Shown: piece by piece, positions 1 to 64,000 of the stretch
Layout of the letters: the number at the start of each line of letters is the position of its first letter
Numbering within the stretch: the first letter of the stretch is position 1
NCBI GenBank assembly: GCA_015179125.1
Contig: WHVA01000293.1
Coordinates: 78,553 to 142,552 of the forward strand
DNA from: Gautieria morchelliformis
Lineage: Eukaryota > Basidiomycota > Agaricomycetes > Gomphales > Gomphaceae
Reading direction: 5' to 3'
Length of the DNA: 64,000 bases
Notes under the pieces: generated by a model
Told to the model about the DNA's origin: nothing
The model's input: the letters and a program-made list of their open reading frames with translations, nothing else
Database searches by the model: none
Made by a program: the position numbers and the translations under genes

Positions 1-1
1 T

Positions 2-94
2 GCAGCAATTGTCTCTAAATCTGTGGCAGCGGCGATGGAGGAACCCAAACAGAAGGTGGAAGCCCCTGTCCAAGATGAAGGAAAGGGTTTTTAG
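2..94 (+). CDS. Gag C-terminal tail of a Ty3/Gypsy element (partial)
   Basis: This frame is open from the window edge to a TAG at 92-94. It encodes a short lysine/glutamate-rich tail, typical of the end of a retrotransposon Gag. The rest of Gag and the 5' LTR lie outside the window. It is assigned to Gag because the protease-RT-integrase frame opens in the -1 frame at 79 and overlaps it for 16 nt, the usual gag-pol layout of Metaviridae. No capsid or zinc-knuckle residue is visible here. Confidence 0.6.
   Translation, partial: AAIVSKSVAAAMEEPKQKVEAPVQDEGKGF
85..91 (+). promoter_or_regulatory. Probable -1 ribosomal frameshift slippery site GGGTTTT
   Basis: Positions 85-91 read G GGT TTT in the Gag frame and lie directly before the Gag stop TAG (92-94). 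This fits the X XXY YYZ heptamer. A one-base backward slip enters the pol frame, which is open from 79. Pol has no good start of its own here: the GTG at 106 and ATG at 115 lie inside an already open frame. A downstream structure was not assessed. Confidence 0.6.
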
Positions 95-105
95 GCCAGT
101 CAGCG

Positions 106-3100
106 GTGAAAGACATGCCCCGCTCAACGAATCGGTTTTCAGTTCTCGAAACATGTACAATAGGGATCACAGGCGATATGATGCATCCTTCTCCTATCCC
201 TGATCGAACTGAAACCAAACCAGCCATGCCAAAAACCCAACCCATCGCTCCAGTTGCTAATGCAAACCTTCCAGTCCCTCTATATGTCCGTACTGCTGAT
301 CTCCGCCGATGCACCAAAGTACCTCTCAAGGTCCACTCCGTTGACACAGGGCATCCACTTGCAATTGACTCCCTCCTTGACAGTGGTGCTACAGGGATGT
401 TCATCGATGTGGAGTTTGTGAGGGAACACAGGCTTCGGACCCGTCCCCTACCCCATGCCATCCCCGTCTACAATATTGATGGTACCCCAAATGAGGCTGG
501 CTCAATCAAGGAAGAAGTCGACCTCATTTGCACCTTTGGGGATCATACGGAACGTGCCACATTCTCTGTCACGAGCCTTGGACGACTTGCCATCATTCTT
601 GGTCACACATGGCTTGTTGAACACAACCCAGAAGTTGACTGGCGTACAGGAGATGTGAAGATGACACGCTGTCCCAAGTCATGTGGGGGCAGACCTGTTG
701 TCAGAGGGCCCACAGTCGAAACTGTTCCAGAAGAGAGTGTAAATCAAGAGGAGGTTCCCATACAGCACACCCGCTCCCTACTTGAGGAAGGAGACAGGAC
801 CTTTGTTATCTTTGTGAATGAGAGTCCTGAAATGATTGGCGCAGGCCGGACTGTCTCCCAACAGCTTGCTGAACGGGCCAGCAAGTCTGCACCAGTCAGA
901 TCCTTCGAGGACCTTGTCCCTAAACCATACCAGGAGTTCAAGGATGTGTTTTCTAAGGAGTCATTTGACCAACTGCCTCCTCGAAAGCCCTGGGACCATG
1001 CAATTGAGCTCACTCCAGGTGCACAACCCTTCAGCACAAAGGTTTACCCAATGTCACCGGTTGAGCAAAGGGAACTGGATAACTTCCTTGAGGAGAACCT
1101 GAAGAGCCATCATATCCGTCCCTCCAAGTCACCTATGGCATCTCCAGTCTTCTTTGTGAAGAAAAAGGACGGCAGTCTTAGATTTGTGCAAGACTACCGG
1201 AAGCTCAATGATATAACAATCAAGAATGCCTATCCTTTGCCCCTTGTTCCAGACATCATGAATAAGATTGCTGCTGGAAGGGCTAAATACTTCACAAAGC
1301 TTGACATTCGCTGGGGATATAATAATGTACGCATAAAAGAGGGAGATGAGTGGAAGGCAGCCTTTCGGACAAATAGGGGCCTGTATGAACCTCTAGTCAT
1401 GTTCTTTGGACTCACGAACAGCCCAGAAACCTTCCAGACGATGATGAATGACATCTTCAAGAGTCTCATCGATGAAGGGGTTGTGGTGGTGTTCATGGAC
1501 GACATTCTCATCTTCACAGAGTCGCTTGAAGAACATCGTAGGATTGTACGACGTGTCCTTGAAATCCTCCGGGCCAACAACCTGTACCTCAAACCTGAAA
1601 AATGCCTATTTGAGCAACTAGAGGTGGAGTATCTCGGCCTCATCCTCTCTCAAGGACAGGTTGCCATGGACCCAGTCAAGGTTGCAGGGGTGCGGGACTG
1701 GCCAATACCACGTAACGTCACTGAAGTCAAATCATTCCTTGGTTTCATCAACTTCTACCGTAGATTTGTGGAAGACTTCTCACACATTGCAAAGCCCCTC
1801 AACCAGTTGACAAAACAGGATGCCCAATGGTCTTGGGATCCAAATGGCCCAGAGCAAGCGTCCTTTGACAAGCTCAAACTCCTCATCACCTCAACACCGA
1901 TCCTTGTCCTCCCTGATCAAGACAAACATTTCCGTCTTGAAACAGATGCCTCAGCCTATGCCACAGGAGCAGTACTGTCCCAGCTATGTGATGATGGCAA
2001 ATGGCGGCCTGTGGGGTTTGTCTCCAAAAGCCTCAATGATGCTGAACACAACTATGCCATCCATGACAAGGAGCTTCTTTCTGTGATTCGGGGATTAGAG
2101 GAATGGCGCCACATCTTAGAGGGAACAAAGCACAAGATTGAGATTCTCAATGACCATCAGAATCTCACCTACTTCCGCACTGCACAAAACCTGAACCGTC
2201 GTCAAGCACGCTGGTCACTCTACCTCTCTCGCTTTGATTTTGAGCTGATCCATCGTCCTGGTCGTCATTCAGCCAAGCCTGATGCACTCTCACGACGCGT
2301 GGATCATAAGCGGGGGGAGGAATACAACCAAAATCAAGTCTTACTTACCCCTGACTTGTTCCACATCAAGGCGAATCCCCCAGAGGCTGGTGTGCAGTTA
2401 GTCCCAGGTGAAGGTGATGCTTTCCTCAATCGAGTAAGGAACTGTGTAGACCGGGATGAAAAGGTTGTCAAGGCTCTCAAAGAACTGGGCTCCTCTGGCA
2501 ATTTACGAGGAGAAGAGTGGTCTGAACAGGATGGGCTTGTCCTCTATCACAACAAAGTGTACGTGCCGCTTGATGCAAAACTACGACATGACATAGTGAA
2601 AGCGCACCATGACATGCCTCTCACCGGTCACCCTGGTCATTGGAGAACCACTGAACTAGTTGCTCGGAGTTACTGGTGGCCTGGGATGGGACGTTACATT
2701 GCAAAATATGTGAAAGCCTGTGACCTGTGCAACCGGACAAAAACCTTCCCTGCTTCTCCCATTGGCAAGCTTCTACCAAACCGTATCCCAGACCGTAGAT
2801 GGCAGGTTATGTCTGTTGACTTGATTGTAGAACTGCCTACCAGTCATGGCTATGATGCTCTCCTTGTTGTTGTCGATCGCCTCTCAAAGTGTGCACATGT
2901 CATTCCCACCATTTCAGATGTAACTTCAGTGGGAGTTGCCCGACTCTTCCGTGATTATGTTTGGAAACTTCATGGGCTCCCTGAAGAAATCATCAGTGAT
3001 CGAGGCACACAGTTCATCTCCCAGTTCATGCGTGAACTGAACAAACTTCTTGGTGTCAAAGTCGCTGCCTCTACTGCTTATCACCCCCAAACTGATGGAC

Positions 3101-3543
3101 AGACTGAAAGGGTTAATCAGGAGATTGAGCAATACCTTCGACTATTAATCAACCAGCGTCAGGACGATTGGTTCGAATGGATATCCTTAGCCGAGTTTGC
3201 CTATAACAACCGAATCCATGCCTCAACCCAGACTACACCCTTCATGTTGGACAGTGGCCAACATCCAAGGCTGGGACTGGAACCAGTCCGGGAAACTCGA
3301 CTCGAGGCCCTGGATGAGTTCACAACACGGATGGAAGCGGCCACAAGAGAAGCTCGTTCAGCCCTGTCCAATGCAGCAGAGGACATGGCACGCTTCTATG
3401 ACGTGCACCATAAAGCAGCCCCAGTTTATAAGCTTGGTGACAAGGTCTGGCTCAATGCACAAAACATCACAACCACTTGCCCAATGAAGAAGCTAGACCA
3501 CAAGTGGCTAGGTCCCTACACTGTTAATAAGGTGGTCTCATGA
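106..3543 (+). CDS. Ty3/Gypsy Pol polyprotein: protease, RT, RNase H, integrase
   Basis: This is the replication polyprotein of an LTR retrotransposon; it matures Gag, copies the RNA and inserts the cDNA. It has 1145 residues from a nominal GTG at 106, but is more likely expressed by frameshift from Gag. Domains in order: aspartic protease with DSGATG (Asp92); reverse transcriptase with FMDD (Asp465-Asp466) and the QDYRKLN and NAYPLP blocks; RNase H starting at ETDAS near residue 611; HHCC zinc finger near 830-880; integrase DDE at Asp905, Asp965 and Glu1001, with the expected 35 residues between the last two. All catalytic residues seen are intact. The frame ends at TGA 3541-3543 but continues in the same frame with integrase C-terminal and chromodomain sequence, so the stop truncates the protein. 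Family assignment is firm. Confidence 0.95.
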   Translation: MKDMPRSTNRFSVLETCTIGITGDMMHPSPIPDRTETKPAMPKTQPIAPVANANLPVPLYVRTADLRRCTKVPLKVHSVDTGHPLAIDSLLDSGATGMFIDVEFVREHRLRTRPLPHAIPVYNIDGTPNEAGSIKEEVDLICTFGDHTERATFSVTSLGRLAIILGHTWLVEHNPEVDWRTGDVKMTRCPKSCGGRPVVRGPTVETVPEESVNQEEVPIQHTRSLLEEGDRTFVIFVNESPEMIGAGRTVSQQLAERASKSAPVRSFEDLVPKPYQEFKDVFSKESFDQLPPRKPWDHAIELTPGAQPFSTKVYPMSPVEQRELDNFLEENLKSHHIRPSKSPMASPVFFVKKKDGSLRFVQDYRKLNDITIKNAYPLPLVPDIMNKIAAGRAKYFTKLDIRWGYNNVRIKEGDEWKAAFRTNRGLYEPLVMFFGLTNSPETFQTMMNDIFKSLIDEGVVVVFMDDILIFTESLEEHRRIVRRVLEILRANNLYLKPEKCLFEQLEVEYLGLILSQGQVAMDPVKVAGVRDWPIPRNVTEVKSFLGFINFYRRFVEDFSHIAKPLNQLTKQDAQWSWDPNGPEQASFDKLKLLITSTPILVLPDQDKHFRLETDASAYATGAVLSQLCDDGKWRPVGFVSKSLNDAEHNYAIHDKELLSVIRGLEEWRHILEGTKHKIEILNDHQNLTYFRTAQNLNRRQARWSLYLSRFDFELIHRPGRHSAKPDALSRRVDHKRGEEYNQNQVLLTPDLFHIKANPPEAGVQLVPGEGDAFLNRVRNCVDRDEKVVKALKELGSSGNLRGEEWSEQDGLVLYHNKVYVPLDAKLRHDIVKAHHDMPLTGHPGHWRTTELVARSYWWPGMGRYIAKYVKACDLCNRTKTFPASPIGKLLPNRIPDRRWQVMSVDLIVELPTSHGYDALLVVVDRLSKCAHVIPTISDVTSVGVARLFRDYVWKLHGLPEEIISDRGTQFISQFMRELNKLLGVKVAASTAYHPQTDGQTERVNQEIEQYLRLLINQRQDDWFEWISLAEFAYNNRIHASTQTTPFMLDSGQHPRLGLEPVRETRLEALDEFTTRMEAATREARSALSNAAEDMARFYDVHHKAAPVYKLGDKVWLNAQNITTTCPMKKLDHKWLGPYTVNKVVS

Positions 3544-4005
3544 AATGCCTATGGTCTAAATCTTCCTGCATCCTTTGGTCGCACACATCCAGTGTTCTCT
3601 GTCGTCCTGCTTTGGCAATATGAAGATGACCCAATTCTTGAACGTCATGCCCCTCCACCACCCCCCCCTGTCATACGGGATGGAGCCGAAGAATATGAAG
3701 TTGAAAGGATTCTAGACAGCAGGATGTTCCGTGGAAGGTTGGAGTATCTCGTGCGCTGGAAGGGCTATGGAGCTGCCGACGATCTCTGGCTACCAGCGAA
3801 AGATGTCTCTGGGGCAAAGCGACTCATTAAGGAATTTCACCGGCAGAACCCAGAGGCACCTCAGCGTATCTCAGCAGCCACATACATGTCCCTCCCTTTC
3901 CAGAGATTTCAGAACTTCACAGAACCTTCCAGGCAAACTCTCTTCGACTGGACAGCAGGCAGGGCTTCTACTCATAATGTCAAGGGTCCAGGACCCCAAA
4001 GATAA
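3544..4005 (+). pseudogene. Integrase C-terminus and chromodomain of the same Pol, after an in-frame TGA
   Basis: The reading frame of the upstream pol continues without a shift. It first gives the loop that normally follows the GPY/F module (NAYGLNLPASFGRTHPVFSV), then a chromodomain (YEVERILDSR, LVRWKGYG, DDLWLP). Chromodomains in this position define chromoviruses and are thought to steer integration to heterochromatin. Related elements usually carry Arg at the stop position, so TGA probably came from CGA by a CpG transition. The piece has no obvious start of its own; it would be made only by read-through or is lost. Confidence 0.85.
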
Positions 4006-4044
4006 GCGATATCGGCCTCCGCCTAACCAATTCATTCCGATAAG

Positions 4045-4054
4045 CTATATATCC
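4045..4054 (+). promoter_or_regulatory. TATA-like element upstream of the extra ORF
   Basis: CTATATATCC lies about 60 bp upstream of ATG 4112, in the spacer between the chromodomain stop and the extra ORF. The spacing suits a fungal core promoter, so the extra ORF may be separately transcribed. This is inference only. Confidence 0.3.
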
Positions 4055-4111
4055 CCTCTCCACCTGTGACCGCTCACTTCCACTGCATCGACCCCACCAC
4101 ATCCATCAACC

Positions 4112-4708
4112 ATGTCCTCGCCCGCCATTGAGCTTGTTGCCCTCCCCAGCTTCACCCAAAACCTCTCTGACCTGCCAAACATGTCACGTGTTGATCCCAC
4201 CCTCCTGCACTTCTCCGGCTTCTCGTCATCCAGAGCAGCCAGTGAAGCCAAGCTACAAAGGATGCTTGACTGCGGTGATCTCGACGTAGCATGGTCTTCA
4301 AAGTGGTCCGTCAGCTCTGAGGACCTCACACCAGCAAAGAGTCAGGTGCCCACTCGCCCTGCACTCGCATTCCTCAGACCCCGACACAGACGAGAGAACA
4401 CGTACTACGTCGGCGACCCTGTCTTCCTCAACGATGGAACCCCCCCGTGTGGAACCCCCTACACTTTCGAAGGCTGGGTGGGGCGACGTTTCCGTAACAT
4501 GGCAGGAGAGCGAATACGTCGAGCAAGGTTCCGAGGGCCGCACTTGCCCATGGACCCCAATCCCCCTGAGCTCATCATTGACCTGGGTTACCAGGAAGGG
4601 AAGGGTCAGGAGAGATGGTGGTCCCGCCTGTGGCATACTTGGAAACGATGTCTCGGTGGATGTTGGGGGCTAGGTGGCAGCTGTGCTTGTCGGGACGACA
4701 AGCATTGA
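4112..4708 (+). CDS. Extra ORF between pol and 3' LTR of the Gypsy element, function unknown
   Basis: An intact 198-codon ORF starts at ATG 4112, 104 bp after the chromodomain stop, and ends at TGA 4706-4708, immediately before and touching the polypurine tract. I do not recognise the product. It has an acidic/serine-rich first half, a central basic stretch (RRFRNMAGERIRRARFRG), and a Trp/Cys-rich tail. No signal peptide or clear transmembrane segment is seen. Most chromoviruses end their coding region at the chromodomain, and the related element at 57944-64000 has no counterpart. It could be an accessory protein, an antisense-coding relic, or captured sequence. Its uninterrupted frame in an element with one pol stop argues for recent coding. 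Confidence 0.5.
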   Translation: MSSPAIELVALPSFTQNLSDLPNMSRVDPTLLHFSGFSSSRAASEAKLQRMLDCGDLDVAWSSKWSVSSEDLTPAKSQVPTRPALAFLRPRHRRENTYYVGDPVFLNDGTPPCGTPYTFEGWVGRRFRNMAGERIRRARFRGPHLPMDPNPPELIIDLGYQEGKGQERWWSRLWHTWKRCLGGCWGLGGSCACRDDKH

Positions 4709-4716
4709 GAGGGGGG
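4701..4716 (+). other. Polypurine tract of the Gypsy element
   Basis: The stretch ends in GAGAGGGGGG directly before TGATGTCAG. This is the plus-strand primer site expected just 5' of a 3' LTR. The minus-strand Gypsy element at 58327 has the same arrangement. Confidence 0.7.
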
Positions 4717-4960
4717 TGATGTCAGGGTTCACGCGTTTCCTTCCACAAGTTTCTATTTCCTTCCATGAGTTTCCGTCACCTTCCGTAACCTTCTACAAGT
4801 TTCCATCTCCCCTATTATGTAAGCCTTGCCAGCGCTATAAGACTGTAGCCCGTGTGGTGGCGTTTCCTCAGCTTGATCTCTGAGGATACCCACTACACAG
4901 GCAAGTCCCCATGTATCTATCGTTGGTAGAGTTATAAACTGAGGATACCCACTACACAGT
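4717..4960 (+). repeat. 3' LTR (start certain, end approximate) of the Gypsy element
   Basis: The LTR starts TGATGTCAG after the polypurine tract, the same first nine bases as the LTR of the minus-strand Gypsy at 58326. The 5' copy is outside the window, so the end is a guess. A duplicated motif CTGAGGATACCCACTACACA (second copy ending near 4959) finishes in CA and is taken as the likely end. No target-site duplication can be checked. Confidence 0.55.
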
Positions 4961-5490
4961 TGGTCATTGTCCTAGTATCGGCTCTTATCTCCTTGAGTAT
5001 CTTTGGTTGTGGCTTCGTCATTAGTATTGCCCTCACAGCAATGTACTACATGCGATGCTGGGACTCATGATATCCAGGCTTGGTGCAATCACATTCATTA
5101 TGCAACCTATAGATCTCTCGGAGACAGAAAAAATGAATATGGTAATGGTGGATTTGATTCAGTCTCTTCATCGGTGGGCTGGAGCGCGTGAACAGGCCAC
5201 AAGGAGAGATTTTTAGGAAGAGATTGAGTGCCCCACCGAACGAGCTAAGATCCTGAGAGAGGGAGAAGGGATGAGATGTTGAACGTACCTTCAGACTCAT
5301 GACGAGGACTTCAAGGCCACAAGTTCTGCTTCGAGAAACAAGAGCAAGAGAGCATCTGCAATTTCCCTCAATGCTTTCAGAATTGCATTGACTGCCTCAT
5401 GGCATCAACAGCAAGATCAAGGACAGTGATCGAGCTCCTTCACCTTCCGTGACCCCTCACACGACACCTAAACAAGCTGCGTAAGCATAT
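4961..5490. other. Retrotransposon flank; one segment repeated at 50.7 kb, no gene recognised
   Basis: No domain is recognised. The 5045-5185 part is shared with 50690-50815 (see that entry). The rest holds only short frames. Confidence 0.5.
5045..5185 (+). repeat. Dispersed repeat, partner at 50690-50815
   Basis: This segment and 50690-50815 align closely in the same orientation: GATATCCAGGCTT, GTAGATCTCTCGGAG and GGATTTGATTCAGTCTCTTC (or near matches) occur in the same order and spacing in both. In the second copy the frame reads DLSESEKANMVMMDLIQSLH, suggesting a short coding origin; here the frame is damaged. The family is unknown. Confidence 0.7.
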
Positions 5491-5576
5491 ATCATCCATA
5501 CACACATATCCATCTGCTCACCAGCTGAACTGCCAGGAAATCAAAACACCGGATAATTGTCAAATCAACCTCAGAA

Positions 5577-5885
5577 TCAGAGTCTGAGAATAGCGAAGAC
5601 GAACTTTCGGAATCTACGTGACGGGCCCCATGCTGTTCTTGGGTTCCAAGTGAAGTTGGCATGTTGCTCCACACGTGCTTTCTCATTCTTTGGGGGCTGG
5701 AAATTGTCCCCACTGCTGCTGCCATCATTGTCATCTTCACTGATTTTAGAACCATCAATTTCACCTTCTTTTACCTCGTCCTTGGAGTCTGAGTCATTGC
5801 CCATGTCACTTTCGTATTCAGACATCGCCTGAATGACCGATACCCAGCTCTTCTTCCTCAGATGAGTCCTCCGCATCACTGTCAA
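5577..5885 (-). pseudogene. Acidic, serine-rich C-terminal tail of the degenerate Gypsy relic (tentative)
   Basis: A 102-codon minus-strand frame is rich in Asp, Glu and Ser. It lies just downstream, in the minus direction, of the chromodomain-like end of the Gypsy relic, where chromovirus Pol proteins often carry a low-complexity acidic tail. There is no domain to confirm this; the assignment rests on position and composition. Confidence 0.3.
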
Positions 5886-5989
5886 TCGTCGAGAGCTGTG
5901 TTCGGGGCCATATTAGGAGGGAGGGGAGATAAGCTCATCTGCTTGAGTTGCTGCCTTGAGGATCATTGTCCACTTGAGCTACCTGAGGT

Positions 5990-8035
5990 ATCACTTCCAG
6001 AAGGAGAAGTGGCAGCCGTGTCATAGTATCACTATATGCATGTTGTTATGCCTATGTAGGTTCTGGAGTTGACAATGGTATTGCTTGTCAAGCTTGGAGT
6101 TGAGTATTTCCAATATTTCATGTTCTGGTTCTCTGTTGATAATGACTGGCAGAGGTGGAGGCTGTTCATGATTCAGAATAGTGTTCATAGCTGAGAGTTC
6201 AAGCATGGAAACATGGAATACCAGATGTACTGCACACATATTCTCAGGAAGTCTGAGGTTGAAAGAATGACTGCCAGCCTTAGCAATGATCTCGTAAGTA
6301 CCAAGGTATTTCTCAGAGAGCTTCTTTGGAGGGCGAGTTGTGTGGAAGTTTTCTGCTTTGACAATGACATTATTGCCTATTTCGAATGCCGGTTGCAGAA
6401 GATGTTTCCGGTCAGCGGAAGTTTGGTATCTCTTTTGGGCAGCGGATATTTTCTCTCAGAGGTGTTGGTGAAGGTGGTCAAGTTCCACAATGAAGTCTTG
6501 GGCTCTGGTGGAGGCGAGATCATCTTCAGGTGGACAGTGAGCTTCGAGCTATAGCCTTTGTTGGCGTAAAAGGGTCAAACTCTGATAGTGACAGAAGGCA
6601 CATTGTTGTAAGCAAATTCCACGAGTAGAAGAAGGTCAGACCAGTTGCTATGTTGGTAGTTGCAATACACACAGAGGTACTGTTTGAGGGTCTGATTAGT
6701 GTGTTCTGTCTGGCCGCCACCTTGAGGATGGTAACCGGAAGTGAAGTGGAGCTTCATGTCAAGAGCTTTCCCCAATGTGCAGAAGAAGGAGGACACGAAT
6801 TCTGATTCACAGTTGGAAGCGACATGGGAGGGAATTCCATGTTTGTAAAAGACATGGCGCACAAAGAGCTGTGTAAGCTGGGCGGAAGTGATAGTGTCAT
6901 AGGTTGGAATAAAGATAGACTACTTTGTAAGGTGCTCAACAATAACTAGAATGGTATCATAGCCAGATGACTTGGGAAGTTTCTTGATGTAGTCCATGAA
7001 TATTGAACTCCAGGGTTATTCCAGGATTAGAAGTTTCTTTGGGTTTGTGATGCTGAGGCTTGGCATGCATACATGTGGTGCATTACTTGCAATAATCTTG
7101 GACCATTGTGTGGAGAAGTGGCCAAGTATAGGTGCGTTGGATGATGTTGAGGGTCTTTTTTTGGCCTTGGTGTCCTGAGAGTGGATGATTGTGGCTTTGC
7201 TGGAGTATGCAGAGTCGAAGATCATTGATATTTGGATATTTGGAATGTAGATTTGGGACTTGTAGTGGAGGAATCTTTCAGAATTGAGGGACCATCAAGG
7301 ACTATTTGGATTATTGAGGTGGGTTGTGGAGATGGGGTCAGAATGGAGTGCAGAATGGAAGTCAGAATGGAGCTGGGGTTGGGGTTGGGAGACTCAGTGT
7401 CCATGATAATAGAGGTGCGGGGTAGTGGAAGTTGTAATGCTGTTGCACGCAGGGACTATGCCAGCTTCTCAGTCAAGATTACTGGGCGGAAGTTGTGCAG
7501 GTTAACACTGGCATAGTTGCTACTTCCCTCTTTTGGGTAGACATCCCAACATCTAGTGAGCACATTGGGTTTTGCTCTTTCTGGGGTGGAAGTGGATCAC
7601 TAGGTTGAACTGTGAGATATATTCAGACCAGCAGACTTGACAGCATGTCAGAATCTTAGCAGTTGCAAAATACTCAGGGTTTTTATCATCTGTAACAACG
7701 TTGATTGTATGAGTTGGTCTTTTGAGGTTGTGTTACCAAATTTGGAAGGCTTCAAAGGTCACGAGCAGTTCCTTATTGTGGATGTTGTAGTTGAGTTCCG
7801 GGGTGGAAAAGGTACAGGAATGAAAAGTGATCAGATGTATTTCTCTGTCATCGGGTGAGATGATGAAGGAATTGCAGCTAACACATAGTTGGAGGTGCTG
7901 GTTTGAAGCACAAGTTGGGCATCAGAAATGCACAAACTGAGGATTGGGGCATAGTGAAGGCCACCTTAAGGGTTTCGAAAGCTGAGTGGCATTCCGGAGT
8001 GATATTCTGCCTTTAGTGCTACCCTTTGTGACCGT
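5990..8035 (-). pseudogene. Heavily degenerate Ty3/Gypsy pol relic (RNase H, integrase, chromodomain)
   Basis: Read on the minus strand from 8035 down, broken frames recover RNase H-like blocks near 7650-7950, an integrase core near 6575-6960 (YHPQGGGQTEHTNQTLKQYL, FAYNN), and a chromodomain-like end near 6021-6239 (VFHVSMLE, EHEILEILNSKLDK). Many stops and frameshifts are present. The integrase block that normally reads SDRG(S/T)xF reads SNCESEF, so the second catalytic Asp is Asn. It is a different and older lineage than the 5' element. No LTRs were found. Confidence 0.8.
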
Positions 8036-8480
8036 GGTCACTTAGACATCACCACTTCGCTACAGCGCTCATCGTCGCTCCCTAAATATTGTCCCATAAT
8101 CAATGCCGCTGAAGCATCTAGATCACGATCACGCCCAGAGCAGATCGCCAGCCATCTCACTGCACCACGCCTGGCCCAAATATATTATTATTTGTCCATG
8201 CCGAGCACTCACTTACAGGAATCTACTTCGCTATTCCATCTCCACTGCCTGCGAGTCCCTATCAATAGCCGATGCAGAATCCGACGCGTTGGTTGAACTA
8301 GGATGTGAGTGTGTGATGGCTTCGATTCAGGACTCCGCAGACCGCTGTGCGGGATGGACTGTAAAAAAAGCAGGAGAGGGTTGCACGTCTGATGTACTGT
8401 TGATGTCCTGGTGCGTGTCTGTCAATGTCTCTGTGGATGTGAGGGCAACTCTCCCTGGGCAGCGGACTCACGCAGCCTGG
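8036..8480. other. Unassigned spacer between two Gypsy fragments
   Basis: It contains a 126-codon plus-strand frame (8103-8483) without recognisable domains or repeats. Nothing supports it as a gene. Confidence 0.4.
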
Positions 8481-8483
8481 TAG

Positions 8484-8817
8484 AGGAGGATCCAAAGAGG
8501 AAAAGCTAAGGACCTCCGCTACCAGTGCACTACCCAACTCATGGGGACTAAGCTCCTCATGTCAACTGCCTTCCATCCCCAAACAGATGGATCCACCGAG
8601 CGGGCAAACCGCTCGATCGGCCAGATATTGCGCGCGGTCATCAGAGACGATCAGAAGGATTGGGCATTGAAATGCCCAATGGTTGAGGTCGCCCTCAACA
8701 GCAACGTCAGCGCGACCACAGGGTTCGCACCTTTCGAGCTGAACCACGGCTATATGCCGCGGATAGACCTCCCCATAGCCATGGACACCCCGTTCAAGGG
8801 GGTAGCCCGGTTCGCAA
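8484..8817 (+). pseudogene. Ty3/Gypsy integrase core fragment
   Basis: The frame from 8541 encodes the third catalytic block of a Gypsy integrase (FHPQTDGSTERANRSIGQIL, with the Glu in TER) followed by VALNSN and the GFAPFELNHG block. It lacks everything upstream and breaks off at about 8816, where duplicated DUF6533 sequence begins. The start is arbitrary. It is unrelated to the minus-strand relic next to it, so at least two Gypsy families are interleaved here. Confidence 0.85.
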
Positions 8818-9340
8818 TCCCTCACCCTGTACTCCAATGAGAGAAAGAACAGTGCAAGCATTACTGAGGTGAAGGATAGCATTACATTTCCTCCAAATAT
8901 ATGAGTCTCTAGGTTGCTTTTGCATGAGGAATCAAAGTCATACTAGATGCTCATTCAAATCAGTACAGGTGTTACACATGAGAAGCATAGACTCAATGCA
9001 CCTCAGCGGAAATGTTAGTAAGTTGAGATATATCTCAACGAGCAACGAAACCAAGGGCATGTAACGAGCAAGTAAATAGAGATTGGTGCCGAGCCTGACG
9101 GTCTTGCCCCAAATGTGGCTGACCTCAGGTGGGAGTGTGAGAAGCATGTCGAAGCAGAGTAGTGCTGTGTAACAAGGTAGGGAACTCGTGCAATTTGAGG
9201 ACATGTACGCATACCAAGCGCTGCGAAGACGTTGAAGGCAAAACTAGTTCAGGTAAGTTGTTTTGCATCGCACTCAATGTAGTAAGTACGGACCTGTCTG
9301 ATATCACCTGGATAACAGCCGAGACGTCCACCTGAGACAT
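8816..9340 (-). pseudogene. DUF6533-type membrane protein gene, copy 1, 3'-truncated
   Basis: The minus-strand gene starts at ATG 9340 and matches the first exons of the other copies, including the ALLCFDMLLTLPPEVSHIWG block and the LLARYMP segment. Homology stops at 8816 within the exon that follows, where the sequence changes to a Gypsy integrase fragment, so the later transmembrane exons are missing. The first three short introns are in the same places as in copy 3. A truncated protein with two transmembrane segments at most could be made; it is most likely dead. Confidence 0.75.
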
Positions 9341-9423
9341 GATACAAGAAAGAGCTGGGATGCAGAGGAGGGACTAAGTTTTGCGTAGCGATGTGGGCTT
9401 GGAGTAGGAAACCGCGGAGGGTG

Positions 9424-9433
9424 TCTATATATA
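9424..9433 (-). promoter_or_regulatory. TATA box of DUF6533 copy 1
   Basis: TATATATA lies about 85-93 bp upstream of ATG 9340. The same block (TATATATAAGATTCTG on the plus strand) is conserved upstream of all four gene copies. Confidence 0.5.
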
Positions 9434-9880
9434 AGATTCTGTCTATGGGTGCTGCCAGGCCAACAGATATTCACACCATCGCTGAAGCATGCCACAATTT
9501 GCAATGCGGATGGGGCTTATAGAAGAACATCATATAAAAGAATTAAAGTTTGTAATACAACAAAGAAGCATCATCCAGCGAGTACTTGGCTTCTCGTCAG
9601 GAGTTGGTTACTACCCTGGATTTGCCTGATGCATTTAAAACTCGTTGTCCTGTAAGGACACTTGGCACTCGTTTCCGACTTGTTGTGCGGTGTCAGCATA
9701 ACGACACATGAAAACCAACTCCGGAAAAGCTCACTGTTGTGCATTAATATCACGCATCTCCAATGGGTTACGATAGGAACACGAGGAAGTGAGACGGTAT
9801 GACAGATCTAGCTCAATCGTCAGAGTTCATGTATCTGTAATTCTGTAGCGACGTTGGATGGTCTCTGCGGACATATCAGC

Positions 9881-10105
9881 TCATGTCAATGTTGGTGGAT
9901 ATAGTGACACGAGAAATTTCTCATTTGGCGGCATGTCCTGCACGACGTGGGAAGAGGTCGTATAAAGAGACCACCAAATATCGACATAGGGAACAACGAC
10001 ATGGTAACCGAGATATTGTGCATTCGGTGAATCGGCTGTGACGGCGATGTAGTGTTGCGCCTGGTGGCTGAGGAAAGCTCGGGAAGCTACTGTGATCTGC
10101 GACAT
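9881..10105 (-). CDS. Small conserved ORF upstream of DUF6533, copy 1 (unknown function)
   Basis: A 74-codon frame starts MSQIT and ends in a block reading MPPNEKFLVSLYP. The same frame is recognisable, damaged, at 24597-24791 (MSQITSVASWALL, YIAVTADTPNA) and near 47560-47760, so it is part of the duplicated unit and was probably a real gene in the ancestor. It lies about 540 bp upstream of the DUF6533 start in the same orientation. No domain, signal peptide or membrane segment is recognised. This is the longest version in the window. Confidence 0.4.
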   Translation of the reverse strand: MSQITVASRAFLSHQAQHYIAVTADSPNAQYLGYHVVVPYVDIWWSLYTTSSHVVQDMPPNEKFLVSLYPPTLT

Positions 10106-10436
10106 GATTGCGGTTTTGTCTAGTGTGATATTATTAGATTAGCGAGCATAAACGGTACCTGGCATGTTTTTGCAGTCATTCGATTATTCAGATGGAAAAA
10201 ATTGTAGCTGTGGTGAAGCATGTCAGCTCCCTTGGAACACCGGTAACTGGTGGGATCCAGAGTAAAACATAAACGACATCACCTAGATACCCGACGCATT
10301 ACCATCGAATTTCATAAACACTTATCGACCGGATACTGATAATTCCGAGCCAAGAGCAAGAGAGCTTTCGTCGCGTGTGGGCACTCCCACCCACCAAACA
10401 AAGACAAACATGCACACCGACGCCCGACTCAGAGTA

Positions 10437-10468
10437 GCGTGACACAGACACAGACACGGATACGGACC
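10437..10468 (+). repeat. Short CACGGA/CAGACA microsatellite
   Basis: A GACACAG/ACACGGATACGG simple repeat lies at the junction between the DUF6533 block and the H1 promoter. Copies of it occur at 15672-15710 and 25050-25085. The array at 48122 ends exactly where this repeat should begin. Confidence 0.6.
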
Positions 10469-10753
10469 TCATCTTTCATGGCATTACCACGCATTTTACC
10501 CGTCTACACTGCTACTAGCCTTCCCTCCCAGGCTTCATATCTCCCACTGCCCTCTCCCGCCCACGGTCATGAACTTATGGTGACGTTTCTGGTATGCCTT
10601 CCAGTGGAGGGGACGGTGGGGTGGGTGTGTATGTGCCGGGTGGCCAGCAAGGGGAACGAACGGTGTCTCCGGTATCTCCCTTTGCATATAAACAGCTCGT
10701 CCATCCTACATGACGCGTTTGCTGCCCTCTCCACCATCCATCCATCCGCCAGA

Positions 10754-11057
10754 ATGACCCAGACCCAGACACGCGCACAGACACTGGAGACACAACCCCA
10801 CCCAGCCGATGGCAGGTCCCGTTGGCCAGTCCCGCGTGTCTCGTACCGAACGCCACTCGCTGCTACCTAGACTCCACCCTCCGACCCCTCACATCCCCCA
10901 CCGCCCTCCCGCCCCGCGGCTGGCCCTTCCCGCCCCCGCCCACCGGTCACGAGTTCGTGCGGCTCTCTTCCCAATTCGGCGTGCAGGAGCGCGCGTTTTT
11001 CGGGGGCGGGGGTGGGAGCGGAGACAGGGCCGGGCGCTTCATCTGTATCTGAACTAA
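10754..11057 (+). pseudogene. H1-family gene, unit 1, internally deleted
   Basis: It starts like the other H1 copies (ATG 10754, MTQTQTRAQTLETQP) after a TATA-like TGCATATAAA about 70 bp upstream. It then jumps from the GHEF.. block (matching GHELMKLF in other copies) directly to QERAFFGGGG, losing about 150 bp that the copies at 16197 and 28338 keep. It is joined to the H2 tail at about 11058. The family is not recognised. Common features are a Thr/Gln-rich start, a Pro-rich stretch, GHELMKLFPP, a Cys/Arg-rich middle and a QERAFF motif. The deletion makes this copy a probable pseudogene. Confidence 0.5.
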
Positions 11058-11545
11058 GAACAATGACCTCATCCCTTGTAGAACCAATGGGTGTCACAAC
11101 CTTGCAGATGATGAAAGCAACAACCGCACCCACACCAGCTCCAGTGCCCCAAGCCCCCCATATGCTGCCTGCATCCCCCACTCACTCCACTTCACCCACA
11201 CCCAACCATGGACCTACAAGCGTCCCCTCCCCTTCACTTGCCACATTGCCCATCCTGCACTGCCACACCCCCTTAACCCTGCCCGCCCCCCCTGCGATGG
11301 AACCAGAAAATACACACATCACCCACCACCACCATTCCTCCCGCCCTCCCACATGGAAACGAAACCATGCACCTTCTCCCACCCGATGTGTTACCCCTGT
11401 GGCATGGCGGTGCCAGCAAAAAGTGATGCCCATAAGTTATAAACTGCCTGCTTGGCGGGCATCAGACCGAGACCATGGGATGACCATGAGTCGAGTGCCG
11501 GAAGTACAGCAGCAGGCAGCAAATCGCATCAGGCAGTCATGGTGA
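11058..11545 (+). pseudogene. H2-family 3' part, unit 1, CpG-depleted
   Basis: It aligns with 21080-21570 and 29690-30050 (shared order MMKATTAP, His/Pro-rich stretch, KRN.A.SP, VTPV, SYKL/SYFVNRLL-like end). Where the other copies have CG, this copy mostly has TG or CA; for example an ATGTGTTACCCCTG block stands where the others read CGCGTAACCCCTG. No domain is recognised. A frame remains open for 177 codons but carries many substitutions, so it is probably non-functional. Confidence 0.5.
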
Positions 11546-11599
11546 TGATGGCTATAAGTATCACAACTTGGGACTTAAAGACTGATGCACGGACACTCA

Positions 11600-12490
11600 G
11601 CAAGCCTATCACTTTTGCATATCCATGTATACTTATGCGCATCAACACTGTACGGTGGTTGCATGGAGTTTAAATATGCTCTGCTTGTGCAACTGGAATA
11701 TCAGCATCCATCAGGTGGATTGGGTACATCACAATCTCCATAAGCTTAATCTCATTTTAATGTGCTCCACCCAGGCCAAACGCTGCTGATCTTCACGCGC
11801 ATTACAATAGGGTCTTGCATACTCATGTGTGGCAGGGTGTTCAATGCAGTCATGGGCTTATAGCCTTCATACTATGGGGCCCATGCATGGGCTAAGTCAG
11901 CACACAGCCCAGATGTTGGCATGAGAGCCTTTCTCATCATGCTTCTTGTGACAGCCCTCCACCGGAGGAACAAAGTACGTTCCTCAATGATGGTGTGGCG
12001 TGTGCCAGGCACTTTCATATTGGATCAGGGAACTGGGATTGGGAGTATACTTCTGCCGAACAGAATAGCATCTCAGACACCGACACCTATATTGACCATC
12101 AAACAGGCTGCTGCCCGGGATGAACAGTGACCATTATTATCAATGCTATGGTTGTGAATGTGCATGTTAGACTGTTAGTTGGCACTGATGCATCCTGAAC
12201 CCTGGTGTAAGATGGCCAGTTGTGTAAGAATGCAATGATGGTATGGCATGCCTCATAGCTTTACAAATAACATAACCTTCAGAAATGGTCAGGATCCCAG
12301 GCATGTGCATGCACACACACCATATGCAGTTCCTTTCCATGTGCCCAGCCAAGCCCATGCCACCATATTTCTCAAGATGCAATTCTCTGATCAGTACACA
12401 GTAGACTGATGCCCAGCATCAATGGATGAGCAGTACATTCATGAAGCAAAGTAATGAAAAATTACAAACAAAGGCAAATTCAAAGCCTTG
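11600..12490. repeat. Intergenic spacer of the 6.2-kb unit, copy 1
   Basis: No gene is supported. The spacer recurs at 30803-31568 (shared order TTTAATGTG, GCAGGGTGTTC, GGGCTTATGACC or similar, CACCGGAGGAAC, AGGCACTTT, GGGAGTATACTTCTGC, GAATAGCATCTCAGAC) and partly at 21660-21970. Confidence 0.7.
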
Positions 12491-12698
12491 CAGCATATAT
12501 CTATGTCTATGTTTACTATTTTTGAGGGTATAGGATGGCCAGAGTGAGCATATAGCCACAACCTCTATGGTGTCCGACTGCAAAGCGCTGCAATAGATTG
12601 GAAAGGTTGGGAATTGGATGGTTAATGTAAGTCGCTGTATCTTGATCGCTGTGGGGTTTGATAATTGCAGCTATGATGCATCAGCTTGCATGGTATCC

Positions 12699-14513
12699 TT
12701 AAGCCTCTGCTGTTCTCACAGATCCTACTGAGCTATTAATCAGCACCTCATGGAGACTCAAATCACTCACACTGGACATAACAGGCCCCACCAGTCCTGC
12801 ATCTCCGGAATATCCAGTCACCCAGGGAAACCCCTCTAACTCTATGCCAGCAGACCTAGCCTCTTCCAACTGCTGGCTTTCCTGATCAGCCACATTGTGT
12901 TGCAAGGTCTCAGCACTAAAAGCCTGTAGGTTGCCAAATTCGGCCACTATGGCATTGTGAACACTTTGTCTGACCACTTGGATGGTAGAGAATAAAAGAG
13001 TGGATGATGAGGGGGTGTTAAGTTGAGCGTGTCTCTCTCTCAGAGCTAGGTGAAAATGGCAGATGATAGTTGCTGACAAGCTGTATGTGCACTGTTAGTA
13101 CAATCACAGGGCTTTCTCAATGAAAATATGCCTGTTCTGAAGAGGAGTTAAGATGCCACACAGGCTTGGCTTTATACAACAAAGGAACTGAAATTAGCCA
13201 TTTTTATTATCAAGATCGATGTCTTACATACCCTCAATACCTGAAATGCAAAAGGAGACAGAGTAAGCTCTCAAAGCTTAACACATTTGGTAACAAGGCC
13301 TTAGATATGATAGCATTAGCTACAGTAATGGTAAGCACGAATCTGAATATAAATCAGACATAGGAAATATAATAGGAATAATATTCCATACCCATATCTG
13401 ACAAAGCCTTATCTGAGATTAGTGATATGATCATATATATATGCAATATGTTGTATGCTCACCTTGGTAAATCACTAGACTAATGAGAGATTTCTTATCC
13501 CAAATCTCACCTTTTTGCCAAAGCCTCAGGGTTTGAATTGAGCTCAGAATGGTTACTATCACAACTCCAGTGTCAAAAATGATTACAGTAACACTACCAA
13601 TGGTGGCCACTGTCAAAAGTATTCAGAGACAAATCAGGCAAATACAGACCCCTAGATCTTACCCCTGAAGAATTTGTTAGTGTAAATCTAGGCAGAAAGT
13701 CGTAGTCAGTACTGACAAAGTCAATCTATTAAATTGTGAAATAGTCATATTGCAGATGTCCAAAACAGAGAGGTACTATATCCAGTGAAATCAATTTATG
13801 TTATTTATATGAAGTCTACACAGGGACATACCACTTCTGTGATAATAGCACCAAGAATAAGCAGCCCAAGAACACCCAAAACTTGTTGATTCTGAAGGGA
13901 AATAGCATAGGTGTGAGCTAGCAGTAGGCCTAGACAAGTAAATTGCGTCAATCTTTCTACTTGAGCAATACATGGGTATAATCCCTCACCCTGTACTCCA
14001 ATGAGAGAAAGAACACTGCAAGTACCACTGAGGTGATTGAGAGCATTACATTTCATCCAAATATATGAGTCTATAGGTTGCTCTTGCATGGGGAATAAAA
14101 GTCATACTAGATGCTCATTCAAATCAGTAGGAGCATTACACATGAAAACCATAGATGTAATGCACCTTAGCAGAAAAGTTAGATAAGTCAGCATATATCT
14201 CAACAAGATATAAAACCAAGGGCATGTAACGAGCAAGTAAATACAGAATGGTGCCGAGCCTGACGGTCTTGCACCAAATGTGGCTGATCTCAGATGGCAG
14301 TGTGAGAAGCATGTCGAAGAAGAGTAGTGCTGTGTGACAAGGTATGGAACTGGTGGAATTACACGGGACATGTACACATACCAAGCCCTGCGAAGACGGC
14401 AGAGTTGATCGCAAAGCTATTTGAGGTAAGTTGCTTTGCATCGCACTCAATGTAGTAAGTACGGACCTATCTGATAGTACCTGGATAACAGCCGAGGTGT
14501 CCGGCTGAGACAT
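12699..14513 (-). CDS. DUF6533-type multi-pass membrane protein gene, copy 2
   Basis: This is a minus-strand gene from ATG 14513 with short introns, and the best-preserved copy. The first exons give SFAINSAVFAGL, then ALLFFDMLLTLPSEISHIWC and an LLARYMPL end, the signature start of the basidiomycete DUF6533 family of membrane proteins. Later exons carry AISLQNQQVLGVLGLLILGA (near 13850-13930), FDTGVVIVTILSSIQTLRLW (near 13520-13590), and IICHFHLALRER near the C-terminus (13040-13075), followed by a hydrophilic tail to the stop at 12699. About six or seven hydrophobic segments fit an integral membrane protein. The function of the family is unknown. Compared with copies 3 and 4, this copy keeps a longer C-terminus: they lack two bases near VVSS. 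The exons between 14100 and 13990 are not resolved. Confidence 0.65.
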
Positions 14514-15690
14514 GATATAAGAAAGAAAAACTAGGATGCAGACGAGGGACCAAGTTCTGCGTAGCGATGTGGGCGATGGAGTAGTAGATTGCGAAGGTCT
14601 ATATATAAGATTCTGGCCATGGGTGCTGCCGGGTCAACAGATATTCACAGCATCCGATATCAGTGCCGAAGCAAGGCACAATTTGGAAGGTGGGTAGTCT
14701 GATGAACGAACATTATATGTAGAAGTATTAACGTTAGCAATACAGCGTCGAGGCATGATGGCATCAGACGGGCGCGGGCGAGTAATTGACGCTTGGGTTC
14801 TTGCCCGGAATTGGTCATTACATCCGATTTGCCTGGGCGGAACGGCCCTCAAGGTCCGCATAAACTTGTCATGTAGGCACGCTGGGCACTCATTGACGAT
14901 TCACAGTGCAATGTTAGCGTAACACTACAGAAACCAACTGCGACACAGCTCACTGATGTGTATCAAGATGTCGCATCTTCAACGTGTTACTCATGAAGAT
15001 GAGAACACGAGGAAGCGAGATGATATGAGATCTAGGCTGTCGAGTTCAATGCCCAGAGTTGGCAGGTGTTTGTATTTCTATCGCGATGCTGGATAATCTC
15101 CGCAGAGACACCAGCTCGTGTCAATGTTGCTGGATATTGGGACACGAGACGTTTCTCATTTTGGTGGCATGTGCTGTACGACGTGAGAAGAGGTCTTCTG
15201 AACAGACTATCGAATTAAACTGGGAGCACAATGACACCGCGACATTGTGCATTCGGTGTATCGGTGATGTAGAGCTCAGGAAGCTATTGAGGTGATCTGC
15301 GACGTGTTTGAAGTTTTGTTGAGTATGATATTATTATAACGAGGAACGTGCGACCTAGCGAGAATAAAAGGTATTGGACGCCTGGCATGTTTTCGGAGTC
15401 ATTCGATAATTCAGATTGGAAAAATTTGTCGCTGTCGTGAATGATGTCGGCTCCCTTGGAACACCAGTAACAAGCTAACCTGGTTGGATCCAGAGTCAAA
15501 CATAAACTACATTATCTAGATATAAACGGCATTCCCATCGAATTTCGCTTATCGACCGGATACTGATAATTCTGAGCGAAGAGAGCTTTCGTCGTGTGCG
15601 GGCCGCCCATGCACGAAACAAAGACAAACATGCACACCGACGCCCGACTCGGCTGCAGTTACAACGTGCAGCGTGACACAGACACCGACA
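14514..15690. repeat. Upstream region of DUF6533 copy 2 (no intact gene)
   Basis: It corresponds to 9341-10437, 24002-25050 and 47012-48122. The small MSQIT ORF is too damaged to read here. TATATATAAG at 14599-14608, about 90 bp upstream of ATG 14513, is the conserved TATA block. No other gene is supported. Confidence 0.6.
14599..14608 (-). promoter_or_regulatory. TATA box of DUF6533 copy 2
   Basis: A conserved TATATATA block about 85-95 bp upstream of ATG 14513, at the same spacing as in the other three copies. Confidence 0.5.
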
Positions 15691-15937
15691 CGGATACGGA
15701 CACAGACAAACTCTTCTTTCATAGCATTGCCACGTATTTTACCCGTCCACTTACACAACGCTACCAGCCTTCCCTCCCAGGCTTCAGATCTCCCACCGGC
15801 CTCTCCCGCCCACGGCCATGAACTTATAGTGATGTTTCCGGTATACCTTCCAGTGGAGGGGACGGTGGGGTGGGTGTGTATGTGCCAGGCGTAGATAAGG
15901 CAAGCAAGGGGAACGAGCGCAGTTTACGGTATTTCCC

Positions 15938-15951
15938 TTTGCATATAAAGA
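15938..15951 (+). promoter_or_regulatory. TATA-like element of H1, unit 2
   Basis: TGCATATAAAGAGC lies about 70 bp upstream of the H1 ATG (16019). Unit 1 has TGCATATAAACAGC at the same spacing; unit 3 has a degraded version near 28051. Confidence 0.45.
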
Positions 15952-16018
15952 GCCCGTCCATCCTGCATGACGTGTTTGCTGCCTTCTCCACCGCGTCACC
16001 ACCCATCCATCTGCCAGC

Positions 16019-16493
16019 ATGACCCAGACACAGACACAAGCACAGGCTCTGGAGACACAACCCCACCTTAGACAATGGTACGTCCCGTCGCCCAGTCCCA
16101 CGTGTCTCATACCGAACGCCACTCGCTGCTCCCTAAGACCCTACCCTCCCGCCCCACGCCCAGCTCTTCCCAGCACCGGCCACCAGCCACGAGCTCATGA
16201 AGCTCTTCCCAACCAGTCCCCGAGCGGCTGCTCCTTCCCCCACGACCCACGCCCACCGTGAAGCGAGGGGCTTCCCCACGCAGGACGCACGCTGCATGTG
16301 GGAGACGTATGATACCCGGGACGAGCTCCAGCAGAATAGGCAGCTGGCGTGCAGCTGTGGCGCGTGGTGCGGGACGTCCGCGTGGTTTGGCACACAGGAG
16401 CGCGCGTTTTTCGGGGCGGCGGGGGCGGAGATGCGGCCGGGCGCATGCTCACAGGCGGGCACGCCCGTGACAACACCGACGCCCCCAGACAGT
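16019..16493 (+). pseudogene. H1-family gene, unit 2, 5' part, split by a transposon
   Basis: It starts at ATG 16019 (MTQTQTQAQALETQP). After what looks like an intron or degraded linker, the frame at 16197 (MKLFPTSP) runs through RGFPTQDARC, ETYDTRDELQQNRQL and TQERAFFGAAG to 16493. The segments GHELMKLF, DELQxNRQLE and QERAFF recur in the other copies, so the family was coding. I do not recognise it. The gene is interrupted at the AGT duplication 16491-16493 by a TIR element; the downstream exon (REFSG block) resumes at 19358. Confidence 0.5.
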
Positions 16494-19354
16494 CACCGCG
16501 TTTTGAGGGTCTGGAATTGAAGTTGAAGCCCATAGGACTCCATATGACCAGCCGCGTTCTGCCGGTCTATCTTCGTGTATACATGTTTACTCAGATCATC
16601 GTATGTCTAATCTATTCACAGCTTTGAAGTCTTCGGATTTGGATCGACTTCATCCACCCGCATCGATATGCCGCACGTCTGATATACCGATATGAACAAG
16701 CTCAAACTACATCCAGGTGGCTGCACATGACCGATCAACTCAACGTGCGTTTATCTTAGCACGCATCTGCCCACGCGTGAATAGAGTTTATTGCAAGCAA
16801 GTACGTTTAACACCCTCAAATGTTGAACTTAGAATTTTTTTTGTTCAAGTCCAGTTTCCCAGGGTTCGGGCTTGCCTCATCCCACCTTCGTTCTGCCCAC
16901 CACCCTCGCATCTGCGCTCACGCCCTCAAAGGATCTCCGAGTCCAATGCCACAAAATACCCTCAATGCTGAGGCTGCAAGGTGAGCGGTGAGTAATATGT
17001 TCTGAGCGGTAATCCATGCCCTCATGTGATATCTTCAGATGCATATGTGCACATTAATTAATGCCACAGACCGCCTCAAGTCAGCGTTCCGTGCTGTGCA
17101 CGTGTGCCGAGTGCAAGGCTGCCCCTCAGGGTACGCTGCTTGGACGGATGATACCGTTGAGACAGCGGCGATCCCATCAAGATATCAGATGCCTTTGGTC
17201 GTAAGGCAGCTCTTTGCGCAGTCCTCTTCGGCATGGTCTTTCAGTGTGCTGTCATCTCTATGTTTCCCATGCATAATTCATTATGAGCTGCAGCAATCTC
17301 GTGTACATCTTGGTCGCCATACCTGACTCAGTGTTCAACCGGCATGCGCGGGGATTTCTGACAGTTGGGCCTGTCGTTGAGGGATTATTGGGAAGTACGT
17401 CTACATATCATGCTGCCGAGAAGGCGTGAGTTTCTTTCGCTTTATTTTTGATCACTTTAACCAATCAACTTCACGTTCCCCCAGATATCTTGCGGATTGT
17501 GCTCAATCTGGATCACGGTAGGCTTCCCAATTATCGGTGTATAATGACCGAGCTATATATATGCCCAGATCCACAGTCTTTGCCTACGTCCAGGGGGCAA
17601 CCTACGCTGCACTTGCAATGGGCCCACAGGTTACTTTTTACCATATACTCGACAAGTCATAGCTGAACAACACTAGATCGCTGGCCTTTTGCTGAGAGTG
17701 ATCAACATGGATCACGGAATAGCCATGTTCTACATCAGCCTCGTGTTCGACGTCGCTGTTTTCTGTTATGCCTTATTGATTCTCCCCGAGTCCGTAACGC
17801 CCGAGATGATGCATGTTGCACGTCATCCTGTCCGTCCCTCCGAAGCCCCCCTTGGGGAAGAAGGGAAGACCAGGGAACGATGGCTACGCAGGATCAGAGA
17901 GGTGCGAGACCGGCTGGTAGCGCCCCTGACGATCTTTGGCCCCAAACGCAAGCCCGGGGGAGGTTGGGATTTGAACATGACAATGCTAGTGATAGCACAG
18001 TTCACCCACCTGCTGTCGGTAGTAAGCACTAGTGGAATATTTGTCGGCAGGTGGATGATATTTATCGTGTTCACAGGGTGTTGTACAGGAGAAGTTCTTG
18101 TATGCCCAACATACGTTCGCATGGAGCGTTAAGCAGGTTGGTAGATGTGTGTCAAGTGTCAACGTTACCCTCATAGATTTTCCTTTAGCTCGGCTACTAT
18201 ATTTCCCTCCTCTGGGTCTTGCAGGCCTTCCACCTGCTTCTGCTTCTTCCCAGTGCGTGTGCAGTCCCAGTCTTCTATTACAGTCTCACAACCACTTCTT
18301 AGCAATCCTCCGCTTCATCAAGCCCAAATCGTCTGCGGATGCCGGAACTCCTGGCGGCAGGACGCGGGCCATCTCTCAAGATATGAAATTCGATTATCGA
18401 ATCGCACAGGCCTCAATATTCCTCGACGCCATGGCATACATGCTGACGATCATCGCGCCGGGATCATCGCAGATACTCTTCGTCTGCTTCACATCCCTAC
18501 CGTCATTCACGGCAGGCGTCAACCCCGCCATTCACTCCCTCGCGGTGTCGTACCTCTTTGCCAATGGTGAAAATGCAAAAGTAGGGCAGATGTTTGGGGG
18601 GATGAGCATGTTGCAGGCTATATCACATACTCTACAGGTGCGTGATTTTTTCTCCTTGCGTGTGAGCGCATGCTCATAATGGACTAGCCCTTGGTATTCG
18701 GGGTGCTGTACAGCGACACGGTGGCAACATACCCCAAAGCGATCTTCGCGCTCGCCGCAGGCCTCCTCATCTCCTCATCTGCAATGTTCACACTCTTGCG
18801 CACGAATGGGTATGGGGGGTGGTGGACGCGTTTTTATATGTTTTGAGGTGCGATGACGCTGCGTGTTTAATATCCTCCCAATTGGGATGCTTGTGGCTAA
18901 ATGCAGGTTTTCATTGTCTAATTACATTGTGTTTTGTACCAGTCTGAATGCATTTGCTGTCTGATTGAATTGAGTACTGGCACTGGGTTGAAGCTGGTAT
19001 GATATGATCGCAGTTCGGAATATTCAACAATGAGAATATAGGTGAATGTGGCCGAACCTATTTGTAGTAAGAAAGCATTATCTATTTGCAGTGGGGCACA
19101 CATAGATACATCTATTTGAACCCCAACCAGCGCGAGTAGTTGTATATGTTAGTGGATTGTTAAAGCGAACTTTTCAAAGCCATGTTTATCTCCCATATTA
19201 AGCCGTTGATCAGATCCGAAATGAAAGCTCAGACGTATAGTAATGTATCTTATCATGGTCTGAATACATGGGGTAAACCTACTCCATATTTCCGCTCTAA
19301 GCCAAGCTGTCCTAACCTAGTCGGGGTTTGTTTTCAGACCCCCAAAACGCGGTG
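16494..19354 (+). mobile_element. TIR DNA transposon (2861 bp) carrying an MFS transporter gene
   Basis: The left end reads CACCGCGTTTTGAGGGTCTG; the inverted right end reads CACCGCGTTTTGGGGGTCTG, giving about 23 bp of terminal inverted repeat with two mismatches. Both sides carry AGT (16491-16493 and 19355-19357), a 3-bp target duplication. Removing the element joins CCCCCAGAC-AGT-GGGAGTTCTTC, which matches the uninterrupted unit 3 at 28626-28650 (CCCCCAGACGTCGGGAGTTCTTC). No transposase frame is seen, so it is non-autonomous. CAC termini with a 3-bp duplication recall CACTA/Chapaev (CMC) elements; that family call is inference. Confidence 0.85.
16946..18846 (+). CDS. MFS transporter (cargo of the TIR element), multi-exon
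   Basis: This is a major facilitator superfamily membrane transporter; the substrate is unknown. Short GT-AG introns separate exons reading ISDAFGRKAALCAVLFGM (motif A region, 17185-17240), ARGFLTVGPVVEGLLGS (17350-17400), YLADCAQSGSR (17485-17519), STVFAYVQGATYAALAMGPQ (17572-17631), IAGLLLRVIN to ALLILPESV (17672-17793), the cytoplasmic loop, AFHLLLLLP, LRFIKPKS, a C-terminal TM region (18386-18638), and LVFGVLYSDTVATYPKAIFA, ending at TGA 18844-18846. This matches the layout of Agaricomycete DHA-type MFS proteins. The N-terminus is unclear: ATG 16946 opens a short possible first exon (MPQNTLNAEAAR before a GTGAGC donor), and a stop near 17282 may reflect an unrecognised intron or damage. 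The later exons read cleanly. Confidence 0.65.
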
Positions 19355-19357
19355 AGT

Positions 19358-19600
19358 GGGAGTTCTTCAAGACGGTGCCGGCACGGGAGTTCAGCGGCGC
19401 GGCCGAGCCTGACTTGCATGTCGGCGGGCAGCGCAATTGGCGACGCGGGGCCCAGGGACGAGCCCCCCGCGAAGCGGTGCAGGGGACTGGGGCTGGGGCT
19501 GGAGCGCGCTCTCGCCTTCCTGGGCCAGCAGTAGTAGAGGGTGTTGATGTCCAGATTGGGCAGGATGTGATGCCAGCTGTCAGACCTGTCAGTTATAGAC
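19358..19600 (+). pseudogene. H1-family gene, unit 2, 3' exon after the transposon
   Basis: It resumes GGGAGTTCTTCAAGACGG and encodes an EFFKTVPAREFSGAAEPDLH block, the counterpart of 28636-28790. It is separated from its 5' half by the MFS-bearing element, so the gene is broken. Confidence 0.55.
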
Positions 19601-19606
19601 GTTAAT

Positions 19607-20029
19607 GGGTGACTTTCCGTAGCCTTAAATTCCTAAACTCCTGGTTCTAAACCGGCTCCGCGCGATAGCTGTCGAATTTAGGACCGATTTCGAAACCGTA
19701 ACACCAAAGCAGTGGCGGAAGTGCTCAGACGCAAGCTGTCATCGGCATCCGGCCGGCATGAATAAGTAGGGCAAGAAATTGCCACGTTTGGCCAAACCTG
19801 TCACTATAGTGCACTATATCTCATCAAAACGTCACATTTTTGGTTTAGGAAGCAGCAAATAGGTTAGAGCAGGGGTCGTGACCCCTGCTCTAGATTTTTG
19901 GTTTAAAACATTAATTTCCGTCATAGCGGACTTGTAAAACGCTTCCCTGTCATCGGCTAGTACTCGGCTCGATGTTCCGCGACGTTTAGAACATGGAATT
20001 TAGGAATTTAGCTCTACGGAAAGTCACCC
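19607..20029. mobile_element. MITE, 423 bp, with long terminal inverted repeats
   Basis: It starts GGGTGACTTTCCGTAG and ends CTACGGAAAGTCACCC; with small mismatches the inverted repeat continues through TAAATTCCTAAA, about 30 bp. It is flanked by AAT on both sides (19604-19606 and 20030-20032), a 3-bp duplication as in Harbinger-like MITEs. There is no coding capacity. Confidence 0.85.
19865..19892. repeat. Near-perfect 13-bp palindrome inside the MITE
   Basis: TAGAGCAGGGGTC and its inverse are separated by two bases, flanked on each side by a TTTTTGGTTT direct repeat. It would form a strong hairpin. Confidence 0.8.
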
Positions 20030-20032
20030 AAT

Positions 20033-20545
20033 TATGGCTAGAAAGGGGTAGATTCAGAGGTCTGGATCGGGCGGAGCTTTTAGCTTTAATGTGCTTCCCT
20101 GTACCCGGCTCGCTGTTCTGAGGAAAAGAATTGGGAGTTTGACGGAAAGTTATCGAGTCGCAGGTTCCCTGTTTTCCTCAATTCGATCATCGTTGCCAAT
20201 GCTGGCCTTGTCCATCCCACATACGCACATCCTCATGATCACATGCTACTTCTAACTTGTTCTGGAGGAGCCCCGCTCGGCTCACACCAGCCCCATATAA
20301 TTCAGGGGCGAGCCCTGAGAGCCGGCTCGGGCCTGGCCCGGCTTTTGTCGCAGCGTGTGAGTGGCACATCGTTTGAAATGCAATGCTGAACTAAAATTCA
20401 ATTCTATGTACTTTTATTGTAAGCAGCTAGTTGTATTGCCGCACCCCACTTCATGGTACGTCGCATTCCCCAGTGCCTCCTCCCTTTTATCCAATGCCCT
20501 TCTTGTCCTTAGACTCAACCTTCACACGCCCATCATGCCCCGGCC
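20033..20545. repeat. Spacer between H1 and H2, unit 2
   Basis: Its later part matches 28800-29090 (shared GTGAGTGG, CACATCGTTTGA, GAACTAAAATTC, CCGCACCCCACTTCATGGTAC). No gene is supported. Confidence 0.6.
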
Positions 20546-20549
20546 CACG

Positions 20550-21576
20550 AGCATGAGCTCATGAGGATGTCTCCTACCTGTCCCCCCAGCAGCGGCTCCT
20601 TCCCACACGATTCGCACCCGGAGGACGCGCCATGCCTGTGCGCGACGCCGCGAGAGAGCTGGAGAGGAATGTGCAACTGGAGCGCGTGGCACGGGATGTC
20701 CGCGTGGTTCCGTGTGCGGGAGCGTGTGTTTCTGAGGGCAGGGGGCGCGTGCAAGGACTGAACAGGGAGCGGTTTTGGGCTGGGACGGGGCACGCTGAAA
20801 GGCTGGCGCGAGGATACCCCAGACGACGTTAGTACTTCAAGATGGCCTGGAAAGGGAGTTTAGCGGCGCGGGCGACCGTGAGTTTTATGTCAGCTGGGAG
20901 CAGATACGTGCGATTGACGTGGCGGTGGACGATCCTCGGTGAAGCGAGAAGGGGTCTGGAGAGCGCTTCCCCGCGGGTGACGCGTGGAGGTGAGCGGCTG
21001 GGCATGGCGGCGGGTAACAGCACACCACACTCTCCCGATCCTGGCATGCTGCCACGGCGCACATCCACCCATCCCAGCACACACGCCACCGCCGACGACG
21101 AAAGCAACACTCGCACCCACATCAGCTTCAGCGCCCCCAGGGCCTCACACGCGGCCCGCACCTCCCCCTCACTCCGCCGCGCCTGCACCCAACGCTGCCC
21201 CTACAAGCTTCCCCGCGGCTGCACTCGCAACATCGCCCGTCCCGCACCGCCGCACCGCCGCACCCCCTTAACCCCCCGCCGCCGCGTGGGAAAATACACG
21301 CATGACGCAACGCGGCTTGGTGAACCCACCACCCACCACCCACCACCCACCACCCACCATTCCTCCCTGCCCTCCCCCGAGGAAACGAAACCGCGCACGT
21401 TCTCCCGCCCAACGCGTAACCCCTGCCGCACAGCGGCGCAAGCAAAAGTGACACTCATAAGTCACTTTGTGAACCGCCTGCTCGTCTGGTGGACGACCAG
21501 GGCCATGGGATCACTCATGAGTCGAGTGCCGGAGGTACAGCGGCAGGCACCAAAGGGCATCGCGCAGTCAAGGTGA
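20550..21576 (+). pseudogene. H2-family gene, unit 2 (unknown function)
   Basis: The paralog following H1 shows, in several frames, GHEHELM-like and RMSPTCPPSSGSFPHDSH blocks, the RELERNVQLE block, an AREFSG-like block near 20860 (GEFSGAGDREFYVSWEQIRA when read in the appropriate frame), then a Pro/His-rich tail and VNRLLVWWTTRAMG near the end. The last 244-codon frame (20842-21576) is open but crosses what appear to be exon boundaries, so exon structure is not resolved. High GC (many CG) contrasts with the decayed copy at 11058. I do not recognise the family. Confidence 0.4.
21325..21360 (+). repeat. CCCACCA short tandem repeat
   Basis: Five or so copies of CACCACC/CCCACCA lie inside the H2 Pro/His-rich region. 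The corresponding parts of the other two copies have fewer, so length varies between duplicates. Confidence 0.7.
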
Positions 21577-21659
21577 CGATGGCTTCAAGTATCACGCCTT
21601 GAGACTTGAAGACAGACACGCGGACACGCAGCAAGCCTATCGCTTTTGGCATATCTGTG

Positions 21660-21970
21660 TATGCTTATGCACATCAACACCGTACGGTGCTCGCGTGGAG
21701 TTTAAATACACTCCTGCTCGTGCCACTGCAATATCAGCGTCCATCATATTGATCGGGTACGTCGTGGTCTCCCACAGTTTAAACTCATTTTAATGTGATG
21801 CCAGACTTCACCTGGGCCAAGCGCTGCTGATATTCGTGCGCATTACAATGGGGTTTTGCATACTCTCGTGTGGCAGGGTGTTCGGCGCAGTCATGGGCTT
21901 AGTGGACAAGCGGTACATACATAAAGCAAAGTAATAACAACTTACGAACAAAGGCAAATTCGAAGCTTCG
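21660..21970. repeat. Intergenic spacer of the 6.2-kb unit, copy 2 (shortened)
   Basis: It matches 11640-12490 and 30803-31568 but lacks their middle (about 500 bp deleted after the GTGTTCGGCGCAGTCATGGG region). No gene is supported. Confidence 0.65.
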
Positions 21971-22251
21971 CAGCATATATATATATGCGCATATGTATCT
22001 ACTATTTTTGACAGTATGGAGTGACCAGAGTGATCAGATAACCACAACTTCTAAGGCGACCAATTGCAAAGTGCTGCAATAGATTGGAAAGGTGAGAATG
22101 GGATGGTTAAGGCAAGTTGCTGCATCTTGATTGCTGTGGGGTTTATATTTGAATTGTGCCTATGATGCATTAGTTTGCATGCTACCCTTAAGCCTCTGCT
22201 GTTCTTCCAGATCCTACCAAGCTATTAATCAGTGCCTGATGGAGACCCAAA

Positions 22252-24001
22252 TCACTCACTGGACACAACAGGGCCCACCAGTTCTACATCTCCAGAATAT
22301 CCAGTTGCCCAAGGGAACTCCTCTAACTCTATCCCAGCTGGCCTAGCTTCTTCAGACAGATGGAACTCCTGATCAGCCACATTGTTTTGCAAGGTCTCAG
22401 CACCAAAAGTCTGTGGGTTCCCAAATTCAGCCACTATGGCATTGTGAACACTTTGTCTGGCTGCTTGGAAGGTGGAGAATGAAAGAGTGGGTAATGAGGG
22501 GCTGATAAGTTGAGTGTGTCTCTCTTTGAGAGCTAGGTGAAAATGGCAGATGATAACTGCTGACAAGCTGTATGTGCATTGTTAGTACAAGCACAGGTCT
22601 TTCCCACTGAAAATATACCTATTCTGAAGAGGGCTTAAGATGGTACCCAGGCTTGGCTTTATACAACAAAGGAGCTGAAATTAGCCATTTTTATTATCAA
22701 GATCAATGTCTTACGTACCCTCAATACCTGAAATGTAAAAGAAAACAGAGTAAGCTCTCAAAGCTTAACACATTTATAAGTAACAAGACCTTAGATATGA
22801 TAGCATTAGCTACAGTAATGGTGAGCACAAATATGAATATGAATCAGACATGAAATATAATAGGAATAATATTCCATACCCATATCTGACAAAGCCTTAT
22901 CTGAGATTAGTGATATGACCATATATATATGCAATATGTTATATGCTCACCTTGGTAAATGAGTAGACTAATGAGAGATTTCTTATCCCAAATCTCACCT
23001 TTTTGCCAAAGCCTCAGGGTTTGAATTGAGCTCAGAATGGTTACTATCACAACTCCAGTGTCAAACAGGATTACAGTAACATTATTGATGGTGTCCACTG
23101 CCAAAGGTATTCAGTGACAAATCAGGCAAATACAGACCCCTAGATCTTACCCCTGCAGAAGTTGTTAGTATAAATCTATGCAGAAAGTCCTAGTCAGTAC
23201 TGACAAAATCACTCTATTAAGTTGTGATATAGTGATATTGCAGTTGTTCCAAACAGACAGGTACTATATCCAGTGAAATGAATTTATGCTATTTATATGA
23301 AGTCTACACAGGGACATACCACTTGAGTGATAATAGCACCAAGGATAAGCAGCGCAAGAACACCCAAAACTCTTTGATTCTGAAGGGAAATCACATAGGT
23401 GCGAGCTAGCAGTAGGCCTAGACAAGTAAATTGTGTTGATCTTTCTACCTGAGAAATATAGGGGTATAATCCCTCACCCTGTATTCCAATGAGAGAAAGA
23501 ACGCCACAAGGATCACTGAGGTGATTGATAGCATTACATTTCCTCCAAATATATGAGTCTCTAGGTTGCTTTTGCATGAAGAATGAAAGTCTTACTAGAT
23601 GCTCATTCAAATCAGTAGGGGGGTTACTCATGAGAACAATGGACGTAATGCACCTCAGTGGAAATGTTAGATAAGTTAACATATATCTCAGCAAGAAACC
23701 AAACCAAGGGCATGTAACGAGCAAGTAAATAGAGAATGGTGCCGAGCCTGACGGCCTTGCACCAAATGTGGCTGATCTCAGATGGCAGTGTGAGAAGCAC
23801 GTCAAAGAAGAGTAGTGCTGTGTAACAAGGTATGGAACTCGTGGAATTACGCGGGAAATGGACACATACCAAGCGCTGCGAAGATGGCAGAGTTGATCGC
23901 AAAGCTAGTTCAGGTAAGCTGTTTTGCATCGCACTCAATGTAGTAAGTACGGACCTGTCTGATATCACCTGGATAACAGCCGAGGCGTCCGCCTGAGACA
24001 T
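22252..24001 (-). CDS. DUF6533-type multi-pass membrane protein gene, copy 3
   Basis: This is the clearest exon structure in the array. From ATG 24001: exon 24001-23955, intron 23954-23905 (50 nt), exon 23904-23870, intron 23869-23818 (52 nt), exon 23817-23705, intron 23704-23654 (51 nt). The first three exons total 195 nt and read in frame through SFAINSAIFAALALLFFD, LLTLPSEISHIWCKAV and ILYLLARYMPL, the DUF6533 signature. Later blocks: VISLQNQRVLGVLALLILGA (about 23330-23400), FDTGVVIVTILSSIQTLRLW (22990-23060), AVIICHFHLALKER (22525-22563). The protein should be an integral membrane protein of unknown function. Its C-terminus stops early at VVSSE (22252), where copy 2 has two extra bases and runs on. 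Exons around 23480-23650 are unresolved. Confidence 0.65.
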
Positions 24002-24085
24002 GATATAAGACAGAGAAACTGGGATGCGGACGATGGACTAAGTTTTGAGTAACGATGTGGGGTTGGAGTAGCGGATCGCGAAGGT

Positions 24086-24096
24086 GTATATATAAG
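24086..24096 (-). promoter_or_regulatory. TATA box of DUF6533 copy 3
   Basis: TGTATATATAA lies about 85-95 bp upstream of ATG 24001, conserved in all copies. Confidence 0.5.
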
Positions 24097-24596
24097 ATTC
24101 TGGCCATGGGTGCTGCCAGGTCAACAGATATTCACAGCATCCTATATCAGTTAACAATACAACGTCAACGCATCAGACAGGGGTAGCCCGGCAGGGGCGA
24201 GTAATTGATGTTTGGGTTCTTGCCTGAAATTGGTCATCGCCTCCGATTTGCCTGTGTCCATATAAACTTGTCATGTAGGCACACTGGGTACTCATTGACG
24301 ACTCACAGTGCAGTGTCAGTGTGACACCACATGAAAACCAATTGCGACACAGCTCACGGATGTGTATCAAGATGTCGCGTATCCGGTGTGTTCCTTATAA
24401 AGAGGGGAACATGAGGCACATGAGAGATCTAGCTCAATCGCCAGAGTTTTCATGTATCTGTAATTACATAGAGATGTTGGATGGTCTCTGCAGACATACC
24501 AGCTCGTGTCGATGTTGCTGGATATAGCGACACGAGAAATTTCTCATTTGGCGGCATGTCCTGTACGACGTGGGAAGCGGTCGTATAAAGAGACCA

Positions 24597-24791
24597 TCAA
24601 ATTTCGACATGGAGAACAATGTCATGGTAACCGAGATATGGTGCATTCGGTGTATCGGCGGTGACGGCGATGTAGAGCTGTGTCCGGTGGCCCAGGAGAG
24701 CCCAGGAAGCTACTGAGGTGATCTGGGACATCTTTGCAATTTTGTTCAGTGTGATATTATTAGAATGGGGACAGTGCGACCTAGTGAGCAT
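24597..24791 (-). pseudogene. Small conserved ORF upstream of DUF6533, copy 3, damaged
   Basis: It matches the MSQIT frame of 9881-10105 (YIAVTADTPNA) but stops before the MPPNEKFLVSLYP block, which survives further on in the same direction without a continuous frame. Confidence 0.4.
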
Positions 24792-24897
24792 AAACGATAT
24801 TGGACGCCTGGCTATTCTGATTGGAAAAAATTGTAGCTGTCGTGAATCATGTCAGCTCCCTTGGAACACCGGTAACTGGTGGGATCCAGAGTCAAAC

Positions 24898-24913
24898 AAA
24901 AAAAAAAAAACGA
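24898..24913 (+). repeat. Short A-tract
   Basis: An A-run occurs where copies 1 and 4 read GTAAAACATAAACGAC, so it is a local expansion in this unit. Confidence 0.7.
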
Positions 24914-25665
24914 CATCATCTAGATACACAAAGCATTCCCATCGAATTTCATAAACACTTATCGACCGGACACTGATAATTCTGAACAAAGAGTGTGCCT
25001 TCCACCCACCAAACAAAGACAAACATGCACACCGACGCTCGAATGAGCAGCGTGACAAAGACACGGACACGGATACGGACACCGACAACCTCATCTTTCA
25101 TGGCACACTGTGGGTAGTCAACCCAATGAATCCTATTGGGTGGACCCACTGAGGATTCAGTATATAAACCATTATAGCTAGTGTAAATACCAATAGAACC
25201 CGTTGAAAATTCAATGAATCGGTTTCAGTGGAAAAAGTTTCGTTTCAATGAGTTGGTTTCAGGGGTTGACTCATGTGTATTCAGGGATCCTACAACAGAA
25301 GACCAATGGATTGAACCAGGCATTTCAATTCAACGACCACTGGGTTCCCATGAATAGTCACTTACAACCCCATGGTTCTATCACCACATTTCAGAGATGC
25401 AGCAACTGAATGCCCCATTATTTCAAGTCATAAATCAATATATACAAGGGAAAATACAGATGAAACATAAGGTGAAAATCACTGAAATACCGCTTTTCAA
25501 TCCATGAAACCTGGGAATGGTGTGCATCTGTGCTTGGCGATGCAAGACATGAGAGCAATCCAAGACACAAGAAAAAGTAGATGACCTGCATAACAGCTGG
25601 TACCAAAAGGAAAAACAGAATCAGTCGCGGGTAGCAACCCCCGCCGTCGGCCGCACGCACCTGAC

Positions 25666-25885
25666 TCATGCTCAATGATCGCTACCTTGGGGATTCCGCC
25701 AGCTCCCACGCCGCATCCAATTCTCCGGCACAACATGTCCGAGTCCACAATCAGGATAAGCTCGCCCACACGTATGGCGCACCCGTTCGCTGCCCACGGC
25801 ATCCACTGCCGCCCGATCTCCTCAAACTTCTCCTCGATCGCCAGGTGCAGTGTGCGCTCCTCGAGGTCGAGCCTCACATCCGCAG
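25666..25885 (-). pseudogene. Captured fragment of a fungal GT2 (cellulose-synthase-like) glycosyltransferase gene
   Basis: On the minus strand the frame reads LDLEERTLHLAIEE, EEIGRQWMPWAANG, IRVGELILIVDSD and, after a short out-of-frame stretch (GCTGGCGGAATCCCCAAG region), VAIIEHES, then a GTGCGT donor-like site. This order is the core of the large fungal GT2 membrane glycosyltransferases, with VDSD as the metal-binding DxD-type motif. Those proteins have well over 800 residues; only about 70 are here, with at least one small insertion/deletion between VDSD and VAII. The usual His/Gln before HES reads Glu here. It is a host gene piece picked up by the transposon. Confidence 0.7.
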
Positions 25886-25889
25886 CCGT

Positions 25890-27240
25890 CAGCACACTGC
25901 TCGACGTCATCGTCGTGAGTGCGGTCGCACCTGAGCGTGCCGAGTTCGAGCTCGTGTCCATACCCGCACCCGCCGCGGCGATAGGCTTTCACAGGAAGTA
26001 CACAGGGGATGGGTCGAGCGAACGCCCAACTCACCATCTATGCGCCGTTCTCGCGTGGATGACTGAGTGGGTGGCGAAAGATTGGAGGGAAGCCGTGACG
26101 GTGGGTCGAGTGATTTTGAGGTAAGATCGCCGAAACCACTTGACGGGGGTGGCGCCAGCGTCCCAGGCACTCTATCCCCAACTACTGTTGAAGATGACAT
26201 TGAGTAGTGGGTGGTATCCATGCAAACATTTGGGGGTATCGAACTGAACCTTGTACTCGCCATCGCCTTGCCGCAATTATCACAAACGGTGGGACGGCCT
26301 TTAAGACTTTTCACCACACGACCCTCCCGCATACCACAGCGCCAAAACACATTGATCATACCCTTTTTTGCACCCCTTATCCCATTCCTATATATTGCGC
26401 CGTTCTTTCCCTCCCTTACCAGCTCACATCCACAATCCAACACCGCTCTCATACCATCGTTTCCGAGACGACCCATCCCATACACGGTCTCGCTAGCGGA
26501 ATTTTCACTCTCGGTTTCTTCTGAATCAGGCGCAGGAGTTGAAGGTCGAGGCCGGAGCCTCGGTTTAGGACGTGGCTGTTCTCATCGGAAATGGGGCTTG
26601 ATCGATGAATGAGCAGGGTTCTGTTTAACGGCCAACGGCGCTGGGGCGGAGCCTGACGAAAAAGTCGTGGTGAATGAAGGCTGGGACGTGAAGAAGGAAC
26701 CAGACGCACGTGCACGGATGCTGAACAGCGACTTCAGCCTATGTCGACACTGTACTGGATTCCGTTTCTGTACCATGGTGTCACCCTCCTTGCCCTCTTC
26801 CTTTTCACAGCCTCAATCGGTCTCTCTATCAAATTGTGTGACAGCTTCCGCCATGAAGAACAGCTGGGACAGCTACCTGGTGCGGTGGTGGAGAACCTGG
26901 GATCACTCAGGTTGCGGCTGAGCGTGCAGGCGATCCGGTAACCGTGCAGGAGGGATCAATCTCGCGTGTGCGGTCAGGCTGAGTTCAAGACTCTGCCCAA
27001 CCAGGACACGGGTGTAAGGAGAAGAGTGGGAGAAGAATACTACGTGCGCTACGACGAGGCGAGTTGAGGGGCTGACAGTGGTGGCGATGGCGAGAGCGAA
27101 GGATGAAGAGTGCGCATACATTCGTTCTTGCATTAGTCAGCCAGGTTGTACTCCAACTTGTCCTGTGCCTTTCGCCTTCCGCCAGAAATCGATTATCTTG
27201 CCTACTAGGTATTAGCACAACTCGCGATCATACCCCAGAC
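25890..27240. other. Remaining interior of the GT2-bearing transposon, unrecognised
   Basis: It has gene-like base composition and long minus-strand frames (for example 25907-26485 and 26582-26776), one with a C-x2-C pair (VCDNCGKAM). I cannot place them in any family. It may be further captured host sequence, including exons and introns upstream of the GT2 piece. Beyond 27240 the sequence is AT-rich and subterminal. Confidence 0.4.
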
Positions 27241-28132
27241 ACTTGCACTAGTTGGATCATGATTAGATAAAAAAAAAATCTCATTCATCATTTGGACTTT
27301 GCAATTTTTCCTGTACCTAAATTTCAGTACAAGTTGGTACTGTAATTTAGCTGTAGTGCAAGCAGAACTGAAATATAGCACTTATTCTTTCTATACTTAG
27401 TGCTGTATCTCAAAAGCAGTTGTCACTTGGGGCCACAGTAGCATTCCGGCACCTCAAGCATGGAAATTCATTGATACATATATGGAAACTTCAGTATATT
27501 TGCCCAGAAATATATATATTAATTCACTGGATTTCACTGAGTGCTCCATGAGCTATCTTGAAAATTTTTAAGTGTGCGAACAACGGCAATCCAGGCCCTC
27601 AAGCACTGAAATTCTCATGATAATTACATTGAATATGTAGTTCCTATGGCATGGAAACTAAGTGACAAGGCCACTGAAAATTCTACTGGTCCAACCACTT
27701 GAATAATTTCATTGGTTTTTTCTAGGAAACCCGGTAAGCTCAAATTTCATTGGTTTGTTTCAATGGGGGCTGTTTCAATGATGTACCCACTGAAAACAGA
27801 AACCCCGTGGGTAAACTCACTAGGTTTCAATGGATTCGCTATCCACAGTGGGCATTACCACGCATTTTACCCGTCTACACTGCTACCAGCCTTCCCTCCC
27901 AGGCTTCATATCTCCCACCGCCCTCTCCCGCCCGGCCATGCACTTATAGTGATGTTTCCGGTATGCCTTCCAGTGGAGGGGGCGGTGGGGTGAATGTGTA
28001 TGTGCCTGGTGGCTAGCAAGGGGAACGAGCGGAGTATCCGGTATTTCCCTTTGGATATTAACAGCCCATCCATCCTGCATGACACTTTTGTTGCTTTCTC
28101 CACCACATCTCGCCATCCATCCATCCGCTAGC

Positions 28133-28790
28133 ATGACTCAGACACAGACACAAGCACAGGCCCTGGAGACATAACCCCACCCAGCCTGTGGTACATCCTG
28201 TTGCCCGGTCCCGTGTATCTCGTACCGAACGCCACTCGCTGCTCCCTGACTCCACCCTCCCGCCCCTCACGTCCCGCACTGCCCTCCGGCCCTGCGGCCG
28301 GCCCTTCTCGCCACCGCCCCCCGGACACGAGCTCATGAAGCTCTTCCCACCCTATCCGCCGAGCGGCGGCTCCTTCCCCCACGACCCACACGCCCACCGC
28401 GACGCGGGGGGCTTCCCCGCAGAGGACGCACGCTGCCCGTGCGAGACGTATACCCGGGCGAGCTCCAGAAGAATAGGCAGCTGGAGTGCGGCCGCGGCGC
28501 GTGGCGCGGGACGTCCGCGTGGTTCGGCGTGCAGGAGCGCGGGTTTTTCAGGGGCGGGTGCGGGAGTTGGGGCGGAGGCGGGGCCGGGCGCATGCTCCAA
28601 GGCGGGCGCGCCCGCGACGACACCGAGCCCCCAGACGTCGGGAGTTCTTCAAGACGGCGCTGGCACGGGAGTTCAGCGGCGGGTCTGAGCGCGACTTTCA
28701 TGTCAGCGGGGAGCGCGTGGGCGCGATTGGCGATGCGGGGCCCGGGGACGAGTCCCCCACGAAGCGGCGAGGGGCCTGGGGGGCTGGCTA
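28133..28790 (+). CDS. H1-family gene, unit 3 (unknown function)
   Basis: This is the uninterrupted H1 copy. ATG 28133 (MTQTQTQAQALET) is followed by a stop, probably inside an intron beginning near 28190. Then GHELMKLFPPYPPSGGSFPH (from 28325), GGFPAEDARCPCETY, a frame change into GELQKNRQLE and VQERGFFRGG, and finally a TALAREFSGGSERDFH block ending at TAG 28788-28790. A small deletion relative to unit 2 (ATACCCGGGCGAG versus GATACCCGGGACGAG) causes the frame change, so it may be non-functional. No domain is recognised. Confidence 0.4.
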
Positions 28791-29089
28791 GTGTTCCACC
28801 CGGGCTCGGGGTCACAATTCAGGGCCGAGCCCTGAGACCTGGCCTCGGCCCCGCCTGTTGTCGGGGCTTGTGAGTGGGCACATCGTTTGAGAGGCAACGC
28901 CGAACTAAAATTCTATGTACTATTATGTGGTTAGTTGTATTCTACCGCACCCCACTTCATGGTACCTCCCATTCGCCAGTGCCTCCTCCCTTTCACCCAA
29001 CGCCCCTCTTCTCCTTAGACTCAGCCTTCACGCCCTCACGTCCCCCATCGCCCTCCCCGTGCCCTTCCCGCCCCCACCCACGGGCACAA

Positions 29090-30116
29090 GCTTATGAAGG
29101 TGTTTCCTCCTGTCCCCCAAGCAGCGGCTCCTTCCCGCACGATCCGCACAACCGCGACGCCTCGGGGAGCGGCACGCGGTTCGCGGCGGAGGACGCGCCG
29201 TGCCCGTGCGAGGCATGTACGCGACGCCGCGAGAGAGCTGGGGAGGAATGTGCAATTGGAGCGCACGTTTCCGAGGACAGGGGCGCGTGCGGGGACCGAA
29301 CAGGGAGCGGTTTTGGGGGGCAGGGTGAGACACGCTGAAAGGCGGGCGCGAAGACACCCCAGACGATGTACTTCAAGACAGGACGGCCTAGCAAGGGAGT
29401 TTCGCGGCGCGGGCGACCGCGAGCTTTATGTCCGCTCAGGCGGGTACGTGCGATTGACGTGGTGGACGATCCTCGATGGAGCGGCGCAGGGGTCTGGACA
29501 GCGCTGCTCCCGCGGGTGACGTCTATGCGTCGCTGGCGCGTGGAGGTGAGCAGCGGGGCGTCGCCCTCACCGGGCCGTCCGACTCGCCGCGGCTGGGCGC
29601 GGCAGGGGGTAACAGCATGCCACCCGCGCCTGGCCCTGGAACACTGCTACGTCGTACATCCACCCACCCCAGCACACACACGCCACCGCCGATGATGAAA
29701 GCAACAACCGCCCCCAGCGCCTCACACGCCGACCGCACCTCCCTTCACTCCACCGCGCCCGCACCCAATGCTGCACCTATCATCGCCCGTCCCGCACCGC
29801 CGCACCCCCTTAACCCCCCGCGCAGCCGCGCGGGAAATTCACGCAACGCGTCTTCGTGGACCCACCACCACCATTCCTCCCCGCCCCCCCCCCCGCCGAA
29901 ACGAAACCGCGCACGTTCTCCCGCCCAACGCGTAACCCCTGTCGCACGGCGGCGCGAGCGAGTGACGCCCGTAAGTTACTTTGTGAATCGCCTGCTGGGC
30001 TGGCGTCGAACTACGACCGCGGGATGACCCATGAGTCGAGTGCCGGAAGTACAGCGGCAGGCAGCAAATCGTGGAACGCACTCACGGTGGCTATGGGTTC
30101 AAGCATCACGACTTGA
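29090..30116 (+). pseudogene. H2-family gene, unit 3 (unknown function)
   Basis: The blocks HKLMKVFPPVPQAAAPSRTI, RELGRNVQLERTF, the REFRGAGDRELY-like block, a Pro/His-rich stretch with PPPMMKATTAP, KRNRARSPAQRV and YFVNRLLGWRRT occur in the same order as in unit 2, but in several frames. It is GC-rich with CpGs kept. The paralog H1 lies about 300 bp upstream. Exon structure is unresolved and function unknown. Confidence 0.4.
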
Positions 30117-30209
30117 GCCTTGATGACAGACACGCGGACATGCCGCGAGCCTATCGCTTTTGGCATATCCGTGTATACTTATGCGCATCGACACTGTACC
30201 GCGCTCGCG

Positions 30210-30789
30210 GGGGTGCGGTGGTGCAGTGGGACCACCGCGGCTGGGTGTCGCTTACTTGAGCGGCGCTCGCGGGTTCAAACTCCACCCTTGATTCCCCCAC
30301 TAGTCATTACCCATTACCACTACTCCCGGCACACACTATTACCTACTACTTCAAAAAATATTCGGAAAAAACCGACTGTGTAACCCCGTTGAAACCCTAT
30401 TGATGTCACAGGGGTGAAAGCTCCCCGTTCCAAAAACGGCCATCCTTCATTCTCAACAATATTGATGTCACTGGATCGGGCAATTGGGTGTTTCTCGCTT
30501 AACATCTAGGCCTACCCCTAGAACCCACGGTCCCATGGCTACGCTCAAACCTTACGAAACACTATTGCGTCACTACCCCAAGTTAGAAGGAATCGTCACA
30601 CATTCCCATGACTAATAACAACGTGGCGGCGGGTGTTGAAGGGATGAGTGAGGCACGCGAGTCGGAGTGACTGAAGGGTTAAAAGTGGCATCACATGATT
30701 AGACTAGTCCTTTGTTTGTATGACTGGCTACAGTGCACCATAAGCGCCAAGCGCTTCGAGCACTCTAATTGACTAACTCACTCACTCAC
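30210..30789 (+). mobile_element. tRNA-derived SINE, 580 bp
   Basis: The element is flanked by a perfect 13-bp direct repeat TACCGCGCTCGCG (30197-30209 and 30790-30802), typical of target-primed insertion. It begins with a tRNA-like head containing A-box TGGTGCAGTGG and B-box-like GGTTCAAACTC, followed by an unrelated body and an (ACTC)n tail. The empty site is seen at 21686-21705 (GTGCTCGCGTGGAGTTT). It has no coding capacity and depends on a LINE partner. Confidence 0.8.
30219..30282 (+). promoter_or_regulatory. Internal RNA polymerase III promoter (A box and B box) of the SINE
   Basis: The A box 30219-30229 fits TRGYNNARNNG exactly. The B box 30272-30282 fits GGTTCRANNCC except for one base near its end. 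Their spacing of about 43 bp is normal for tRNA genes. Confidence 0.65.
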
Positions 30790-30802
30790 TACCGCGCTCG
30801 CG

Positions 30803-31568
30803 TGGAGTTTAAAATACACTCTACTGGAATATCAGCGTCCATCATGTGGATCGGGTACGTCCTGATCTCCCTCAGTTTACACTCATTTTAATGTGATGCC
30901 AGACTCCATCCAGGCCAAATACTGCTGATATACGTGCGCATTACAATAGGGCCTTGCCTACTCCCATCTGGCAGGGTGTTCGATGTAGTCATGGGCTTAT
31001 GACCTTCGTGCTATGGGGCCAATGCATGGGCCGAGTCAGCGCACAGCCCAGGTGTGGGCAGGAGAGCCTTCCTCATCATACTTCTCTTCAAGTGCTGTGA
31101 CAGCACTCCACCGGAGGAACGAATTACGTTTCTCAATGATGGCATTGTGTAGGCCAGGCACTTTTATATTGGATCCAGGAACCGCAATTGGGAGTATACT
31201 TCTGCTAAACAGAATAGCATCTCAGACACTGACACCCATATCCTGGACCACAGGACAGGCTGCTGCCTGTGATGAACAGCGACTATTATTATTGATTCTA
31301 TATTTGCAAATGTGCATGTTGGGGTATTAGTTGGCACTGATGCATCCTGAGCCCTGACATAAGATGGTCTGGTGCATAAGGGTGTGATGATGGTATGGTA
31401 TACCTCATAGTGTTTATAAATAACATAACTGAACACACTTTCAGACCAGATCAGGATCTCAGGCACGTGCACGCACATGCACACACATCAATGGAGTAGT
31501 GGTGCATTCATGAAGCAAAGTAATAACAGATTACAAACAAAGAAATTTTAAAGCTTCACAGCATATAT
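30803..31568. repeat. Intergenic spacer of the 6.2-kb unit, copy 3
   Basis: It matches 11640-12490 over most of its length and ends with GCTTCACAGCATATAT, the same sequence that leads into the DUF6533 block at 12491 and 21971. Here it is cut by the putative Helitron, and the DUF6533 block resumes at 44991. Confidence 0.8.
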
Positions 31569-31649
31569 TACTCTTCTATTAAGCATACGACGTGTGAAAG
31601 TTTGTGCCCCTTTGCCCCTGTTTGTCTCTGCTTTCTCTGTTTTTTTTTG

Positions 31650-32030
31650 GGAGCATCGGCTCCATTTGTCTCACTCTTCGTTCTTCTTTTTTGTCATTAA
31701 ACCTTTTTGAGCTACAGGTCCATTTGTCTCACTGTCGCTTCATCATTTTTGCCGTGAAACCTTTCCGCGCATCGTCACCGTTTGTCTCACCGTAGCTTCT
31801 TCATTTTAGCAGTGCTGTTGCTTCATCGTTTTTGCCGTGAAACCTTTCTGCGCATCGTCACCGTTTGTCTCACCGTAGCTTCTTCATTTTAGCCGTGCTG
31901 TTGGTTCATCGTTATTGCCAACGTTGACTCGTGACCAGCCTTCACCGTTTGTCTCACCGTACCTTCTTCATTTTTGCCGTCAACCCTTCTTGCAACTTCT
32001 CAATTTCTCTCACTGTTGGTTCATCGTCAT
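31650..32030 (+). repeat. Degenerate minisatellite, period about 83 bp
   Basis: The segment GTCACCGTTTGTCTCACCGT recurs at 31774, 31857 and (as TTCACCG...) 31941, with shorter degenerate copies at about 31657 and 31719. It sits near the 5' end of the putative Helitron. Confidence 0.8.
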
Positions 32031-32031
32031 T

Positions 32032-32300
32032 CACACTACCATGCTGTCGCGAACCAAAATCCTGCAAATCTCTTGCCAAAATAAACAGCGTACCCGTCGG
32101 TCTCCCCCTCAACGCTGGCCCGACCGTCGCTGCCGGCAGTTAATCCGCCTACATCACATGACGCACACTACCGTGCAGTCGTCAATGAAAATCCTGGAAA
32201 TATCCTGCCGAAATAAACAGCGTACCCGACGGTCTGCCCCTCACCGCTGGCCCCGCCGTCATTTTCGCTGCTCGCGGTTAATGCGTCCACCACCGATCCT
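32032..32300 (+). repeat. Two-copy tandem repeat, period 132 bp
   Basis: CACACTACC starts at 32032 and again at 32164. Both copies contain AAATAAACAGCGTACCCG and GGTCTGCCCCTCA-like blocks. The frames across them encode similar Arg-rich peptides but no known domain. Confidence 0.8.
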
Positions 32301-32619
32301 CTCACGTGACCCAGGAAGAGGGAGGTAAGCGGTCGACTAACCATGTCAAGCTCTTTACATCACTCTATTTTCCAATATAGCAAGGATATTGACTGCTCTG
32401 AGTGGCTACTCATTGTGGTATCTTCTTTGTGTTTCTCCTTTCGCCTCTCGCAGGTGTCACATACAGATGACATCGCCAGTCAGTGTCTATGGTAAGGGGG
32501 CGGTTGCATTTGTGCAAGTGGGTTCATAACCATTCCCCAGTTATCTCCCCCCGTTTAATGCACTCCCTTCTTTAGTACAGATTTATTCTCAGTCAGGGAC
32601 TTTACTTGCGGTCAGTTCA
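32301..32619. other. Gap in the Helitron 5' region, no gene supported
   Basis: Possible small exons (CACATACAGATGACATCGCC near 32458, followed by a GGTAAGG donor-like site) may belong to the next gene. Nothing firmer is visible. Confidence 0.3.
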
Positions 32620-33122
32620 CAAGAGGGTCTCGTTCGCGTAGACCCAAATCCGTGCAGCGCGAGCAGGAAGAGGTAGCTTACTCTAAATTGTGTCGATTTA
32701 TTTCAGGTCAGACGTTGTGAGTAGTGTTTATATTTTTGCTTGCACCGACCACTTAACGCTGCTGCTAGCGTGGTATACCTCGCCATAATTCATGCTGCTC
32801 AACGCTCATTTACCCTTTCAGTCCAGGAAGTTAAAATGTTTCGTTCATTTGCACAAATTTCAGCTCCAAGACACGCAAGCTGCATCGCTTGGGAGTGGTC
32901 GATAAATCGGTTCACGGCGACCCCGTGATTCTGGATGTACCATTGGAAGACTTTTGGATCGACAGCTTCAACCGTGAGCTTTGTGAGTGGAAGCCACCGA
33001 ATAATACGACAGCGGAGATCTTTGAAGACCAATGTCAGAATGTGCAGGGGTTGTCCTTACGAACCGGTGCACTGGATCTAGACATATGCGTCGGCCAGTA
33101 TACGAAAAATAAGAGAGAATAA
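32620..33122 (+). CDS. Hypothetical gene with introns (putative Helitron cargo)
   Basis: Likely exons: a basic stretch SRSRRPKSVQREQEE ending near 32671 before a GTAGCT donor-like site, and a last exon opening after TTTCAG at about 32870 that reads KLHRLGVVDKSVHGDPVILD, VPLEDFWIDSFNREL and GALDLDICVGQY to TAA near 33120. The last exon is clean for about 80 codons and looks like real protein (mixed acidic and hydrophobic, conserved-looking turns), but I do not recognise it. The 5' end is uncertain. Confidence 0.4.
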
Positions 33123-33267
33123 ATAATCATTAGGAGAACGGTTTATATGAGTCCTCGGTCCAGGTCAGACATAAAATCTACAAGACAAAAACAGAAAGGG
33201 AGGGCGGAGGGCAAGCATAGACATCCGCTGTCATGATCAAGTTTATATTTTTTTTCCAGCGCCACTA

Positions 33268-33903
33268 TTGTATCGTCGTGTAACAACTACCTGCGAGTCG
33301 ACCCATCAGAGCCAACATGGGTATCTTCTGTACGAACATAACGGCTCCTCCCATTTTAGAGCCTCCGTGTCGGAACCGGCCCAACACAGCCAAGTCGAAC
33401 AGACGCGGTGTGCTACAGAGAGGCTGCGCATGATACACAGCCGCCATGTAGCAGACCGCGACTATTTGACTTGGCTGCATCGGGACGGTTCAGAGGTAGT
33501 GAAAAAGGCTTGGTGCAAATTGTGGGAGGACCGCGGGAGGTCGACCACCTTTTTCATCCTTTGGGATGACATAATTTTTGCTTCCGGTGCCCTTCCCCTG
33601 TCTGCGCCTACCCGCCCTCCTCTTTCATCAGCCTCCTGTGCCCCTCCTCTTTCCCAAGAGTACACTACTCAACGCTTGAATGATGTGCTCATTGGGCTCG
33701 AGAAGAGTTCCAATAAGCTCTTCGTCTTCTACAAGGTAAGGAATGTGATAAATCTCAGCACGACAATATGTTTTCTTACAGTTTTAGCTGCTGCTAAGCA
33801 CTCCTTGACCTGTGAGGCTTCCACGACCAGCCAGGTGAGTCCGGCTAGGGCGAGGATGAGGGTAGCTGACGGGGACTGGGCAGAGCACGAACGTTACCAA
33901 TAA
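33268..33903 (+). CDS. Hypothetical gene (putative Helitron cargo)
   Basis: A 211-codon frame follows a pyrimidine tract and TTTTCCAG at 33260, so translation may start upstream of the first visible ATG. A canonical intron (GTAAGGAATG...CTTACAG, about 33736-33780) may remove part of the frame, joining LFVFYK to a VLAAAKHSL segment. Visible blocks: RMIHSRHVADRDYLTWLHRD, a Trp-rich KKAWCKLWEDRG, and IIFASGALPLSAPT. No domain is recognised. It lies 146 bp after the previous hypothetical gene in the same orientation; the two could be one gene. Confidence 0.35.
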   Translation: MYRRVTTTCESTHQSQHGYLLYEHNGSSHFRASVSEPAQHSQVEQTRCATERLRMIHSRHVADRDYLTWLHRDGSEVVKKAWCKLWEDRGRSTTFFILWDDIIFASGALPLSAPTRPPLSSASCAPPLSQEYTTQRLNDVLIGLEKSSNKLFVFYKVRNVINLSTTICFLTVLAAAKHSLTCEASTTSQVSPARARMRVADGDWAEHERYQ

Positions 33904-34164
33904 ACGGCAATGACCGCATACAATGGGATGTGTCAACACGCACAGCATGACTTGAAGAACGGTGAAGACGAAGAACACGACTATCTAACAGATTCTAGAC
34001 TATCCGTCAACACACGACATGTGCATGAAAGCTGAATTATAACGCCTACGAAACTGTGAACAGCATCACCGAAAGTTTGGGTGTATTTGTGGACGAGGTT
34101 ACTAGGTGCGTACGGTTAGCTGCGGTGTGTCTAAGGGAGACCCTAATGTTTGGAATGTCTTAAA

Positions 34165-34310
34165 GGGTGGCACGAAGTACGGTCCACGCGAAGACCTGGA
34201 GGAGGCGATTTCATTGGATCGAGAAGCTCTCCAGCTGCGACCTGCACTGCATCCTGAACGATCCTCCTCCCTCAACCACATCGCAATTGCGGATGTCGCG
34301 TTCATCAGTT
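34165..34310 (+). pseudogene. Captured TPR-repeat fragment (TPR/CHAT-type protein)
   Basis: The frame reads YGPREDLEEAISLDREALQL and LRPALHPERSSSLNHIA, one tetratricopeptide repeat of the highly repetitive kind found in Agaricomycete TPR/CHAT proteins, where RREDLEEAISLxREAL is the usual repeat. Only about 1.2 repeats remain, with no start and an abrupt change of sequence at both ends. It is a gene fragment, as expected for Helitron or other transposon capture. Confidence 0.75.
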
Positions 34311-34800
34311 GCGCGGGGGTTGTGATCATGATATTCCTCTGCAGCACACTCGCTACTGCAACACAGCTACTCTGTTTCGCAACGTGGCCACGTGATGCAG
34401 CCAATACAGTCCCCATCGCTTCTCTTCTCTATGCCTCCATCCCTGGATGCAGTACCCGGGCTTTTATCTCCGCTCCTTTCATCCTTTGACATTCTATTAT
34501 GTCCTCCAATGCACGCACCCGCTCCACGTCACCCTCCGCCCCCGTCAAATGCGCCCTGTCTCCTCCTCGCCACCCGTGCACACCCACCGCACCAAGCCAC
34601 GCGCTCCCATCCCCGCCCAGCAGCGCATCCTCCACACACTCGCCGACCTCCGCCGCGCACACGTCCGTCTTCGATTTGGCCCTCACCCTAACGTGGCCGC
34701 GTGATGCAGCCAATACGGTCCACATCCCTTCTCTTCTCTGTGCCTCGATCCCTGGATGCAGTACCCGATCTCCGCTCCTTTCATCCTTTGACATTCTATT

Positions 34801-35080
34801 ATGTCCTCCAACGCATGCGCCCGCTCCACGTCACCCTCTGCCCCCGTCAAGCGCGCCCCGTCTCCTCCTCGCCACCCGCCCACACCCGCCGCACCAAGCC
34901 GCGCGCTCCCATCCCTGCTCAGCTGCGCATCCCCCACACCCTCGCTGACCTCCGCCGTGCGTACGTCCGTCTTCGATTTGGCCCTCACCCTGGGGCTGCA
35001 CGTGTGGACTGGATGGTCGAGTGGAACGTCGAGGCTGCGCACCGCATATCCGGAGAGGTACGCACCCAGCGCACCCAGCG
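34801..35080 (+). CDS. Uncharacterised SP/TP-rich protein, copy b of the three-copy family
   Basis: ATG 34801 gives MSSNACARSTSPSAPVKRAP, a Ser/Pro/Thr-rich, probably disordered N-terminus, followed by TSVFDLALTLG. In copy c the same frame continues SLVVHWMVEGNVEAAHRISGE up to a GTACGC donor-like site, with a downstream CCCCTACAG acceptor; copy b has a small insertion/deletion after LTLG that shifts the frame before the equivalent WMVEWNVEAAHRISGE. It may therefore be broken. The SVFDLALTLG...EAAHRISGE block is the best candidate for a conserved core. I do not recognise the family. Confidence 0.4.
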
Positions 35081-35614
35081 CTACTCACCCCTCCCCTCAC
35101 CCGCTCACGCATGTCTGCCCCTACAGTCCCCCCGCGAGCACGCCACACTGGCCTCCATCCATGATGGACGCGACATGGTGGGCCATTGTAGATGCTGCGC
35201 AAAGCCACGGGCAGTTGTTGGCGTTGATGTGTGTCCGGGCTTGCGCCTGTCACTGGTTGAGTAAAGTACGCTTACCGTACGTCCGACGTTACTGAACACT
35301 GTTCAAAGGGGGAAACTCGAGCTTCTCTTATCTATGCCTCCATCCCTGGCTGCAGTACCTGATCATACGGTCCCCATCGCTTCTCTTCTCTATGCCTCGA
35401 TCCCTGGAATCAGTACCCGATCTCCGCTCCTTTCATCCTTTGACATTCTATTATCTCTTCCAATGCACGCACCCGCTCCACGTCACCCTCCGCCTCCCAT
35501 CAAACGCGCCCCGTCTCTTCCTCGCCACCCGCGCACACTCGCTGCAGCAAGCCGCGCGCTCCCATCTCCGCCCAGCTGCACATCCCCCACACCCTCCCCG
35601 ACCTCCACCGGCGT

Positions 35615-35911
35615 ATGTCCGTCTTCGATTTGGCCCTCACCCTGGGGTCGCTCGTCGTGCACTGGATGGTGGAGGGGAATGTCGAGGCTGCGCACCGCAT
35701 ATCCGGAGAGGTACGCACCCAGCGCACCCTGCACAACTCACCCCTCGCTTCACCCGCTCACGCATGTCTGCCCCTACAGTCCCCTGCGAGCACGCCCACA
35801 CTTGCCTCCGTATTATCGCCAGGCGGGTTTTCCAGTGCTGGCACCCATATGCGTGGGGTGCGTTCTCTCTCTCACACACCGTCCTATACTTACCCTACGC
35901 TGCAGAGGTGA
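35615..35911 (+). CDS. Uncharacterised protein, copy c of the three-copy family
   Basis: Copy c has lost the start used by copies a and b (ATG to ATC at about 35452) but keeps an uninterrupted core MSVFDLALTLGSLVVHWMVE and GNVEAAHRISGE from ATG 35615. A GTACGC donor-like site and a CCCCTACAG acceptor-like site frame a probable intron of about 70 nt. It could produce an N-terminally shortened protein or be dead. Function unknown. Confidence 0.35.
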   Translation: MSVFDLALTLGSLVVHWMVEGNVEAAHRISGEVRTQRTLHNSPLASPAHACLPLQSPASTPTLASVLSPGGFSSAGTHMRGVRSLSHTPSYTYPTLQR

Positions 35912-36055
35912 TCGTCTCGGTTATGCCTCGTTCGACGAGTAGGGAGGCAAAAAACAATGTAGTCTGCTATTAATACACATAGTTGGCTGAATGGTGAACT
36001 GCTTCGTCTCCTGCTTCAATTCGCTTTCACTATTGTGTACCCATCATCGGTACCT

Positions 36056-36507
36056 TCATCCATCGTTGTTGACTATTTCCAGTAAGTGGCCTCTCATGCA
36101 TTGGATATGATTGGCGATATGCGTTAAAGCTTCCACAGGCACAGGAAGTGTCGTCACTTCGTACTCCAGGATTTCAATGTCTCTCAGCAACGGCAACGTG
36201 TGGTCTCTAGCAGAGAGACCGCGAAGATGGTAAGGAGGGTGCGTAGTCTCGAAGACTTCGATCAGTTGGTCCACTGCGGTCTCCATTGAGACTTTGGGGC
36301 GACTGGTCTGAAATAGACGTTAGCCATTCTCACGTGTGGAGTTAAGTTGTCATACGTTTCTACTCCTGCCCCTTTTCTCTGTTGCTTTAGTTGTGTGCCC
36401 GGGCATGTGAGTGGTTGATGTGAAACTGATTGAGTGGTAGTAGGGGTTCTGGATAAGTATTTATATTGTTTAGTTGATGCAAAGTTGCTGTCTTTCGGTT
36501 GTCTCAT
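36056..36507 (-). CDS. Hypothetical minus-strand gene with one intron
   Basis: Exon 1 starts at ATG 36507 (MRQPKDSNFASTKQY) and runs to about 36356. An intron of about 50-60 nt follows (GTATGA donor, GCTAACG branch-like site, TTTCAG). Exon 2 reads METAVDQLIEVFETTHPPYH, ARDHTLPLLRDIEILEYEV and HIANHIQCMRGHLLEIV. Frame agreement needs the acceptor a few bases after TTTCAG. It is divergent from the next gene (229 bp apart) and may share a promoter with it. A helical, leucine-rich protein of unknown function. Confidence 0.4.
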
Positions 36508-36735
36508 GTAGTGTCGTCATTGGAAATGTTTACAGATGAGACATGTCATTAGAATTTAAGTCATTACAAATCCAACCAAGGTTCATGGCTGTAGAATGGA
36601 TGTGCCTATCTGAAACATACTTACAAATGTGATCCGTGTTTTGGGTGTTCTGGGTTGGTGCATGATATGGGACATGATCACGTGATTTCAGGAGTATAAG
36701 TTCACAGTCCAGGCCATAGTTTTTGTACTATACAT

Positions 36736-37612
36736 ATGTCTACCGTCAATCTAACTGCCAATTTATGTCTTACTGGGGGTCGTCGTCAGACGGCGTCTCC
36801 TACTTACTACTGTCATTATAATACTGTCTTGCAGACCTGCCATGAGGATGTGGTCATCCCCGTCGACCTCCGTGTCTATAGTCCTCCTGGGGAATGTCTG
36901 TTGCCAGATAACACTGTTGCCCACGTTGTCGGCCGTATCTTTGCCCCCCCATCTTCCAAGATTTTGATGGATGTGTTATCTATTGTACCATATCCTGGAG
37001 ATCCAAAGGCCGACAATTATGAAGATAACATTCTAGATGACACATCTGTGGCCATTTGGGGGGTGGGGGCTGTCATCAATAATATGGAGTATGGAGCAGA
37101 TTCTAAGACGCACTTTTTTAACTTGGCTGTCTCTGACTATGTTCGAGATGGCACAAAGTCGTTCATGTTGGGGTTCGTGTCTTATCTGTTTTTTTTTTTG
37201 TGGTGTCAGTGTTCACTTTTGGGTGACCAGTTGTATTTATGATGGCAACTCTGTTCGTTGGAGGCGCACCCCAGCTCCTAACATAAACACTGCAATTTAT
37301 GTGTATGGGTTGCTGAAGGATGTTAATGAGCAGGGGAACCTGTCCATTGTTGTGGATCATGTTGCTTTGAGCCTTGGGTCTGGAACAATTGCTGGGAGGG
37401 GGGGAGGTGGTCCAGACAGGGGTGATAAAGGCAGTCGCCATCGCAGGAAATTCGCAGCTGCAGCTGTTGATGAATATAGGGCAGATGATGTCAATCAGAG
37501 GGATGACACCAGCATGCCTGCCACGTACAGCCCCTCGAAGGAAACTATGGCATCTGTGGCTGATGATTCCTCCAATTTGATGACTAGGAGTGGTAAGCGT
37601 CGTGCAACGTAG
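36736..37612 (+). CDS. Putative OB-fold/RPA-like ssDNA-binding protein (possible Helitron accessory gene)
   Basis: Exon 1 36736-37172, intron 37173-37230 (GTTCGT...ACCAG, 58 nt), exon 2 37231-37612: 272 residues without a stop. Blocks seen: VVIPVDLRVYSPPGECLLPD, NTVAHVVGRIFAPPSSKILM, VPYPGDPKADNYEDN, FNLAVSDYVRDGTKSF, CIYDGNSVRWRRTPAPNINT, IYVYGLLKDV, then a Gly/Arg/Ser-rich tail ending RSGKRRAT. The beta-rich pattern with VGRI, L.VSDYVRD and IYVYGLLKDV is what an OB-fold looks like, and such proteins of unknown function are common in Agaricomycetes. RPA-like genes are known in plant Helitrons, and this one lies in the same element, same strand, about 3.2 kb upstream of the helicase. The OB-fold call is inference; the gene itself is convincing. 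Confidence 0.55.
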
Positions 37613-37619
37613 ACGCCTT

Positions 37620-40600
37620 AACATATTTTGTCTTAGTGTTTACATGTATTTTTTGACATCCATGTGTATTCTCTGGAGATTTGTAAATTTATTATTGTCT
37701 GTGATACTTCTTGAGGATGGCATGCATATGTATTCTCAGCAGATTTATGTGGAAAGAACTGACCAGGAGGATGTGATAGCCTGGATGACACCTACACCTC
37801 AGTGCATTGACTGATGGTTACAGGTGACATCAGACTAGGAAAACCATTAGTAAATACCATAAGGAAATCAGGAAGCATCACTCATTTCAAGAACACATCG
37901 ATGCAGAAACCATGTGTCGTCCGGCTCTCACCCTACCGGGCATCCCGGGCAGGTATCAGTTGTGGGTATGTCTTGGATGCGAGCACAGAACAAACAGGCC
38001 TGCAGATCCCTTGCCTACGGATGAATTACTATTCGAACACTGCGCGCCTAGGAAATTAATGGCCAGCTAACCAGGAAAATATACTGCATCTGGTCGCCGC
38101 GGCTGATACCTAGGCACGGGAAGAATGATCACATGAGAGTTGGACCGAATAGTTACTGAGCACCCACACCCCACTGGTATCATGCACCTCTCACGTGCGA
38201 GTCACAGTACACGTCCACAACACGTCCACAATCACTTCGAGGCTGCCATAGGGCTAGGCGCTGTACCCGTATGGGCCGTATATATGGCTGCTGTATGGAT
38301 CCGTACCTACCAAAGCTAGGTTGGGGACATCCCACCGTATGGTGACAGTACGTATGACCTCCGTATGAGGCCGCACAATACTACATAGAGGAAAAGTCAC
38401 CCAACATGGTACTTATTAGTTCCAATTAGTAGGGAGGGAGTCAATGTATCCGCACAAGTTGTATCTCTAAACATTGACATAGTGGTTTTCAAGATAATAA
38501 TCCACATATTTCTGTACTATAGGACATTGGGGATGGAAACCGCACGATATGGAACGAACGACGTACAAATCATACATCAAATGTGACCGCGACTTTTATC
38601 TAATATACAGCTTCGCCAACACAAGGCGTGCAGTAGGTAGAAAATGAAGGCGCAGGAAATGGTTATGTGAGATGTGAATGTGACAGGCGGACGACGCGAA
38701 GCTAAATGAAAAAAGGACAATCAAGACACATTGGAGACTGAATCGATTAGGTATCGTACCACCTAAGGGCCCCTTCCATTGTTACACATTTTCTGTAAAC
38801 CATGTCAGGATTTTAAAGTCAATAATCCACATCTTTCTATACCTGCAGGATTTTGGCGATGTACTGTGGGAGATATAGAACGGAGGACATACAAATAACT
38901 GTTCAAAATAGTCCCAGGCGATCAAATCCGAGGTCCCTATCCAAGCTACAGCTTCGCCGACACAAGGCATGGGGTAGGTAAGGAACAATGCCTGAGGAAA
39001 AAAACGACGTATCACGCATGATGCAAAGGGGCTAGGTGGAAGACGTGAACCTAAATGAAACATGGACAAGTAAGATGCCTTCGTAGTTGAATTCGACAAG
39101 ACATCATACCATGTCAGGGCCCCTACGTTGCCGCTCTACTACCATATTCTGGCAGAATATGTCGCATATCACATCTGATTTTCTGTAGACACTCAGAGGC
39201 AGCATACTCTCTTCATGGATACTAATCGTATGTGAAGTTTTCGGCGCACAAACAGGCGTCCAAAAGGTTAAGAAATTTGCCATACGTGTGTGATGACGAA
39301 CGTCGCTATGCAGAAGACGAGGGTCGAGGAAGCTGTCACAGTGGAGTCATCCAAGGCGGTTGCGGAGGTTGTCAGCATGGAGTCCTCAAAGGAGCTTCAG
39401 GAGGTGTCGCAAAAGTGTGATATAAAGTATTATTTAGTCATGGGGAAAGTCTAGCAGCTCTGAGAATACATGACAGGAGTTATAGATGCGTGCTAGAGAC
39501 GTCTAGGATGGACGCTATGTTTGACATGACATGCTGTAGTGCACGTGGTATAAATCACGTGATAGATGTGACGAAAGAGTCCCCGGAACCGCCTCTGCTC
39601 CAGGCGTGCCATGCTTTAGGCATGGCGAGACCGCGGGGATATGATCCACTGTTGAGACCCAAGAGCGCGAGGGGAGAGATTGTGCACGGGGGGGACAACT
39701 TCGCATGACTGTGACGGTGGGATCGGACAGATACATGTGTGATACTTCGGGGTACAGGACACAACGGGACAACTCCAGAGACTCAGAGGAACAGACGATC
39801 CAATGCAACAGGGTGCGAACAGTCAGATGCCAGGTGATGTACTGTTGAGACGGCATATCGGTATATGCGCGATGCTGCCACTGTACCAGGCTATGATGGG
39901 TCCACTCAGCAAGTGAGCACCAGAGGGCTATGGGGTCGTACACAGGCATTGCAGAAGCGTGCTTATTCCTACCTCAGTGCTATAACCGTAGTGGAAGCCG
40001 TCAGCGAACCACTCCAATTCGTCCACAATCTTTTCAAGGTATCCAGCGAAGTCATAACAACCTGTTCCTGCGGACCTTCACAGTGAGTTAGACAGAGCAG
40101 GTTTAAATCCAAGCCTCCGCCAGAGCTCACATAGGTATGCAGGGGTTTTCTAATTTGCTGCAACGGACCGGCTTGGGTTAGAAAGAGGGCGATGACGCGT
40201 AAAACCAATAACTTCTCCCGTAGGACGCGAAGATTACACGGGGCTGTGTCCGGTTACTAATGCTGAGACAACGCTGTATAAACTGCAACCCTTTCTTTAA
40301 GACATCACATCCTTACCCTCGGACTTTATCGGAGTGACGACGTTGTCTCATCCAAAGATAGGGGCGCGATCTCCGGCAAGTTTTAGTTGATGAACCTTAT
40401 CATTCAGATGGTCCGCTGAGTCATTCGCCTGTATGGCATTCTCAGATGAGTAATCGACATGGGCCACGTCGAGATTTTATATAATGATCGTGTTCCCGTT
40501 AGCAGTTCGCAATCTTAACATCTTCATGACCTTTGAAATATACACGGAATTCCAACGGAGAGGACCCATTCATGTACGTCTTCTTTCAGCCAATGAGGGT

Positions 40601-40766
40601 TACCTGACCTTTTCGTACAGCTTCACGTGTTCTTCTTCGACGAGGGGAGATTCATTACACGTTTACATCTATTCTTCACAGATCCCAATGAACACGGGGT
40701 GATTGTCCATAACTACAACAAACAATCTCTTTAATCTGGTCACATCCAACTCCTATCTACAATAAC
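37620..40766. other. Long non-coding stretch between the OB-like gene and the helicase
   Basis: Only short frames, none with recognisable domains. It holds the 325-bp direct repeat at 38491-39140. The rest shows no repeat, RNA or gene that I can support. Confidence 0.5.
38491..39140 (-). repeat. Two diverged tandem repeats, period about 325 bp
   Basis: AATAATCCACAT.TTTCT.TA, CAGCTTCGCC.ACACAAGGC, CTAAATGAAA and GGGCCCCT occur in order in both copies (starting 38491 and 38816). The minus-strand frame 38782-39099 and its broken counterpart in copy 1 share FHLxSRxPP and PMPC/LHALCW-like blocks, so the repeat may be coding in origin. Confidence 0.65.
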
Positions 40767-42515
40767 ATGGCTTTCTCTTCTACAATCACATGGGCTATCG
40801 GCAATATCTCATCACCCAGTTTTGTATGGGGGCAAAACCGTGGAGGACGGATACATGATTGCCCTTATTGTCACTTAGTCCTTTTGACAGGTGAACGAGC
40901 AGGGTTTTGTTGTGGGGATCGAGGAAAACGACTGCATGACATTAAGCCACTTCCTCCGTTGCCTGAAGAGTTCAATGTATTCACTCATGACCCCAACATT
41001 TCATCTTCATCGCGTGTTTTAAACTTGATCTACTCTTTTGCTTCTTTGGAATCTACATCAGACTTCCCTGGACTACATGGACCTCCAGGTTTTTTCTCTG
41101 TTCAAGGTCGACTTTATCACCGCCTACGACCAAAACATCAGAACTCCGCTATACGATGGTTATTATACGATGGCTTTCTAGCCTCTCAAGCCCCTCATCA
41201 AAATTGGTTTCATTCGTTATCACGCGTCTGGACGATTGCAATGCGTGATGCATTGCTACGGGTTAATCCGTTTGTTCATGCATTGCGCCAACTGTCGTCC
41301 ATTCAACCATCTATTTATCCTGAAGCATCCATCATCCTCAAAGAATCATCGCCTTCAAATGAGGTGATAGCTTCTAAGACACACGTCATACTTATACTTA
41401 CAGCCGTTTAGATTGCGGCTATTATGTCTTTTCGCAACACTACCCAATCTGATGTCCATTCACGGTCTCTCACAGTTGCCAAGACCTATGGACATAATCA
41501 ATCTATCCCCACCATTAGCCGTCTCTGGGAACCATTGGTATATCCCCTGTTTTTCCCACATGGCACTCTAGGCTAGGGTGTAAATGAAGGCTTGGGTGTT
41601 TCTGCATCTGATGGTGACACAGAGAGTGTCTCTACACAGATGTGGTACTACCATGGCACACTCCTTCGTGAACCTCGGTTTCAACTCTTTGGCCGTCTAT
41701 GCAATGAATATATTGTCGATATGTTCACTTGCGACCTAGAATGTAGACTGAACTACATCCGTCACAATCAACAAAAAGCGTCTCAAGATCGGGGTTCATC
41801 TACTAATAACATCTACTTACCTGCATCTTTCTTGGTTCAAGAAAATGGGCCTCCGAACAGATTTCAGATGCTCTTGCCCTAGCTGCGACATATGGACCGC
41901 CTACATTCTTTATCACTATGACATGCAATCCTCAATGGCCTGAAATATCCCAGCAGTTGCGTCCTGGGCAAGGATTTGAAGATGCACCTTTAATAGTTTG
42001 TCGAGTATTCAAGCGGAAATTGGGTCACTTTCTGTCAACATTATCATCAATGTTTCCAAATGCAGGTCGGCGATTATATTTGATATACTGCATTGAGTTT
42101 CAAAAACGCGGGTTACCCCAATGTCATATTCTCATCAAATTTCAATCCGAGTGCATCACACCTGATGACATCAACAAAGTCATTTCCGCAGAAATTCCCT
42201 CTAATGATGAAGATGCCGCTCTGATTAGAACCCATATGCTCCACCATCATCCTCCTCGTAACTGGCCTGCATCACGTTACTGTCAGCGTGAAAATAATGG
42301 ACTTCGCACTTGCAGGTTCAACTATCCACGCCAACTTCAGGAAAATACAACCTTTGATGATGAAGGCCGGGTATTGTATCGACGTCATATGCCTGGAGAT
42401 GAGATGGTGGTTCCTCATTGCCTTCCATTAATCCGGAAATATCGATGCCACATCAACTTTGAAGGTGCAAGTACAGGTCATTTATTTCAATATATTTTTA
42501 AATACATACACAAAG
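40767..42515 (+). pseudogene. Helitron Rep (HUH nuclease) region, damaged
   Basis: This is the N-terminal part of a Rep/PIF1 Helitron protein. The first frame (40767-41411) has a Cys-rich zinc-like start (DCPYCHLVLLTGERAGFCCG) and PLPPLPEEF. Broken frames follow with LNYIRHNQQKAS. From 41918 comes the Rep core: TFFITMTCNPQWPEISQQL (first Rep motif), IEFQKRGLPQCHILIKF (HUH motif region), NGLRTCRFNYP and KYRCHINFE, and the tyrosine region YIFKYIHKG. The HUH motif normally reads HxH after RGLP; here the first His is Gln (codon 42119-42121). Internal stops occur near 41411 and 41574. An intron probably follows at 42516-42555. The Rep activity is almost certainly lost. Confidence 0.85.
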
Positions 42516-42555
42516 GTAAGTTCCTAGTGTATTCTTTCAAGCTATTTCTAAACAG

Positions 42556-44938
42556 ATGTAGGTCCTGATCGCACATGGGTACATTTGAGAGACACCTATG
42601 ATTCATCAGTTGATGAAATTGCTGAGTTTTAGGATGCGTGTTATTTGTCAGCAGGGGAAGCTGCATGGAGAATTTTGGGATTTCACATAACAAGCAAAGA
42701 ACCTGCTGTTACAGCTCTTCCCATACACACCCCTGATTCAACATGTTATCATCAATATGATCGATCCTCACAACCTTCCAGCTCCATGTCCAAGCTTGAC
42801 CATTATTTTTCATGTCCCTATGGGTCTTTTCATGACGACAACAATGTTGAACAAAGTTTTGCCAACCTCACTTACACAGACTACTATCGCCTTTTTCGTC
42901 TTCAAAAATTCAACTGGGATAATCAAAACAACTCCCGGTACTACATGGAAAAACCCAACGTCCTCGGCCAACCTATGATGCATGTCATTCTTCGTAAACC
43001 AAACAAGCCCCATATCACAAGACTACAACCCATCCGGCCATCTGAAGGAGAACATTTCTATATCCGCTCCCTTTTATTACACCTCCCAGCTATATCCTTT
43101 GATGACTTGCGTACCATCCAGGGCCACTTACTGCCTACATTTCAAGAATCAGCTCTAAATCACGGTTTATTTGTTGATCAATCAGAAGGAGACTCATGCA
43201 TCTCTGAGGCCATTCAAACTCTAAACACTCCACGGCAAATTCACCAATTATTTGTCCATCTCCTTACCAATGACTGTTGCCCTCTACCAATTAACACATG
43301 GCACTCATTCGGTCATGAATTATCACAAGACTTCCTCCACCAACAAGGTGGTAATGTTGACTTAGCACAGACAGCTGCTCTGACAGAAATATCAAAAAAC
43401 TTGGATGAACATGGACGTCAATTGTCGGACTTTGGATTACCTGAACCACGTTTACGTGGAACAGAAATTGAACATGAGTTACGGCAATGGTCAGCAAACA
43501 TCCCTTTGCTGCATCATCGGAGTCAAATATGTCGTGCATCTTTCACGGATGAACAAGAAGCAATCTTTTCTGAAATTGAACAAGCGGCTAACTCTAAATC
43601 TCCACTGCTATTATTTGTTGATGGACCGGCTGGCCGTGGCAAAACATTTCTTACAAACACCATCTGCAACTCACGTCGTCACCTACGTGAGATTGTTCTG
43701 CCCACTGCAACTTCTGCATTTGCTGCACAAGTTTACCCTGGAGGTAGAACCACGCACGCTGCTTTTAGAGTATATAATTTTGATTCCATTACACTGCTTT
43801 GAGGACTTACACATTTGGTTGCAGGTACCTGTCAATGATGCATCTGAGTTCTTACTATCGCCTATTGACCCTGATGACCCACGAGGACAACTACTCAAAG
43901 AAGCCTCTATCTCCTATGGCTAATCGTGCAGTTCTCGCCTGTGTCAATGAAACTCTACAACGCATCATGCAGAATGACATGCCATTTGGAGGAAAGATTA
44001 TCATCCTCTTAGGTGACTTCCGTCAAACATGTCCTGTGGTGCGAAAAGGTTCCAAAATGGATGTCATTGATGCATCCATTCGCAGCTCTCCCCTCTGGAA
44101 TGAGTTCCAAGTCCGTTCCTTGACTACTCCAGTGCGCCACGCGATGGACCCTGGATTTGCCTCTGCTATTGATGACATTGGCAACGGCCCTTCTGGCAAT
44201 GTTTCTTTGGACATGATTCAACATATCACATCTACTACAGATGCTGTTGACTTTGTATTTCCACCGGAGGTTTTGGCAGACCCCACTCAATGCCTGACCC
44301 GTTCAATTCTTGCACCAACAAACTCACAATGTGACATGTATAACTCCATATGCCTTCACAGGCTGAACACTTTGGAAAAAATCTACACTGCAGCAGACTC
44401 TATCAAAGCGACTGATGACGTTAACCTCCTCTCACCTCAAGGCATCCTTGACTATGTAGCCCGCCAACACCACCTGGACTGCCTTCTCATACGCTATCTA
44501 TCAGACTTGGAGGAATTTACCGCTTGATGCGTAATTTGTCAATTGGCCATGGCTTGGTCAAAAACTGCAGAGTAGTCGTCACTCAATTGGGAACAAAGCT
44601 CATCACTGTTAACTCCCTCCGTGTCCATGCTGGACTTAATTGTGTTGATAAAGAGAACATCCTCCTTCCCCGTATCACCTTCTCTTCTTTATTGCCCTCC
44701 ACCCGCCACACTCTTCTTCGCAAGCAATTTCCTTTATGTCCCGCATATGCAACCACTTTCAACAGCTGTCAAGGTCTTACCCTGGATCTGTTGCCATAGA
44801 CCTGACAACCCCCCTATTTAGCCATGGGCAACTTTACACTGCTTTATCACGGGTTCGACATAGACTGGACGTTCGAGTACGTTTTCCTTTACATGAACTA
44901 CAGACACAAAACATCGTCTACAATGAAATTGTCCTCTA
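42556..44938 (+). pseudogene. Helitron PIF1-like helicase region, damaged
   Basis: It continues the Rep protein. A frame from 42645 gives the linker (FNWDNQNNSRYYMEKPN, PIRPSEGEHFYIRSLLLH) and the first helicase motif FVDGPAGRGKTFLTNTI (Walker A, about 43615-43665). The Walker B motif, usually LIIWDEAPM, is missing: KEASI joins SPMANRAVLACV directly near 43907, a deletion of about 16-17 nt that also shifts the frame. Then come GGKIIILLGDFRQTCPVV, TPVRHAMDP, LAPTNSQCDMYN, YATTFNSCQGLTLD and, after another frame change, HGQLYTALSRVR (motif VI), ending at TAA 44938. Length and order match full Helitron helicases. No ATPase could be made. Confidence 0.9.
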
Positions 44939-44960
44939 ACTCTCCCACATCCGCTAAAGA

Positions 44961-44990
44961 CTCGCCGAAGCGAAGCGCAGGCGAGGCTTG
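44961..44990 (+). repeat. Helitron 3' terminal hairpin
   Basis: CTCGCC (44961-44966) and GGCGAG (44980-44985) form a 6-bp stem with a 13-nt loop, ending 5 bp before the junction with the duplicated unit. A short GC-rich hairpin just inside the 3' end is a Helitron hallmark. The last four bases are CTTG, not the canonical CTRR. Confidence 0.65.
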
Positions 44991-45264
44991 TATATATATA
45001 TGCATATGTATCTACTATTTTTGACAGTATGGAGTGGCCAGAGTGAGCAGATCACCACAACTTCTAAGGTGACCAATTGCAAAGTGCTGCAATAGATTGG
45101 AAAGGTGAGAATGGGATGGTTAAGGTGAGTTGTTGCATCTTGATTGCTGTGGGGTTTGTATTTGGGTTGCATCTATGATGCATTAGTTTGCATGCTATCC
45201 TTAAGCCTCTGCTGTTCTTCCAGATCCTATCAAGCTATTAATCAGTGCCTGTTGGAGACCCAAA

Positions 45265-47011
45265 TCACTCACTGGACACAACAGGGCCCACCAGTTCTTC
45301 ATCTCCAGAATATCCAGTTGCCCAAGGGAACTCCTCTAACTCTATCCCAGGTGACCTAGCTTCTTCGGACAGATGGAACTCCTGATCAGCCACATGGTTT
45401 TTCAAGGTCTGTGCATGAAAGGTCTGTGGGTTCCCAAATTCAGCCACTATGGCATTGTGAATACTTTGTCTGGCGGCTTGGAAGGTGGAGAATGACAGAG
45501 TGGGTAATGAGGGGCTGATAAGTTGTGTGTGTCTCTCTCTGAGAGATAGGTGAAAGCGGCAGATGATAATTACTGACAAGCTGTATGTGCATGGTTAGTA
45601 TGATCACATGTCTGTCTCATTGAAAATATACCTGTTCTGAAGGGGGCTTAAGATGCCACCAATGCTTGGCTTTATACAACAAAGGAGCTGAAATTAGCCA
45701 TTTTTATTATCAAGATCAATGTCTTACGTACCCTCAATACCTGAAATGTAAAAGAAGAGAGAGTCAGCTGTCAAAGCTTATCAGGTTTATAAGTAACAAG
45801 ACCTTAGATATGATAGCATTAGCCACAGTAATGGTAAGCACAAATCTGAATATGAATCAGACATATGAAATATCATAGGAATAATGTTCCATACCCATAT
45901 CTGAGAAAGCCTTACCTGATATTAGTGATATGTCCATATATATATGCAATATGTTATATGCTCACCTTGGTAAATCACTAGACTAATGAGAGATTTCTTA
46001 TCCCAAATATCACCTTTCCTCCAAAGCCGCAGGGTTTCAATTGAGCTCAGAATGGTTACTATCACAACTCCAGTGTCAAAAATGATTACAGTAACATTAC
46101 CGATGGTGGTCACTGTCAAAAGTATTCAGAGACAAATCAGGCAAATACAGACACCTAGAGCTTACCCCTGCAGAGGCTGTTAGTATAAATCTATGCAGAA
46201 AGCCTAGTCAGTACTGACAAAACCACTATATTAAGTTGTGAACTAGTGAGATTGCAGTTGTTCCAAACAGACAGGTACTATATCCAGTGAAATGAATTTA
46301 CACTATTTATATGAAGTCTACACAGGGGACATACCACTTGAGTGATAATAGCACCAAGCATAAGCAGCCCAAGAACACCTAAAACTCTTTGATTCTGAAG
46401 GGAAATAGCACAGGTGCGAGCTAGCAGTAGGCCTAGACAAGTAAATTGTGTTGATCTTTCTACTTTAGAAATATATGGGTATAATCTCTCACCCTGTACT
46501 CCAATGAGAGAAAGAACAGTGCAAGTACAACTGAGGTGAAACATAGCAGTACATTTCCTCCAAAGATATGAGTCTCTAGATTGCTCTTGCCTGAGGATGA
46601 AAGTCATACTAGATGCTCATTCAAATCAGTAGGGGGGTTACTCATGAGAACAATAGATGCAATGCACCTCAGCGGAAATGTTAGATAAGTTAACATATAT
46701 CTCAGCAAGAAACGAAACCAAGGCATGTAACGAGCAAGTAAATACAGAATGGTGCCGAGCCTGACGGTCTTGCACCAAATGTGGCTGACCTCAGATGGCA
46801 GTGTGAGAAGCGTGTCGAAGAAGAGTAGTGCTGTGTAACAAGGTATGGAGCTCGTGGATTTAGACGGGACATGTACACATACCAAGCCCTGCGAAGATGG
46901 CCAAGTTGATCGCAAAGCTAGTCCAGGTAAGTTGTTTTGCATCGCACTCAATGCAAGTACGGACCTGTCTGATAGTCCCTGGATAACAGCCGAGGCGTCC
47001 ACCTGAGACAT
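45265..47011 (-). pseudogene. DUF6533-type multi-pass membrane protein gene, copy 4
   Basis: Minus-strand gene from ATG 47011 (MSQVDASAVIQGLSDRS). The first three introns are at the same places as in copy 3, and the exons give SFAINLAIFAGLALLFFDTL, LPSEVSHIWCKTV and LLARYMP. One base is missing just before the third donor (GCCTTG instead of GCCCTTG), so the frame is shifted at this splice junction. Later blocks AISLQNQRVLGVLGLLMLGA, FDTGVVIVTILSSIETLRLW and IIICRFHLSLRERH are well kept, and the C-terminus ends at VVSSE as in copy 3. It is a membrane protein of unknown function, probably inactive unless splicing compensates. Confidence 0.65.
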
Positions 47012-48122
47012 GATATAAGAAAGCACTGGGATGCAGAGGAGGGACTAAATGTTGCGTAGCGATGTGGGGTTGGAGTAGGAAACCGCGGAGGGTGTCTATA
47101 TATAAGATTCTGTCTATGGGTGCTGCCAGGCCAACAGATATTCACACCATCGCTGAAGCATGCCACAATTTGCAATGCGGATGGGGTTGATAGAAGAACA
47201 ATATAAAAGAATTAAAGTTAGTAATACAACAAAGAAGCATCATCCAGGGAGTACTTGGCTTCTCGTCAGGAGTTGGTTACTACCCTGGATTTGCCTGATG
47301 GATTTAAAACCCGTTGTCCTGTAAGGACACTTGGCACTCATTGTCGACTCGTTGTGCGGTGTCAGCATAACGACACATGAAAACCAACTCCGGCAAAGCT
47401 CACTGTTGTGAATTAAGATCACGCATCTCCAATGGGTTACGATGGGAACACGAGGAAGTCAGACGGTATGACAGATCTAGCTCAATCGCCAGAGTTCATG
47501 TATCTGTAATTCTGTAGCGACGTTGAATGGTCTCTGCAGGCATATCAGATCAGCCTTGTGTCAATGGGGTGGATATAGCGACACGAGAATTTTCTCAGTT
47601 GGCGGCATGTCCTGTGCGACGTGGGAAGAGGTCGTATAAAGAGATCATCAAATCTCGACATGGAAAACAACATGGTAACCGAGATATTGTGCATTCGGTG
47701 TATCGGCTGTGACGGCGATGTAGTGCTGTGAAAGCTCAGGAAGCCACTGAGGTGATCTGCGACATGTTTGCAGTTTTGTCTAGTGTGATATTATTAGAAT
47801 GGGGACCATGCGAGCTAACGAGCATAAACGGTACCTGGCATGTTTTTTCAGTCATTCGATTATTCAGATTGGAAAAAATTGTAGCTGTCATGAATCATGT
47901 GAGCTCTCTTGGAACACCGGTAACTGGTGGGATCCAGAGTAAAACATAAACGACATCACCTAGATACACGACGCATTCCCATCGAATTTCATAAACGCTT
48001 ATCGACCGGATACTGATGATTCTGAGCCAGCCAAGAGAGCTTTCGTCTCGTGTGGGCACTTCCACGCACCAAACAAAGACAAACATGCACACCGCCGCCC
48101 GACTCAGAGTAGCGTGACACAG
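47012..48122. repeat. Upstream region of DUF6533 copy 4
   Basis: It matches 9341-10437 closely (closest of the three). Homology to the array ends at 48122 in GTAGCGTGACACAG, where the microsatellite and H1 should follow. TATATATA at 47096-47105 is the conserved TATA block. The MSQIT frame is broken. Confidence 0.7.
47096..47105 (-). promoter_or_regulatory. TATA box of DUF6533 copy 4
   Basis: TATATATA about 85-95 bp upstream of ATG 47011, as in the other copies. Confidence 0.5.
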
Positions 48123-49784
48123 TCCCGATCGAGGGTGGGTGCAGGTGAGTGCGAGTGCTGCAAATGGTAATTGCCAGTGTGGACTGCCGAAAGTCAGCGG
48201 CCGTTGATGCCGGGCGGCCCCAGGCCCGGAGAACCGTGTATTACTGCTAGGCCGGCTTCCGCGGCGATCAGGGAAAAGTGGTGTCGGAAGAAGTACTCCT
48301 TTTCCCTGGTCGGCGGCGGCGACGGCAGTGACGGCCACCGTCACTACAGCGTGCGGCAGCATGTAAGTCGCCAGGCAGTCTATAATAATAACGCCTCCTC
48401 ATACTTGGAGATTGGTCGACTATTACTGTAATGACCGAAAGGGCATGGATAAGCTGGGGCGTTGGAGAACGCTTCTGGTCATCTGTTATCCGACGGTGTC
48501 TAGAACAACGTCGGACCATCCCTACGTGGGGCCAGATTTATAAAAATATAATCACGGATAAATCAGTCCCTCGACTTTCGCTACCGCTCTATTGACAAAT
48601 TAACATAGAACTGGACCTACAACTGGGGAGAGAGCCTAACGTGGGCACGTCGTGTCGTGTCTCCCATTCTCACATACGTAGGTACAAAATCCAACGCCGC
48701 AGAGGAGAGCAAACGTCAGCCTCTTAGTTGTGAGTAGGGATTTCTTGGAGCACGGTAGACTATTATTGTTTAGGGAACCAAGCAATACGTGCTAATTTCC
48801 AAGCTGGCCTTGCTACCAAGAATGTATGTTCTAAGCATCATGTAAGTGTTACATGCCCTGGTTTTCCCAACCACATTCCCCACAAAACTCGAGTACTTAG
48901 GATCTCCCGGCGTCATCCTCCTTTAATGCACAGAATACAAAAAATATATCTGCCATCAATGCACTAAAATTAGAACCGGAATACCGTCGGGATCCCGCTT
49001 TCGCCAATCCAAACCTTATTATCTTAGCCTCCACTCATATCGTTTGCCCGTCGGAGTTCTGTGACCCGCATACATAGGCGAAAGGCTCAGTCCAAAATTT
49101 TCGTCACCCATCCGCAACCTCCATCTTAACGCGCCCAAACCACCTCTACTCTTGATCGTCCTCCGTGGAGACTACCTCGAAGTACGTCATGCGATCAGAC
49201 AGACAATCTGATCCTTCGACAATCCATATATAATTGACTTACGTCTTCTTTCCCAGACCTAGACTTTGCTGGTCTCAAGAGTCATGCCTGACCAGGATCG
49301 AAACAAGACAAGAACTTCCCAGGCAAGGTACACCCCGTACTTCCGGCCGTAAGTTTGATACCCAATGCCGAATGAAGGCCTGCTGACGCTTGAGGATGCG
49401 CTTGCGTAGGACGTCGGCGTACGGTTCACGAGGGCTAGCTGGTCGTCCGGTCGCTACCGGCCACCACAACAGCGAGGGCCGTCATAGGTATGCAATCCTA
49501 GTCGCAGTGGAATTCCAATGATGACACAAGATGAAGTCTTGAGGGCCGCCCATACCCTGTTGCGCGGCGTCCGCCACTGTACCGCCCCACAGACGCAGCC
49601 ACCCCCAGAACGTCCGGTCAGGGGTTCAAAGGCATAGGTATTCGCATCACAGTCACGATGAAAACCACATGATGCCACATGTCAGGTCCTCGGGCTATGT
49701 ACCCAACAAAACATTCCTAAACAGAAAACTATCCCTCACCTCAACCGGATGCTCGTCGAGTAGGATACCCATCTGGACCGAGCC
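48123..49784. other. Unassigned intergenic region right of the array
   Basis: Short frames only; no domain, repeat or RNA gene recognised. The base composition changes from the GC-rich 48123-48400 to mixed. Confidence 0.5.
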
Positions 49785-50090
49785 ATGTTCTCTGCCCACT
49801 ATCTGCTCGACGTGAAGATCCGGGCGGAGCTGCGCATAATCAGAGGCAAGGAGGAACTGCCGCTTGAAATCATCGGTACAGAATCCAGGCTGAGACGGGC
49901 TCTGGATTATATGTGGCACTGCCCAGCATGTGAATACCGTAGCAGTGCGTCGAGTACCGGCAGGGAGGGGGTGGCCCGCCACATTCGTTTTAGACATCCA
50001 GAGATCACCAATCCCAACGAGGCTTGGCAAATGGGCCGGGATTTGAAGACACATCCTGTGGATATTGTGACGGATATTCTCCAAGCGTAG
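49785..50090 (+). CDS. Small protein with a C2H2-like zinc finger (partial or single exon)
   Basis: A 101-codon frame from ATG 49785 to TAG 50088-50090. The middle reads WHCPACEYRSSA and then GVARHIRFRHPEI, a C-x2-C...H-x4-H arrangement compatible with a C2H2 zinc finger; the loop between the pairs is a little long. Upstream, the same frame reads TIPHLNRMLVE before a stop, so the gene may begin in an earlier exon. No neighbour suggests a role. It might be a transcription factor piece or a zinc-binding domain from a transposon. Confidence 0.4.
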   Translation: MFSAHYLLDVKIRAELRIIRGKEELPLEIIGTESRLRRALDYMWHCPACEYRSSASSTGREGVARHIRFRHPEITNPNEAWQMGRDLKTHPVDIVTDILQA

Positions 50091-50458
50091 AGTGGGGGGA
50101 TCGATAAACATCTATTCAAGGTACCTGCGGTCCTGCGGCCCTGCATAGCATGCAATAATGTTGTATTTTCAGACGATACCAAGTTTTTGTCCTTTGTGTA
50201 ATTCAATTTAATCAAGTGTTATAATTACTTTACTAGAGTGTCATTCCCGGGCATCCCCTCGCGCTTCAAATTGCTTCATATTGCTGCATCTGCATGTACC
50301 TGTATCTAGACATGGGATTAGCATGACGCCTGGCAAGGGCTGTTTGATCCGGTATTATTCAGGTGTCGGCCCTGTTTCCCTCAGAGTTTTCTTTAGCACA
50401 TCTCTAGTACCTATTGCTACAGTAAAGATCAAATAAGGCGTGGCCAGTAGGAGAATTC
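50091..50458. other. Spacer with nothing recognisable
   Basis: AT-rich, short frames only. Confidence 0.5.
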
Positions 50459-50659
50459 ATGAGCAGCGAGAATATCAGTGCTAGGAACGGTCTGTCGATA
50501 ACGGCTACTAATGAATCACAGCCGGCTCTGCCTGTTGTTCTGCAAGGCATTGATTCCCGATTTATTCTGAAGCACGTCAACGGTTGGAGTCTTCTTCGCT
50601 CAAACCACCGCGCGTATCTAGTACTACTTGCAAGTTACTGTAATAATGAATGGCGTTAG
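50459..50659 (+). CDS. Hypothetical short ORF
   Basis: A 66-codon frame from ATG 50459 (MSSENISARNGLSITATNES) with a plausible protein-like middle (VVLQGIDSRFILKHVNGWSL) and TAG at 50657-50659. It is followed within 30 bp by the dispersed repeat, whose frame DLSESEKANMVMMDL could be its next exon. No domain is recognised and no intron is certain. Confidence 0.3.
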   Translation: MSSENISARNGLSITATNESQPALPVVLQGIDSRFILKHVNGWSLLRSNHRAYLVLLASYCNNEWR

Positions 50660-50689
50660 GACGAGAAAATCGTATACCTGTTCACGCCA

Positions 50690-50815
50690 TGCCGGGACTC
50701 GTGATGATATCCAGGCTTATTGCATTCGTTATGCACCCTGTAGATCTCTCGGAGTCAGAAAAAGCCAATATGGTAATGATGGATTTGATTCAGTCTCTTC
50801 ACCGGTTAGGGCACG
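50690..50815 (+). repeat. Dispersed repeat, partner at 5045-5185
   Basis: See 5045. This copy keeps an open frame (SRLIAFVMHPVDLSESEKAN) and may be the more complete one. Confidence 0.7.
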
Positions 50816-50849
50816 GGGGCAAAGTCCGGAGTTTATTATAACTTTGGGT

Positions 50850-51260
50850 TAGTCATCACTAAAAGCGCGTGCTGGTGGCGTGACCTTGTCACACATGACA
50901 CGTTTCACCAGGACGCGCCAGACTCTCGATGTACGGTCATCCTGTTGGAACTGCACTACGATTAGCTCAGACGTTCAGGAAGGAGGTGAACGACTGAGGG
51001 AAAGAGGGGTTGGCGGCGGTTGAAATGAAGAGAGTAGATGATAGTTGGGGATAAAGAAGATGATATTCGACCAGCGAGTCTCAGGAAAATATACAGTGGC
51101 TGTAGCTACTGTAACTAAGGGATTCGGTAGGAGATGGAAAATGGGAACCACGAGTGACCATAGAATGATAATGGTTGAGCGATTGTATTCAACAGACCCC
51201 CCCGAGCGAAACGAATCAAAAAGAAATATGATGGGATACAGGAGGGGATGATCACAACAT
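50850..51260. other. Region downstream of the Copia element, possible Copia 3' LTR
   Basis: On the minus strand the last Copia coding block is followed by TGTTGTGATC at 51260, which could begin a 3' LTR. No second copy is in the window to prove it, no polypurine tract precedes it, and the other end is unknown. Confidence 0.3.
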
Positions 51261-51274
51261 GCCTAAGTTATGAA

Positions 51275-51723
51275 TCAAGAAACGGTGTTGAGCCAAAGGC
51301 AGAGCCTTCGTGAAAACGTCGGCAATGTTTTCAGCAGACTGACGTAGGTGATCTCGGCGTCACCGTGATCGATGAGTTCTCGGAGCCAATGCCCCTCGAC
51401 GTGGAAGTGTTTGGTGCGAGGGTGATGGGAAACGTCCTGGAGATTGGAGATCGTCTGCATGTTGTCACAATAGATGTGGATCGGACCGGCAAGGGGCAGC
51501 CCAAGTTCCTGGAGGAAATGGCGGACCCACAGGGCGTGCTTGGCACCAGGGATCAAGGCCATAGACTCGGACTCAGTTGTAGACAGAGCGATCCAGGTTT
51601 GATACCCACGCGGTAATACAGCCATGATAAAAACAGATAAAACCCCCCACTGAATGAGAGTCAGCTAGACCCGCGAATTTGGCGTTGGAATAGATCTTGA
51701 TGAGGGAGGAGCGGCGCAACACA
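51275..51723 (-). pseudogene. Ty1/Copia RNase H domain (3' part of the broken Copia pol)
   Basis: Minus-strand frames read IYSNAKFAGLADSHSVGGF, then WIALSTTESESMALIPGAKH, IHIYCDNMQTISNLQD and THHP/SHHPRTKHFHVEGHWL. This is the Copia RNase H, where TTESE and the CDN block carry the acidic active-site residues. A frame change occurs between the first two blocks. It is separated from the RT by the solo LTR 51729-53102 but is otherwise continuous with it. Pol ends shortly after 51275. Confidence 0.85.
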
Positions 51724-51728
51724 ACGCC

Positions 51729-53102
51729 TGTTGGGGAATCAGCTGTTCAACTAGCTACAAAGGGCTCATACTGGTGTATTTCCACTTTTTCACAAGTTAT
51801 AGCATATACACGAAGCTATAAGAAATTGTGGGAGTATTTCAAACATCCCTCCATCGTTCCTCCATTTTTCCATATTTTTCTGCAATTTATTTGGCCCAAA
51901 CTGCCTTATTTCTGCTATTGCAGAGTTGTGTGTCCATTTGCACCCACAACTCTGTCACGGACTTTCCATTTCAAACTCCGCCGGCCACCTCGGCGGTACC
52001 TTAATTTCGGACTTTCCGGTCACTCAAGCGCCCACAAGTCCGGCAGGATGGCTCTCCCAGTAATTCCAGCTGAGCCTCAATCTGTTGCTATATGCAGCCA
52101 TAGCAACTATGCAGCCTGTTTGGCTGAACCAAACAGTGGGGATCTTGGTCAGTCATGACAACAAGGCTGTATCAGGCTGTGCAAGGCAGTGCTAAGCAGT
52201 GCCCTTGGCTATTGTGGCTACAGAGCACGAATTGGCTCAGGTTTGCTTACTAAGCCTCTGAGTGCAGTCATAACTGAAGGTACAGCCTCAGTGACTCAAC
52301 CAAACCAGGCACATCTTGGAGAGTCAGGAGTACATAACTCAACCAAGCTGTGCCAAGTCACATGACTCTGATCAGTGAGTCATTCCTGACAAATCAAGCT
52401 GTGATTGGTAGGAAACACTGTGAGTCATCTGGAAACACCCAGAACCTTCCTATACTTTCTTCCAGCTTCCACAAGCTGCTCTCCCCATTCCATTAATAGA
52501 TAGAAGGTTCTACCTGCTTACTAAGCTCATGTACATTACAATATAAAAGGAGGCCCTTTTGCCTGCCTTTTCATCAGCCAATCTACCATCTTCTATCCAA
52601 CGCACCTTGCGTGACTTGCCAGCTTGCACAGCTTACCAGGCTGCTAACCCCAGCTAGGGTTATTACACTTGCTTAGTGTATTAATTCTCAGTAAGTAGTT
52701 GCTTTTCTACTTAGCCACCCAGACTAACCCTCTAGGTGAAATTCTGCAGAGTGAGGTTGTCAATCGATTTTCTTGCCAATTAGCACTCCAATACCCGAGA
52801 CGATCTGATCAGTCGATTTTCCTGTTCAGAGACTTTCACAAGTCACTACCCAAAAACCAGTCACTCGTTTATTGCAGTGCGTTGACGTTAATCGGGTCAG
52901 CCCACTTACAAACTCTCCTGCGAAAGCCATTCCTCTCTTTTTGGAATACTTGGACCCCGATAGTCGTCCTCGAACCTACAAACTAATAGTTTGTTATTCA
53001 TTACGCCAGTAGTGTCTAATATTCTTGCAGTTTCGTATACGACACATTCTGATAGACCAAGGCGTTAGCTCTAACACCAAAGTCTTGAAGGGTTCCAAAA
53101 CA
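51729..53102 (-). mobile_element. Solo LTR (1374 bp) inserted in the Copia pol
   Basis: On the minus strand it starts TGTTTTGGAACCC and ends CCCCAACA, and is flanked by ACGCC on both sides (51724-51728 and 53103-53107), the 5-bp duplication expected for LTR elements. Removing it rejoins the Copia frame. A second copy in the opposite orientation lies at 56289-57890. No internal coding region remains, so LTR-LTR recombination is inferred. Confidence 0.9.
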
Positions 53103-53107
53103 ACGCC

Positions 53108-54013
53108 GAGTCGCAAGTGCCCTTCAAGTAACGTATAACGCGTTTAACCGCCGTCCAGTGAGCCTCACTGAAGTCGTGCGTATGTTGGCTCAGTTGCTGG
53201 ATGGCGAACGCGATGTCGGGGCGGGACCCTAAAACAGCATACATCAAGGAGCCAATGGCTTGGGCGTAAGGTGCGTCTGGTGTGGGATCCCATCAGAGCG
53301 TGGCTCCAGAGTTTTGATGTCATGCAGGACGGGAGTGTGACTGGCGGTGCTTCGTCCAGATTGAATCACTGGACAATGACGTCGATGTAATGGCCTTGGG
53401 AGAGTTTAATGAAATCGTGGTTTGGGTCAATCTCGACCCTGATCCCAAGGATCTTGAGCATCTCGCCTACTGGCGAGTCGTCGATGTAAATAGTGATGAT
53501 GGTGAGCCGGTCGCTGGTCTTTTTGTAGAAAACACAGTCATCTGGGTGACACCACGTGAACCCATCATTGAGCAAGACTGTCGTGAGCTTCTTGTATCAG
53601 GAACAGCCTGACTGCTTCAAACCGTAAATAGCCCGGTGCAATTTGAGCACGTGACCTGATCCATCGTCAAAGCCGTCCGGCTGGCGCATGTATATCTCCT
53701 TATCTAGAGTAGAATTAAGATACGCACCTTTGACATCCATCATCTCGATCTCCCATCCCTTTTGGATGGCGATAGCAAGGATGAGCCGGAGACTGTCTAA
53801 TTTGACAACCAGTGATGTGACCTCAAAGTAATCCATGCCGGATCGTGGTGTGAACCCCTGCGCAACCACCCTCGCTTTTCCGAGGTCAAATTTCCCCTCT
53901 GCATTAGTCTTAGCTGCGTACACCCATCGGCTGCCTACCACATTCTTCCCTGCTGGTAACTCAACCAGTGTCCACGTGCCCACCTCTGCATGCTGCTCCA
54001 TCTCAGTCTCCAT
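53108..54013 (-). pseudogene. Ty1/Copia reverse transcriptase domain
   Basis: The minus-strand frame from 54013 reads TWTLVELPAGKNVVGSRWVY, ARVVAQGF, EIEMMDVKGAYLNSTLDKEI and IYMRQPDGF, then a frame change into FTWCHPDDCVFYKK and IYIDDS (RT active site, about 53450-53460), followed by a piece reading AIGSLMYAVLGSRPDIAFAI and KRVIRYLKGT (53110-53280). These are classical Copia RT blocks in order. At least two frameshifts break it. Confidence 0.9.
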
Positions 54014-54075
54014 GGCTTTCTGCCATATTGGGTAATCTGCGCGGTGCAGCGCCTCTGCATAGGACGTGGGCTATG

Positions 54076-54429
54076 TCACGATCTCCGTTGCTGACAATGC
54101 CCACTCTCCCTCATGTATGTGGCGGTAATCAGACACGGGTCTACCCGCGATCCTGGTGCTGCGCCTCGGATCCGCCTTCGGTTCCTCAGCCACAGGCACA
54201 GCAGCGGCCTCCACTGGAGGCACGACAACTGGTGCGGGGCTGGGCCGGCTGGGCGGCCCTGGTGGTGTTCCCTGCAGGCGCCCGACCACCAGGTCGTCGT
54301 CATCAGGGATGGGATGAATGGTGTTTCGACATCATCGAAGATGACGTTGCGGGAGGTCTGGATGTGGTGCGTGTGGACATTGTAGAAGCGCCCATGCCTT
54401 AGCATTGGGTGCGATGCCGGTAAAAACAT
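54076..54429 (-). pseudogene. Ty1/Copia linker region between integrase and RT
   Basis: Minus-strand frames give DPRRSTRIAGRPVSDYR and a Pro/Ala-rich stretch with SRPSPAPVVVPPVEAAA, the low-complexity linker usually found between Copia integrase and RT. Broken by frame changes. Confidence 0.6.
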
Positions 54430-55263
54430 GTTGCTCGGATTTGGGCTCTAATTTAGTACGACACTGGTCCAGGACTTGGACCCAGCATTTTTTACCAAAT
54501 TCTTCCAACCTCCCAATGTCAGGTTTCTTGCCAAAAAAGGCCTCAAATGGCGTCATGTCTGCGCCAAGGGCTCGAGTGGGCATCCTGTTCTTGATATAAC
54601 AGGCGTAGGCGACGGCTTCCGGCCATAAAATCTTGGGTGCTTGCTTTGCAAAGATCATGGCACAGGCATGTTTGAACAAGGTGCATTCAGGCGTTCAGCA
54701 ATGCCATTCTGGGCTGGTGAGTAAGGGGCGGTAGATTCCATTATGACTCCTCTCAGGGCGCAGAAATCTCTAAATGGGCTGTTAATATATTCTCTGCCTC
54801 CATCGCTGGGCAGGTGGTTACGCAGGTGCCCAGTTTGTGTTTCAACCAGGGCGGCGTATTCCTTGAAATGATCAAGGACGCCATCCTTGGTGTGGCTAAA
54901 ATAGATGGTGGAATACCTGCTTTTGGCATCGGTAAACGAGTAACAATACCGTTCCGGCGCCGGGCCCTCTGTATTCGCCGGTCCCCAAACGTCGGAGACG
55001 GTCAGATCGCCTACCACTGTAGCAGCGTCTTCCGCCCGTTTGGGGAACGGTTCCACGTGATGCTTGCCCTGAATGCAAGAAACACATTGTGTCACCGGCG
55101 CGGCCATGTCTACATCCATCCCGGTGACAAGATCGCGCACTTTCATCAATTTGATCGCGCCGATGTTGACATGCCTGAGGATGTGATGCCAGGAGTCCCA
55201 GGACTTTGGCTTAGCCACGGCGGCGAAGTCCGTCTGAATGGCAGGGTGGATCCAGGCACGCAT
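54332..55263 (-). pseudogene. Ty1/Copia integrase
   Basis: From 55263 on the minus strand: WHHILRHVNIGAIKLMK with a CVSCIQGKHHVEPF end (HHCC zinc finger), VSDVWGP (first Asp), LPSDGGREYINSPF (second Asp), and YSPAQNGIAERLN (Glu), then after a frame change FKHACAMIFAKQ, WPEAVAYACYIKNRMPTRAL and FEAFFGKKPDIGRLEEFG. Catalytic DDE residues are present, but the shift after NAPCSNMPVP splits the domain. Confidence 0.9.
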
Positions 55264-55291
55264 GAGGTATATGCACCCTACCTTGCGCCCC

Positions 55292-56238
55292 TCAGCGAAG
55301 ACCGTCCCAGACCGGGAGTGGAATCACGCTGTCATTGGTGAACAGAGCTACATGCTCCATGTCCGTGAGCCTCCCAATGCTGAGAATGTTATTCGGTGCA
55401 TCAGGAGCGTGCTTCACGTCTGTTAGTCTCACCATAAACGTGCTCTTGCCAGCCTTGAATTCCATTTCGACAATCCCACAGCCTAGAGTCTTCAAGGGGC
55501 TCCCGGGGGCAATGCCCTCAATCTCTGATGGGTCAGAACTGAACTCAATAAAGTCGCCCCTGTTTGGGCGATATGTGTCGTTGATCCCGTGTCCGCCAGC
55601 CATTCTGATGCAGAGGCGGTGGCGCGACACGATAGATCTTCAGCAATGGATGACTGATTGCCCGGCTTGGGGTCCGCGGACTCTATGGCGGCGAACACAA
55701 AGTCGTCAGCAGTGCTTTTGCTTTCGGTAGCTTGTTTAGTAGAGTCTGCATTTGAGTTCTTAGCTGAATCTTTCCACCATTCCAGTGCTTGCCCCTCTTT
55801 GCCGCCACCCTTGGCCCAGCAATCTTTGACCCAATTCCCCTTTTTGCCACAATTATTACACTTCCCTTTTGTGGCACCGCCATCATTACGTCCATTGCAC
55901 CCCTTTCCGCGCTTGTCCTGTGCCCTCAGGGCCGTCTCCGTGCCTTGAGTGGAGCACCGAGTTCGATCCTCTTCGAGGACTCGAGCTATGAGTATGTCAG
56001 AAGAGAGCATGGGAAGGGCGGCATTGATCGCTGTAAGGAACGTGGACCAGGAGCCGGGGAGTGAGGTGAGCAGCGCATTGCAGAAGTCGCGATCGCTGAC
56101 TAGATCACCGAGTGTGTGCAGCTGCTGTTGGAGGCTATGCAGCTTTCGTATATGTTCTTCCATGTTTCCACCTTCGGCTATGAAAGTGCAGAAGAAATCC
56201 TGACATATGTTTATTATACCCAACGGCTGTAAGGGCAA
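55292..56238 (-). pseudogene. Ty1/Copia Gag C-terminal half and protease, 5'-truncated
   Basis: The frame from 56238 begins mid-Gag: FIAEGGNMEEHIRKLHSLQQ, LLTSLPGSWSTFL and a CNNCGKKGNWVKDC zinc knuckle in which the usual His is Asn, then WLADTGSTTHIAQ (protease DTG). A frame change leads into 55630-55292 (LSIGRLTDMEHVALF). The first third of Gag is missing. Its first codons come from sequence shared with the Gypsy leader at 63597-63655, so the ATG at 56236-56238 is not the native start. Confidence 0.85.
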
Positions 56239-56288
56239 CCCTGGCTGGTTGTGGAGATCACACTACCACACAACTGACAAGGGGAAAT
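56227..56288 (-). repeat. Gypsy leader plus LTR end fused to the Copia gag
   Basis: About 62 bp (GCTGTAAGGGCAACCCTGGC through GACAAGGGGAAAT) are identical to 63597-63658, the leader and the end of the 5' LTR of the minus-strand Gypsy. The homology stops inside Copia gag on one side and is interrupted by the solo LTR on the other, continuing for five bases (CCAAA) after it at 57896. Confidence 0.85.
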
Positions 56289-57890
56289 TGTTTTGGAACC
56301 CTTCAAGACTTTGGTGTCAGAGCTAACACTTTGGTCTATCAGAACGTGTCGTATACGAAACTCAAAGAATATTAAACAATGCTGCAGCACAACTCCGGAA
56401 ATAATTTAATATTTGCACCTTGGTTGCAATCTGTGTAAAAACTAGTCCAAGTTAATACGGATGGAAGGCAATACGTTTCTTAGCAGCACTGAACAATAAA
56501 CTAAAAGTCTGTAGGTTCGAGGACGACTATCGGGTCCAAGTATTCCAAAAAGATAGGAATGGCTTCACAGGAGAGTTTGTAAGTGGACTGACCCGATTAA
56601 CGTCAATGCACTGCAATAAACGAGCGACTAGGGTTTAAGAAGTGACTTGTGAAAGTCACTGAACAGGAAGTCACTGAACAGGAAAGTCACTGATCAGTTC
56701 GTCTCGGGTATTGGAGAGCTAATTGACAAGGAAATCGATTGTCAGACCTCTGCAGAATTTCACCTGGAGTGTTAGTCCGGGTGGCTAAGTAGAAATGCAA
56801 CTACTTAACTGAGAATTAATACACTAAGTAAGTGTAATAACCCTAGCTGGGGTTAGCAGCTTAGTAAGCTGTGCAAGCTTGGCAAGTCACACAAGGTATG
56901 TGGATAGTAGATGATGATGTATTGGCTTATTCACTGCTAAAACTGCAGGCTATTTATACTGCATCTATATAGCTTATGTAACTACTGCTAGGAACCTTGT
57001 AGAGGCTTCTACTACTGTGAAGAACCTTGTGGAAGCTTAGAGAAGCTTCAGGAAGGTTTGGAAACTATTGGAAGGCTGTGGAAGGTACTATTGCTATATT
57101 GGGTTAAAGTCACAGCTCTGTGACAGTAAAGCTAAGAGTATGTAAGAAACTCCCACGCTCATGTGATTATCATGTGATGAAGGAAAGTCATGTGACTTCA
57201 AGGTGGATTGAGGTCATGTGATGGTGTCATGTGATTGTCAGGTGACCGTAGATAATCAAGTGACTTTGAGGTCAGGTGATTGTCAGGTGACTGTAGATAA
57301 TCAGGTGACTTTGAGGTCAGGTGATTGTCAGGTGACTGTGGATGATCAGGTGACTTTGAGCTGTTTTTGAGGTCATGTGATAGTCATGTGACCATGGGGG
57401 ATTCTTAGCTAAACTATCAAGAGATTGTTGTATCTTGTGGACCCAATGTGAGTGTAGCTATGGCACAGCACAGCCTAGCATAGCCTTGTTGCTATGGTAG
57501 CATAGGTTGGGCAGAGTTTGTATTGCACAAACTGTGTTGTGGAGGCTTGGGAATAAATTGCTATTTGCAGAGTGCTGAGTCCGAACCGGTAGGTTGGCCA
57601 GAGTTTGTGGGTGCGTAAGTGTCCACAGGCTCGAGTTCGGGCTCGCGCGCGTCGGAGTTTGAATAAGCAGAGTTGTGGATACATGTGGGTTCATAACTCT
57701 GCTGCAACAGAATAGAAGTGTTTTGAGCCAAAGACTTCATTAGAAATGGCGAAAAAATGGTAGGAAATTAGAGGAAGTTTAAATAGTTCATCCCCAATGA
57801 TAGCAATACCAGTATGCTATATTTTAAGGTCACTATTTCGAAAATACATGGAATTTCTCCTATTTGACAGGCAAAGCAGGATCCCATACA
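56289..57890 (+). mobile_element. Solo LTR (1602 bp), same family as 51729-53102, opposite orientation
   Basis: It starts TGTTTTGGAACCC and ends CCCATACA; GAAAT flanks both sides (56284-56288 and 57891-57895). It is inserted in a Gypsy LTR remnant. It is longer than its partner, partly because of the tandem repeat at 57231-57360. Shared landmarks include CTATCAGAA.GTGTCGTATACG and TTGGAATACTTGGACCC-type blocks. Confidence 0.9.
57231..57360 (+). repeat. Minisatellite, period about 46 bp, inside the solo LTR
   Basis: Three copies of a unit with GTGATTGTCAGGTGAC, ATAATCAGGTGACTTTGAG (small differences). Not expanded in the partner LTR at 51729-53102. Confidence 0.75.
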
Positions 57891-57943
57891 GAAATCCAAA
57901 GTCTGTATAAATGAACAGAGTATACAAGAGGGGGATTCTCACC

Positions 57944-58326
57944 TGACAAGGGGAAATCCAAAGAGAAAAGTCTAAGGACCCCCAATGTCAGCGAGCCCGT
58001 ATTATACTACGCTGCGCAGCCAGGGACAACACTTGGCACCTGCCATCAACCCTGCATCCTCCTGACCTCCCTGACCCTTGATCGACCCTTGATGCCACCT
58101 ATTACGCAAGTCGCTTGATTTCCGACACTGTTCCGAGAGTGGAAGTCGGAAATTGGAGTGGAACTGGCAAGGTGAACAGAACTGGTGGAAGTTCTCCCAG
58201 CAACGGAATCATTTCCAAAAGCAGAGGCGGAGATGGAATCGGAATTGGAAGCGGAGTCGGAAATGGAGTCAGAACTGGGTGTGGTGTCGGAACTGGAAAT
58301 GGAAAACAGGGTGTCCTCTGACATCA
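57944..58326 (-). repeat. 3' LTR of the minus-strand Gypsy element (383 bp)
   Basis: On the minus strand it starts TGATGTCAG after a GGAGGGGGGG polypurine tract (58327 on) and ends CCCCTTGTCA. It matches the 5' LTR at 63645-64000 with only about four substitutions and three 1-bp indels over some 355 compared bases, so insertion is fairly recent. Confidence 0.9.
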
Positions 58327-61300
58327 CCCCCCCTCCAGCGTGCTGCGTCCTCGAAGCATGGGACACGAGGGATTGAAATGCCAGCGAGCGGATTCGGCGA
58401 GGGGCACCGGGGTGTGTCCTATAGAACTCACAGAGTTTGTCTGGAGCGGAAACATCTTGCTCCGGGACCCACGAATTCTCCTCATACCCATACCCTTCCC
58501 ATTTTACAAGGAATTGGAGTCGTCCTCGCACAAACCGGATGTCCAGGATCCATTCCACCACATAGTGCTCTTCCCCATCTACAATTTCTGGCGGAGGTGG
58601 CGGATGAGCCTTCCGACCTGGAATTGGGTCCTCAAGTGTAGGGAGTAACTTCACCACGTTGAAGATGGGGTGGAGGCGGGACATGGACATCGGAAGTCGG
58701 AGGCGGTATGCATTCCATCCAACCCTCCGCATCACTGTGAAGGGCCCAAGGTAGCGGTGGGCAAGCTTCTGCGAAGGGCGTGTGGTGCGGATGTCACTCG
58801 CATCTAGATACACCTTGTCTCCAACTTGGTACTCCAGGGCAGGAACCCAGCATTGGTTGTAGTACCTTGCCATGTCATCCTTGGCCTTCGCAAGGGCCGA
58901 CTTGGCTTCCGAAAGGGTGGAGTCTATGCGGTCTCAGAACTCATTGACCGTCTCGAGTCGGGACTCAGCCTGGCGCAGTTCGAAGCCCATCCGCGGGTGT
59001 CGTCCGGAGTCAAGCATGAAGGGAGTCTGTTGTGTGGCGGAATGTACATGGTTGTTGTATTGGAATTCCGCCAGTGGAAGTAACTCATCCCAGTCATCCT
59101 GCCTCTCATTGACAAAGAGGCGGAGATATTGCTCCAACTCCTGATTGACCCGTTCCGTCTGTCTGTCACCCTGCGGATGGTACGCTGTGGTGGTAGCCAG
59201 CTTTATGCCGAGTAGACGGTAGAGCTCCCAAGTCAGTTCCACGACAAACTGTGGACTTCGGTTGGAAACAACTTGCTTCGGGAGCCCATGCAACTTCCAG
59301 ACATGTGTAAGGAACAGGCGAGCCACTCCGAGGGCTGTGATCGTTGTATGCGTCGGAATGAAGTGGGTCACCTTGCTTACTGAATCCACAACGTTCATGA
59401 TTGCGTCGTAGCCATGAGACTCTGGGAGTTCAACGATGAAGTCGACACTGATGGTGTCCCAGCGGGATTCGGGAATCGGGAGCGGAACAAGTTCCCCGAC
59501 AGGCAGATGTCGTTGCGCTTTGGTTCGGAGACAAAGGTCACATGTCTTCACGTACTGTCCAATGTAGCGGGACATCTGAGGCCACCAGTAATTCCGAGGC
59601 ACTAACTCCAGCGTCTTCCACCTGCCAGCATGCCCATCGACACGTGTGTCATGGTGCTGGGACAGGATGCAGCGGCGGAGGTCCGCCCCACCTGGAACAT
59701 AGACCTTGCCTCTGAAGTGGGGCAGTCCATCACGTTCCGACCATTCCGCTGCCCGTACAGACTGTGAGTGCCCTTTCCAAAGTTCCTCCACCGCCTTCAC
59801 CACCGACTCCTCCTTCTCTCCATTCCGGTACTGCCTCTGGATGTCCCGGAGTATTTCCGCTTCCGGCCCCAACTGCAGTCACTCCCTCTAGGGCGTGGAT
59901 TGCAAAGAGACTTGGGCGGAGCAGTGTCATCTCTGCGTGGTCTCCACTTCCGCTTCCATGATCCACACGGCAGGATAGGGCATCGGGCTTGCCCATGGTG
60001 CGACCGGGACGGTGGTGGAGCATGAAGTCGAACCGAGACAGGTGTAGGGACCACCGTGCTTGTCGTCAGTTCAACTTCTTAGATGTGCGGAAATACTCGA
60101 GGTTCTTGTGGTCTGTCCAGATATCAAACGGGCATAGAGCACCCTCGAGGAAGTGTCGCCACTCCTCCAGCGCTCGGATGATTGCCAGCATCTCCTTGTC
60201 GTGGATATCATAGTTCCGCTCGACCGGGCTAAGGCTTTTAGAGAAAAAGGCAATCGGATGCCACCCCCCACCATCTTCCAACGACTGTTGCGACAAGACC
60301 GCTCCAGTAGCTGTGTCGGAAGAATCCGCCTCGACTCGATAAGGGCGAGAGTCGTCGGGCAAGATCAGGACCAGGGCAGAAGTGATCAGCTCCTTGAGTT
60401 TGTCAAAGGAGGCCTGTTCCGGCTCTCCCCACCGCCACCCAACCTCCTTCTTGGTGAGGTCAAAGAGGGCATGGGCGTGGCAGGAGAAGTCCTTGATGAA
60501 CCGCCGGTAGAAATTGACAAACCCAATGAAGGAGTGGACCTCCTTCTTGTTCCGCGGCACAGGCCAATCCGATACACCGGAAACTTTGACCGGGTCCATT
60601 TCCACCTTTCCCTCCGACACAATCACCCCAAGATACTCTATCCGCGTCCGCTCAAATTCGCACTTTTCCGGCTTGAGACACAGGTTGTATTCCCGGAGCC
60701 ATTCCAGCACTCTCCGCACGACTTCCTGATGTTCCGACATTGTTTTTGTGAAGATGAGGATGTCATCGAGGTAGACACAGACAACCCCTTCCGCTATCAT
60801 GTCATGGAAAATGTCATTCATCATCGTCTGGAATGTGGCCGGACTGTTGGTGAGGCCAAATAACATGACCTGTGGCTCAAAGAGTCCTCGGTTGGTGCGG
60901 AATGCGGCCTTCCACTCGTCTCCCTCCCGGATCCGAACATTATTGAAGCCCCAGCGGACATCCAGCTTAGTGAAGTACTTTGCCCTGCGGAGTTGTGTGA
61001 TTAGTTTGGAAATGAGTGGAATGGGGTACCGGTTCTTGATCGTGATTGCATTCAAGGCCCGGTAGTCCTGCACAAGCCTGAGCGAGCCGTCCTTCTTCTT
61101 GATGAAGAACACCGGAGATGCCATGGGTGACTTGGAGGGGCGGATCCTCCCTGTATGGAGGTTCTCCGCAAGGAATGCATCGAGCTCTACCTGCTCCTTG
61201 GGTGACAGCGGTAGACCTTGCAGTTGGTGGGCTTTGACCCAGGCTCCAACTCGATGGCATGGTCCCACAGCTTTCGTGGAGGCAGGGCATCGAATGACTC

Positions 61301-62302
61301 CTTGGCAAAGACATCCTCGAACTCCCGCAGGTACTCCGGAATTTCCACCTCCGCTTTATCATGCTTCTTGGAGGCTTCAGCAAGGCGTTGCGAAATATTT
61401 CCAGTGGCGCGGATGTGTTCCGCTTCCGGTGGAAGGTTTACGTACAGCAAGGCTCCCCCTCGCCAGAGTCTCTTCGGGCTGAGTCGGATGACATCTGAGT
61501 CGGAATCGGAATCGGATCGGAATTGGAAGTGGGATCCGGTTCAAATTCCGTTCCGAGTCTTCTTCTGCAAGCAGTGGATGGGGGCCAGAACGACATGTCT
61601 GTATGAGCTGTCGGTCTTCCGCTGCTCCTGGCGCTCCTTCCGCACTTCCGACCGGCACATGTGACACTTGGCTGGGCACTGACTCATCAGCACCTTCCGA
61701 GTCTGCCAATTGATCTCCGGGTTGTGCTCCTGGAGCCAGGTAAACCCGAGGATGATGTCTTGCTTCCCCAGGCTGGTCACTGTGAAGGAAGTGCGTTCTG
61801 TGTGCCCATCATAGCGGAGAAGTGTGTCTACTATCTCCATGATGGACCCTGCCTCATTGGGGCTTCCATCCACATTGAACACCGGGATTGCACGTTGCAA
61901 CTTCCGCGTGGTCAGTCGGTTCCGTTCCACATAGTCCCGGTCTATAAACTGACCAGTGGCCCCGCAATTGACAAGGGTGGGTCCGGATTTGACTTCTGCA
62001 GTATCTGTCGTCTGGATCTCCACCTTAATGACTAGTGACTTGGGGCCAGGGGTGGAAGCAACAACATAGCACTTTGGGAGGCGTCTCTCCCAAGGGCGGA
62101 CGCGGGATGGACGGGGTGTCGGATTCGGTTTTTGTGTGACTTTATCCGGTGGGTCTGTACGAAGTGAGGGGAGCGGGGGCTCTTCATTCTCTACTTCAAG
62201 ACAGGCAAACCAGTTATGTACAGGCAGCAGGGGCACACATCTCACCCGCTGCGTGTCACAAAATCCGACGCATCTTCCGCTCCAATGCACCATGTTCCGC
62301 AT
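58327..62302 (-). pseudogene. Ty3/Gypsy chromovirus Pol, inactivated
   Basis: Minus-strand Pol in several frames. Protease: LVNCGATGQFID, with Asn (codon 61967-61969) where the catalytic Asp belongs. RT: 61268-60066 with QDYRALN, NRYPIPLI and VYLDDILIF intact. RNase H: YRVEADSSDTATGAVLSQ. A TGA (60066-60068) follows KKLN. Integrase: 59872-58934 with HHDT..GH zinc finger, SVDFIVELP, VSNRSPQF (second Asp is Asn, codon 59261-59263) and DRQTERVNQELEQ; TGA at 58934-58936. Then an integrase C-terminus and chromodomain (58873 down: VVEWILDIRF, LVKWEGYGYEENSWVPE). The last frame has no stop before the polypurine tract and runs on into the LTR to 58046 with a Ser/Asp-rich tail. It is closely related in layout to the plus-strand element at 1-4960. 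Confidence 0.95.
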
Positions 62303-63643
62303 TTTCGGAAATTACTTCCGCAGTGGGCACTCCGCTTATGTCCGCAAGTGCGAGGAACTCTGGAAGGAGCTCGAGTTTCTCCTCCGTGGTCATAAGCCGG
62401 ATGTCAAAGGCTTGGGGGCACTCACGAGCATAGTGACCTGGTTGTCGGCATCGGAAGCAGGTGATGTTCCGTGGCCTTTTCCGCGCATGCAGTCAACATC
62501 CATCGGGGCAGGGCCACTCTTCGAGGGAGGGGCTAGGGTTCCTAATAGGAGCAGGCGGAGCAACCGTCGGAAATATTTTCCATGTGGGAGTGAATGCACT
62601 TCCGAGTTTTGGCATAGGTGGAGTAGGACGAGTGGAACTGCATGTCATGTTCCGGTTTGTCTCCACGAAGGCCTCGTTCGCTTCCCTGTTCCGGGACACC
62701 CTCTGCGCAGCTTGGTACCACCCTTCCAGGTCATCGAAATCCGGAGCTCCATCCCCAAGCAGCACGACTTGGTTCTGGAGTGTCGGATCAAGTCCTCGTC
62801 GGAATTTGATGACGATCGTCTTGTCGTCGTCATACTCCGCAAGGTCGATGAGCTCCTGGAAGCGATCAATGTAGTCATCGACCGGATCCTTGGCCTGGTA
62901 CCAGCTTGTCCCCTCGAGCTTCGTAAGGGCTGTGAGCTGCTTGTTTTTCGGGCAGAACTGGTCGGAAAATGTTTTCTCGAAGGCGTCCCAGTCCCGGAAG
63001 TAGTTCCCCTTGCCCTTCGCTTCATGTCAGATCACCTTGTTTGCAAAACGGGCTGCGCGGTCCAACTTGAAAAAGGACAATGCCCAGTGGATCCGAGCCT
63101 GGTCGTTCGGAAAGAGGTCTCCGACAATTGCGAAGTAGATGGTGCATGTGTTGAAGAATGCGCATCCCTTCTCCTGATCTCCGTCAAAGTCCACCGGAGT
63201 TGCGGGTTTGACCCTTGCTAACTTCGCGACATCCTCTCTTCCGCTGCTTCCGCTTTTCCGAAATCCGGATCATCCAGCATTTCATTTCCACCACTTTGTG
63301 GAATATCTAACTTAGCCAAAATCGCTTGTAAGGCTGTTTCAATCGCGTCGGTCTTCATCCGGTTCCGCGTCAATTCCTCCTCCATATTCGAAGAACGATC
63401 ATCCGGATCCATGTCGGAAGGAGAAATATGGGACAGGATTTCCGGGGTTGGGAGCTCGACATAAGAAGGGCTGTCGTACGCTGTGTGTGCGGAAGAGGTC
63501 GCGATCTCCGAGTCGCTGTCTCCGATTCTGAACGCACCTATGGGCGAATGCAACGCGCAGTACGACCGCCAGCCCCCTAGGGGAGAGACTTTTCTGCTGT
63601 AAGGGCAACCCTGGCTGGTTGTGGAGATCACACTACCACACAA
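62230..63643 (-). pseudogene. Gag of the minus-strand Gypsy element, interrupted
   Basis: The first frame (63643-63218) contains the Gag N-terminus (SHISPSDMDPDDRSSNMEEE, IETALQAILAKLDIP). The next frame gives FFNTCTIYFAIVGDLFPND and ALSFFKLDRAARFANKVI up to a TGA at 63027-63029, then FEKTFSDQFCPKNKQLTALT, AKDPVDDYIDRFQELIDLA and a zinc knuckle CFRCRQPGHYAREC near 62410-62460 (C-x2-C-x4-H-x4-C intact). The retrotransposon-gag fold order is normal. Pol begins in another frame near 62302. The interruption and frame changes make it inactive. Confidence 0.85.
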
Positions 63644-63644
63644 C
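63597..63644 (-). other. 5' leader of the minus-strand Gypsy element
   Basis: The 48 bp between the 5' LTR end and Gag read, on the minus strand, GTTGTGTGGTAGTGTGATCT and onward to CCCTTACAG, an acceptor-like sequence. The leader should hold the primer-binding site, though no clear match to a standard tRNA end is seen. The same sequence caps the truncated Copia at 56227. Confidence 0.6.
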
Positions 63645-64000
63645 TGACAAGGGGAAATCCAAAGAGAAAAGTCTAAGGACCCCCAATGTCAGCGAGCCCG
63701 TATTATACTACGCTGCGCAGCCAGGGACAACACTTGGCACCTGCCATCAACCCTGCATCCTCCTGACCTCCTGACCCTTGATCGACCCTTGATGCCACCT
63801 ATTACGCAAGTCGCTTGATTTCCGACACTGTTCCGAGAGTGGAAGTCGGAAATTGGAGTGGAACTGGCAAGGTGAACAGAACTGGTGGAAGTTCTCCCAG
63901 CAACGGATCATTTCCAAAAGCGGAGGCGGAGATGGAATCGGAATTGGAAGCGGTGTCGGAAATGGTGTCGAACTGGGTGTGGTGTCGGAACTGGAAATTG
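63645..64000 (-). repeat. 5' LTR of the minus-strand Gypsy element (cut by window end)
   Basis: It is near-identical to 57944-58300. Differences include one C deleted near 63769, one A missing in CAACGGATC, and A/G or A/T changes near 63922-63975. The element continues beyond the window, so its flanking duplication cannot be seen. Confidence 0.9.

Follow-up and report, generated by a model that had tools for sequence, protein, structure and literature searches.

How a single block of about 13.4 kb came to split a repeated host unit of Gautieria morchelliformis, and whether the genes inside it were gathered from the host or inherited with the element, are the questions raised by this locus. 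The window, meaning the whole stretch of 64,000 nucleotides that was analysed (C330:78553-142552, from a genome of 122 Mb in 1,113 contigs), contains repeated DUF6533 host units, and those near 21,976 and 12,490 lack the block. A sequence-only reading had taken the block for a giant Helitron that captured host genes and moved as one unit. The Helitron part of that reading is supported by shared ends, an A^T target, a Rep/PIF1 gene, a 3′ hairpin, and a copy at C443, and the block at 31568-44990 very probably belongs, in decayed form, to a multi-copy Helitron lineage whose 3′ ends read CTTG.

Insertion site and family copies

The whole element, placed from paralogous empty sites, the collinear C443 copy, and genome-wide pairing of ends, lies on the forward strand at 31568..44990 (13,423 bp), between a host A at 31567 and a host T at 44991. 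The left junction reads ...CAGCATATA|TTACTCTTC and the right junction ...GGCGAGGCTTG|TATATATATATGCATATG. Joining 31567 to 44991 gives an unbroken AT run, as in the empty upstream host unit (unit B, empty site at 21971..21998, no strand), and a join one base later puts TT inside that run; unit A near 12490, also empty but more diverged, aligns too. These empty sites are paralogues with right arms diverged by 8-13%, the arm at 44991-47151 being 91.6% identical to 21976-24141. The junctions proposed from sequence, and their continuity with an empty unit, are borne out in that the joined flanks rebuild the spacer of the paralogous unit, and the DUF6533 block said to lie beside the insertion is confirmed by PF20151 (DUF6533) in two of nine frames tested, both flanking (23624-24001 and 46604-47026). 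The right bound stands at 44990, and the left bound moves one base leftward from 31569 to the T at 31568, a start placed by convention since AT precedes all 5′ ends and T follows all 3′ ends read. As had been proposed, the target is A/T within an AT repeat with no resolvable duplication, a 1-bp duplication of T being formally indistinguishable from a 5′-terminal T.

A second left host-element junction lies at C330:1990-3225, inverted and 97.3% identical to 30659-31896, truncated on the element side by the start of the contig; it reflects either duplication of the junction after insertion or an allele.

Both ends recur across the genome. The terminal 30 bases at the 3′ side have 76 matches at ≤3 mismatches, against none for the backwards pattern, and a looser 3′-end pattern has 100, with none when reversed. 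The 5′ terminus (TTACTCTTCTATTAAGCATACGA, 31568..31590, forward strand) was delimited by 5′-end matches across the genome: its core, TCTTCTATTAAGCATAC, occurs at 125 places with ≤2 mismatches (reversed control, 0), and 38 of the 53 genomic matches to 31569-32370 start at the first base of the query. AT precedes all 26 of the 5′-end loci read (22 distinct flanks), the flanks otherwise differing between loci, and T follows all 30 of the 3′-end loci read (27 distinct flanks).

The ends also co-occur, a check that the earlier reading had called for. Among the matches listed, 32 of 100 5′ ends have a same-strand 3′ end within 25 kb in the proper order and none has one in reversed order; opposite-strand controls on the same 100 gave 4 and 3 pairs. 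The remaining 68 are unpaired, as decayed or otherwise-ended copies would be. Paired ends span 0.8-18.6 kb, with the window copy 26th of 32 by size. Transposition as one unit is best documented by C443:65171-78413, where long collinear stretches, 96-98% identical to 31567-44996, lie between flanks unrelated to those of the window; collinearity is lost across 37983-39615 and where a 355-bp insert occurs. This collinear recurrence at an unrelated site, together with absence of the block from two paralogous host units within the window, also speaks against the block being ancestral sequence. For the lineage, sequence comparison thus shows shared ends, an A/T target, nearly the whole 13 kb moved as a unit, and a covarying 3′ hairpin, described below.

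Two loci have a more complex arrangement. At C571:15244 a 3′ end directly abuts the 5′ core of another element, which fits A^T insertion there or a head-to-tail array. At C252:115400-122000, CTTG-class ends enclose a frame of >1,500 codons whose Helitron_like_N domain is unlike that of the window's Rep, an instance of one Helitron class nested within another.

Transposase gene and cargo

The Rep/PIF1 helicase gene (40767..44939, forward strand) was identified by Pfam, by conserved motifs, and by alignment of seven copies, and it is a pseudogene. The claimed terminal gene does have the expected domains, namely Helitron_like_N (PF14214, 8.8e-17) and PIF1 (PF05970, 1.7e-15 and 5.1e-19), but it is not an intact transposase: in the seven-copy alignment the window copy has private deletions of 1 bp (41828), 17 bp (43911), 1 bp (44466), and 1 bp (44789). 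One of its deletions removes the Walker B stretch, which is present in all six other copies, and the first His of the HUH motif is replaced by Gln, this position being His in the four of six other copies where the motif search found HUH. The superfamily combination of a Rep with HUH and two Tyr and a PIF1-type helicase is thus found in the family and broken in the window copy. Judged from these lesions, the Rep of the window copy is dead, and it probably died after landing. The copy would then have come from a working Rep source, its own or one acting in trans, with its Rep lost later; trans mobilisation of an already dead copy was considered and is unsupported, the deletions being private among the seven copies.

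The seven Rep copies are nearly equidistant (97.7-98.4%), as would be expected after a burst. Others bear lesions of their own (C443, C523, C782, C571), no indel was seen in C1026 or C703, and a stop codon is listed in the Rep of C703 and C532. More distant relatives are 68% (C293), 50% (C309), and 71% (C180) identical to the window's Rep, with a second class at 32-34%. As an autonomous candidate, C252 was rejected: its 1,571-codon frame upstream of a 3′ end, open at the start of the stretch examined, has no DNA match to the window Rep, and its CTTG-class Rep is internally deleted.

Upstream of Rep, all on the forward strand, lie an 83-bp minisatellite in the 5′ region (31732..31980, Tandem Repeats Finder), a probable TPR-gene remnant (34029..34703), a 302-bp unit in two tandem copies (34381..34991) with a third related stretch near 35365-35811, a tandem-OB gene, and a private segment (38126..39616). 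The TPR assignment comes from DNA matches to arrays of one unit at five contigs (C239, C293, C326, C180, and C287), four of which, compared by eye, have a related Rep downstream on the same strand; the C239 array matches TPR_12 (E 6e-7) and TPR_10, both just under the Pfam cut-off, and the window frames themselves gave no TPR match in Pfam. The other frames tested, described earlier as hypothetical genes, had no Pfam match above the cut-off.

These modules bear directly on the proposal of gene capture. One could suppose a canonical Helitron1 with several newly captured host genes, as its large size, the TPR-like fragment, and the private segment of 1.5 kb, matched at 95.7% elsewhere, would suggest. 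Yet many family members share the modules of 32370-36000 (scored in 40 of 139 candidates) and of 36001-38125 (scored in 40 of 135), which are therefore not captures of the window copy alone; contigs bearing TPR arrays have related Reps farther downstream, the OB gene lies upstream of Rep down to 37% identity (C309), and the element ends in CTTG. Fresh capture on this scale is accordingly improbable. The large multi-module cargo described by the sequence-only reading is real, but recent acquisition from the host is mostly not what it reflects: many family copies have the 5′ modules, the OB gene, and Rep in common, and the cargo of this giant copy is for the most part inherited within the transposon family.

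Within the element, only 38126-39616 looks both foreign and private to the window copy; none of the other listed copies of the family contains it (40 of the 135 candidates were scored). Part of it, 38352-39616, is 95.7% identical to C382:202447-203711, and a weaker match lies elsewhere on C330. A search for coding homology in 38126-39616 found none, and the segment was rejected as a captured gene, having no convincing frame and a right junction sharing at most about two bases (by eye).

Termini and known Helitron types

The termini are non-canonical, as had been noted. The 5′ end begins TTAC-TCTTC, with TC internal to the terminus, and the 3′ terminus is GCTTG (44986..44990, forward strand), with CTTG at 44987-44990 in place of the CTRR of Helitron1 and then the host T seen after 30 of 30 3′-end loci. 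CTTG occurs in 98 of 100 3′ ends, the pattern searched being CTTGT with ≤2 mismatches. Just inside lies the hairpin expected near the 3′ end in the Helitron superfamily (44961..44985, forward strand), the 6-bp stem of which, claimed from sequence, is upheld by DNA folding: arms CTCGCC (44961-44966) and GGCGAG (44980-44985) enclose the 13-nt loop GAAGCGAAGCGCA, which contains GCGAAGC, and end 5 nt from the element end, as against about 10-12 nt in canonical Helitrons; the full 3′ end reads GACTCGCC-GAAGCGAAGCGCA-GGCGAG-GCTTG|T.

Across 66 distinct 3′ ends, uncorrected for descent, stem pairing is 75.3%, against 70.8% with shuffled partners (0 of 2,000 shuffles as good), and one stem pair switches from C-G (35 ends) to G-C (8 ends). 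DNA folding of six 3′ ends gave structures better than those of shuffled sequence for four (z -2.2 to -3.1) but not for C293 (z -0.7) or the TCCGCC group (z 0.8), which argues against all six pairs being strictly required. The hairpin loop GCGAAGC is specially stable. It was also part of the 3′-end search patterns, and its recurrence among those matches is therefore built in. In six regions beside related Reps where the loop was not asked for, a like end was found at C293 and C309, an altered one at C180, and none at C137, C761, or C510. Two elements of the second Rep class end in CTAG after a TGC-GAA-GCA hairpin (2 of 2 regions). A literature search for a GAA loop acting as a terminator found none.

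Among the closest described systems is HELPO2 of Pleurotus ostreatus, which by its published description likewise has a CTTG 3′ end, a subterminal hairpin, A^T insertion without duplication, and Rep-PIF1 (PMC4289320); the CTTG end and A^T insertion that characterise the HELPO2 lineage are both present here. HELPO2 is described as carrying only RepHel in 3.9-10 kb, whereas the Gautieria lineage has a separate tandem-OB gene and modules upstream of Rep, with paired ends up to 18.6 kb apart. HELPO1 of the same fungus is also gene-carrying, at up to 13.7 kb, and has RepHel introns in two subfamilies, but it has a CTRR end, and its capA and capB cargo lies downstream of RepHel instead of upstream as here (PMC4289320).

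A Helitron2/Helentron-type element could account for the non-CTRR end, and the fungal FoHeli elements of Fusarium, so typed, share non-CTRR ends with the window element, include two groups that, like it, lie after AT and before T, and have 5′ hairpins closed C-GAA-G in FoHeli1 and FoHeli2, as in the 3′ hairpin of the Gautieria CTAG class (PMC5148889). By the same description, FoHelis differ in their asymmetric terminal inverted repeats and 5′ hairpins. In the window copy an ungapped comparison of the first 60 with the last 100 bp gave no inverted match better than expected by chance (equalled or bettered in 381 of 500 shuffles), no 5′ hairpin is predicted, and a T^T join of the flanks is at odds with the unbroken AT run at the empty site. 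Kinship with Helitron2 was thus set aside on the absent terminal inverted repeat, and this type is very unlikely. A composite of nested insertions or segmental duplications with Helitron-like ends arising by chance, for which the distant-class frame between CTTG-class ends at C252, the abutting end at C571, and the duplicated junction at the C330 start could be cited, is barely credible given ordered end pairs with none reversed and a copy at the unrelated C443 site that is collinear for all but 38126-39616.

A tandem-OB gene upstream of Rep

The decayed CTTG-ended Helitron contains an unannotated gene with an intact frame, which many of its relatives also carry beside the transposase. Its exon 1 (36736..37172, forward strand) and exon 2 (37231..37612, forward strand) are joined at a splice site inferred from homologues and encode, by homologue comparison, a protein of 272 aa in all. 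The fold predicted for a homologue (P0001) has tandem OB domains arranged as in the SSBs of Deinococcus and Thermus. Foldseek matches to SSBs have TM-scores of 0.44-0.56 at about 10% identity, and RPA matches rank after those to bacterial SSB and editosome proteins. Pfam had no match for P0001, P0010, or P0011, and sequence matches in PDB included no SSB and one designed protein at E 0.7. From its predicted shape, the protein is a putative ssDNA-binding protein.

Comparison of loci shows that the tandem-OB gene, intact in the window copy, lies upstream of Rep in many relatives. We consider it an evenly balanced proposition that the CTTG-ended Helitrons of Agaricomycetes are two-gene transposons, in which Rep-PIF1 is accompanied by a dedicated, bacterial-SSB-like tandem-OB protein that would protect or guide the transferred strand. 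The gene would then be an independent parallel to the RPA-like one in plant Helitrons, and would have been overlooked because its proteins bear no Pfam domain. Transfer would begin with a nick by Rep at the 5′ end; the PIF1 helicase would displace the transferred strand as single-stranded DNA, the tandem-OB protein would coat it, and Rep would end transfer at the 3′ hairpin and CTTG and join the strand between the A and T of the target.

The gene might instead have been captured repeatedly from hosts and play no role in transposition. SSB-like homologues occur in many Agaricomycetes, their genomic context not being visible; 59 of 87 SSB-like loci have no Rep downstream among the matches listed; and truncated copies are found in small elements. 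Among the matches listed, 12 of 30 Reps likewise have no SSB-like match upstream. Against repeated capture, position and strand relative to Rep are kept across diverged relatives, comparison with 90 distant-class Rep positions placed none of the 87 SSB-like loci closer than 15 kb, and dN/dS is 0.30 against C337, with some close copies high, up to 0.92. Capture without a transposition role is therefore rather unlikely.

To our knowledge, it is an open question in the field how the single-stranded intermediate of Helitrons is protected and whether host RPA is required. Both points would become testable in a lineage that encodes a conserved SSB-like protein of its own, and the exact ends given here define a CTTG lineage that CTRR-seeking tools would miss.

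Plant Helitrons with an RPA-like gene are described as likewise encoding an additional predicted ssDNA-binding protein (PMC4683698); likened through these descriptions, the plant gene is RPA-like, whereas the Gautieria gene is nearest to Deinococcus/Thermus tandem-OB SSBs by predicted fold. The published account of P. ostreatus reports no RPA domain in the RepHel ORF in the portion consulted (PMC4289320). Helitrons are abundant in Basidiomycota (PMC7550596), and fungal Helitron1 and Helitron2 with TET/JBP genes have been described (PMC12730594); the portions of these two accounts consulted contain no mention of SSB. CTTG ends are thus already known from HELPO2, and no SSB-like partner gene in fungal Helitrons was found in open-licence papers, which hints weakly at novelty.

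Paired-end elements of about 1.57 kb occur at C231:5148, C382:320505, C700:6198, and C915:56569, each with only the first ∼55 SSB-like codons.
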